From the NCBI RefSeq assembly GCF_003003995.1, contig NZ_PVWF01000051.1:1-37806 (forward strand): 37,806 bases of DNA, in the 5' to 3' direction. Origin of the DNA: Pleurocapsa sp. CCALA 161 (GTDB lineage Bacteria > Cyanobacteriota > Cyanobacteriia > Cyanobacteriales > Xenococcaceae). Positions 1 through 37,806 of this stretch are shown here, piece after piece; position 1 is the first letter of the stretch, and each line of letters opens with the position of its first letter. The translations under genes and the position numbers were made by a program. The notes under the pieces are model-generated. The model searched no databases, was not told the DNA's origin, and saw only the letters and a list, made by a program, of their open reading frames with translations.

Positions 1-734
1 TTACTCAAAGTTCTTGCTGCTTCGATTCCCCTACAGTCTAACTTATCTGATAGCTGAATTTTCTTGCGCTTACCCTGTTGTCCTATCCATTGCAGTCTAT
101 CATGATTGAGACTTGAAACTTGAGCTAGAGTATTACTATTATTAGTAGCTTTTAACCTAGTCAACATAGTAATAATAGCTATTTCTGTTTCTTGATTTAG
201 TTGACTATCTATCAAAACAATTTCCATTGCTTGAGGAAAAGCTAATGCTATTACATCAGGTTCGAGTTGTTTTAGTAATCGATCAACTGATTGAGGAACT
301 TTTAAAGCAGCTTTAACTCCCATGAGCATCAAATCGTCTAAATGAAGTTTCTTTAATGAACTAGAAAGTAAGTCAAGATTATTTTGTTTGTCTGGCTGAC
401 TAATTTGAATTAAATAGGCAAATAATCTTTGCAGTTTTCTTTTTTGATCAGAGGTAAGTCGGTCGTAACTATTAATGGGAAAAACAGTCTTTTGACGATC
501 AAGATTATCAAGAATTTGCTGCCAGTCTTTTGAGTTACAAAGATCTGGTTTACCAACTGTCAGGGAAACTTTAATTTTTTCTGCTTGACGAGTCAGATAA
601 GTAACTTGAGCTTGTACTCCCAAATAACTAAGCCATCTAGCGATCGTTTCCATCAAAGTTGAATATGTATTTTGGGAACTGGCTAACCGACGAATTTGAG
701 TGTCTACTAAAGGACGAACAATCTGTGAAAGCAT
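1..734 (-). CDS. Conserved-looking hypothetical protein, 3' end outside window
   Basis: An open frame runs from an ATG at 734 to the left edge without a stop, giving at least 244 residues, so the C-terminus is missing. The protein is soluble, Gln/Leu/Lys-rich and mostly helical in character, with no signal peptide, membrane segment or catalytic motif that I recognise. Codon use is like that of the neighbouring cyanobacterial genes, and the long uninterrupted frame supports a real gene. No Shine-Dalgarno sequence is visible before the ATG. It lies 135 nt downstream of the PsiE-family gene on the same strand and could be co-transcribed. I do not assign a function. Confidence 0.7.
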   Translation of the reverse strand, partial: MLSQIVRPLVDTQIRRLASSQNTYSTLMETIARWLSYLGVQAQVTYLTRQAEKIKVSLTVGKPDLCNSKDWQQILDNLDRQKTVFPINSYDRLTSDQKRKLQRLFAYLIQISQPDKQNNLDLLSSSLKKLHLDDLMLMGVKAALKVPQSVDRLLKQLEPDVIALAFPQAMEIVLIDSQLNQETEIAIITMLTRLKATNNSNTLAQVSSLNHDRLQWIGQQGKRKKIQLSDKLDCRGIEAARTLS

Positions 735-869
735 CGTATTTATTTTCTGTCTGTTGAATAATGTCAGTTAGGGAAATGAGGTAGGATATAGCCCGCAAAG
801 CTGAGCGAGCGAATTTTTTCAGCTGGAATCTGACTCAAAGATCTTCTGCCAAATCAGCAGATATGCACC

Positions 870-1316
870 TTAGTGTTCGATTGAACCTTCAACCTTGTGG
901 CTGACTAGCATCAAACCGCCTAATACTACTAAGAAAGCACATATAGCAAAAACGAGCATTGCATCCATATGAATTATGCCTTCAACAATTATTTCTCGTA
1001 GAATCGATACCACAGTTACTTCAACAGCTACACCTACAAAAATTCTGTGATATTTGAGATAAACTGCTAAGAGACGAAATAGTTCTACTAAAATTAGTAT
1101 GAATAAGGCTTGAGCGGTAAGTTCTTTGACATCCATCCCCGATCTCAAACCGACGAAAATATCTACCAGAATTATCATCATTTTGAATACTAGACCGATA
1201 CCGCAGGCAAGAACCATTAAATCTTGTAGCTTATCCAAATTATTGAAAACTCTTGTAAAACTAAATCTAGAATTAGAATTACGAGATTTATGTTTGTTGC
1301 CGATCGCATTATTCAT
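870..1316 (-). CDS. PsiE-family (phosphate-starvation-inducible type) membrane protein
   Basis: This 148-residue protein has a short basic N-terminus and about four hydrophobic segments (roughly residues 31-52, 65-90, 92-110 and 117-138). The stretch around LVELFRLLAVYLKYHR followed by VAVEVTVVSILREII is characteristic of the PsiE family. Members are small inner-membrane proteins of unknown biochemical function, named from phosphate-starvation induction in enterobacteria. An AAGGAG ribosome site lies 8 nt before the ATG. The gene sits between an unknown gene and an exported repeat protein on the same strand. In this neighbourhood of proton- and anion-handling membrane proteins a stress-related membrane role is plausible, but that is inference. 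Confidence 0.8.
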   Translation of the reverse strand: MNNAIGNKHKSRNSNSRFSFTRVFNNLDKLQDLMVLACGIGLVFKMMIILVDIFVGLRSGMDVKELTAQALFILILVELFRLLAVYLKYHRIFVGVAVEVTVVSILREIIVEGIIHMDAMLVFAICAFLVVLGGLMLVSHKVEGSIEH

Positions 1317-1485
1317 TTTATTTTCTCCTTATGTTAGTTTGTCTTTTGGTTTTTCTGAAATTATTTAGATTGGGAGAAGTAGATTTAAATTAAGCCTCAG
1401 CCTTAATTAATTAAAGTTTAAAAGCTGAAATATTTAACTTGCTACTTCTTTACCCTGAAAGTGAGAGTTGCTTTAAAAAGCATAA

Positions 1486-2298
1486 TTAAGCAGCGTCGCT
1501 ATTCGGCTGACTCCAATTGTCTACTTTAGTTTTCCCGTTAATTTGAATTTGGCTTATTTGTTTGTTGGGAATGGTATAAGGTGTTGGAACATCAGAAACA
1601 ACTTTTAGGCTAGGAAGATCTTTTTTGCTCTCTGTATTTTCTTCTGCTGTTTCAGGTTCTTGACTAAAGTTAATTAATCGAGTGGGGGCTAATCCAGCTT
1701 GGATAGACTGCTGACTATCTCTAGATTCGTACTGCTGTAGATCTTTTTCGTTGAATGCTTGATTTTGTCCTTGAGCCTGATTTTTTTCGACTATAACTAA
1801 TTTCTGAGCCTCTTTTTTGGGACGATGAAAAATCTCCGGAACAACTAGGCTTAGTCCAATTATGCTTAAAAAAGAGAAAAATTCAATTTCCAGTGCTTTT
1901 TTGGAAGTAAACATTTCGGGGATGGTCGTTGCGGTTGATTGTCCGTGACCATCTGTTGCGGTGGTTGATTGTCCATGACCATCTGTTGCGGTGGTTGATT
2001 GTCCGTGACCACCTGCTGCTGCGGTTGATTGTTCATGACCATCTGTTGCGGTGGTTGATTGTCCGTGACTACCTGCTGCGGTGGTTGATTGTCCGTGACT
2101 ATCTGCTGCTGTGGTTGATTGTCCGTGACTATCTGTTGCTTTGGTTGATTTCTTAACTACCTCTTGTTGAGTAGTCTCAGCTACATAGGCACCATTAGAG
2201 CCACTAGCTGCATTTACCATTTCAATTGGGGCGAAAGCTCCTACAGCTATTGTTGTCATTACTGGAGCTATTTTTAGCAGATTGAGCTTTAAATTCAT
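1486..2298 (-). CDS. Exported or membrane-anchored protein with seven decapeptide repeats
   Basis: The 270-residue product starts with a signal-peptide-like segment (residues 1-31, possible cleavage after VNA). Seven near-identical decapeptides of type TATDGHGQST follow at about residues 52-125, then a hydrophobic segment around 140-157 (FFSFLSIIGLSLVV) and a polar Gln/Glu-rich tail. This suggests a periplasmic, His/Gly/Gln/Ser/Thr-rich linker before a membrane anchor with the tail in the cytoplasm. The regularly spaced histidines could bind metal or act as a flexible spacer; nothing proves either. I recognise no family. The ATG at 2298 has only a weak AGG upstream. The repeat region is encoded by a 30-bp minisatellite. 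Confidence 0.7.
   Translation of the reverse strand: MNLKLNLLKIAPVMTTIAVGAFAPIEMVNAASGSNGAYVAETTQQEVVKKSTKATDSHGQSTTAADSHGQSTTAAGSHGQSTTATDGHEQSTAAAGGHGQSTTATDGHGQSTTATDGHGQSTATTIPEMFTSKKALEIEFFSFLSIIGLSLVVPEIFHRPKKEAQKLVIVEKNQAQGQNQAFNEKDLQQYESRDSQQSIQAGLAPTRLINFSQEPETAEENTESKKDLPSLKVVSDVPTPYTIPNKQISQIQINGKTKVDNWSQPNSDAA
1933..2152 (-). repeat. 30-bp in-frame minisatellite
   Basis: The word GGTTGATT recurs on the plus strand at 1933, 1963, 1993, 2023, 2053, 2083, 2113 and 2143, exactly 30 bp apart, giving seven full units and a partial eighth. Differences between units are single substitutions, so the period and the reading frame of the host gene are kept. Such arrays change copy number by slippage or recombination. 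Confidence 0.95.
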
Positions 2299-2458
2299 AA
2301 CCTAAATATTTGTACTTTTAAAAACATCTTTCACAATATAGATTAGTCTAAAAAAGTGTCAAAATCGGAACAAAAGTGACTATTTTCTTTTTTTAAATCA
2401 ATAAGTTAAATATTATCAAAAACTAAAGGATTATTATTAAACATAAAAATGCTAGAAG

Positions 2459-2502
2459 CAAAAAAGCAAAAAAAGATAGAGAAAGTGATCGCTTTCTCTA
2501 TC
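2459..2502 (-). terminator. Rho-independent terminator of the MATE gene
   Basis: A perfect 11-bp stem (GATAGAGAAAG at 2475-2485 with CTTTCTCTATC at 2492-2502) and a 6-nt loop are followed on the minus strand by seven T, then GC, then more T. It lies 80 nt downstream of the MATE transporter stop codon, as expected for its terminator. Confidence 0.85.
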
Positions 2503-2581
2503 CTGGAGCCAACACTTAAGTAGCAAAAAAGTTAATCAGAAAATTGAAGGAAATGAAGTCAAATTAACTTTATTTACAGTG

Positions 2582-3940
2582 CTACGATTCGTTTTGCCAC
2601 GATAAACTTTTGCTGATTTGAACTCCCCAAATTTTGATGCCTAAAGAAATAGCCAGGGTTGCCATATACATAGTTAATGCTAACCATAATATGTGATTAT
2701 TTTGAACATACCAAGCGAACCAGGCTACGGGAATAAATCCAAATCCTAAAGCAATGATGGCAGAATTTCGGAGTTTTGCGCTTTCTTTTAAGCCAATAAC
2801 ATATCCTTCCAGAACAAAAGCAACAGCACCAAAGGATAACAGTGGTAATAACCAAGTGATATAGGCGATCGCACTATGGCTAATCTCACTGTGACTGGTA
2901 AGCAAAGTAAAAATTGTTTCAGGAAAGAGAATCGAGACTGAGGCAAACATTAAAGAAATAGTCAGGCTAGCAAACATGGAAACGTTCAATAACGGCATCA
3001 TTTTTTCTGTCTCACCTGTGCCTCGAAAATTACCGATGAGAGTTTGGGTAGTAAGACCAATTCCGTTAACCGTAAACTGACTCAAAAGTACAATTTGAAG
3101 TATTAGTCCATTAGCTGCAACTATATCGGTTCCCATTCCTGCACTGAGGTTAGTAAAAATAGAGTAGGCAGTAATCATGGCTACATAGCGGACTAGGATA
3201 TTGCCCTTAAGAATGATGGTAGACTTTAGAGCTTGCCAGTCAAACACTTTCTCTAACGCTGGGGGTAAAGCTTGCCAATCAATACAGGAGGCAACTCCAA
3301 TTAGTGCTACCAATAAGGCTAAATACTGACTCAAGGCTGTAGCTAGTCCTGCACCCATACTTGACCATCCCCATTGATTAATCATGAAATAGTCCATGAT
3401 TGCATTTGAGATGTTACCAACTAGAGCAATTGCCAGTACCAAAGCACTTTTTTCTTGCCCCAAAAACCAACCAATGAGAACAAAGTTAAGTAAAACCGCA
3501 GGTGCACCCCAAATACGTGCATTAAAGTAATCCACTCCAAAGGCTTCAATATCAGGAGAACCAGAGAGAATAGCAAAACCAAACTTTTGAATTGGGTATT
3601 GTAAAAATAAAATAATCATGGCGATCGCCATTGCCACCAAAGCACCTCTTAATCCTGCTAGCAGAATCTGTTCCTGGTCGTTTTCGCCTACTGCCTGAGA
3701 CGTCAGAGCATTAGTACCATTACGAAAGAATTTTAAAATTCGATAGAGGTAATCAAATAGAATTCCTCCTAAAATAACTCCTGCTAGGTGGCGAATATCT
3801 GATAGATGACCGAGAAAAGCTGTATCGCAAATTCCCGCTAGAGGAACCATCATGTTAGAAAATATGCTAACGCTAGCTAGTTTAGAAAAACGAGGTAGAA
3901 AGCTGGCATAGCGAGATGGCAAGGAAAAAGATAAAGTCAT
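2582..3940 (-). CDS. MATE-family efflux transporter, DinF-like
   Basis: The 452-residue product is almost entirely hydrophobic, with about 12 predicted membrane helices and the normal length for the MATE family. The N-terminal stretch with PLAGICDTAFLGHL, and the following RILKFFRNGTNALTSQAVG, fit the DinF-like branch common in cyanobacteria. The internal duplication typical of MATE proteins is visible as a second half starting near residue 240. Such proteins export organic cations or drugs in exchange for H+ or Na+; the substrate here cannot be read from sequence. The ATG has a weak AAAGGA upstream. A strong terminator follows the gene, so it is probably transcribed alone. A dispersed repeat overlaps the start region. 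Confidence 0.9.
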   Translation of the reverse strand: MTLSFSLPSRYASFLPRFSKLASVSIFSNMMVPLAGICDTAFLGHLSDIRHLAGVILGGILFDYLYRILKFFRNGTNALTSQAVGENDQEQILLAGLRGALVAMAIAMIILFLQYPIQKFGFAILSGSPDIEAFGVDYFNARIWGAPAVLLNFVLIGWFLGQEKSALVLAIALVGNISNAIMDYFMINQWGWSSMGAGLATALSQYLALLVALIGVASCIDWQALPPALEKVFDWQALKSTIILKGNILVRYVAMITAYSIFTNLSAGMGTDIVAANGLILQIVLLSQFTVNGIGLTTQTLIGNFRGTGETEKMMPLLNVSMFASLTISLMFASVSILFPETIFTLLTSHSEISHSAIAYITWLLPLLSFGAVAFVLEGYVIGLKESAKLRNSAIIALGFGFIPVAWFAWYVQNNHILWLALTMYMATLAISLGIKIWGVQISKSLSWQNES

Positions 3941-3945
3941 AATAA

Positions 3946-3967
3946 CGAAGTGTATCCTTTAGGATAA
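3946..3967. repeat. Dispersed GCGAAG/TCCTTTAGGA palindromic repeat, copy 1
   Basis: CGAAGTGTATCCTTTAGGAT lies just upstream of the MATE start. Its core, ATCCTTTAGGAT, is a near-palindrome. The same element recurs in inverted orientation at 24222-24244, and related forms occur at 8569-8665 and 21978-22001. Confidence 0.75.
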
Positions 3968-4054
3968 ATAATTGTCTTAGTTTGTTGGCAAAAATGACTA
4001 TGGGAAAAATGATTTAGGTGGGATTTTTGAAGTTATACTACTTCACTTTTGTTC

Positions 4055-4378
4055 TTAGTAATTATTAAATCCCTGGGAGTCCGATAACTCTTGTTGAATT
4101 TTTGAGATCATTTCATTTTTTTTGAGGCTTCCTTTTTTTGGTGATTCTTCTAGTAAAAAAGGTAATCCTCCTGTTTGATATTTATGTAACCAATGATGAA
4201 TTGTCGATTCTTTTCTACCAATAATAACTGTCAATTGTTTAATGGTTTCTACTGCGTTAACTTTCAGCAAATAAAGACAGCGTATTTTGGTATATCCTGA
4301 TGCTTTTTTCTGTTGCTTCATCAGCAATTTTAATTCTTCTACTGACTCAGCTATTTCTATTTTTGGTACTCCAGACAT
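4055..4378 (-). pseudogene. IS630-type transposase remnant, N-terminal HTH part only
   Basis: A 107-residue reading frame holds a helix-turn-helix region (about residues 25-80, with IIGRKESTIHHWLHKYQTGG) like the N-terminal DNA-binding part of IS630/Tc1-type transposases. It ends shortly afterwards without any DDE catalytic domain. The start, with KIEIAESVEEL, resembles the start of the 7554-8021 remnant, so both derive from the same transposase type. It lies between the MATE gene and ndhD. Transposition function should be lost, although a DNA-binding product is still possible. Confidence 0.7.
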
Positions 4379-4448
4379 TGAATTTAATTATGTTTTTACT
4401 TTTTCTTAAGTCTTTCATTACTTTTGATAAATGGTATTAGATAGAAAT

Positions 4449-4526
4449 AGGATTGTTTTACCTACTGTTGGTTCAAGCGAGAAATTTTTGATGTTGGTTG
4501 TTGCTATTACCTAGAAAAACAATCCT
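4449..4526. repeat. Inverted repeat beyond the IS630 remnant
   Basis: AGGATTGTTTT at 4449-4459 is the exact reverse complement of AAAACAATCCT at 4516-4526, with a 56-nt spacer. It lies between the HTH remnant and the ndhD stop codon and could be left over from an insertion. No T-tract follows it on either strand, so it does not look like a normal terminator. Confidence 0.5.
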
Positions 4527-4567
4527 TTTCCTGAACAGACCTGTTAAAGATTAAGCTCAGCAATAAT

Positions 4568-6217
4568 CTAACCCAGGTTGAAGAGTAAGATCTTGTCTAG
4601 TTCATTGATGCTAATCATACCTAGAGTTTCATTTGGTTTTATTTCAGGTGCGCTTTTAGGCTTGATGGAAGCATACAAATCATTTGTCCGAGAAACATTA
4701 GCCAATACTTGATGTTCGTGAGCAGCAACTTGAGTTGTTTTGACATCATAAGTTTGAGTAGCTAGTTTGGGATACAAGCCGATACCGATGATCGGAATCA
4801 AAAGACAAGCAGTAATAAAGATTTCTCTGGGTTGAGCATCTGACCACATAATCTTTTTGTCTTCTAAGAAACTATTTTCTTTGCCGTAAAAGATTTCTCT
4901 TAACATTGAGAGCAAGTAAATAGGAGTCATAATCAATCCCAATGCTGCCAGCATGACTACAATAACTTTGAACGAAGAAGTATAAGCGTCGCTAGTGGCT
5001 AGACCAAGAAATACGGTGATTTCGCCAATAAAGCCACTCATTCCAGGAAGCGCCAGGGAAGCTAGAGAGCCAGCAGTAAATAGAGCAAAGGTTTTGGGCA
5101 TTTTCTCTGCCAGTCCACCCATTTCATCGAGCCATAAGGTATGAGTGCGATCGTAAGTTACCCCGCTGAGGAAGAATAACGCAGCAGCAATTAAACCATG
5201 AGAAAGCATCTGTAACATTGCACCGCTTAAACCTAGGTCGTTGAAGCAAGCAATACCAATGAGAACAAAGCCCATGTGAGATATTGAAGAGTATGCCATC
5301 CGTCGTTTGAGGTTGGTCTGTCCAAAGGCTGCAAAAGCACCGTAGACAATATTGACAATTCCCAAAACAATCAGCACAGGAGCAAAATAAACATGAGCAT
5401 CAGGCAACATTTCGATATTCATCCGAATCAGCGCATAACCACCCATTTTTAGTAACACACCTGCCAAAACCATTGAAATTGGCGCAGATGCCTCACCATG
5501 AGCGTCAGGCAACCAGGTATGAAAAGGAAAGATAGGTAGCTTGACACCAAAGGCAATTAAGAAAGCTGCGTAGACAGTAAGCTCTAATGGCAGAGGATAG
5601 TTTTTGAGAGTTAAAGCTTCAAGGTCGAAAGTAACTGTGTCGCCATAAAAAGCGAGTGCTAATGCTCCAACTAGAATAAATATCGATGCTAAGGCAGTGT
5701 AGAGAATGAACTTGGTAGCTGCATATCGACGTTTTGGACCGCCCCAGATTGAAATGAGTAGATAAACTGGAACTAATTCTATTTCCCACATTAAGAAGAA
5801 TAAAAGCAGGTCTTTAGCTAGAAATACTCCTAACTGCGCACTATACATAGATAGCAACAGGAAGTAAAAAAGCTTTGGCTTATTCTTGACTTTCCACGCC
5901 GCCAAGATTGATAGAGTATTCACCAAGCCTGTTAATACAACTAGAGGCCAAGAGAGGTCATCAGCACCTAGCGACCAATTGAGGTTTAACTGAGGTATCC
6001 AGGAATAAGTTTCTACTAATTGAAAAGTAGGATTTTGAAAGTCGTAACAATGCCAAGAAATAAAGGCAATTAAGGAAAGGTCAATAAAACCTACAGCAAA
6101 GGCATACCAGCGGATTGTTTTGCCGTCTTTATCTGGTATTAAAGGAATAAATAAAGCAGCAATCAACGGAAATAAAGTAGCTATAGTTAGCCAGGGGAAT
6201 TGATTATTAATCATCAT
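4568..6217 (-). CDS. ndhD: NAD(P)H-quinone oxidoreductase subunit 4 (NdhD, D1/D2-like)
   Basis: This 549-residue protein is a proton-pumping antiporter-like subunit of the NDH-1 membrane arm. It shows about 14 membrane helices and the classic core with [34 protein letters not shown] and the lysine-bearing [18 protein letters not shown]. The long form with the [19 protein letters not shown] region fits the D1/D2 (respiratory and cyclic electron flow) type better than the D3/D4 CO2-uptake type, though phylogeny would be needed. Two adjacent ATG codons (6217, 6214) mark the start. In several cyanobacteria ndhF1 and ndhD1 are close neighbours; here 2.5 kb with a carbonic anhydrase gene, an IS remnant and a receiver gene separates them, which suggests later insertion. 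Confidence 0.93.
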
Positions 6218-6674
6218 ATTTTGTAGGGAAAGAGGTTGATCAAAAATTATCTTCAGAGCTAACTGAATATTTGTCTTAAGTTAAATAAGACTAGAGTCAA
6301 TCTTCTTGGTTATTGAAAAATAAGACTGGCAAGAAGACACATAAAAAGATCATGGTAGGAATTTGAGGCATTTGAGCTGTTCTTAATTAATTGTTCTTAT
6401 AGTACGAGATTAATAGTGACAAAATCGAAACAAAAATAGATAAATTATCGATAAAAGATTACTTAGTGAATGAAAAATAACTAAAATGTATAATCGGTCA
6501 CTATTTTATAAAAAAACTACTACTTACTCTCATAAAGTCGTAAAAGAGAGCAAATAGTAGATAAAAAAATCTGATGATGATAAGCGATCGCTAGATGAAT
6601 CTAGTTAAGTGCCTGGAAAGAATCACTTACAGTTAATGCTTGATAATTTCTGACTTTAAATATCGGTATTACAA
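6218..6674. other. Intergenic region between ndhD and carbonic anhydrase genes
   Basis: This AT-rich stretch of 457 nt has no gene. It holds a hairpin with a T-tract (6511-6560) that fits a terminator of the upstream carbonic anhydrase gene. The remaining part next to 6217 must contain the ndhD promoter. I see no clear -35/-10 pair. Confidence 0.5.
6511..6560 (-). terminator. Likely terminator of the carbonic anhydrase gene
   Basis: On the minus strand CTACTA (6555-6560) pairs with TAGTAG (6517-6522), and inside this stem an inner GAGAG/CTCTC pair forms. The stem is followed directly by six T. It lies 115 nt after the carbonic anhydrase stop codon. The stem has internal mismatches, so strength is uncertain. 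Confidence 0.6.
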
Positions 6675-7430
6675 TTAATTTTCTCCATTTTTGTTTCTAA
6701 CAAGACTAACTTGACCCGTTGTTAAACTGTAGTAAGCTCCAACGATTTTCAGTTTGCCTTGTTCGACCAAATCATGAAGTAAAGGGGAGGAATTAAGGGT
6801 TTTAACTTGTAATCTGACATTCTCTTTAATAGTATCAGTATAAATTTTTTCTGAATCTTCTTTATTTGCTCTGTTAACAGCTGGTTGAATTGCTGCTATG
6901 ATACTACCCATCTGACCTGGGAGTGGCTTTCCTTCTAAAGCAGCTTTGACTGCACCACATTTTTCATGACCAATTACCATAAGTAGTTTTGAACCTAACA
7001 CATAAGTGCCATATTCTAAGCTCCCAATTTCTTCTGGAGTAGCTATATTTCCCGCATCACGCACTACAAATAAATCTCCAAAACCTCTATCGAATATAAC
7101 TTCAACAGGAACTCTTGAATCTGCACAGCTCATTATCGAAACGAGAGGTTTTTGCTCTTTGGAAACTTCTTGTAAGCGTATATAATCTTGGTTACGAGAT
7201 TCAGGTCTATTTTCAACAAATCGCTGATTCCCTAGTAATAATTCTTCTAAAACTTTTTCTGGAGTTGAATTTTCGCCAAGTGTATCTAGAGCAATAGTTG
7301 TCTCTTTAATTGTCTCTTGTTTTTGAAAAGAATTAGTCTGAAAAGCTGTGGCTTTAGTCGCAATTGTTGTTCCCAGAGCAATTGTACCAAGTTGGAGTAA
7401 TTTTCTTCTAGCTACTGAGTAATTATTCAT
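6675..7430 (-). CDS. Tat-exported beta-class carbonic anhydrase
   Basis: Beta-carbonic anhydrase interconverts CO2 and bicarbonate with a zinc ion. From the ATG at 7430 (251 aa) the zinc and catalytic residues are all present: C102, D104 and R106 in SCADSR, and H155 and C158 in GHEKCG. The N-terminus, with ARRKLLQLGTIALGTT, is a twin-arginine signal, so the enzyme should act in the periplasm or thylakoid lumen. The frame extends upstream to a TTG at 7508, but the ATG places the RR near the N-terminus as Tat signals require. Synechocystis EcaB is a comparable exported beta-CA reported to affect NDH-1-linked CO2 uptake. The location between ndhD and ndhF fits such a role, by inference. Confidence 0.92.
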   Translation of the reverse strand: MNNYSVARRKLLQLGTIALGTTIATKATAFQTNSFQKQETIKETTIALDTLGENSTPEKVLEELLLGNQRFVENRPESRNQDYIRLQEVSKEQKPLVSIMSCADSRVPVEVIFDRGFGDLFVVRDAGNIATPEEIGSLEYGTYVLGSKLLMVIGHEKCGAVKAALEGKPLPGQMGSIIAAIQPAVNRANKEDSEKIYTDTIKENVRLQVKTLNSSPLLHDLVEQGKLKIVGAYYSLTTGQVSLVRNKNGEN

Positions 7431-7553
7431 AATTTTCATCTGATTTAGTTGATTGTAAGTAATTTGGATTTTAGTTGCAATCAATAATATAATTAAAGGT
7501 TTTTTCAATAATTAGGCTATTTGATTAAATTAGTCACAATTTCAAAGATATTC

Positions 7554-8021
7554 TTAAATCTTGTTTATTCTTTGAGTATTGATTTGAGGAACAGTAACAG
7601 AAATATTCAAATTTTCTTTTAGACGATAACGTATAAGCTGATAAACTGCCGTATAGCTTATTTCTATACCATGCTCTTTTTTTACCCATAAATGTGCTTC
7701 TTTATAGCTATGAAATTGCTCTGAGTCTTGTAACTTTTTTTTGAGACTTTGTTCTATAAACGGAGTAATCTTCTTGTTTCTACCGCTACTTTTTTCCTTA
7801 GTCAGCAAGGCTTTTAGACCTTGAGAACGATATATATTTAACCACCTAAATATTGTAGTTCTATGTTTTCCTAAAAGTAAAGAGATTGCTGCAACTGTTT
7901 TTACGCGATCGCTTTTAATCCAGTATATTACTTGTATTCTTTCTCTTACTTCTATAAATTCTGTCAGTCTGAGTAATTCTTCTAATTCTGTAGTTGTTTC
8001 GGCGATTTCTATTTTAACCAT
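7554..8021 (-). pseudogene. IS630-type transposase remnant, HTH part (orfA-like)
   Basis: The 155-residue frame matches the N-terminal half of cyanobacterial IS630-family transposases. It has an HTH around AAISLLLGKHRTTIFRWLN, a linker with SSGRNKKITP, and a second HTH-like part with WVKKEHGIEISYTAVYQLI. The sequence stops being transposase-like after YRLKENL, where the DDE domain should begin, and no catalytic part follows downstream on the same strand. In some IS630 elements the HTH part is a separate orfA; here orfB is missing, so the element is dead. It sits between the carbonic anhydrase and a receiver gene. Confidence 0.75.
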
Positions 8022-8088
8022 ATTCTTAACAGTTTTTTCTTTCGCTTTTTTTACACTGTTGTAGATAATTCATGACTAATTAATAGGT

Positions 8089-8451
8089 TTAAGCAACTAA
8101 TCGGTCGATTGTATTGACTAAATTTTCTTGACCGACGGGCTTAGTTAAATAAGCATTTGCTCCTATTTTTAGACCCCAGAATTGTTCTATTTCGCTTTTT
8201 CTAATTGAACAAATAACTACAGGAATGTTTTTGGTCGCTGCTTTTTGCTTAAGCCGCTGACAAACATTAAAGCCACTAATATCAGGTAAAATAACATCCA
8301 AAAGAATTATATCTGGGGGGCTATTTTCAATTATTCTCAAAGCTTCTGCACCACTTCTGGTAATTAAAACATTGAAACCTTTCCTCAGAAATAAAGGAAT
8401 AAAGTTATTTAGATCGATAAAAGAGTCTTCGACAATCAACAGGTTTTTCAT
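8089..8451 (-). CDS. CheY-like single-domain response regulator
   Basis: A 120-residue stand-alone receiver domain with all key residues: acidic pocket E8/D9, phospho-acceptor D52 in LLDVILPD, a serine at 82 at the switch position, and K104 in LTKP. There is no output domain, so it would signal by protein-protein contact. The form is like PatA/CheY-type receivers found in cyanobacterial phosphorelays. Its partner kinase is not adjacent. It lies between the IS630 remnant and the repeat block upstream of ndhF, so its placement between the NDH-1 genes may be accidental. Confidence 0.9.
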   Translation of the reverse strand: MKNLLIVEDSFIDLNNFIPLFLRKGFNVLITRSGAEALRIIENSPPDIILLDVILPDISGFNVCQRLKQKAATKNIPVVICSIRKSEIEQFWGLKIGANAYLTKPVGQENLVNTIDRLVA

Positions 8452-8486
8452 AATTAGTCATTAGTTATTCATTCATAGTGCTTTGT

Positions 8487-8737
8487 CAATTAATCAATGA
8501 TGGGTGAGCAAGCTTGGAGTAATGAGTAATGAGTAATGAGTTTTTTACCTACTACCTACTACCTATATGCGAAGCGGGACGCGCCCCCAGGCGCTAATCC
8601 TTTAGGGTATCCTTTAGGACTACCTACTACCTACTACCTATTTGCGAAGCTTATCCTTTAGGACTACCTACTACCTACTACCTACCCCCAACCCATCAAT
8701 TAATATTTGACAGACTAATAGCTCAAGCTTGCTCAGA
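8487..8737. repeat. Heptamer-repeat block with inverted flanks
   Basis: This intergenic block has three kinds of repeat. GAGTAAT heptamers occur at about 8516-8541. CTACCTA heptamers occur in three clusters (about 8547-8564, 8621-8640 and 8665-8684). Two copies of a GCGAAG...TCCTTTAGGA element lie near 8569-8620 and 8644-8663. The block is bracketed by TGAGCAAGCTTG (8505-8516) and CAAGCTTGCTCA (8724-8735), and also by TGATGGGT (8498-8505) and ACCCATCA (8691-8698) in inverted orientation. Short tandemly repeated heptamers of this type are known in filamentous and other large-genome cyanobacteria. Confidence 0.8.
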
Positions 8738-8749
8738 TTTAACGGTAAA

Positions 8750-10708
8750 CTAAGTCAGACTAAATAAAAGTACAAAACTTAATATTGCACTAAATATAGT
8801 TAAGACGTAGAACTGAGAGCGACCAGTTTCTAAATATTTAAAACCTTCTCCACTAGCAATGGTAACTAAACCCGTCAGGTTAACTACACCATCAACAACT
8901 CGATGGTCTGTTTCCATAATTTGCCTAGCTAGACGACGACAGCCGACTACAAACACCTGATGATAAAGATCATCGAAGTAAAACTTGTTCAGGGATAGTT
9001 GATAAAAAGTAGAATACTTTTTGGCGATCGCCACTCGGTCAATTTTAGGTTGTAAGTACATCAAAGAAGCTACCGTAATGCCAACTAAAGCTATACCGAC
9101 GGAACTACCAGCCATAATCAGAAATTCCTGGGAATCAAACTGATTAGCTAGGGTAATAATTTCTCCAGGGGCATGAATAAATCTAGCAAAAACATTATCC
9201 CAAGGTCTGCCTATCCAGCCTAGGAAACAGGAAGGAATAGCCAAAACCACTACAGGAAAAATCATTGTCAGAGGTGATTCATGAGGATAATTATCTTGTC
9301 CAATTTTTGGACAGTCTAATTCTTGGTTACCGCGAAACTCACCTTCAAAGGTCATAAAGTAAATGCGGAACATGTAGAAAGCCGTCAGACCAGCCGTTGC
9401 CCAGCCGAGGAACCAAAGTGTTGGATTAGCACTAAACGCTAAACTAAGAATATCATCTTTTGACCAAAATCCAGCAAAAGGAGGGATTCCGCAGATTGCT
9501 AAAGTACCAATCAAAAAAGTAGTAGCAGTAACAGGCATATACTTGCGTAAACCGCCCATCAAGCGCATATCTTGTGCCAATAGAGGATCGTGTCCTACGA
9601 CTGCTTCCATACCATGAATTACCGACCCAGAACAGAGAAACAACATGGCTTTAAAGCAAGCATGGGTCAGAAGATGAAACAAACCAGCCGAATATCCGCC
9701 GATGCCCATCGCCATCACCATATAGCCGAGTTGAGACATAGTAGAATATGCCAATCCTTTTTTCAGGTCATTTTGAGTTAAAGCGATCGCGGCCCCAAGC
9801 AAAGCAGTAATCGCACCAGTCCAAGCGATAACCCCCATCGCAACAGGAATCTGCTCAAAAACTGGATACATCCGCGCAATCAAGAACACTCCAGCAGCAA
9901 CCATGGTCGCAGCATGAATCAAGGCTGAAATAGGCGTAGGTCCTTCCATGGCGTCTGGTAGCCATACATGGAGAGGAAACTGGGCTGATTTTGCTACTGG
10001 GCCTAAAAAAACCAAGATTGCTAACATGGCTGCCAGCCCTCCTGATAATGCGCCAGAATTAACTAATTCTGAGAGTCTCAACCCCATAATGCTAAAGTCA
10101 AAACTTCCCGTAGCCCAATACAGACCAAGTATGCCTAATAGCAAACCAAAATCACCCACACGGTTGGTTATAAAAGCTTTTTGGCAAGCAGCAGCAGCAC
10201 TAGGGCGATCGTACCAAAAACCGATCAAGAGGTAGGAACACATCCCCACTAGTTCCCAAAAAATGTAGACTTGTAGCAGGTTGGAACTAAGCACCAGACC
10301 TAACATGGAAGAACTAAAGATACTTAAATAAGCATAAAATCTTACATAGCCTGGGTCATGAGCCATATAGCCATCGCTATAAATCATGACCAACAAAGCC
10401 ACGGTAGTCACAACGACTAACATTAAAGAACTCAGAGAATCAATTGTATAGCCGACGGTTAAGCTAAAATTATTTGCCGTTACCCATTCAATAGTTTGAG
10501 TATAAGCTTCGTGTCCTTGAATTTGACTCCACAATAAGCCAAATGACAAGAGCATCCCCACCCCAATTAGAGAAATCAGGAAGACAGCATTAATTTGTCT
10601 TAAACTATTGGTAAATTTATTAGATAAGATTAAACCAATGCCTACTAAAGTTGCTCCCAATAAGGGTAAAACTGGTATGAGCCAAGCATATTGATAAAGT
10701 ATTTCCAT
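8750..10708 (-). CDS. ndhF: NAD(P)H-quinone oxidoreductase subunit 5 (NdhF1-like)
   Basis: This 652-residue protein is the distal antiporter-like subunit of NDH-1, with about 16 membrane helices and the long lateral C-terminal helix expected of NuoL/NdhF proteins. Recognisable parts are VQVYIFWELVGMCSYLLIGF-type sequence (here with LLQVYIFWE), PLHVWLPDAMEGPTPISALI, and the C-terminal LSLNKFYFDDLYHQ. The start MEILYQYAWLIPVLPLLGAT and the last residues (VLLFSLT) closely match NdhF1 proteins. Compared with my memory of Synechocystis NdhF1, the loop after FEGEFRGN is about 30 residues shorter and lacks a His-rich stretch. Its partner ndhD lies downstream on the same strand behind inserted genes. 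Confidence 0.93.
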   Translation of the reverse strand: MEILYQYAWLIPVLPLLGATLVGIGLILSNKFTNSLRQINAVFLISLIGVGMLLSFGLLWSQIQGHEAYTQTIEWVTANNFSLTVGYTIDSLSSLMLVVVTTVALLVMIYSDGYMAHDPGYVRFYAYLSIFSSSMLGLVLSSNLLQVYIFWELVGMCSYLLIGFWYDRPSAAAACQKAFITNRVGDFGLLLGILGLYWATGSFDFSIMGLRLSELVNSGALSGGLAAMLAILVFLGPVAKSAQFPLHVWLPDAMEGPTPISALIHAATMVAAGVFLIARMYPVFEQIPVAMGVIAWTGAITALLGAAIALTQNDLKKGLAYSTMSQLGYMVMAMGIGGYSAGLFHLLTHACFKAMLFLCSGSVIHGMEAVVGHDPLLAQDMRLMGGLRKYMPVTATTFLIGTLAICGIPPFAGFWSKDDILSLAFSANPTLWFLGWATAGLTAFYMFRIYFMTFEGEFRGNQELDCPKIGQDNYPHESPLTMIFPVVVLAIPSCFLGWIGRPWDNVFARFIHAPGEIITLANQFDSQEFLIMAGSSVGIALVGITVASLMYLQPKIDRVAIAKKYSTFYQLSLNKFYFDDLYHQVFVVGCRRLARQIMETDHRVVDGVVNLTGLVTIASGEGFKYLETGRSQFYVLTIFSAILSFVLLFSLT

Positions 10709-10934
10709 GATTTATATTTACTTTGATTGCGGTTTACTTAATATTGGCGTGAAGGTCAAGAACTGTTCGTTATCTTAGTCATAGGGATCGTTGGCAAAGA
10801 TAATAGGCATAATTAGTATGATGGGCAATGAAAATATAATGATCGCCCATACAAGTAACATAAAATTTTCAAAGATAGATAGCATGGAATTGTCCACGAA
10901 AAAATTTAAGGGCTATATAAAGTGGGAAATCAGA

Positions 10935-12185
10935 TTAAGCTACTTTTTTAGGTAAATTGATCCTAATTTTTGAGAGTTGGGCAGAGGATTGTTGTTGCAT
11001 TAAATTTTCGGCGTTGCGTTTAATAGTGTTATGGACAAAATCTAAATACTCATCGTTATAGTGATTAAAGGGTTGTTCCATCTCTGTTGCTACTTCATTC
11101 ATCAACAGGTAAATAGAGCTAACTAAAAGCATCGCCAAAATTGTACCCGAACCTAGTTGGCTCATGATGCCAATGGGCAATGCTACTAAACAAGCGATCA
11201 AAAATACTTTTAAAGCAATGGTATGAATTAAAGATGCTGATTTTTTAGCAACTCGTTCGCAATCTCCCAAAATATTGGTCAGGCGCTCAACACTCCTGTG
11301 TAAATAGGAATACTGAAAATCATCAAGTTGCCCTTGTTTATACTGACGTTCTAGATAATCACCAAGCCAAAAAATAATATCTAGAGGTGCATTCTTAGAT
11401 ACCTGCAATCTTTTATATTCCAGTTGAGATAGTAAAGGCTTTAATTCAGTCATTGGCTGTTGTTGCAGATGTAGTTTTGTCGCCACAGCAAAAGCAGATA
11501 CCAACTTAATAGCCGATTCTTTCTCGTATTGGTCTTGAGGTTCGTGTTCCTCTACATAGTGCCAGATACCCCGAATCTGATTGTTAACTAAATCCACCAT
11601 TGCTAACCAAGGTTTACGTCTTAACCAAAGGTTTTTATAAGCAATATTAATTCTCAGCGTCAATAATGAACCCAAAGCGATGGTAAGACCAACGACATAA
11701 AAAGCGATCGCTTGACTGGAAAATACTTCTGGTAAAAGTTCCCAGCGATTTAGCCAAGAAATAAACAAGCTATAACCGCCACATAAAGCGATCCAAGGTA
11801 AAACTTGGGGAAAAATAGCTTTAGCTGACTGAAAAATAATTTGTCTTTTGTTGGGTTGTTTTGCCTGAATCGATCTAGGAGAAACTAATTCTTGCTGTGA
11901 GACTGCTGGGGATGAAAAAAACTTTGAGGCGTTGCTGTTTGGGGATTTGCTTAAAATCACTTGGGGAGCAGGCAATTGTTCCTTTTTGCCAAATTTTGAT
12001 CGTTTTCTGATAGCCATGATTGAATCTTCGGTAAGTAGGACTTTTTTTTCTTGATTTGCCAAATTTTGCTCAAATATAAATTCGCTGTAGTCGATCAAGT
12101 CATCTATTCCCATCAGGTTGAATGTAATCTCTGTTATCAACCACACTGCCATCTTAATTATTAACTTTCGAGCTTTCACCTGCAT
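10935..12185 (-). CDS. Bestrophin-like (UPF0187) anion channel protein
   Basis: The 416-residue protein carries a bestrophin-type core: hydrophobic segments at about residues 130-148 and 160-180, followed by LRINIAYKNLWLRRKPWLAMV, which corresponds to the family's conserved Arg/Asn/Tyr/Trp motif after the second helix. Two further hydrophobic segments lie at about 330-370, with an acidic cluster afterwards (MEQPFNHYNDEYLD). Bestrophins are pentameric anion channels, and in algae thylakoid members pass bicarbonate. The first 56 residues are an unusual extension. An AGGAG placed 10 nt before the ATG at 12185 supports that start over the internal ATG at 12017. Location next to ndhF and pxcA suggests bicarbonate or chloride transport, by inference. 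Confidence 0.75.
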   Translation of the reverse strand: MQVKARKLIIKMAVWLITEITFNLMGIDDLIDYSEFIFEQNLANQEKKVLLTEDSIMAIRKRSKFGKKEQLPAPQVILSKSPNSNASKFFSSPAVSQQELVSPRSIQAKQPNKRQIIFQSAKAIFPQVLPWIALCGGYSLFISWLNRWELLPEVFSSQAIAFYVVGLTIALGSLLTLRINIAYKNLWLRRKPWLAMVDLVNNQIRGIWHYVEEHEPQDQYEKESAIKLVSAFAVATKLHLQQQPMTELKPLLSQLEYKRLQVSKNAPLDIIFWLGDYLERQYKQGQLDDFQYSYLHRSVERLTNILGDCERVAKKSASLIHTIALKVFLIACLVALPIGIMSQLGSGTILAMLLVSSIYLLMNEVATEMEQPFNHYNDEYLDFVHNTIKRNAENLMQQQSSAQLSKIRINLPKKVA

Positions 12186-12417
12186 TGGTTTTAATCTCCT
12201 AAAGAGTGCAGTGTTGAGACAATATAGCTAGAAATATTTGATGTGGAGGAAGATAAAAGCTACTTTGACTTAAATTTATTTTGAGGCAATCTAGGCGAGC
12301 TTGTTGATGATATCTAACTTATTGATTTAGGCATTGCGCATTTACCTAGGGGATCGATCTTGAAACTCTTCGTTTAGATCTTATATACCAAATATAAAAT
12401 GCTCCCCTCAGCTACAA

Positions 12418-12450
12418 AGCTGATAATAATATTGTGATTTGCTATCAGCT
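12418..12450 (-). terminator. Possible weak terminator hairpin after pxcA
   Basis: AGCTGATA (12418-12425) and TATCAGCT (12443-12450) form an 8-bp stem with a 17-nt loop, 33 nt past the pxcA stop on the minus strand. No clear T-tract follows, so this may instead be a processing or regulatory hairpin. Confidence 0.3.
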
Positions 12451-12482
12451 ATTAACTTTTTAAGAAGGTCAATAAAGTTATT

Positions 12483-13772
12483 CTATTCATTCATCTCTTT
12501 CAAGGTTGCCACAGTAGAAGCGGATAGTTGGCTAAGGTATCTAAAAATCCAATATTTCATCATGGTGTCCATCACTACTGGTACGGTAGCAATAAACAAA
12601 GATATACTACTCTGATTGGCAGCAACTCCTAAGTGATTAGCTAGACCTTCTAACAAGACTTCCCAACCGTGAGGAGAGTGAAAACCAACAAACATATCTG
12701 TAAATAAAATAATCGCAAAGGCTTTGGCACTATCGCTTAAACCATAGATAATTTTGTCAATAAAGGACTTGAGAACGCTAATATCGTTTCGGCGGATCAA
12801 CAGCACAAAAGCAAAGGCAAAGATTCCCACAAAATCTGCAAAGACATTACTAATAGAGTTGTTGCTCTTGTGATGAAAAACTTCAGCAATTTCGTTGGCT
12901 TTTTCTTGAACATTCTTTTCTAGTTCTTCACTAGACATGGACGGAAAACCTTTAAGCATCCGATCCATTTTGAGCTGCTCTTCGTAGGTGTTAAGTTCTA
13001 CCAAAGCCTCTTCTTTCCACTCTGAGTTTAAATTATCGATGACAATGGCCGCTTCTTCTCCACCTCGATACTGATCGACAATAGGAGCAATAACCAAGCG
13101 TTTTGATACCTGCTGAGTGATAATCGGCACAATAATCAATAGTGCTAGTAGTCTAACTCCCACCACCGTAACGGCACGAGAACGGCGAAACTCATTTACT
13201 ACCTCTTCTTCAGACTTAGGATTCAAGTCTTGCTTAATTTTGTCAAAGGTTTTGCCAACAGATCCTGTTAATGGAGTCGAACCAGGAAATAATGAATTTA
13301 AGGGCGAACCATTTTTTCGTTTCTGCTGAGGAGGAGGTGTAACGTTAACTGGTGTTGTAGTAGAAGAAACATCGACAATGCTGGTAGGCGTATAAGATTC
13401 TCCTCCAGGCTGGGAAACGGGAACTATAGCTGCTGGTTGATTCTGAGTAATAGTGTAGTTGGCTAAAATACCTTCGGCAAAAATCAGCTTTTCTAAATTA
13501 TTTGAACCAAGATTTCCAGAGGCAGCACTGCTAGAGTTGAATTGTTCGATTCCACTGCGTAAAATATCTAAGTTTTCTTGGACTTCTCCCTGTAGGCGAT
13601 CGCTAGTAAGAGATTCTACAGGTACTCTATAGCCACTAAAATAGCGATTTTCAATCGATTTAATCCTCGAAGCAGCCTCATAAGCTTCTTTTAGAGACTG
13701 TTCTGGATTGCCAAAAAATTGCTCTTTGAGTTTACTAAAGGGAGATTTGCGTGTAGAAGGAGTAGAAGTCAT
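12483..13772 (-). CDS. pxcA: Proton extrusion protein PxcA (CotA/CemA family)
   Basis: PxcA is needed for light-induced proton release from cyanobacterial cells and supports inorganic carbon and Na+-dependent transport; the chloroplast homologue is CemA. The 429-residue product matches the cyanobacterial long form. It has a soluble N-terminal domain starting with SPFSKLKEQFFGNPEQSLKE, a variable Pro/Ser/Thr-rich linker (about 110-165), and the C-terminal CemA domain with about four membrane helices (near 203-221, 315-330, 350-365 and 385-410). The motif VSKRLVIAPIVDQYRG after the first helix is typical. The ATG at 13772 starts with MTSTPSTRKSP. The small gene 60 nt upstream on the same strand may be co-transcribed. 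Confidence 0.92.
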   Translation of the reverse strand: MTSTPSTRKSPFSKLKEQFFGNPEQSLKEAYEAASRIKSIENRYFSGYRVPVESLTSDRLQGEVQENLDILRSGIEQFNSSSAASGNLGSNNLEKLIFAEGILANYTITQNQPAAIVPVSQPGGESYTPTSIVDVSSTTTPVNVTPPPQQKRKNGSPLNSLFPGSTPLTGSVGKTFDKIKQDLNPKSEEEVVNEFRRSRAVTVVGVRLLALLIIVPIITQQVSKRLVIAPIVDQYRGGEEAAIVIDNLNSEWKEEALVELNTYEEQLKMDRMLKGFPSMSSEELEKNVQEKANEIAEVFHHKSNNSISNVFADFVGIFAFAFVLLIRRNDISVLKSFIDKIIYGLSDSAKAFAIILFTDMFVGFHSPHGWEVLLEGLANHLGVAANQSSISLFIATVPVVMDTMMKYWIFRYLSQLSASTVATLKEMNE

Positions 13773-13832
13773 TGTTTAATCAAGGATAAATAATAAAACT
13801 AGTTTTAAATAAACAAAAGTATTTCATAAGCA

Positions 13833-14099
13833 TTAGGCTGCACTGTGAACTTTTAACTGTTTTGGCTGATGATTGGTCGCAGAAAAACTTTTTTTGACAA
13901 ACAGGCTTGGTTTGTGATGCTGGTAAAGTGTCTGACTATTAATCCCGCGCATACTATTTGCAGTTGATTGAGTCATAATTCTTGCGCCTGGAGCTACATA
14001 TCTTCCTGAAGGTATATGTATGCTTGTTGATAATGCCCGATACTTTTTAGGTAAGAATTCTTGACTATTGCTGATTAATCTGAGTTTTGGAGTAGCCAT
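13833..14099 (-). CDS. Small hypothetical protein upstream of pxcA
   Basis: An 88-residue basic, Ser-rich soluble protein (theoretical charge clearly positive) without signal peptide, membrane segment or family that I recognise. It runs from ATG at 14099 to a stop 60 nt before the pxcA start, on the same strand. No good ribosome site is visible. A gene is plausible because the frame is intact and no better frame overlaps, but it could also be spurious. Confidence 0.4.
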   Translation of the reverse strand: MATPKLRLISNSQEFLPKKYRALSTSIHIPSGRYVAPGARIMTQSTANSMRGINSQTLYQHHKPSLFVKKSFSATNHQPKQLKVHSAA

Positions 14100-14767
14100 A
14101 AGAAATATTCTTTTCGTAAGGTATTAATAGCTATGGATGAACTATGTACTGATTTGAACAATAGATTAATCAAATTAAAGTAACAAACTCGGATCAAAGT
14201 TTAATTGAATTCGTAAATCTGCGAATTTGCTTTTGGGCGTTGCTGATTTGAAGTGTGAAGCTAAAAAGTAATCCGTTCGTAGCTATCAACTATCAGCTAT
14301 TCAGTTGATCTGCTTGGTCACAGAAATCGCAGCACCATACCTCGATTCTGCAACGCCTGCTTTTAAAATACGAATGCATGTTTTGGCTGTCATCGTGACT
14401 ATTTTAAATTTCTTTACAGAGAATTAACATTCTGATACTATGTTTATCGTTGATTAATGAAATTTGAAGTAATTAACTATCTCGGTTATAGTGTCAATCA
14501 AGTTTACTAGCCTGCTTGCTCACCTAGGTAAGTTTTGTTCCACCTGTGAGGAATTTAATATTTACGGAGGGTGACTTTGAATTGATTTTTCAAAATTACC
14601 CGTAAAAATCTGAAATTTGCTAGTTAAAAATAGTATTTTTGATTTTTCAGTTGATTTTAAATAGGGCAATGGATTAATCGCCAGAGATTTAATTGCTTTC
14701 AAAAAGTAAAGACTTATTAGTCAATTGAGCGCCAAAAAAACCATAACTTAAGAGGTATTTACTTAAT
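14100..14767. other. Intergenic region with divergent promoters and a small repeat element
   Basis: This 668-nt gap lies between the minus-strand hypothetical gene and the plus-strand response regulator, so it must hold both promoters. It contains a MITE-like element (14228-14364) and a copy of GCTTGCTCACCT at about 14515-14526 that recurs at 33420-33431. No protein-coding frame is convincing. Confidence 0.6.
14228..14364. mobile_element. MITE-like element with target-site duplication
   Basis: GGCGTTGC at 14236-14243 and GCAACGCC at 14350-14357 are perfect inverted ends, and the next bases inward are partly matched. The element is flanked by identical TGCTTTT words at 14228-14234 and 14358-14364, as expected for a target duplication. 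The interior of about 105 nt codes for nothing. The end sequence GGGCGTTGCTGATTT resembles ends I remember from cyanobacterial insertion sequences, so it is probably a non-autonomous derivative. Confidence 0.65.
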
Positions 14768-15448
14768 ATGAGACTTTTACTAGTTGAAGACGATTGGGAG
14801 ATCAGTGAATTACTAGAAGAGATTTTGACCGATCAAAATTATGTAGTCGATATTGCCAGAGATGGTCAAGCTGGGTGGGATTTCGTCGAAGCTTTTAATT
14901 ATGATTTAATCCTGCTGGATGTGATGCTGCCTAAAATGAACGGTTTCACTCTTTGTCGTCAATTACGCGATCGCGAATACGAAATGCCAGTTTTAATGTT
15001 GACTGCCAAAGATACAACTGATGAAAAAGTTCAAGGATTAGATGCAGGCGCTGATGACTATATAGTTAAACCCTATAAATTGCAAGAGTTACTAGCGCGG
15101 ATTCGTGCCTTGTTACGTCGAGGAATTACCTCCATGTCCCCAGTCTTAAAATGGGGTGAAATGTGTCTCAACTCCAATACTGGTGAAGTGAAATATCAAG
15201 AGCAAACTTTGCAATTGACAGCCAAAGAATATTGTCTACTAGAACTATTTATGCGTAACGGTAGTAAATTGTTGAGTCGCAGCGCAATCTTAGAAAATCT
15301 GTGGTCTTTTGAAGAGCCACCCGATGAAGATGCAATTAAAGCTCATATTAAACGCTTAAGAAAAAAGTTAACCAAAGCTGGAGTTGCTAATGATTTTATT
15401 GAGACAGTTTATGGCTTAGGGTATCGTCTTAGTGCTGCAAGTTCATAG
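14768..15448 (+). CDS. OmpR/PhoB-family response regulator (RppA-like)
   Basis: This 226-residue DNA-binding regulator has an N-terminal receiver with D8/D9, phospho-acceptor D51 (LLDVMLP) and the conserved lysine in IVKPY near 101. A C-terminal winged helix follows (about 128-222), with LTAKEYCLLELFMRNGSKLLSR and the closing VYGLGYRL typical of the family. It resembles the cyanobacterial RppA/ManR/NrsR group, which respond to redox or metal signals together with an adjacent kinase. The two kinases at 15990 and 17473 follow on the same strand. OmpR-type regulators bind direct repeats 10-11 bp apart. An AGAGGT lies about 12 nt before the ATG. Confidence 0.93.
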   Translation: MRLLLVEDDWEISELLEEILTDQNYVVDIARDGQAGWDFVEAFNYDLILLDVMLPKMNGFTLCRQLRDREYEMPVLMLTAKDTTDEKVQGLDAGADDYIVKPYKLQELLARIRALLRRGITSMSPVLKWGEMCLNSNTGEVKYQEQTLQLTAKEYCLLELFMRNGSKLLSRSAILENLWSFEEPPDEDAIKAHIKRLRKKLTKAGVANDFIETVYGLGYRLSAASS

Positions 15449-15989
15449 TCAAGACACACTTGCTCTAAAGCCATAAGCTTTTTAATTTCACTCTACAAGT
15501 TTCTCATCAGAATTCTCAGTGCTACTTACTCGATCTATTTCCAATTGAATTGTCTTGCTGAAGGCTGCCTACCAAGTTTAGTTCGGAAGTTCAATACCTA
15601 GTCAAAATTAAAACCGTGCTTACATCTACTACAGCTAGGACAGCCACAGCAATAAACCATGCTTTAACCTAAATTATGCTCTATTCATTTAAAAATCGAG
15701 CATTAGTAAATTAGAAAATAAAAATCAATTTTTTACTTTATAGTGCTAAAGTCATGTTGAGGAAGACATAAAGTTATAATGCAATATATCACCATGAAAA
15801 TAAAATTTTGAATGTTTTACTTCGATAACATCGAGAGTTTTAAGCGTGCAAGATTACTGCAAATATACTAATTTAGTATATTTGCAGTAATTTCTCTAGA
15901 TTCATAAACTTCTAGAAACGGTTATCGCAACTGCATCTTAATATTCAGTTTCTTTACTTTGATCTAGCTAAGTTAACAACAATTTTAAA
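15449..15989. other. Intergenic region between response regulator and first kinase
   Basis: The 541-nt AT-rich gap separates the regulator from its likely kinase, unusually far for such a pair. It contains a 39-nt perfect palindrome at 15853-15891. I see no coding frame or recognisable RNA gene. A promoter for the first kinase gene probably lies after the palindrome. Confidence 0.5.
15853..15891. promoter_or_regulatory. 39-nt perfect palindrome, possible operator or cruciform
   Basis: Two 19-nt arms (15853-15871 and 15873-15891) are exact reverse complements around a single central T. The left arm is ATTACTGCAAATATACTAA. The near absence of a loop and the lack of a T-tract argue against a simple terminator. 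It lies 98 nt upstream of the first sensor kinase and could bind a dimeric regulator. Confidence 0.75.
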
Positions 15990-17342
15990 ATGACTTTGCT
16001 GAAATATTTAACAGCTTGCTTTTCCATTCCTAATAAGCTGCCAGGTTTTAGCTTTTTAGACATACGCCGGCGTTTACTACTAGCTTATTTACTAGTTATG
16101 TCAACAGTTTTAGGCATCTCGGGAACGGCTCTTTACATTTTTTTTGCTCAAAGTTTAAATCATCAGGTAAATAATCGGTTGCAAACCTTAGTAGGAGCAG
16201 CTACTCCCAGTTTAAATACAATCAAGTTTAAAGGTAGACCAAGTCTTGATCGAGATCTTTCCTGGCGCGATCTATTTTCTCATCGCCAACAGAGTTTAGA
16301 ATGGTTCGATGCCAATGGTCAACTTATCGCTAGAGAAGGAAGCAATTTTCCGCAAATGCCTTTGAGCGCGAAAGCATTTTCAACTTTGCAGAATGGCGAA
16401 TCCATATTTCAACAAGAAAGACAGATTAGAAGTGTAATCATCGCTGTATATACCACTCAAAATCAAAAAAATACTATTCAATTAAAAGGTTATATTCGAG
16501 CTAGCGAGTCTACCCAGGAAATCGAAACAACCCTCCAGCAGTTGCAATTAGGATTGTGGCTGGGGGGAGCTACAGCAATTTTTTTAATCGGCATCAGCAG
16601 TGTCTATCTAACTCGTCAAGCTCTCAAACCTACTTTGAAAAGTTTTCAACATCTCAAACAATTCGCTGCCGATGCGTCTCATGAATTAGGTGGCCCTCTA
16701 ACCAAGATCAGTTTTGCCAGTGAAATTTTACTGAGTAATCCAGAACAGTTAAGTAAACCCTCTGCACAGAAAAAAGTTGAAATAATTAAAAGTGGTGCAG
16801 AGCAAATGAAATATCTTTTGGAAGATTTACTCTTTTTATCCCGTACTGATGCAGTTTCTCCCTTAATTAAGCCAGAAAAAGCCATTGTTTTTGTGGATGA
16901 ACTGCTACAGCAATTAGCAGAACACTTTCGAGAAGTTGCTCGTAATCAAGACATTGACTTTGAAACTAATATTCAGCCCGATTTAGTTGTCAAAGGCGAT
17001 ATTTCTCAACTGAATCGCTTATTTTCTAATATTCTGACCAACGCTTTTAAATATACTCATGCTGGAGGAAGAGTAATTTTATCTTTAAGCCTATCTCAAA
17101 AAGATGTGGTAGTCTCAGTTGAAGATACAGGTATTGGCATCGATTCCCAATATTTACCCTACATTTTTCAGCGTTTTTGGCGTGCCAAACAAGTTAGGAA
17201 GCAAAAAGGACTGGGATTAGGTTTAGCAATTTCTCAAACTATTGTTCAACAACATCAAGGCAAAATTACAGTTTCTAGCACAGTTAACGTAGGTACTTGT
17301 TTTAAAATCTTTCTTCCATCATATAGATTGCAATCTAAATAG
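15990..17342 (+). CDS. Sensor histidine kinase 1 (RppB-like), altered H-box
   Basis: The 450-residue kinase has a first membrane helix at about 27-52, an extracytoplasmic sensor region (about 53-187), and a second helix at about 188-208. The dimerisation/H-box contains H231, and the ATPase domain has N-box ILTNAFKY, G1 box DTGIGID and G2 box GLGLGLAI. The H-box reads SHELGGPLTKI; family members normally have SHELRTPL, so Arg-Thr is replaced by Gly-Gly. The histidine and following Glu are kept, so autophosphorylation remains plausible. It resembles the RppB/NrsS group that pairs with the upstream regulator type. A paralogous kinase follows after 130 nt. Confidence 0.92.
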   Translation: MTLLKYLTACFSIPNKLPGFSFLDIRRRLLLAYLLVMSTVLGISGTALYIFFAQSLNHQVNNRLQTLVGAATPSLNTIKFKGRPSLDRDLSWRDLFSHRQQSLEWFDANGQLIAREGSNFPQMPLSAKAFSTLQNGESIFQQERQIRSVIIAVYTTQNQKNTIQLKGYIRASESTQEIETTLQQLQLGLWLGGATAIFLIGISSVYLTRQALKPTLKSFQHLKQFAADASHELGGPLTKISFASEILLSNPEQLSKPSAQKKVEIIKSGAEQMKYLLEDLLFLSRTDAVSPLIKPEKAIVFVDELLQQLAEHFREVARNQDIDFETNIQPDLVVKGDISQLNRLFSNILTNAFKYTHAGGRVILSLSLSQKDVVVSVEDTGIGIDSQYLPYIFQRFWRAKQVRKQKGLGLGLAISQTIVQQHQGKITVSSTVNVGTCFKIFLPSYRLQSK

Positions 17343-17472
17343 AAAACTTTATTCGTTACAATGTCTATTTTTTTTGTTTCTAGTTTGTCACCTTTGGTAA
17401 CTTAACATTAGTAAATAGACAAAAACTATAAATTTACTTTTAAGTCAAGTTTACTCTTGGCTGTAATTATCT

Positions 17473-18804
17473 GTGATGTTTCTATTTACTATTTCTACTC
17501 GACTGCTTAATCAAGGTTTTCTGTTTTACCACAAACGTTTACTGCTTAAATATTTGCTCGCCACTGTCGCTATATTTAGTATTTCGGGAATATCTCTCTA
17601 TTTTTTTGTGATTAGAAGCTTAAACCAACAATTAAACCAAGAGCTTCTAACTTTAGTTGAAGCAGCAACTCCTAGCTTAAGTATGGTTAAAAGTGAAGGC
17701 AAACAAGGCCTTGAGCGCGAAATTTCTTGGGTTAAACTCTTCTCAGACCAACACCACGGTCTTGAATGGTACGATGACCAAGGAAAACTCTTGGCCAGGG
17801 AAGGTCATGACTTTATTCAATCTCCTATATTCAATAATATACAAGCGTTAAAATCCACCAAGAAAACCTCTGTATTCCATCGTCAGGGAAAGATTCAGAC
17901 TGCGACTATAGCCGTCTATAGTCACAACCCAAGAGAAGATAAGCTGTTACTAGAAGGTTATATTCGTGCTAGCCAATCAACTCAAGAAATTGAAGTTGTT
18001 TTCACTCAACTTAGATTAGGATTGCAACTAGGAGGTGCTACAGCTATAGTTTTAGTTAGTTTTAGCAGTATTTATTTAGCTACAGAAACTCTAAAACCTT
18101 TAAAAAAAGGGATTCAAAGGCTTCGGCGCATTATGACCAATGTTTCTCACCAGGTACGCACTCCATTGACCCGAATTAGTCTTGCTACTGAAATGTTACT
18201 CAACCAAACAAGTAAAAACCAAGTTAGCCAAGCTAGAAAACTCAATATTATTAATACTGCTACCGAACAAATCAGACATTTAGTAGAAGAGGTATCATTT
18301 TTAATTCGTATAGACACAACACCTAACCTCGGCAAGGTAAGATTTAACGATGTGTCGTTGATGGCAATCTTGCAAAGCCTAAGTGAACAATTTACGCCAA
18401 TTGCCAGAGCGAAGGGTGTTAATTTACAGACACAGTTATCTAAAGATATTATAATTAAAGGATATCAAGACGAGTTAAATCGGCTTTTGACCAATTTACT
18501 AGAAAATGCTATTAAATACACTGATGCACCAGGAAGTGTCTTTCTTTCGATCGAACAATCTCAGAAGAAAATTATTGTTACCATTAGAGATACAGGAATA
18601 GGTATTCCCAGCGATCATTTGCCGTTGATCTTTCAAGATTTTTGGCGGAGTGAGGCTGTAAAAGTTAAATATCCAGAAGGTTTAGGTTTAGGCCTGACCA
18701 TAGCTGAAGCCATCATACAACAACATCAAGGAAAAATTACCGTTATTAGTGAGGTAGGAGTGGGTAGCTGTTTCCAAGTTCATTTTCCTAAGGGAAAATT
18801 ATAA
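17473..18804 (+). CDS. Sensor histidine kinase 2, tandem paralogue, altered H-box
   Basis: The 443-residue protein has the same plan as the kinase before it and is clearly a paralogue: helix at about 24-48, sensor region sharing LLTLVEAATPSL and GYIRAS...STQEIE with its neighbour, second helix near 183-203, H226, N-box LLENAIKY, DTGIGIP and GLGLGLTI. Here the H-box is SHQVRTPLTRI: the Glu directly after the catalytic His, which is important for phosphotransfer and phosphatase activity, is Gln, while RTPL is normal. The first kinase shows the opposite pattern. The sensor regions differ enough that they may sense different signals or form a heterodimer. Confidence 0.92.
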   Translation: MMFLFTISTRLLNQGFLFYHKRLLLKYLLATVAIFSISGISLYFFVIRSLNQQLNQELLTLVEAATPSLSMVKSEGKQGLEREISWVKLFSDQHHGLEWYDDQGKLLAREGHDFIQSPIFNNIQALKSTKKTSVFHRQGKIQTATIAVYSHNPREDKLLLEGYIRASQSTQEIEVVFTQLRLGLQLGGATAIVLVSFSSIYLATETLKPLKKGIQRLRRIMTNVSHQVRTPLTRISLATEMLLNQTSKNQVSQARKLNIINTATEQIRHLVEEVSFLIRIDTTPNLGKVRFNDVSLMAILQSLSEQFTPIARAKGVNLQTQLSKDIIIKGYQDELNRLLTNLLENAIKYTDAPGSVFLSIEQSQKKIIVTIRDTGIGIPSDHLPLIFQDFWRSEAVKVKYPEGLGLGLTIAEAIIQQHQGKITVISEVGVGSCFQVHFPKGKL

Positions 18805-19063
18805 GTTTCAAATATATCGATTAACTAAAGTAACAAAAATTTATATTTCAAGATCACTATATTGTAGTTCACAAATAATTACTCAAATCTTATAGATAGT
18901 AGTAATTTACGTTTTCTGCTTAATTTTTTCTCTCACCAAAACTGATTTAAATAGAATTACAATAAATAATTTATTATCAAACAACAAAGCTAAACAGCTA
19001 TGCTGATTATGATTAAGTATCTTCATAATTTTTACTTGAAATAATTGTACGGTCAGATAATTT

Positions 19064-20137
19064 ATGTCTTCTAATTTATATACAGAACCTATACCTGACG
19101 AAGTTTTTGATTACTCTAGTTTAGATGTTAAGTATTTGAACTTTGTACAGGAGCAAACAGGTGAAATTCGCTCTTTAATGAAACGGACAGCTCAAGACAT
19201 TATTGAGATTGGACAAAGGTTGATTAAGGTCAAGAAGCTTCTAGGGCATGGACAGTACAGAAAATGGATCAAAGCTGAATTCAATTGGGGAAAATCAACG
19301 GCTAATTCGTTTGAAAATGTGGCTAAACAGTTTGCAGGTGTCCAAAATTTGGATGTTTTTGCTGCTTCAGCACTTTACGAGTTAGCAGCACCTTCAACTC
19401 ATGAAGCAGCTAGACAAGAAGCGATCGCTTTGGCTCAAGCTGGGGAGAAAATTAGCTACAAAGCTGCTAAAGAAATTAAGCAAAAATATAAAGCTAAGTT
19501 AGCTAAACCTCCGTTAGAATCTGCCCAGAAGTTTTTACCCTCCGAAGCAATTCAATTAAACGCAAAAGTAGAAATAGATCAAAAAGTAAACGCCCAAGAT
19601 TTATCAATTACTTCTGACTTAGCTGAAGACTCGGCTTCATCTCCAAGGCAATTTCATCAACAAGAAATCATTGATATTTATCCTCAAGTAGTGGAAGAGC
19701 AATCGACAGTTTCTCTTAAGATTACAGCATCCCAATCTGAGCATTGGTGGAAGTTAGGAAATCATCATCTTTATTGTGGGGAGCCCAATTCGCAGGAATT
19801 TCAAAGCAAGTTACCCAATAGAATTGCCTTAGCTGTGGCTTTTCCTTCCACTGCTGGTTGGAGTTGGGGAAATTTAGAGTCGAAAATAAATTCTTCTCTA
19901 ACTCTTTTCAGTAGCTATGAAGATGTCGATTTAAAGTTATTTCGAGAAATGTTACGTAATGTATTAGAGCTTTATACTGATGGTCAAGAAACGGTTTTAT
20001 TTGCTTTCGTTCCCGATCCTGCTTTACTTTTGTTGGCAGAAAGTCTTGATTGTCAATGTTTCATTGCTGAAAATGATGAAAAACTTTGCCAAGCAGTAAT
20101 TCAGGCTTGGAAACAAATAGGCGGAAAAGTAGATTGA
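19064..20137 (+). CDS. DUF3102 protein with vestigial methyltransferase-like C-terminus
   Basis: The 357-residue product has an N-terminal DUF3102 region (about 25-150, with IIEIGQRLIKVKKLLGHGQY and WIKAEFNWGKSTA), thought to be DNA-related because it occurs near mobile and plasmid genes. A Gln/Ala/Lys-rich linker leads to a C-terminal part from about residue 225 starting SEHWWKLGNHHLYCGE. This looks like the start of ParB-linked N4/N6 DNA methylases (W-x-LG-x-H-x-L-x-CGD). The catalytic DPPY/NPPY motif that should follow is not visible (AFPSTAGWSWG is in its place), so methylation is unlikely. The upstream region has no strong ribosome site. Confidence 0.75.
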   Translation: MSSNLYTEPIPDEVFDYSSLDVKYLNFVQEQTGEIRSLMKRTAQDIIEIGQRLIKVKKLLGHGQYRKWIKAEFNWGKSTANSFENVAKQFAGVQNLDVFAASALYELAAPSTHEAARQEAIALAQAGEKISYKAAKEIKQKYKAKLAKPPLESAQKFLPSEAIQLNAKVEIDQKVNAQDLSITSDLAEDSASSPRQFHQQEIIDIYPQVVEEQSTVSLKITASQSEHWWKLGNHHLYCGEPNSQEFQSKLPNRIALAVAFPSTAGWSWGNLESKINSSLTLFSSYEDVDLKLFREMLRNVLELYTDGQETVLFAFVPDPALLLLAESLDCQCFIAENDEKLCQAVIQAWKQIGGKVD

Positions 20138-20192
20138 TAGAAGTTACGTATTGACAGTGAAGAGAGAATATAAAGGAGGTATTATGTTGTTA

Positions 20193-20945
20193 TCATTCAT
20201 CGCTTTCAACTAATTGTGAGAGAACAATCGGTAGTGTGGCAAAAAGTTGGGATAAAACAATCTGATTCAACCAAGAACAGTGTTTTGGTGTGTAATAAAA
20301 AACGATTTTATGCTCAGGGTTATTGAGAAATTCGGCTCTAGTTGCCATTGACTCTAGTATTCCTGACTGACCTTTCTTGCCCAAAATCATGACGGGAATT
20401 TCATCATTTGAGGCAATCCAACGAACCAAAGATTCGGATTGATGAGTGTTTAAACAGTCCATCACTAAATGCCACTTTTTTATTTGAGGATTAGCTTTAA
20501 CCATTTGCTGCACATGGGTCATAAAATCTAGCTCAGTTCTAGTTTGACCGATACTTTCGTGTAAGATTTTGCCACTACTAATATCAAAACTAGCAATTAG
20601 AGTTTGAGTGCCATGTCGAATATACTCGAACTCTCTTTTGATTGGCTGACCTGGTTTTATTGGTTTGTCAGGAGCTTGTCTTTCTAGAGCTTGTATTCCT
20701 GTCATCTCATCGATACTAATAATCCTTTCTCCCTTTGTTCTTAAATTTTGTGCTTGTTCGTACAACCAACAGATATTTTTGGTTTTTTCGTCAAACTTTT
20801 CGTCGGGGGGGGATTCAACCAATATTCTGATTGATGTGGTTTCAATGTTGCTTCTGACAATAATCGAGCGACATGTCTGGGAGAAATAGTTGTGACTATC
20901 TTTTGTTTTTCCATTTCTTCGGCTAATTCTCTTGATGTCCAATGA
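20193..20945 (-). pseudogene. Truncated, frameshifted IS630-family transposase
   Basis: The minus strand encodes the DDE part of an IS630 transposase, with ISIDEMTGIQALER, WHLVMDCLNTHQSESLV and YTPKHCSWLNQI. After NQI (about 20264) the expected sequence following the third acidic residue is replaced by unrelated residues. At the other end the HTH part (SHWTSRELAEEMEKQKIV...) is in a different frame. The switch happens at a run of eight C (minus strand, 20805-20812); six or nine C would restore the frame. This could be slippage-type frameshifting, but both ends are missing, so the copy is dead. It abuts an IS5 fragment at about 20945. Confidence 0.85.
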
Positions 20946-21423
20946 CTTAGAAGATGTTGGTTATGGTTATAAAGGGAAAGGAATTTTGATTCATACTTTA
21001 ACCGAAGGTGGCGGAATGCCTCTTGCCAATTGCACTACTGCTGCTAATGGTAGTGAAAGAGAGCAAATTTTTCCTTTGCTTGATAGTGTGAAGTTGAAAA
21101 CATTAAAAGCAGGGAGACCGAAGAAAAGAGTTAAAGTTTTAGCAGCAGATAAAGGCTATGATTCTAAGGAAAAGCGCGCTGCTTTAAGAAAACGGGGTAT
21201 TAGACCTCAACTACCTCAACGAATTTATCAAACCCCGAAAAATCTCGGAAGACCAATCAAAATATCTGTTGCGAGATTTCAACAAGAAAGATGTTTCGCT
21301 TGGTATCAACGCAAATATCGCCGTCTAGTTGTTCGATGGGAACGTCAAAAAATCAATTTTGATGCCTTTTTATCTTTGGCGACCGTTCATATCTGGATTA
21401 ACAAAATATTATTAGTGGGATAG
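20945..21423 (+). pseudogene. IS5-family transposase, C-terminal fragment
   Basis: The frame from about 20945 encodes the C-terminal part of an IS5 (IS427-group) transposase: YGYKGKGILIHTLTEGGGMP, VLAADKGYDSKEKRAALRKRGI, then the conserved end with FAWYQRKYRRLVVRWERQ and INFDAFLSLATVHIW. The N-terminal third and the first catalytic Asp are missing. The ATG at 20932 belongs to antisense of the adjoining IS630 fragment and is not a true start. The word CTGTCTCAA near 21486 resembles IS5-group ends and may be the right terminus. Confidence 0.85.
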
Positions 21424-21567
21424 GTTCATATACAGAAGAGTAAAGAATTTCTTTTTTGTGACCTTCTTACTCCCCCTTTACAAGCTGTCTCAAGAAATAG
21501 CCTCACGTAATGCAAGTGTGATATTTAATTTGACTTTTAATAAAACTGTAGAGACTGAAAGTTTAAT

Positions 21568-21762
21568 TTACACAGAAATAAGTCCATCTTTTTCTAGCTT
21601 CTCAGCGATCGCTTTTCTAATATATTCACTGCGATTCGGTAAAGAACGAACAATAGCATCAATTTCAGGAGGAAGTTTGACGCTGACTGGCGTTTGCTTA
21701 TGGGTTACCCCCAATCCTTTTCCCTGGAATAAATAATCTTTTTTCTGGTCTGTGTTTTCCAT
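21568..21762 (-). CDS. Small ribbon-helix-helix-like protein, possible antitoxin
   Basis: From the ATG at 21762 the product has 64 residues. The C-terminal half reads TPVSVKLPPEIDAIVRSLPN RSEYIRKAIAEKL: a beta strand with alternating residues followed by two helices, as in CopG/ribbon-helix-helix repressors and antitoxins of cyanobacteria. The frame extends two codons further to a TTG, but the ATG is preferred. No toxin gene is next to it, so it may be an orphan antitoxin or a regulator. A 12-bp palindrome overlapping a -10-like TATACT lies immediately upstream, suggesting autoregulation. It follows the IS5 fragment in a region rich in mobile remnants. Confidence 0.7.
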   Translation of the reverse strand: MENTDQKKDYLFQGKGLGVTHKQTPVSVKLPPEIDAIVRSLPNRSEYIRKAIAEKLEKDGLISV

Positions 21763-21768
21763 AAACAA

Positions 21769-21780
21769 CGAGTATACTCG
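21769..21780 (-). promoter_or_regulatory. Palindromic operator overlapping a -10 box
   Basis: CGAGTATACTCG is a perfect 12-bp palindrome 6 nt before the ATG of the ribbon-helix-helix gene. It contains TATACT, a plausible -10, although its closeness to the start codon would leave almost no leader. A dimeric RHH protein binding here would repress its own gene. Confidence 0.5.
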
Positions 21781-21977
21781 ATATCACGTGCTATTATTAT
21801 GACAGAGAGTTAGGGTCGGCAAAACTTGTTCTTTCTGTCTAATACTCAAAGCCAAAAAAGGCTTTGTCATCGTCAACAACTTAAAAGTTTAAACAATGAA
21901 CTTAATATCAAGTATACATGATGGTTCAATTGATGTAGTAGCTTTTGAAACCACTAAAGAGCAAACATTTAAGCGTG

Positions 21978-22001
21978 GCGAAGTCCTTTAGGACTTATCG
22001 C
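21978..22001. repeat. Dispersed GCGAAG/TCCTTTAGGA repeat, copy 4
   Basis: GCGAAG (21978-21983) is followed directly by the palindrome TCCTTTAGGA and then CTTATCGC, so the outer ends GCGAAG/CTTATCGC are also partly complementary. It belongs to the same family as the copies at 3946, 8569-8665 and 24222. Confidence 0.75.
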
Positions 22002-22064
22002 AAAAAACCGCAAAGTTTTCTAGACAATATAGCAAAAGATTTTTGTCTCCATCAATCAAGTTTT

Positions 22065-22094
22065 CAAGTTACCCAGGTAACTTGAAACCTGGGT
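22065..22094 (+). promoter_or_regulatory. Two mutually exclusive hairpins in a leader
   Basis: CAAGTTACC (22065-22073) pairs perfectly with GGTAACTTG (22076-22084). ACCCAGGT (22071-22078) can instead pair with ACCTGGGT (22087-22094). The two structures share bases and exclude each other. They lie about 30 nt upstream of a 26-codon frame at 22126, so a leader switch or a protein-binding site is possible. Confidence 0.45.
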
Positions 22095-22125
22095 ATAACC
22101 TTCTATCTCTTCATAAGCAATAATC

Positions 22126-22206
22126 ATGACAACTATTAAGTTTCTGCTGTCACCCGTGAAGGCAGTAAAGTTAGAGGTGAGTTTAGGAGACAAAAACTAT
22201 GCCTAA
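22126..22206 (+). CDS. Possible 26-residue small ORF overlapping the next start
   Basis: A short frame (start MTTIKFLLSPVKAVKLEV) ends with a TAA that overlaps the ATG of the following reading frame by 8 nt, and the AGGAG site of that next frame lies inside it. Such overlap suggests translational coupling. No family is recognised, and the small size makes the call uncertain. Confidence 0.3.
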   Translation: MTTIKFLLSPVKAVKLEVSLGDKNYA

Positions 22207-22393
22207 ACTGATTAAATTAAAATCCAGCTTAGATCTAACTCATGATGAATCCCGCGATCGCCTCGCATTAGAAAGAAAAGTGGAACGGGCTTTTTATGTA
22301 GCAGGGGTAGCCTTAGCCCAATTAAGAGATCGCAGGTTATATCGTTCAACTCACAGTAGTTTTGAGCGTGGGGGACGCTGCATTGTTAATTAG
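22199..22393 (+). pseudogene. Truncated plasmid-type DNA-binding-like protein
   Basis: The 64-residue frame starts with a good AGGAG site and encodes ERKVERAFYVAGVALAQLRD RRLYRSTHSSFE. This resembles the beginning of a protein family I know from cyanobacterial plasmids and genomic islands, where an HTH part follows after YR..H..FE. Here the similarity stops after SSFE and the frame closes within ten codons, so the DNA-binding part is lost. The remaining N-terminal piece is unlikely to function. Confidence 0.5.
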
Positions 22394-22516
22394 GGTTGAG
22401 AGCGATCGCGATTCTTTCCACGGAGTGCGGTCGTTTCTCGTATTTGTACGAAAAGCATTTTTTCAATCAACTTTTATGGCTGGTAAATTAATGTTTTCCG
22501 TTTTCCAATATCTTAA

Positions 22517-22565
22517 TTGTATACTGTCTGCAAACACCTGTCAACTATCGGTAGACAATATACAA
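22517..22565 (+). promoter_or_regulatory. Inverted-repeat operator of the XRE gene
   Basis: TTGTATACTGTCTGC (22517-22531) and GTAGACAATATACAA (22551-22565) are inverted copies matching at 13 of 15 positions, with a 19-nt spacer. The right arm ends 4 nt before the ATG at 22570, and the left arm contains a TATACT that could be a -10. This is what an autoregulating XRE repressor would bind. Confidence 0.7.
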
Positions 22566-22569
22566 TAGA

Positions 22570-22839
22570 ATGAAAGTTGGAAAACAACTTATGAAAACAT
22601 TGCAAGTCAAGCGAGTTAAAACAAATGTTATTGATTTCCCTGGTTTGGGAAAGCGAATAAAGGAGGCAAGAGAAAAAGATGATCGTTCTTTAGTTCAAAT
22701 TTGTAAGCAGTGTGATATTAGTAGAGCTTATTGGTATCAGTTAGAGGCAGAAGATATGCGCTCGGCTGTTACAGAAGAAATAATCAGAAGAATAGAGACA
22801 ATACTAAATGTTGATTTAGGAGTCAGTTTTGATGATTAA
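22570..22839 (+). CDS. XRE-family HTH transcriptional regulator
   Basis: The 89-residue product has a Cro/C1-type helix-turn-helix at about 24-80: LGKRIKEAREKDDRSLVQIC, then CDISRAYWYQLEAE as the recognition region, and IIRRIETILNVDLG at the end. Length and form match small orphan XRE regulators on cyanobacterial plasmids and islands. ATGs at 22570 and 22591 are both possible; I chose the first because the inverted-repeat operator ends just before it. With the ribbon-helix-helix gene, the Phd/PIN pair and the truncated plasmid-type gene it suggests an integrated or decaying mobile segment. Confidence 0.85.
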   Translation: MKVGKQLMKTLQVKRVKTNVIDFPGLGKRIKEAREKDDRSLVQICKQCDISRAYWYQLEAEDMRSAVTEEIIRRIETILNVDLGVSFDD

Positions 22840-23474
22840 TCTTTAAAAATAAAAGCTATCCAAATTGTCTTAGCTGTCACTCAAGAGAAATTTGCATTCT
22901 CGTAGCAGCTTGCCACATATTAAAAATCGCCAAAGCAAAAGCGATCGCCATTCTTTGCACGGAAACCTGCGATCGCTTTAATTACACAAATCCCGTTAGG
23001 AGGGAAAAAATGATTACTTATATTTTAAGTGCAGTAGTGAAAAACTGCACCCACATTTCTACACAAGCATTTTTAAACCGCTTAAACCAGTTGGGAGGTG
23101 CGCTGTGATTGGATTCATAACGCCTTTCAACATTCTCGACTATATAGATCGCTTGAACGTAGTTATGAAGCAAAGGGTCAAAAGACTGGAGAGCATACAA
23201 ACTATCTGAAGTAGTTAAACATTGTCAGGGGAGATGGGTATTAGGCTTAGAAGGAGAAGGATGTGTAGAAACAGCCAGAGCGATCGCTCTATGTGGAATA
23301 ACATGGCAGGGTTCTAACTGGAAAAAAGAGGCGATCGCGTTATGGATTCCTTTATACCAGTTCACTTTGGTACATTTACAGGTTTACCTTCTCGTATTCT
23401 TTATAGCTTAATTATTTTTCCTAGAGGAACTAACACCAATGTTAATATAAACTAAACTTACAAACTTAGTCTAT
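22840..23474. other. Gene-poor stretch with degenerate fragments
   Basis: This 635-nt stretch holds no full gene. A 32-codon frame at 23010-23108 has a strong AGGAGG site but no recognisable product. The reading around 23220-23350 (for example RWVLGLEGEGCVETARAIAL) looks like a leftover of some coding sequence that I cannot name. A word with GCGATCGC, ATTCTTT and CACGGA (22941-22963) repeats one at 22402-22424. Confidence 0.45.
23010..23108 (+). CDS. Possible 32-residue small ORF with strong ribosome site
   Basis: The frame begins MITYILSAVVKNC, 6 nt after a perfect AGGAGG, one of the best ribosome sites in the window. It could be a small real gene or the start of a larger gene that has decayed. 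Nothing identifies the product. Confidence 0.3.
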   Translation: MITYILSAVVKNCTHISTQAFLNRLNQLGGAL

Positions 23475-23717
23475 ATGGAAATCATCAATATTCACCAAAC
23501 TAAAACTCAGTTATCAAAACTGCTACAAAGAGTATCTTTAGGAGAAGAGTTTATCATTGCCAATCGTGGAACACCAGTAGCTAAACTTTCGCCTTATCAA
23601 ACACCTATAACTAATTTTCGTATTTCAGGTAGACTAGCTGGTCAAATTAAAATTGCGGAAGATTTTGATGAAGTAGACGATCAAATTGTAAGTCTTTTTC
23701 AAGGAGAAGAAGAGTGA
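23475..23717 (+). CDS. Type II antitoxin, Phd/YefM family
   Basis: The 80-residue protein is a typical prevent-host-death antitoxin: INIHQTKTQLSKLLQRVSLG, then the strand with EEFIIANRGTPVAKLSPY, and a flexible acidic C-terminus ending FQGEEE. The N-terminal half forms the DNA-binding dimer that represses the operon, and the acidic tail wraps around the toxin. It overlaps the start of the downstream PIN-domain gene by 4 nt, so the two are translationally coupled. These pairs are frequent in cyanobacteria and often sit in unstable regions like this one. Confidence 0.92.
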   Translation: MEIINIHQTKTQLSKLLQRVSLGEEFIIANRGTPVAKLSPYQTPITNFRISGRLAGQIKIAEDFDEVDDQIVSLFQGEEE

Positions 23718-24100
23718 AGCTCTTATTGGATACTCATTGCTGGCTATGGTGGTTAAATGAGCCGCGAAAATTGTCTCCTTCAATGGAACAAGCCATTGCC
23801 GATCCTAACAATGAACTATTTCTTTCTGTAGCAAGCATCTGGGAAATTGCTATTAAAGTAGCTATTGGAAAACTGATAATTCCCCTACCTCTGGCTCAAT
23901 TAGTTACCCAACAATTACCAATAGATAGGATTAACACTCTCGATATCCGAACAATTCACGCTCTAAAGATTGAAGAATTACCTGCTTATCATCAAGATCC
24001 TTTTGATCGTATTTTGATAGCACAAGCGATTTGTGAAAATTTGACAATTATTACTCGCGATCGCAAATTTACTAACTACCCAGTTTTACTACAAAAATAA
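23714..24100 (+). CDS. PIN-domain RNase toxin (VapC-like)
   Basis: The 128-residue PIN protein starts at a GTG overlapping the antitoxin stop. The metal-binding acidic residues of the active site are present: D6 (LLDTHCW), E44 (SIWEIAIK), D95/D98 (HQDPFDR) and D116 (ITRDRKF). The form with DTHCWLWW and HQDPFDRILIAQA is the subgroup usually paired with Phd/YefM antitoxins. It should cleave RNA, often tRNA or rRNA, when not held by the antitoxin. The module appears intact and may be active. Confidence 0.92.
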   Translation: MKLLLDTHCWLWWLNEPRKLSPSMEQAIADPNNELFLSVASIWEIAIKVAIGKLIIPLPLAQLVTQQLPIDRINTLDIRTIHALKIEELPAYHQDPFDRILIAQAICENLTIITRDRKFTNYPVLLQK

Positions 24101-24221
24101 TTTATGCCTAATGTGAATTTAAAATTTTCGCAGATCGTCCGTGCAGGGCTTTAAATTGAGTTATTTAACTAATGTTACGCAAAACAACTAGAAATAGATA
24201 GTTTCGATAGTTTCAGTAAGT

Positions 24222-24244
24222 TATCCTAAAGGATACACTTCGCT
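24222..24244. repeat. Dispersed GCGAAG/TCCTTTAGGA repeat, copy 5 (inverted)
   Basis: TTATCCTAAAGGATACACTT followed by CGC is the exact reverse complement of the copy near 3946, identical over 22 bases. It lies in the gap after the PIN toxin. Confidence 0.75.
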
Positions 24245-24396
24245 ATGAAAATAGATCAATAAACCCTTTCCCCTTTCTTCTTTCGCGATCTTTACAGATC
24301 AGTGAGTGCGTAACATCAATTACTTAATTATAACTACAAGACGTTACAATCAATACCGTTCAAAAATATTCGCTCTAGCGTTCAAAATCGCTTTTA

Positions 24397-24603
24397 TTGC
24401 TCCTACCACTTCTGATCCTCTTATTGAGAGTAGTTCTTATTACAGGGGAACAGTTTGAAGTTGGGCTAAAAGGAGAATTTCTAGACCGCAGATTAGCAGC
24501 GACTCTATCAGCTTATCAAATTACCAGAGCTAACGATGTTGTTCCCGGTTTTAAGTTTAGCTTAACGATCGCCTTTCTCGAACAAATTACTGAGGGCGAT
24601 TAG
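24397..24603 (+). pseudogene. TonB-dependent siderophore receptor fragment
   Basis: The frame contains GEQFEVGLKGEFLDRRLAAT followed by LSAYQITRAND, a well-conserved beta-strand pair from the barrel of TonB-dependent siderophore receptors. Only about 45 residues of a protein that should have 700-850 remain, and the flanks do not continue the similarity. It is a decayed remnant of an iron-uptake gene. Confidence 0.7.
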
Positions 24604-24684
24604 GCTCCGCCTACGCTTCGCGATCGCTTGGTCACTCTAACTGTATACTGTGCCAGCTTGATTAAATCAAAATAGTAATAGATT

Positions 24685-24882
24685 ATGAAAACTGCACCTG
24701 AAAAAGAACAAACTTATCCTCAAGTTAGATCAAACCCTTACCACCGAGCTATACCTTGGCTGTTTTGGTCTGGGTTCTTGGGCATAACTATTATGGGTGG
24801 TTGGATAGGTTATGAGAAATATTTTCAGCGATCGCTGCTTAAGTCTACGTCCCTTTCTTGCTTAAGTTTTCGTGCAAGTTGA
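24685..24882 (+). pseudogene. N-terminal fragment of a membrane-anchored protein, perhaps an efflux adaptor
   Basis: From an ATG at 24685 the frame gives a polar N-terminus, then one membrane helix (IPWLFWSGFLGITIMGGWIG), then YEKYFQRSL. After that it runs into the antisense of an IS630 remnant that begins at 24825. The layout of short basic tail plus single anchor is like membrane-fusion (HlyD/AcrA-type) adaptors, but the remaining part is too short for certainty. The gene was probably cut by the insertion or by a later deletion. Confidence 0.4.
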
Positions 24883-25043
24883 ACGCTATTATAAGTTCGC
24901 TCTTCTTCATTTAAACAAGTTTCTATGTATTCCAAGTCTTCTGCTTTCCACTTTGCTTTTACTCCTCTTCCAGGAGCTGACCGTAATCCCACCAATTCTC
25001 GGTCTTGCCAACGTTGAATTGTCGCTCTGACTGTATGTTCATG
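24825..25043 (-). pseudogene. IS630-family transposase, internal HTH fragment
   Basis: Read on the minus strand from 25043, the sequence gives TVRATIQRWQDRELVGLRSA, then GRGVKAKWKAEDLEYIETCL, EERTYNSVQLARKLKQERDV and DLSSDR before a stop. This is the linker between the HTH domains of IS630 transposases. The N-terminal HTH and the whole DDE domain are missing. The right end of the fragment (24825-24835) coincides with a HIP1 site. Confidence 0.75.
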
Positions 25044-25085
25044 ACAATATAGATAAATACGTTATTAACCGTTGGTCGATTTTTC

Positions 25086-25117
25086 CTCATAAGTTCCTCA
25101 AATCTTAGCCTTAATCT
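25086..25117 (+). promoter_or_regulatory. Island box 1 and -10 upstream of NDH-2
   Basis: CTCATAAGTTCCTCAAA at 25086-25102, with CTCA words 11 bp apart, is followed after 9 nt by TAATCT at 25112 as possible -10 (an alternative TATAAC lies at 25118). The NDH-2 start is 44 nt past the box. Identical over 17 bp to the box at 29585. Confidence 0.7.
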
Positions 25118-25146
25118 TATAACAAAAGAAGTTATTTGGAAAAACA

Positions 25147-26409
25147 ATGAATAATTCAACCACTCCTACTGTCATCGTCGGCGGAGGCTTTGTCGGACTC
25201 TTTACTGCTCTATATCTCAGCCATCACAACTACCCCGATCCCATAATTCTCATTGATTCTACAGAACGCTTTGTTTTTAAACCCTTATTATATGAATACC
25301 TATCTGGGGAAATGTATGACAAACAGGTTTTACCTCAATACAAGGAATTATTGAAAGGTACTGAGGTAGCTTTTGTACAGGGTGAGGTAACGGGTATCGA
25401 TCTAGAACAGCGTCAGGTAGAATTAGCATCTGGTTTGTCCTACAACTATCGCTATTTGGTTTTGGGGGTAGGTAGTAGTCAGGGCTATTTCGGTACAAAA
25501 GGAGCAAAAGAAAACGCTTTTTCTTTCCGCACTGGAGCAGATACGGTAAAACTAGAACGGCATATTAGACAATGTTTACAACAGGCCAGCCAAACTGAAT
25601 CTCAAGCAGAACGCAGCAAATTATTAACCTTCGCCGTAGTAGGAGCAGGTCATTCAGGAATTGAAATGGCAGCGACTTTAGCCGATCTACTACCACATTG
25701 GTATGGCAGTTTGGGTGGTAATGTTGAAGATCTTCGCATTGTGTTAATGGATTTCGTTACAGAAATTTTGGCAAAAGATGATACACATCTTCGAGAAACT
25801 GTCCAGTCAGCTTTGAAAAACCGCACTATTCCTGTGGAATTACTTTTAGGGGCAAAAGTTGCAGCAGTAGATTCAGACTCTGTGCAATATCAATTAGTAG
25901 ATCGAGACGAAACTGAAACGCTATCGACCAAAACCGCAATTTGGACTGCTGGCATAGCTAACAATCCTCTAATTGAATCTCTGACGCAGATAAAGGATGA
26001 AAGCAAAAATGAGCATGGTTCTCCTCTGGTGACTTCCACTTTGCAATTAGTCGATTTTCCCGAAGTGTTTGCAGCAGGAGACTGTGCGACAGTTAAAGAC
26101 CATTCCTTACCCCCAGTGGCGCAAATTGCCTATCAACAAGGAAAGGGAATTGCTGATAATCTGATTGCTTTATCTAAAAATAAAGGAACGCATTCGGTTG
26201 ACGCAAATATGCGAGGAACTTTAATCAAATTGGGACTGAACGACGCAGTTGCCAATTTATTTGACAAAATATTAGTCCAAGGAAGACCGGGAAATCTAAT
26301 TCGTAATCAGACTTACTTAAACATGCTGCCGACTCCTATGCATAACTTTAAAGCAAGTTCAGAGTGGCTTACTGACGAAATCTTCAATCGTTACCATTCA
26401 TCAAGGTAA
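25147..26409 (+). CDS. Type-2 NADH dehydrogenase-like FAD oxidoreductase
   Basis: This 420-residue flavoprotein has the two-Rossmann plan of NDH-2: FAD-binding VGGGFVG at 11-17, a second dinucleotide site GAGHSG at 166-171 for NAD(P)H, and the FAD-contacting AAGDCAT near 310. NDH-2 enzymes pass electrons from NAD(P)H to the quinone pool without pumping protons, at the membrane surface. Cyanobacterial homologues (Ndb proteins) are considered redox-balancing or redox-sensing. Length is normal and the gene looks intact. It begins 44 nt after the first island box, so it should belong to the proposed regulon, together with lactate dehydrogenase and the flavoproteins downstream. Confidence 0.88.
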   Translation: MNNSTTPTVIVGGGFVGLFTALYLSHHNYPDPIILIDSTERFVFKPLLYEYLSGEMYDKQVLPQYKELLKGTEVAFVQGEVTGIDLEQRQVELASGLSYNYRYLVLGVGSSQGYFGTKGAKENAFSFRTGADTVKLERHIRQCLQQASQTESQAERSKLLTFAVVGAGHSGIEMAATLADLLPHWYGSLGGNVEDLRIVLMDFVTEILAKDDTHLRETVQSALKNRTIPVELLLGAKVAAVDSDSVQYQLVDRDETETLSTKTAIWTAGIANNPLIESLTQIKDESKNEHGSPLVTSTLQLVDFPEVFAAGDCATVKDHSLPPVAQIAYQQGKGIADNLIALSKNKGTHSVDANMRGTLIKLGLNDAVANLFDKILVQGRPGNLIRNQTYLNMLPTPMHNFKASSEWLTDEIFNRYHSSR

Positions 26410-26507
26410 ATTTTAAAACCGCATTGTGCAAGAAGCAGATCGCCTGCGAAGAAATCTCAAATATCAATCTTGAGTAAGATAAAAATAAATTACCTGATTT
26501 TGGTTCG

Positions 26508-29042
26508 ATGACATTTGACAAATTAATAATCTTAGATCTTGATGAAACATTAATCCATGCAGCAGAAAAGCCCCTAGAGCAAGTCCAGGATTTTGTTGTC
26601 GGACCATATTTTGTATACTTACGTCCTCATGCTCGTTCATTTATCGATTTCTGCTTTGCATCTTTTTCTGCGGTAGCCGTTTGGACATCTTCCTCAAAAG
26701 ACTATGCTGAAGAGATAAGTTTAAATTTATTTGGCAGCAAAAAAGAAGATTTAGCGTTTCTCTGGTCACAAGAGCGATGTGTCCGTAAATTCGATTACAA
26801 ACGCTACGCCTCATATTGGATCAAAGATTTGAAGAAGGTGAAAAGACATGGATACACATTAGAAAAGATAATTGCGATCGATGATTCGCCTGAGAAACTT
26901 TATCGACAGTATGGAAATTTAGTGCGTGTTTTGCCATTTGAAGGATTAGTTTCAGATAATGAGCTATTGCATTTGCAGCAATATCTAACCGTATTAGCTG
27001 AAGCTGATAATGTACGCCAGATTGAGAAGCGCGGATGGCAGTCAAAGATAAACGCCACCAAAATAGAACAAAATTACCAGTATGTAAAAGAACGTTTTGA
27101 AACTTTAATCGCCAATGTTCCTGGAGCAATATACCGTTGTGCTAACGATGCTGATTGGACGATGGAGTTCTTAAGTGATGAAATTACGACGATCTCAGGT
27201 TATCGGGCTGCCGATTTTATTCATAATCAAAGTCGGTCTATAAGAAGCATTATTTACCCAGAAGATCGCGATCGCGTTGTTCGAGAAGTCCGTGAGGCGA
27301 TCGCCATTCGTCAACCCTATACAATTGAGTATCGAATTATTCGCTCAGATGGATCGAATGCCTGGATTAAGGACAAAGGACAAGGAGTCTTTGACGGTGA
27401 TGGCAAACTTCTTTGGTTAGACGGAATTATTTTAGATATTACCGAACGCAAGTGGACAGAGGGCTTACAGCAGATTCAAAATAGGACTTTGAAGATGATA
27501 GCTAGAGGAGAGACTCTAAAAGATACTTTATCAGAACTGATTGAGCAAGTCGACCGCTTATCTCCAGGTCTAAATTCAACCATTACGATCGTGCAGGAGG
27601 ATGGTCAACATTTACGATCTTTTGTCAGTTCTCAATTGCCCCAAGATTATCTTAGCGCGATCGATTATTTACCCATTGAGGCAAAAGTTGGTTCTTGCGG
27701 GACGGCTGCTTATTCAGGTCAGCGAGTAATCGTAAGTAATATTGCTACCGATCCTTCTTGGACGGGCTATAAACATCTAATTTTGCCTCACGGTTTTCAA
27801 GCCTGTTGTTCCGAACCGATTAAATCCGATACGGGTAAAGTTCTAGGAACTCTTAATCTGTATTTTACCGAACCGCGATCGCCTTTACCTAAAGAGTTAG
27901 AGATAATGGAAGCTTGTGCTAATTTAGCCTCTATTGCTATTACTCGCCAACAATTTGAAGCTACATTGCAGCATAGCGAATCACAGCTACCTTTGATTAC
28001 AGATGCACTACCAGCATTAATTTCTTATGTCGATTGCCACCAGTACTATCAATTTGTCAATAAGACTTATGAAGATTGGCACAAAAAACCCCGTACTGAA
28101 ATTATTGGCAGCCATCTTCGAGAGATTCTAGGCGAGGCAAATTACCAGCAAATTAAACAGTATGTAGAATTAGCCTTGTCAGGGCAGACAGTAAGCTATG
28201 AAAATGAAATCAGATCGAGCGATTGCTTCTCACGTTGGGTTAATGTTACTTATATTCCCGATTTTAACCGAGAAGGATTTGTCAAAGGATTTTTTGGTTT
28301 AATTAGCGATATAAGCGATCGCAAAGCTACCGAACAAATGAAAGACGAATTTGTCTCGGTGGTTAGTCATGAATTGCGCACCCCTCTAACCTCTATATAT
28401 GGCGCTTTAAAATTGATTGTAACCAACCCTCAAAGTGGATTATCCCAAGAAGACCGCGAAATGCTAAACATTGCCGTAACTAATACAAATCGCTTAGTGC
28501 GTCTGGTAAACGATATACTTGACCTAGAGCGCATTGAGTCAGGCAAAGTAAAAATGGTGAAACAGCCCTGTGAGGCTGCCGATTTAGTTCACGAAGCGAT
28601 CGAAGTCATGCAGCCAATGGCAAAAGTTGAAAATATCACTTTGGTAGCAAAACCTGTTTCTCTGACCATTAATGTCGATCGCGATCATATCCAGCAAACC
28701 CTAACCAATTTACTCAGCAATGCGATCAAATTTTCGACCCCTAATAGTTCGGTTCAGGTTACAGTCGAAGACTTAGAATGCGAGGTTTTATTTAAAGTTA
28801 TCGATACAGGGCGCGGGATTCCCGCAGATATACTAGGCAGTATTTTTGAGCGATTTAAACAGGTGGATGCTTCCGACTCGCGAGATAAAGGAGGTACTGG
28901 CTTGGGGTTGCCCATCTGTTACAAAATTATTGAAGAACACGGAGGTCGCATCTGGGCTGATAGTGAGTTTGGGAAGGGAAGCACGTTTTATTTTACTTTG
29001 CCTAAATCTAACTTAAAATCGTCAGAGGAACTGCCCCTATGA
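26508..29042 (+). CDS. HAD (FCP1/NIF-type) phosphatase fused to PAS-GAF-PAS sensor histidine kinase
   Basis: The 844-residue protein joins two normally separate proteins. Residues 1-180 are a complete NIF/FCP1-type HAD phosphatase: nucleophile pair D10/D12 (LDLDETL), motif II T60 (VWTSS), a lysine near 107-110, and acidic pair D125/D126 (IDDSPEK). It ends in VRQIEKRGW, close to where stand-alone members end. A PAS domain (about 190-315), a GAF domain (about 320-480) and a second PAS (about 485-605) follow. The kinase has H621 in SHELRTPL, N-box LLSNAIKF, and boxes DTGRGIP and GGTGLGLPI. No membrane helix is seen, so it is cytosolic. Its stop overlaps the start of the receiver gene by 4 nt, which points to a cognate pair. 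Confidence 0.93.
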   Translation: MTFDKLIILDLDETLIHAAEKPLEQVQDFVVGPYFVYLRPHARSFIDFCFASFSAVAVWTSSSKDYAEEISLNLFGSKKEDLAFLWSQERCVRKFDYKRYASYWIKDLKKVKRHGYTLEKIIAIDDSPEKLYRQYGNLVRVLPFEGLVSDNELLHLQQYLTVLAEADNVRQIEKRGWQSKINATKIEQNYQYVKERFETLIANVPGAIYRCANDADWTMEFLSDEITTISGYRAADFIHNQSRSIRSIIYPEDRDRVVREVREAIAIRQPYTIEYRIIRSDGSNAWIKDKGQGVFDGDGKLLWLDGIILDITERKWTEGLQQIQNRTLKMIARGETLKDTLSELIEQVDRLSPGLNSTITIVQEDGQHLRSFVSSQLPQDYLSAIDYLPIEAKVGSCGTAAYSGQRVIVSNIATDPSWTGYKHLILPHGFQACCSEPIKSDTGKVLGTLNLYFTEPRSPLPKELEIMEACANLASIAITRQQFEATLQHSESQLPLITDALPALISYVDCHQYYQFVNKTYEDWHKKPRTEIIGSHLREILGEANYQQIKQYVELALSGQTVSYENEIRSSDCFSRWVNVTYIPDFNREGFVKGFFGLISDISDRKATEQMKDEFVSVVSHELRTPLTSIYGALKLIVTNPQSGLSQEDREMLNIAVTNTNRLVRLVNDILDLERIESGKVKMVKQPCEAADLVHEAIEVMQPMAKVENITLVAKPVSLTINVDRDHIQQTLTNLLSNAIKFSTPNSSVQVTVEDLECEVLFKVIDTGRGIPADILGSIFERFKQVDASDSRDKGGTGLGLPICYKIIEEHGGRIWADSEFGKGSTFYFTLPKSNLKSSEELPL

Positions 29043-29410
29043 CTGTAAAACGCATTTTGCTTGTAGATGACGAAGCTTCTATCTTAGCAGTGGCTCGTAT
29101 TGGTTTAAAACGAGAAGGGTGGTCAGTGTTGACCGCAGCTTCAGGACAAGAGTGTATCGCTAAAGCGGTAGCCGAACAGCCAGATGCGATCGTAATGGAT
29201 GTGATGATGCCCGAAATGGATGGACTAGCAACTCTCAAGCAGCTACAAGATAATCCTCAAATTAAACATATTCCCGTGATTTTTTTGACTGCTAAAGCTC
29301 AGAAAACAGATCGCCGTCGCTTTTATGCCTCTGGTATTAAAGGATTTATTACTAAGCCTTTCGACCCTACTACTTTAGCAAGTCAAATTTCAGGCTTTGT
29401 AGGTTGGTAG
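29039..29410 (+). CDS. Single-domain response regulator, partner of the HAD-kinase
   Basis: A 123-residue receiver with D10/D11, phospho-acceptor D54 (IVMDVMMPEMDG), the switch threonine in FLTAK and the conserved lysine in ITKPF. It has no output domain. The ATGA overlap with the kinase gene indicates coupled translation. Because it cannot bind DNA itself, it must pass the signal to another protein, either by a relay or by direct contact. The HAD phosphatase part of the kinase could in principle act on the aspartyl-phosphate, but that is speculation. Confidence 0.93.
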   Translation: MTVKRILLVDDEASILAVARIGLKREGWSVLTAASGQECIAKAVAEQPDAIVMDVMMPEMDGLATLKQLQDNPQIKHIPVIFLTAKAQKTDRRRFYASGIKGFITKPFDPTTLASQISGFVGW

Positions 29411-29687
29411 ATACTGGTAAAAGATTTTCCTATTTTAATTAGATATGATTTCAGCCGAGTCAGTTGCAATTTGCTTCGATTCTTTTGAACTTATTTAGAA
29501 GCATTGGTGATATTGAGCAGGCAAATATTCAGCCTCGTCATGTGGAATTTCTCCAGCAGTCAAATATCGCCCCTGTAGATTATCCTCATAAGTTCCTCAA
29601 ATCAATTTTTTATAACAGAATCAACCTCAAACAAATATTCGCCTTATAGATGTGAAGAGGTACAAGTTTAACGAGGAACTAAGATTT
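29411..29687. other. Intergenic stretch with an island promoter
   Basis: No convincing gene is found. A plus-strand reading at 29464-29649 (for example SIGDIEQANIQPRHVEFLQQ) may be a decayed coding remnant, but I do not recognise it. The stretch holds island box 2 at 29585-29601, which should start a transcript towards lactate dehydrogenase. Confidence 0.4.
29585..29616 (+). promoter_or_regulatory. Island box 2 and -10 upstream of the ldh region
   Basis: CTCATAAGTTCCTCAAA at 29585-29601, followed after 9 nt by TATAAC at 29611-29616. Identical in 17 bp to box 1. The first good start codon downstream is the 29688 small frame; the lactate dehydrogenase start lies 494 nt downstream. Confidence 0.7.
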
Positions 29688-29792
29688 ATGGTAACAACAG
29701 TCAGATATCGATCGCCAGGGTGCAATTGGTCAAAGAGCGCAACCCAACAACGCTTTCACCTGCGATTAGTAGAACCTGGAGCGACGCTGTAG
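29688..29792 (+). CDS. Possible 34-residue small ORF after island box 2
   Basis: A GAGGA site 10 nt before the ATG introduces a 34-residue basic product (start MVTTVRYRSPGC). It follows the proposed promoter by about 70 nt and may be a leader peptide, a remnant or a real small gene. No family is recognised. Confidence 0.25.
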   Translation: MVTTVRYRSPGCNWSKSATQQRFHLRLVEPGATL

Positions 29793-29890
29793 GGCGTGAC
29801 AATGTAGTCGCAATTTATCGCATTGAGCCTAGTGAGATAACTGGAAATCAAACATCAGAGTAACTTTATTACTAAATAAGAGATTGATAA

Positions 29891-30055
29891 ATGATCGATA
29901 AAATACTCGTAGCAGTAGACCATTGCGAAAAAAATCAATTCGTCTTCGACTCAGCAATATTTTCAGCCAACCGTTCGGTATTAATCGTGCGTACTGCTAT
30001 GGATAACGATTTTGAGCCAGTATCTTTTGAGCAAGAAAATAAAGCAGATAGCTAG
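29891..30055 (+). pseudogene. Truncated universal stress protein (UspA-type)
   Basis: The 54-residue frame begins MIDKILVAVDHCEKNQFVFD SA, the hallmark N-terminus of universal stress proteins (first beta strand with the ATP-contacting VAVD). Family members have about 140-150 residues with a G-x2-G-x9-G(S/T) motif near the end; that part is missing and the sequence diverges after FSAN. It is a broken gene, although a complete relative would fit well in this stress-type island. It ends 40 nt before the lactate dehydrogenase ATG. Confidence 0.7.
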
Positions 30056-30095
30056 TAAAAAATTAATCTCGCTCGATAATCAAAACCAATTAATT

Positions 30096-31091
30096 ATGTT
30101 TGAAAAAATCTTTGATATCAATACTGAAGCCGAGCAAACCAATCTTCTTTCTCTCCGTAAAGGAGTCATTATTGGTGCAGGACAAGTAGGATTAGCCTGC
30201 GCCTACTCTTTACTGATTCAAAACTGCTTCGATGAATTAGTTTTACAGGATATCAATACCAAAAAGATTGAAGGAGAAGTGATGGATTTGCTCCACGGAA
30301 TGTCTTTTATCGCTCCTACAGAACTTGTTGCGGGAACGGTAGCCGACGCGGGAAAGGATGCGGACATAGTAATTATCACCGCAGGTGCAGCACAAAAACC
30401 AGGAGAAACTCGCCTTGATTTACTAGGGCGTAATGTTGCTATCTATCAAAACCTGCTTGATGATGTAGCCAAGTATTGTCCCCATGCCATCCTGTTAATT
30501 GTCACTAATCCCGTAGATATTATGACCTATGTGGCACTAAAAATGTCTGGGTTTCCCAGTTCTAGGGTTATTGGTACGGGAACAGTACTGGATACGTCTC
30601 GATTTCGTTCTTTGCTAGCCCACAAATTAAACATTGATGCTCGAAGCGTTCAAGCTTATATCATTGGCGAACACGGAGATAGCGAAGTTCCCGTGTGGAG
30701 TACGGCTAATGTGGCTGGACGAAAATTGCTCTCGCAAGACTGGGAAAATCTTGATTCAGCAGAGCGAGAGTACTTCACGGCTATTTTTAGTCAAGTTAAA
30801 AATGTAGGTTATGAAATTATTCAGCGTAAAGGATATACCTCCTATGCGATTGGTTTAGCAGTGACCGATATAGTCGAAGCAATTATACGCTCTCAAAAAC
30901 GCATTCTTACTGTTAGTGGTCTTGTTGATGGACTATATGGTATCAAAGATGTCTGTTTGGGGTTGCCTAGAGTAATCAATGAGAAAGGCTTTTATAAAAC
31001 TGTCAATTTAGATTTGAGTCCCAGAGAAGAAAAACAGCTTCGTCATTCGGCTAATGTTCTACAAGATGTTTTTGCCCGACTCAAACTTTAA
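30096..31091 (+). CDS. ldh: L-lactate dehydrogenase (NAD-dependent)
   Basis: The enzyme interconverts pyruvate and L-lactate with NADH and serves as an electron sink in fermentation. From the ATG at 30096 it has 331 residues, normal for LDH, with NAD-binding GAGQVG at 27-32, the substrate loop AAQKPGETRLDL, and the catalytic His in IGEHGDSEVPVW. A Gln in the loop (AAQ) is the LDH-specific residue; malate dehydrogenases have Arg. The frame continues upstream to a TTG at 30012, which would overlap the Usp fragment and add 28 unrelated residues, so I prefer the ATG. Many cyanobacteria lack this gene or ferment by other routes, so its link with NDH-2 and the flavoproteins is informative. Confidence 0.93.
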   Translation: MFEKIFDINTEAEQTNLLSLRKGVIIGAGQVGLACAYSLLIQNCFDELVLQDINTKKIEGEVMDLLHGMSFIAPTELVAGTVADAGKDADIVIITAGAAQKPGETRLDLLGRNVAIYQNLLDDVAKYCPHAILLIVTNPVDIMTYVALKMSGFPSSRVIGTGTVLDTSRFRSLLAHKLNIDARSVQAYIIGEHGDSEVPVWSTANVAGRKLLSQDWENLDSAEREYFTAIFSQVKNVGYEIIQRKGYTSYAIGLAVTDIVEAIIRSQKRILTVSGLVDGLYGIKDVCLGLPRVINEKGFYKTVNLDLSPREEKQLRHSANVLQDVFARLKL

Positions 31092-31114
31092 TCTTTACAG
31101 TAAGGCAAAAATCG

Positions 31115-31148
31115 GGTTGAGAGACATTTGTACAAAAAGCTCTCAACC
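31115..31148. terminator. Bidirectional hairpin between ldh and the nitroreductase gene
   Basis: GGTTGAGAG (31115-31123) pairs perfectly with CTCTCAACC (31140-31148) across a 16-nt loop. It lies between two convergent genes. The sequence after it on the plus strand has a T6 run about 10 nt on, and on the minus strand a short run of T, so it may end both transcripts. Confidence 0.6.
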
Positions 31149-31204
31149 GCAAATTGATTTTTTGACTCATTTCTTTTGCTGTAAAACCCCTATGATGTTT
31201 ACCT

Positions 31205-32197
31205 TCAGCGACTTGTCTTTTCGCTAACTTCATCTCTGCTTCTTCTAGCAGTTGGTTTGGTGTCTTGGGCATAACCTAAACGAAGCAGAATTTGAGGATG
31301 ACCATTTTCAGGAAATAGAGCTTTTAAGCGCGATCGCAATTGAGGGACTTGAATTGGTTGATTGAGGAAAGATGCCCAAACACCATCAACTCTAGCTCTC
31401 AAGAGTAAATGTGCTAGAGCTTCTCCTGTAGCTAGCCAACTATGAGGGCGATCGCCATCGCTACTAATCAACATCAAAACAGGAGCAGGTATCGGTAGCT
31501 GACAATTTTGGGCTGACTCTGAATCTATCCATTGAGCTAATTCTCGACCAAACAAAGGGTCTGTCGTTTGCAGGCGATCGCCTAGATCGATTAAATTAAT
31601 TACTTCTGGACAAAAAGCTTGGGGTATAACTTTAGCTGTAATATGCAGGTTAATACATTCTGCATCAGCAGCCGATTCTAGTTCCAATTTTAAGGATTTT
31701 GGAATCTGACAATCTTTAAAGTCAAGCGGGTTAATATCAAGTCTGGGAATTGCTCGAAACAAAAACTTTTCTTCAAGTTGGGTAATTCTTCTACTCCCAA
31801 AGCGGATTCTTGCCAGCCAACTGCGATTATGACGCTCTGGAAGAATTTCTACTAGATCTTTATAGCCAAAATAACGTATGGCAAGGCGAAGATGAAATAA
31901 AGCTGCGCCACAGCTAATAATGGGTTCTCGATAATCGGGGTTGGCTACGGGCAAGGCACGAGTTGTATCTGCATATAGTTCAATAGCATCATCAACTATT
32001 TTGAATAGCCCAGGCGGAATATTATGAATTGATGGGGCTAAGACTGCATAGTTGAGTAAAAATTTGAGTTTATCTGTAGTTGTACCATCAAAAGGAAAAT
32101 CATCTTCTTTAATTTCCCAGGGATTTAAGACGAATTCTGGCTCTTGATTTGTTGAGTCTAGTTTGATTGTGGGAAAAACATCTAAAAGATTAATCAC
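31205..32197 (-). CDS. Acg-like nitroreductase-family FMN protein
   Basis: The product (330 aa from a GTG at 32197 that has GAGG 8-12 nt upstream; a TTG lies 30 nt further up) resembles the long Acg-type branch of the nitroreductase family, with two fused nitroreductase-like halves. The N-terminal half has LLNYAVLAPSIHN, and the C-terminal half has SWLATGEALAHLLLRARVDG followed by LLRLGYAQ. Mycobacterial Acg (Rv2032) belongs to the hypoxia-induced DosR regulon and binds FMN without reductase activity. Here the usual TQPW after HN reads IPPG, so substrate or FMN contact may be changed. It lies 65 nt (by this start) after the dihydroorotate-dehydrogenase-like gene in one probable operon. Confidence 0.8.
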   Translation of the reverse strand: MINLLDVFPTIKLDSTNQEPEFVLNPWEIKEDDFPFDGTTTDKLKFLLNYAVLAPSIHNIPPGLFKIVDDAIELYADTTRALPVANPDYREPIISCGAALFHLRLAIRYFGYKDLVEILPERHNRSWLARIRFGSRRITQLEEKFLFRAIPRLDINPLDFKDCQIPKSLKLELESAADAECINLHITAKVIPQAFCPEVINLIDLGDRLQTTDPLFGRELAQWIDSESAQNCQLPIPAPVLMLISSDGDRPHSWLATGEALAHLLLRARVDGVWASFLNQPIQVPQLRSRLKALFPENGHPQILLRLGYAQDTKPTARRSRDEVSEKTSR

Positions 32198-32262
32198 GAT
32201 TGCTACCTCAAGATTAAGTATTGTCAAAAATTGTCAGAATTTGGCTTGTTGAAGGCAGACAT

Positions 32263-33282
32263 TTATTTGGCATAATTCCTAACATACGTTCCGTCAACCA
32301 TTTTCCAATAGGGTTGATAGGTTTGTAGAGCTTTGAGATATTGCGCTCGTTCAAAAACACTAGGATCGGGACAATTTATTTGGCTTAAGCTGCCTTGTAA
32401 CTGAGCAATTGATTCGTATTTGTTAACCTCCAACCATTCAATCATGTCTTTTTCAATTATTCGTAGCTGTTCGATACCATGACTCATTAGTGTGCTAACT
32501 AACATGGTGACATTAGCACCTACCAGCATCATTTTGATGACATCTTGAGCGGTAAGAATCCCGCCTGTAGCAGCAAAATCGATGGGAAGAGTGCGATACA
32601 AAATAGCGATCCAGCGCATCGGTAAACGCATCTCTCTAGAAGTGCTAAGAAGCAAATTGGACTCTACTTTTAGAGTTTCTAGATTGATATCGGGTTGGTA
32701 AAAACGATTGAATAATACTAAACTATTGGCACCAGCATCACTTAGTCTTTTCGCCATATTTGCCATATTGCTAAAGAAAGGACTCAGTTTGACTGCTACA
32801 GGTAGATTAACAGCGTCTGTAACGCTGCGAACAATATCTACATAAGTTTGTTCTACTTGCTCGCCACTCATTGACAGATCTGTAGGAATGTCATAAATGT
32901 TTAATTCCAACCCATCGGCACCTGCTTGCTCTACCTGCCGTACATAATCACCCCAGCTACCTACTGTAGAACTGTTGAGACTAGCAAAGATGGGAATATC
33001 CACCATCTTTTTAGCACGACGAATACGCTCTAGATAGGCTTCTGAATCGACAGGAAAATCTGATTCGGGATAACTTTCTGTAGGGTGAGCGAATTGATGA
33101 TATGCTTCGTATCGTTCTTCTAGTAGTTGTTCTTCAAACAAAGAATGCAATACTACTGCTCCTGCGCCAGCATCTTCCATCCGTTTAATATTATCGATAT
33201 TTTCGGTTAGAGGTGCTGCTGCACCAACCACCAAAGGCGATCGCAATGTCTTACCTAGATAAGTTGTGGATAAATCTACCAT
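32263..33282 (-). CDS. Dihydroorotate dehydrogenase-like flavoprotein
   Basis: The 339-residue protein is a TIM-barrel FMN oxidoreductase of the DHOD/PreA type: LRSPLVVGAAAPLTENIDNI at the start, IFASLNSSTVGSW, GLELNIYD, VAVKLSPFF and the phosphate-binding ATGGI near 235. It is not a normal PyrD, since the loop after NIYDIP lacks the typical catalytic surroundings. Relatives annotated as dihydroorotate-dehydrogenase-like occur near pyruvate:ferredoxin oxidoreductase genes in cyanobacteria, suggesting a fermentation or redox role. A very good GAGGAGG site precedes the ATG. A box of the island type lies 41 nt upstream. The nitroreductase gene follows downstream. Confidence 0.88.
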   Translation of the reverse strand: MVDLSTTYLGKTLRSPLVVGAAAPLTENIDNIKRMEDAGAGAVVLHSLFEEQLLEERYEAYHQFAHPTESYPESDFPVDSEAYLERIRRAKKMVDIPIFASLNSSTVGSWGDYVRQVEQAGADGLELNIYDIPTDLSMSGEQVEQTYVDIVRSVTDAVNLPVAVKLSPFFSNMANMAKRLSDAGANSLVLFNRFYQPDINLETLKVESNLLLSTSREMRLPMRWIAILYRTLPIDFAATGGILTAQDVIKMMLVGANVTMLVSTLMSHGIEQLRIIEKDMIEWLEVNKYESIAQLQGSLSQINCPDPSVFERAQYLKALQTYQPYWKMVDGTYVRNYAK

Positions 33283-33307
33283 TTATTTTCCTCCTCAATC
33301 TGTCTTT

Positions 33308-33339
33308 AAATTAAGAAAATGTTTTGAGGAAGTTATGAG
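33308..33339 (-). promoter_or_regulatory. Island box 3 and -10 upstream of the DHOD-like operon
   Basis: On the minus strand CTCATAACTTCCTCAAA occupies 33339-33323, and after 9 nt TAATTT (33313-33308) is a possible -10. It differs from boxes 1 and 2 at one base (C for G at position 8). The ATG of the DHOD-like gene is 41 nt past the box. Confidence 0.7.
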
Positions 33340-33429
33340 TAATAGGATTTAATTTAATTTAATTATCCTTACTGAATTAATAGACACAACAGTAACATCA
33401 TAAGTATCTAGAACGAGCAGCTTGCTCAC

Positions 33430-33461
33430 CTCATAAGTAGCTCATATTTCTAAATTAATAT
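33430..33461 (+). promoter_or_regulatory. Island box 4 and -10 upstream of the degenerate receiver
   Basis: CTCATAAGTAGCTCATA at 33430-33446 keeps the CTCA words 11 bp apart and the CTCATAAGT half, and after 9 nt TAATAT (33456-33461) is a possible -10. It is the most divergent copy. The receiver ATG lies 54 nt past the box. Confidence 0.6.
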
Positions 33462-33500
33462 ATTGTTTTAAACCAAGCGCTTGTTAGGAATAGATTATTA

Positions 33501-33881
33501 ATGCTACAGCTAGATCGCAAATATATTCTGGTTATTGAAGTTGCTAAAGATATTCGCGAAATTATTAAACGCAGCTTGGGACACATGGCAAATTGGCAAG
33601 TGTTTTCAGTAAACACAATCGCTGAAGGATTGACTTTAATTCAAACACAGCAACCCAATGTAATTTTACTCGAAGCTGACTTATTAGACCACAGCGATTG
33701 CCATATTTGGCAACAGCTACAAACTACTGCTTCTGAGCAGTCTATTCCCCTAATCTTTATGGCAGCGAGAATTAGATCCATGGATCGACTTCGATTTGAG
33801 GAACTTGGTGCTGTATCGGCGATCGCCAAACCTTTTGAGCCACAAGAATTGGTAGAGGCGATCGCTCAACTATTAAAGTAA
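33501..33881 (+). CDS. Degenerate receiver (pseudo-receiver) protein
   Basis: The 126-residue protein has the CheY fold pattern, but key residues are changed. The phospho-acceptor Asp is replaced by Glu (E58 in VILLEADLLD), the N-terminal acidic pair is reduced to E13 next to Val, and the switch Thr/Ser is Ala (A88 in FMAAR). The lysine is kept (K110 in AKPF). A Glu at the acceptor site often mimics the phosphorylated state, so the protein may be locked active. No output domain is present. It has its own island box, lies divergent from the DHOD-like operon, and is 83 nt upstream of the phosphoribosyltransferase gene. Confidence 0.88.
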   Translation: MLQLDRKYILVIEVAKDIREIIKRSLGHMANWQVFSVNTIAEGLTLIQTQQPNVILLEADLLDHSDCHIWQQLQTTASEQSIPLIFMAARIRSMDRLRFEELGAVSAIAKPFEPQELVEAIAQLLK

Positions 33882-33903
33882 TTTTGGTTACACATCATCA
33901 CGA

Positions 33904-33935
33904 CTCATAACTTCCTCAAAACTGCCAACTATAGT
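33904..33935 (+). promoter_or_regulatory. Island box 5 and -10 upstream of the phosphoribosyltransferase-ftsH operon
   Basis: CTCATAACTTCCTCAAA at 33904-33920, followed after 9 nt by TATAGT at 33930-33935. Identical to box 3. The ATG at 33965 is 44 nt past the box, the same distance as for NDH-2. Confidence 0.7.
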
Positions 33936-33964
33936 GGGAATTAATCTTGAGATTGGTAAAAATC

Positions 33965-34651
33965 ATGAAACCAGTTTTTTCTAATAGACGAGAAGCAGGA
34001 AAAAAATTAGCCCAAAAACTTACCGCCTATGCTAATCATCCTCAAGCAATAGTATTGGGACTACCTCGTGGTGGCGTACCTGTGGCTTATGAGATTGCCA
34101 AAACTTTAAATCTTCCCTTGGATGTTTGTTTGGTCAAAAAATTAGGACTACCTAACAATCCAGAAACAGCGATGGGTGCAGTTGTCGAAGATGAACTGTT
34201 GCCTGACTACTGTGGCAACATTACTATAATTAATCAAAACACGACACAAATTCACGGAGTCAATTCAGAACAGCTAAGAGCGATCGCTGCTCAAGCAAAA
34301 GTCGAATTAAGATGGCGCGATCGCTGTTATCGAAGCTTTCGTCCCCTGCTAAAAATTTCGCAGCATATTGTTATTATCGTTGATGATGGTATTGCTACGG
34401 GTCAAACTATGGAGGCTGCGGTAACTGTTTTGCGACGGCATAAGCCAAAGAAAATTATCATTGCTACTCCCGTAGCATCAAAGTCAGCTATAGAACAATT
34501 AGCAACTCAGGTAGACGACTTTATCTGTTTAATAAAACCAAAATATTTAGGTGCAGTGGATTTTTGCTATGAGGATTTTACTCAAACAACAGATCGAGAA
34601 GTGTGCGATTTACTTTCTCAAATGTCTTACAAGACTTTAGTAACGTCTTAG
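33965..34651 (+). CDS. Phosphoribosyltransferase-family protein
   Basis: The product (228 aa from the ATG at 33965; a TTG lies 18 nt further up) is a type-I phosphoribosyltransferase fold protein: [15 protein letters not shown] at the start, [14 protein letters not shown], and the PRPP loop [13 protein letters not shown] near 133-145. It belongs to the stand-alone group annotated as predicted phosphoribosyltransferases, whose substrate is not known. A similar domain occurs in mycobacterial Rv0571c, a member of the hypoxia-induced DosR regulon. It lies 31 nt upstream of ftsH and the two are surely one operon, headed by an island box. Confidence 0.88.
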
Positions 34652-34682
34652 TCATTGCCAAGCTACACCAGGAGTAATAGAT

Positions 34683-36623
34683 ATGTTTCAACACCAGAAT
34701 CCCAATCAAACATCACCATCGAATCAATGGCAATTGACTTTGATTTTAAGCGCGCTCTGCTTGATTTTATTTAGTTTATTCCTGACTCCATCATCAGCTA
34801 AGTCTCAATCCTACAGTAAGTTTATCAACTTAGTAGAGAGCGATCGCGTCGAGCAGGTAACTATTAGCCCCAATCGTCTTGAATATACTCTCAAATCAGA
34901 AGGATTTGCCGACAACTCGGAGCAGGTTTTTACTACAGTTCCAGTGACTCAAGATACAGAGTTACCGAAGATTTTGCGTCAACATCAAGTAGAATTTTCC
35001 GCAACACCTGCTAATAATGACACTTGGTTTTGGGGTTTTGTACAAGTATTATTTTTCCTCTTTTTGTTGGTCAATTTGGGCGGTCTGTTAATTGCTCGCC
35101 GTCAACAAGGCGGAGCAAGTCCTTTTGCTGTTGGTCGCAGCAACGCTCGTATTTACTCCGAAGGCAGTCTGGATGTTACCTTTGATGATGTAGCGGGAGT
35201 CGATGAAGCTAAGACAGAACTTTATGAAATTGTCGATTTTTTGCAAAACAAGACTAAATACGCTCTTTTAGGAGCAAAAATACCTAAAGGTGTATTGTTA
35301 GTAGGACCTCCAGGCACAGGCAAAACTTTATTGGCAAAAGCGATCGCAGGAGAAGCTGGTGTTCCTTTCTTCAGTATTTCTGGCTCGGAATTTATCGAAA
35401 TGTTTGTCGGCGTTGGTGCATCGCGGGTGCGGGATTTATTCGAGCGCGCTAAAAAACAAGCCCCAGCAATAGTCTTTATCGACGAACTAGATGCCTTGGG
35501 TAAGTCTCGCGCCTCTGGTGGAGCTTTTATGGGCGGTAACGACGAACGAGAACAGACACTCAACCAGCTACTGGCAGAAATGGACGGGTTTGAACCCAAC
35601 ACAGGAGTAATTCTGCTGGCTGCTACTAACCGTCCCGAAGTTCTCGACCCTGCTTTATTGCGTCCTGGTCGTTTTGACCGTCAGATTTTGGTCGATCGCC
35701 CTGACAAGTCGGGAAGACTAGCGATATTAGAAGTTCACGCTAGAAATGTTAGTTTAGCCGAAGACGTGGATTTAGATAAATTAGCTGCTCGTACTCCTGG
35801 TTTTGCAGGGGCAGATTTGGCAAACCTGATTAACGAAGCTGCGCTGCTTGCTGCTCGAAATAATCGCTATGCGGTAACTATGGCAGATTTTAACGAAGCC
35901 TCTGAGAGAATCTTGACAGGATTGGAAAAAAGATCTCGGGTACTCAACGAAACTGAAAAGAAAACTGTGGCACATCATGAAGTCGGTCATGCGATCGTGG
36001 GGTCGTTGATGCCTGGAACGGATAGAGTCGAGAAGATATCCATTGTTCCTCGTGGTATTGGTGCATTGGGCTATACCCTCCATCTACCAGAAGAAGATCG
36101 TTTCCTAATGATGGAAGACGAAATTCGCGGTCGTATTGCCACTTTATTAGGAGGACGTGCTGCTGAAGAATTAATCTTTGGCAAAGTATCTACGGGCGCT
36201 AGCGACGATATTCAAAAAGCTACTGAGCTTGCTGAAAGATACATAACTCTCTATGGTATGAGCGATCGCCTGGGTCCCATTGCTTTTGAAAAAGTACAGC
36301 AGCAGTTTCTAGATGGTATGACTAATCCTCGTCGTCAGGTTAGCCCCAAAGTTGCCGAAGAAATCGACCTGGAAGTCAAAGCAGTAATTGATGGTGCATA
36401 TCAGACCGCTAAGACTACTCTTTTAGAAAACCGCGAACTATTGACCGCGTTAGCTCAAATTCTCTTAAAGCAAGAAGTTTTAGAAGGAGAACAACTGCGA
36501 TCGCATCTGGGTCAAGCTCAAAGAAACGATCTGGTAGATAAATGGTTGCAAACAGGAAAGTTAGCCCAAAATAATTTACTCGCTCCTGCTTTATCTCATA
36601 ACGGAAAAGCCTTAAAGAGGTGA
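34683..36623 (+). CDS. ftsH: ATP-dependent zinc metalloprotease FtsH
   Basis: FtsH is a membrane-bound hexameric AAA+ protease that degrades damaged membrane proteins and some regulators. The 646-residue product has two N-terminal membrane helices (about 18-35 and 114-138) around a periplasmic or lumenal domain, Walker A GPPGTGKT at 208-215, Walker B IVFIDE at 263-268, the second region of homology with [20 protein letters not shown], and the zinc site H432-E433-x-x-H436, with the third ligand in GASDDI. The zinc motif reads HEVGH where most FtsH proteins have HEAGH, and Walker B is followed by LDALG rather than IDAVG, so it looks like a divergent accessory paralogue. It is co-transcribed with the phosphoribosyltransferase and the next small gene. 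Confidence 0.95.
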
Positions 36624-36625
36624 AA

Positions 36626-36925
36626 ATGATGGAATTACATACAGCTAAAATCGAACAAATCGCTACACAGTTACTAGCAGGAATGCTGGCAAATCCTGAG
36701 ATTTACAGTCTTTATCCTAGGGTAAATAAAATTCATTGTCTCGATCCTACTGCCAAGAAAAAAGTTGGTAGAGAACAAGAAGAAGAACTAATCATGAAAG
36801 CAATCGTTATGGCAGAAACTCTTGTCACTAAGGTCGAAACTCAAATTCAACATCGCGATTATTTTCCTTCTCCCACAAGACCTGTGGCGATCGATCCCAT
36901 TCCCCAAGGTATTGCATCATCATAG
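36626..36925 (+). CDS. Small hypothetical protein translationally coupled to ftsH
   Basis: The start is one of two consecutive ATGs (36626, 36629); an AGAGG overlapping the ftsH stop serves as ribosome site, so translation is coupled. The product of about 99 residues is soluble and helical with a proline-rich end. I recognise no family, but the first part (IEQIATQLLAGMLANPEIY) looks like an adaptor-type helix pair. Coupling to ftsH suggests an accessory role, for example substrate delivery, which is inference. Confidence 0.6.
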   Translation: MMELHTAKIEQIATQLLAGMLANPEIYSLYPRVNKIHCLDPTAKKKVGREQEEELIMKAIVMAETLVTKVETQIQHRDYFPSPTRPVAIDPIPQGIASS

Positions 36926-37096
36926 GACGATATTAACGGGACTTAGAGACTTAAGTAGTTGGAGAGAAAGGAAATAAATAAATAATTGTCATGTTATTCC
37001 CTTTGTCATACTTGAGTGCGAGCCTTGGGCATCGTTCTAATTCGAGCCTAAAAAAATATAACCCTTAGAACACAATTTTAGATAAGGAGAAAGACA

Positions 37097-37288
37097 ATGG
37101 TTAAATTTCATCTAGGAAAATTTTTGGCTTTATTGTTAACAGGTTGTTTACTGGTTTCTTTGCCTCAAATAATAAATTACTTTGCTATGCACGATCCAGT
37201 TACTCATCAGCTTGAAAAAGCTCCCAAACAAATAGACAGTTGGCGACAAAGTGGATTCGCTATTATTACATCACAAAGGGCAAACTAA
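37097..37288 (+). CDS. Small putative lipoprotein or membrane-anchored protein
   Basis: The 63-residue product has a basic start, a hydrophobic segment at about 8-28 and a lipobox-like LLTGC (Cys at 17). A good AAGGAG site precedes the ATG. If processed at the Cys, only about 47 residues would remain, attached to the membrane; otherwise it is a single-helix membrane protein. No family is recognised. The next small membrane gene begins 3 nt after its stop, so both form a unit. Confidence 0.55.
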   Translation: MVKFHLGKFLALLLTGCLLVSLPQIINYFAMHDPVTHQLEKAPKQIDSWRQSGFAIITSQRAN

Positions 37289-37290
37289 AT

Positions 37291-37470
37291 ATGGCGCTCA
37301 TAAATCTTCTGAAGGCAATACTAATACTGTTTATTTTTACTTATATTTTCTGTTTAATATTGACTACCGACTTAGGCTTTGGTCCAGTTGCTAATGTTGC
37401 TTTGTACTTAGGCGGTGTGGTTTTGATAGGTTGGGCGAGTATAGCTTCTTTGAATATTTTTAACGATTGA
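37291..37470 (+). CDS. Small two-helix membrane protein
   Basis: From the ATG at 37291, 3 nt after the previous stop, the 59-residue product is almost wholly hydrophobic with two helices (about 4-24 and 32-52) joined by a short TTDLGFGP loop. The frame extends upstream to 37240, but that part overlaps the lipoprotein gene and is not hydrophobic in the same way, so the internal ATG is preferred. Such small proteins often modulate membrane complexes; no family is recognised. Confidence 0.5.
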   Translation: MALINLLKAILILFIFTYIFCLILTTDLGFGPVANVALYLGGVVLIGWASIASLNIFND

Positions 37471-37559
37471 GTGTCCTAGTCGCGGTTGAGTTTCTTGCTC
37501 TTACTCATAGAACAACTGAATCGCACGGGTTGCTTGTCAGTCCTAAGTTTTGCACAATT

Positions 37560-37748
37560 TTACAGTTCGATTGGCTTTTTTCTGATTTCCTTAAGTTGTG
37601 ACCAATGATCCCATAGGGCGATCGCATTTTTAGCATAGTCAGCAACTGAATATTCTCTAGGGGGTCGATCTGAATCGCCTAACCCCATTAAATCCATCGC
37701 GATCACCTGTCTACTTTGAGCGAGAATGGGACGTTGTTCAAACGAGGG
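37560..37748 (-). pseudogene. Alpha/beta-hydrolase fragment
   Basis: The minus strand from 37748 to a TAA at 37560-37562 encodes QVIAMDLMGLGDSDRPP followed by YSVADYAKNAIALWDHW. This is the conserved region before the nucleophile of alpha/beta-fold hydrolases (haloalkane dehalogenase-like group). The frame is closed upstream by a stop at 37749-37751, and the catalytic Ser, Asp and His parts are missing, so only about 62 of some 290 residues remain. Confidence 0.7.
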
Positions 37749-37806
37749 TTACAGTTGGAGGAAAAATCACTTGTTAAATAGTACATATGTTTTAAATTCC
37801 CTACGA

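Follow-up and report, generated by a model that had tools for sequence, protein, structure and literature searches.

A tandem-repeat promoter box before fermentation, hydrogen and stress genes in cyanobacteria, and its candidate OmpR/PhoB-type regulator

Judged from sequence, a short box that recurs in a 37,806-nucleotide stretch of Pleurocapsa DNA (the window) is a promoter element that many cyanobacteria have in front of fermentation, hydrogen and stress genes. Very probably, the genes so marked are switched on by one regulator family when oxygen runs out. We consider it likely that the box serves as operator in a low-oxygen and dark-fermentation regulon of cyanobacteria, which an OmpR/PhoB-type regulator of the domain order REC-wHTH-HPt-REC-REC would bind and activate. 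The targets suggest low oxygen as the signal, and physical binding, activation (as opposed to repression) and the order of the phosphorelay are presumed. With somewhat less confidence, we favour a picture in which cyanobacteria outside the usual models share an ancient two-component anaerobic master regulon (fermentation, hydrogen, alternative photosystem II and stress genes behind a 22-bp box), with a private version, under an extra helix-shifted regulator, on a moving island in Pleurocapsa-type cyanobacteria. An earlier note on this DNA had proposed a five-site regulon under a class II activator; the spread of the box beyond the window's relatives, the regulator and the mobile island are additions to that reading.

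Box sites and genes in the window

The window is contig C168 of the own genome (G000; 5.37 Mb in 249 contigs). Searching it at up to three mismatches returned exactly the five intergenic sites that the earlier note had named. Four are exact: box 1 (25086-25102, plus strand), box 2 (29585-29601, plus), box 3 (33323-33339, minus) and box 5 (33904-33920, plus). Box 4 (33430-33446, plus) is weak, with three mismatches. Dinucleotide-preserving shuffles of the window (n=100) contained on average 0.34 sites and at most 2, and five sites were reached in 0 of 100. All five sites carry the proposed pair of CTCA words 11 bp apart, and each is followed after exactly 9 nt by the -10-like hexamer described for it: TAATCT (25112-25117, plus) for box 1, TATAAC (29611-29616, plus) for box 2, TAATTT (33308-33313, minus) for box 3, TAATAT (33456-33461, plus) for box 4 and TATAGT (33930-33935, plus) for box 5. 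The orientation of the boxes matches that of their genes, as had been read. A distance of 41-54 nt to a start codon had been given for four sites; the four sites stand, but the range is 40-54 nt, with gaps of 44 nt (start at 25147), 40 nt (33282, minus), 54 nt (33501) and 44 nt (ATG at 33965).

Box 1 precedes a Pyr_redox_2 oxidoreductase gene, NDH-2-like and its presumed target (25147-26409, plus; no NCBIfam match above cut-off). Starting 98 nt past this gene, and likewise behind box 1, are the genes of a histidine kinase (26508-29042, plus), the candidate sensor, and of a CheY-like single receiver identified by domain search (29039-29410, plus), the candidate relay protein. The kinase combines NIF-type phosphatase, PAS, GAF, PAS, HisKA and HATPase domains. 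Its residues 5-170 form the N-terminal NIF-type (HAD-like) phosphatase domain; by eye, its relatives in G010 and G011 (ORFs of 672 and 658 aa) start at the PAS part.

Box 2 had been assigned to the lactate dehydrogenase region. The box is present, but the closest gene is not intact: a universal stress protein (USP) gene remnant with an internal deletion (29891-30055, plus) precedes the L-lactate dehydrogenase gene, a candidate target (30096-31091, plus; ATG at 30096). The remnant consists of two gene ends with 87% and 68% identity to the ends of a G010 protein. Note that the USP gene has decayed, yet the box ahead of it is still exact. A PEP synthase remnant in the same interval was considered and dropped, tblastn giving no convincing match.

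Box 3 is upstream of two predicted targets, a dihydroorotate dehydrogenase-like protein (32263-33282, minus; NF005741) and an Acg/Rv3131-family FMN oxidoreductase (31205-32227, minus; NF047509). Box 5 lies before predicted target genes for a phosphoribosyltransferase-domain protein (33947-34651, plus, ATG at 33965; assigned by Pfam, all NCBIfam matches being below cut-off) and, behind it, an FtsH-type protease (34683-36623, plus). Box 4 lies upstream of a degenerate receiver gene (33501-33881, plus) and is the least secure of the five, because the corresponding receiver gene of G010 has no upstream box at up to two mismatches.

Box anatomy and spread

For the anatomy of the box we used 132 distinct sites found without a -10 condition; close island relatives were kept and identical 70-mers removed. 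With its flanks, the box is a near-perfect tandem 11-bp repeat with the site consensus TTCCTCAYAAS-TTCCTCAAATT. The upstream flank beyond the half-sites is close to random. Three of the 132 sites fall inside ORFs of at least 150 aa. Of the remaining 129 intergenic sites, 89% have TA at exactly +9 and 64% have TANNNT there; TA at any other offset from 0 to 24 reaches at most 28%. Four of 125 sites in the named loci, which were selected for TA and are counted among the matches listed, are inside ORFs of that length. The box thus has the layout of an OmpR/PhoB-type operator, with tandem half-sites about 11 bp apart that replace the -35 element at a fixed spacing to the -10. A chance or dispersed-repeat origin is rejected by the shuffles, the reversed-pattern control described below and the -10 spacing.

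In the own genome, 11 exact and 6 one-mismatch boxes were found on contigs C65, C168, C87, C133, C118 and C5. At up to one mismatch this makes 17 sites versus 0 for the reversed pattern; at up to three mismatches there were 74 versus 43 for the pattern read backwards. Within the window's family, 23 of 27 genomes have the box at up to one mismatch (120 sites versus 3 for the control). The sites cluster: 14 lie at 59-142 kb of G010 contig C32, 12 at 165-216 kb of G011 contig C4, and 10 of the 11 sites of G014 at 251-291 kb of its contig C19.

The class-wide scan found the box in 98 of 388 genomes and 68 of 159 genera (244 sites). The reversed pattern gave 29 sites in ~27 of the 388 genomes, so some single box matches are due to chance. 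Beyond the window's family, the matches listed mostly read CTCACAA in place of the window's CTCATAA. Note that the genome patterns were built on CTCATAA, so that CTCACAA sites had one mismatch less to spare, and in the family and 388-genome scans were counted only without any further mismatch; T-type sites are therefore favoured everywhere, and C-type genome counts may be too low, the family contrast given below included. Scanning a collection of 84,980 species for boxes that have TA at +9 returned at least 112 stretches; among the matches listed, 110 of 112 were cyanobacterial by title, with one from Acidobacteria and one from SAR86. The earlier note had named placement of the box at random or coding positions as an outcome that would speak against it. 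The genome scans instead found intergenic sites with a fixed -10 spacing, and the expected fermentation and stress targets, together with hydrogen genes, lie behind boxes in other families as well as in the own genome. Boxes were also seen on plasmids of Nostoc carneum NIES-2107 and Calothrix sp. NIES-4101 (L169, L177, L186).

Target genes and the presumed signal

By NCBIfam and Pfam, the genes behind boxes encode pyruvate:ferredoxin oxidoreductase (PFOR), pyruvate formate-lyase (PFL) and its activase, AdhE, HoxE, PEP synthase, phosphofructokinase, PEP carboxykinase and a hydrogenase maturation protease. Also behind boxes are a NuoF/HoxF-like protein (below the NuoF cut-off), an acetate-CoA ligase (alpha domain just below cut-off), NiFe large-subunit-like and sulfhydrogenase-beta-like proteins (both below cut-off) and PsbA (just below cut-off). 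Further targets are Acg/Rv3131, Lon, P-type ATPase, USP, Hsp20 and ComFB proteins; ComFB, GerMN, zinc-ribbon and HlyD proteins are among many targets without an evident tie to anoxia. At the limit used, four of 30 scanned target proteins matched no family and others gave weak matches.

All of the following counts are among the matches listed. Taking the first two genes at 125 sites, 32 sites have anaerobic or hydrogen genes, 31 have stress or D1 genes and 62 have either; at 10 of the 125 the locus lacks any ORF within 1.5 kb. One link, between locus L166 and the PFL-activase cluster, seemed spurious from its sequence and does not enter the union counts, though it is kept in the PFL-activase row (3). 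By first gene, 29 of 115 targets belong to anaerobic metabolism, the rest being stress-related or unassigned. Anaerobic families make up 26 of 98 first genes versus 25 of 455 other ORFs of the named loci, and stress families 29 of 98 versus 17 of 455, in categories that were chosen post hoc, after the data had been seen.

In the own genome, boxes precede genes for phosphoketolase, a cation ATPase, a plastocyanin-like protein, Rieske PetC, PsbO/MSP, Hsp20, a rubredoxin-like-domain protein, Fer2 and a sugar transporter. Some of these look like second-set photosynthesis parts, namely the PsbO/MSP protein (L036:9213-10088) and the Rieske PetC and plastocyanin-like proteins (L033:7319-7858 and L033:9018-9407). 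For ten target families the box was found in at least three of five genomes, two-mismatch sites with a fitting -10 included; gene order around the boxes varies between these genomes despite the common target families. The three psbA copies that follow boxes in Nostocales share A80 and L158 and, by eye, an Ala in the 286 region (WF-A motif), which we take to be the D1-prime pattern; the G011 copy has A80 but F158.

It is possible, though we think it rather doubtful, that the regulon is real but answers to general stress or desiccation, its fermentation genes serving survival metabolism. No single target class is more frequent than USP (17 of 125 sites among the matches listed, with Hsp20 at 4 of 125), FtsH and Lon are targets too, and many genera that host the box are known from terrestrial mats. 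Against a stress signal, PFOR, PFL with its activase, AdhE and Hox are anaerobic-type enzymes and oxygen-sensitive. The box-linked Nostocales psbA copies with D1-prime-like residues point the same way, expression of D1-prime (G3) being described under low oxygen in the available part of PMC12096807.

The mycobacterial DosR dormancy regulon offers a likeness in target kinds: DosR targets include USPs, Acg/Rv3131, alpha-crystallin, a cation ATPase and a phosphoribosyltransferase domain, and similar kinds lie behind the cyanobacterial boxes. DosR, however, is a NarL/LuxR-type protein with a palindromic (inverted-repeat) box, whereas the cyanobacterial box is tandem and its candidate regulator OmpR-type. 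By analogy, the box regulon may work like the DosR regulon without being a member of that class.

Within cyanobacteria, the targets overlap with those of hox and nifJ control in Synechocystis, where microoxic induction is described under SigE, cyAbrB2, LexA and possibly Rre34 (PMC11368403) and a 2026 review has cyAbrB2 and SigE acting on hox and nifJ (PMC13421787); the available parts of both sources do not mention the box. The same review, in the part available, describes ChlR, which resembles the proposed system in oxygen-responsive activation but is a MarR-type low-oxygen activator of one tetrapyrrole operon with a palindromic TTMCC-N3/4-GGWAA motif, compared with an OmpR-type candidate, a tandem repeat and many targets here (PMC13421787). 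Since the available parts of this Synechocystis and ChlR work do not mention the box, its system is best called a distinct member of the OmpR/PhoB kind that would act like an anaerobic or dormancy regulon. As far as these parts go, known control of fermentation and hydrogen metabolism comes from Synechocystis and involves several global factors, with no dedicated regulator with a box of its own being named (PMC11368403, PMC13421787). One box and one candidate regulator make the question directly testable in Nostoc- or Calothrix-type strains, with targets predicted gene by gene, and would provide handles for hydrogen and fermentation engineering.

Searches of the non-subscription cyanobacterial literature for CTCATAA, CTCACAA and TTCCTCAAA brought up no recognisable box paper among the matches listed. 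In the parts available, one occurrence of a box word belongs to predicted FurC boxes, another pattern (PMC10406281), and one is a primer (PMC6985446). LoiP gave no literature match among the matches listed. Sheridan et al. 2020, on D1 diversity, reportedly describes a low-oxygen photosynthesis gene cluster, so part of the island discussed below could already be described.

Candidate regulator and its island copy

The likely regulator of the box is, from its domains and genomic company, an OmpR/PhoB-type protein with the architecture REC-wHTH-HPt-REC-REC and the recognition helix AVRTHIK. The islands of G010, G011 and G014 encode a protein of 622-623 aa, and the G010 copy contains Response_reg, Trans_reg_C and Hpt domains, thus a receiver together with a Trans_reg_C winged helix. 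In six box-near relatives from elsewhere, Trans_reg_C and Hpt occur together with three Response_reg stretches, and GGDEF or PAS/GAF extensions are present in four of the six. In the own genome, one regulator gene on contig C87 adjoins a box and runs off the contig end, which cuts away its first 101 residues; in relatives, this region is part of a single island that holds many targets. Some box-adjacent regulators (L139, L127, L277) carry GGDEF at the C terminus and could couple DNA binding to cyclic-di-GMP synthesis.

PhoB is among the proteins with the nearest solved DNA-binding domains. PhoB binds tandem half-sites 11 bp apart that replace the -35 at a fixed distance from the -10, and its dimer contacts RNA polymerase. 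The box shares the tandem 11-bp half-sites in place of the -35 and the fixed -10 gap, and the candidate the OmpR-type winged helix; box and targets are different, and the candidate carries an HPt and further receivers. On this model, a phosphorylated regulator dimer would bind the two half-sites head to tail over the -35, contact RNA polymerase and, by class II activation, recruit it to the -10 that follows after 9 nt. Likely candidates for sensor and relay are the HisKA kinase and the CheY receiver encoded behind box 1; together with the HPt and additional receivers of the regulator they would make up a relay that regulates itself. A similar set (kinase, CheY and multi-receiver OmpR-type protein) is found in the RfpA/B/C phosphorelay of FaRLiP, which controls a photosynthesis-related far-red light cluster.

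We examined 70 regulator homologue loci, 30 top matches and 40 picked from genomes with and without boxes. The box occurs at up to one mismatch in 17 of them, eight times upstream and divergent within 715 bp; in seven loci a divergent box is 110-372 bp from the regulator start. A profile was built from 14 DNA-binding domains, of which 13 belong to box-adjacent homologues and the last to a sister copy; its matches, and those of a paralogue profile, were compared with box counts over the same 388 genomes. At a threshold that was one of three tried, and in counts that ignore shared ancestry, the box was present in 63 of 87 profile-positive genomes versus 35 of 301 negative ones; without the 13 contributing genomes it was 53 of 74 versus 35 of 301, kinship again being ignored. 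The paralogue profile, its threshold set for similar positives (84 versus 87), was associated less strongly (43 of 84 positive versus 55 of 304 negative genomes). By profile class, the box was found in 27 of 37 genomes with the regulator only, 7 of 34 with the paralogue only, 36 of 50 with both and 28 of 267 with neither. Of the 32 genomes with at least three boxes, 29 are regulator-profile-positive. No box was found in 24 of the 87 positive genomes, and nine genomes with at least two boxes fall below the threshold, two of which (G188, G375) have AVRTHIK copies.

AVRTHIK was rejected as a sharp marker, as it separates box-near from other homologues only modestly (13 of 17 versus 24 of 54, P=0.02). 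For this reason weight was put on the co-occurrence, on the helix in named loci and on the island copy with its co-variation. Among the matches listed, all five OmpR-type domains in the 112 named box loci (two profiles, E 1e-10) read AVRTHIK; these loci come from a different collection than the profile sequences, though the same species are possible.

In the window's family, a regulator match at E 1e-44 is present in 25 of 27 genomes. G000, G010, G011, G014 and G018 have a regulator copy among the boxes, besides the core copy; the same five, and no others, have 11-17 boxes, against 0-5 in the remaining 22. A second match in G007 and G012 (226 and 789 aa) is of another type, and these genomes have only 4 boxes and 1 box. 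All five island copies have PTEGAVRTHIKT at the helix, with T after the helix lysine, whereas 24 of 24 other copies read have G (23 HIKG, one HVKG); a G005 locus did not match the search expression and four further matches were left unread. At box position 5, T is found in 68 of 71 sites from the five island genomes versus 18 T, 30 C and 1 other in the remaining family genomes, a contrast counted with the T-favouring pattern. Thus, in the sequences compared, the helix (KT versus KG) shifts in step with the box (CTCATAA versus CTCACAA), although the island copies may represent one or two events. The extra regulator would be a natural case of a joint change of operator and recognition helix. Together with the 11-bp tandem repeat over the -35 region and the co-localised and co-occurring OmpR-family regulators, this co-variation supports the OmpR/PhoB-type reading of the earlier note.

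These data also bear on whether another protein, a Crp/FNR-type or stand-alone OmpR regulator, binds the box, with the multi-receiver proteins as mere neighbours, which we consider unlikely. A Crp-family gene does lie behind an own-genome box (L034), and a stand-alone 232-aa OmpR-type protein starts 835 nt past a box (L193). The latter, however, has the same AVRTHIK helix, and the co-variation and the island-copy match follow the multi-receiver protein. Crp/FNR operators are inverted repeats; the box consensus is tandem and not palindromic, and an operator of that type was rejected on this ground. Very unlikely, too, is a repressor site or sigma-factor promoter mark: the box does overlap the promoter, but two half-sites at a fixed 9-nt gap to TANNNT fit PhoB-type activation, and a sigma element is shorter than the 22-bp repeat. 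That the boxes are a functionless dispersed repeat copied with the island is hardly credible, close as island copies in several genomes are to one another, since outside the island family boxes precede unrelated genes with the same -10 spacing and the flank past the half-sites is near random.

The island of the candidate regulator appears to be mobile. Between G000 and G014, RpoB identity is 99.1% and median island identity 87.0%; the values are 91.0% and 89.6% for G000-G011, and 96.5% and 60.4% for G000-G018. Because the two measures disagree, the island probably moved between lineages. By eye, integrase- and transposase-like ORFs lie in or near the G010 and G011 islands. An insertion-sequence-like ORF pair (282 and 103 aa) occurs three times on G010 contig C32, at ~86.2, 108.4 and 128.0 kb, and the copy at ~128 kb seems to split a dehydrogenase gene.
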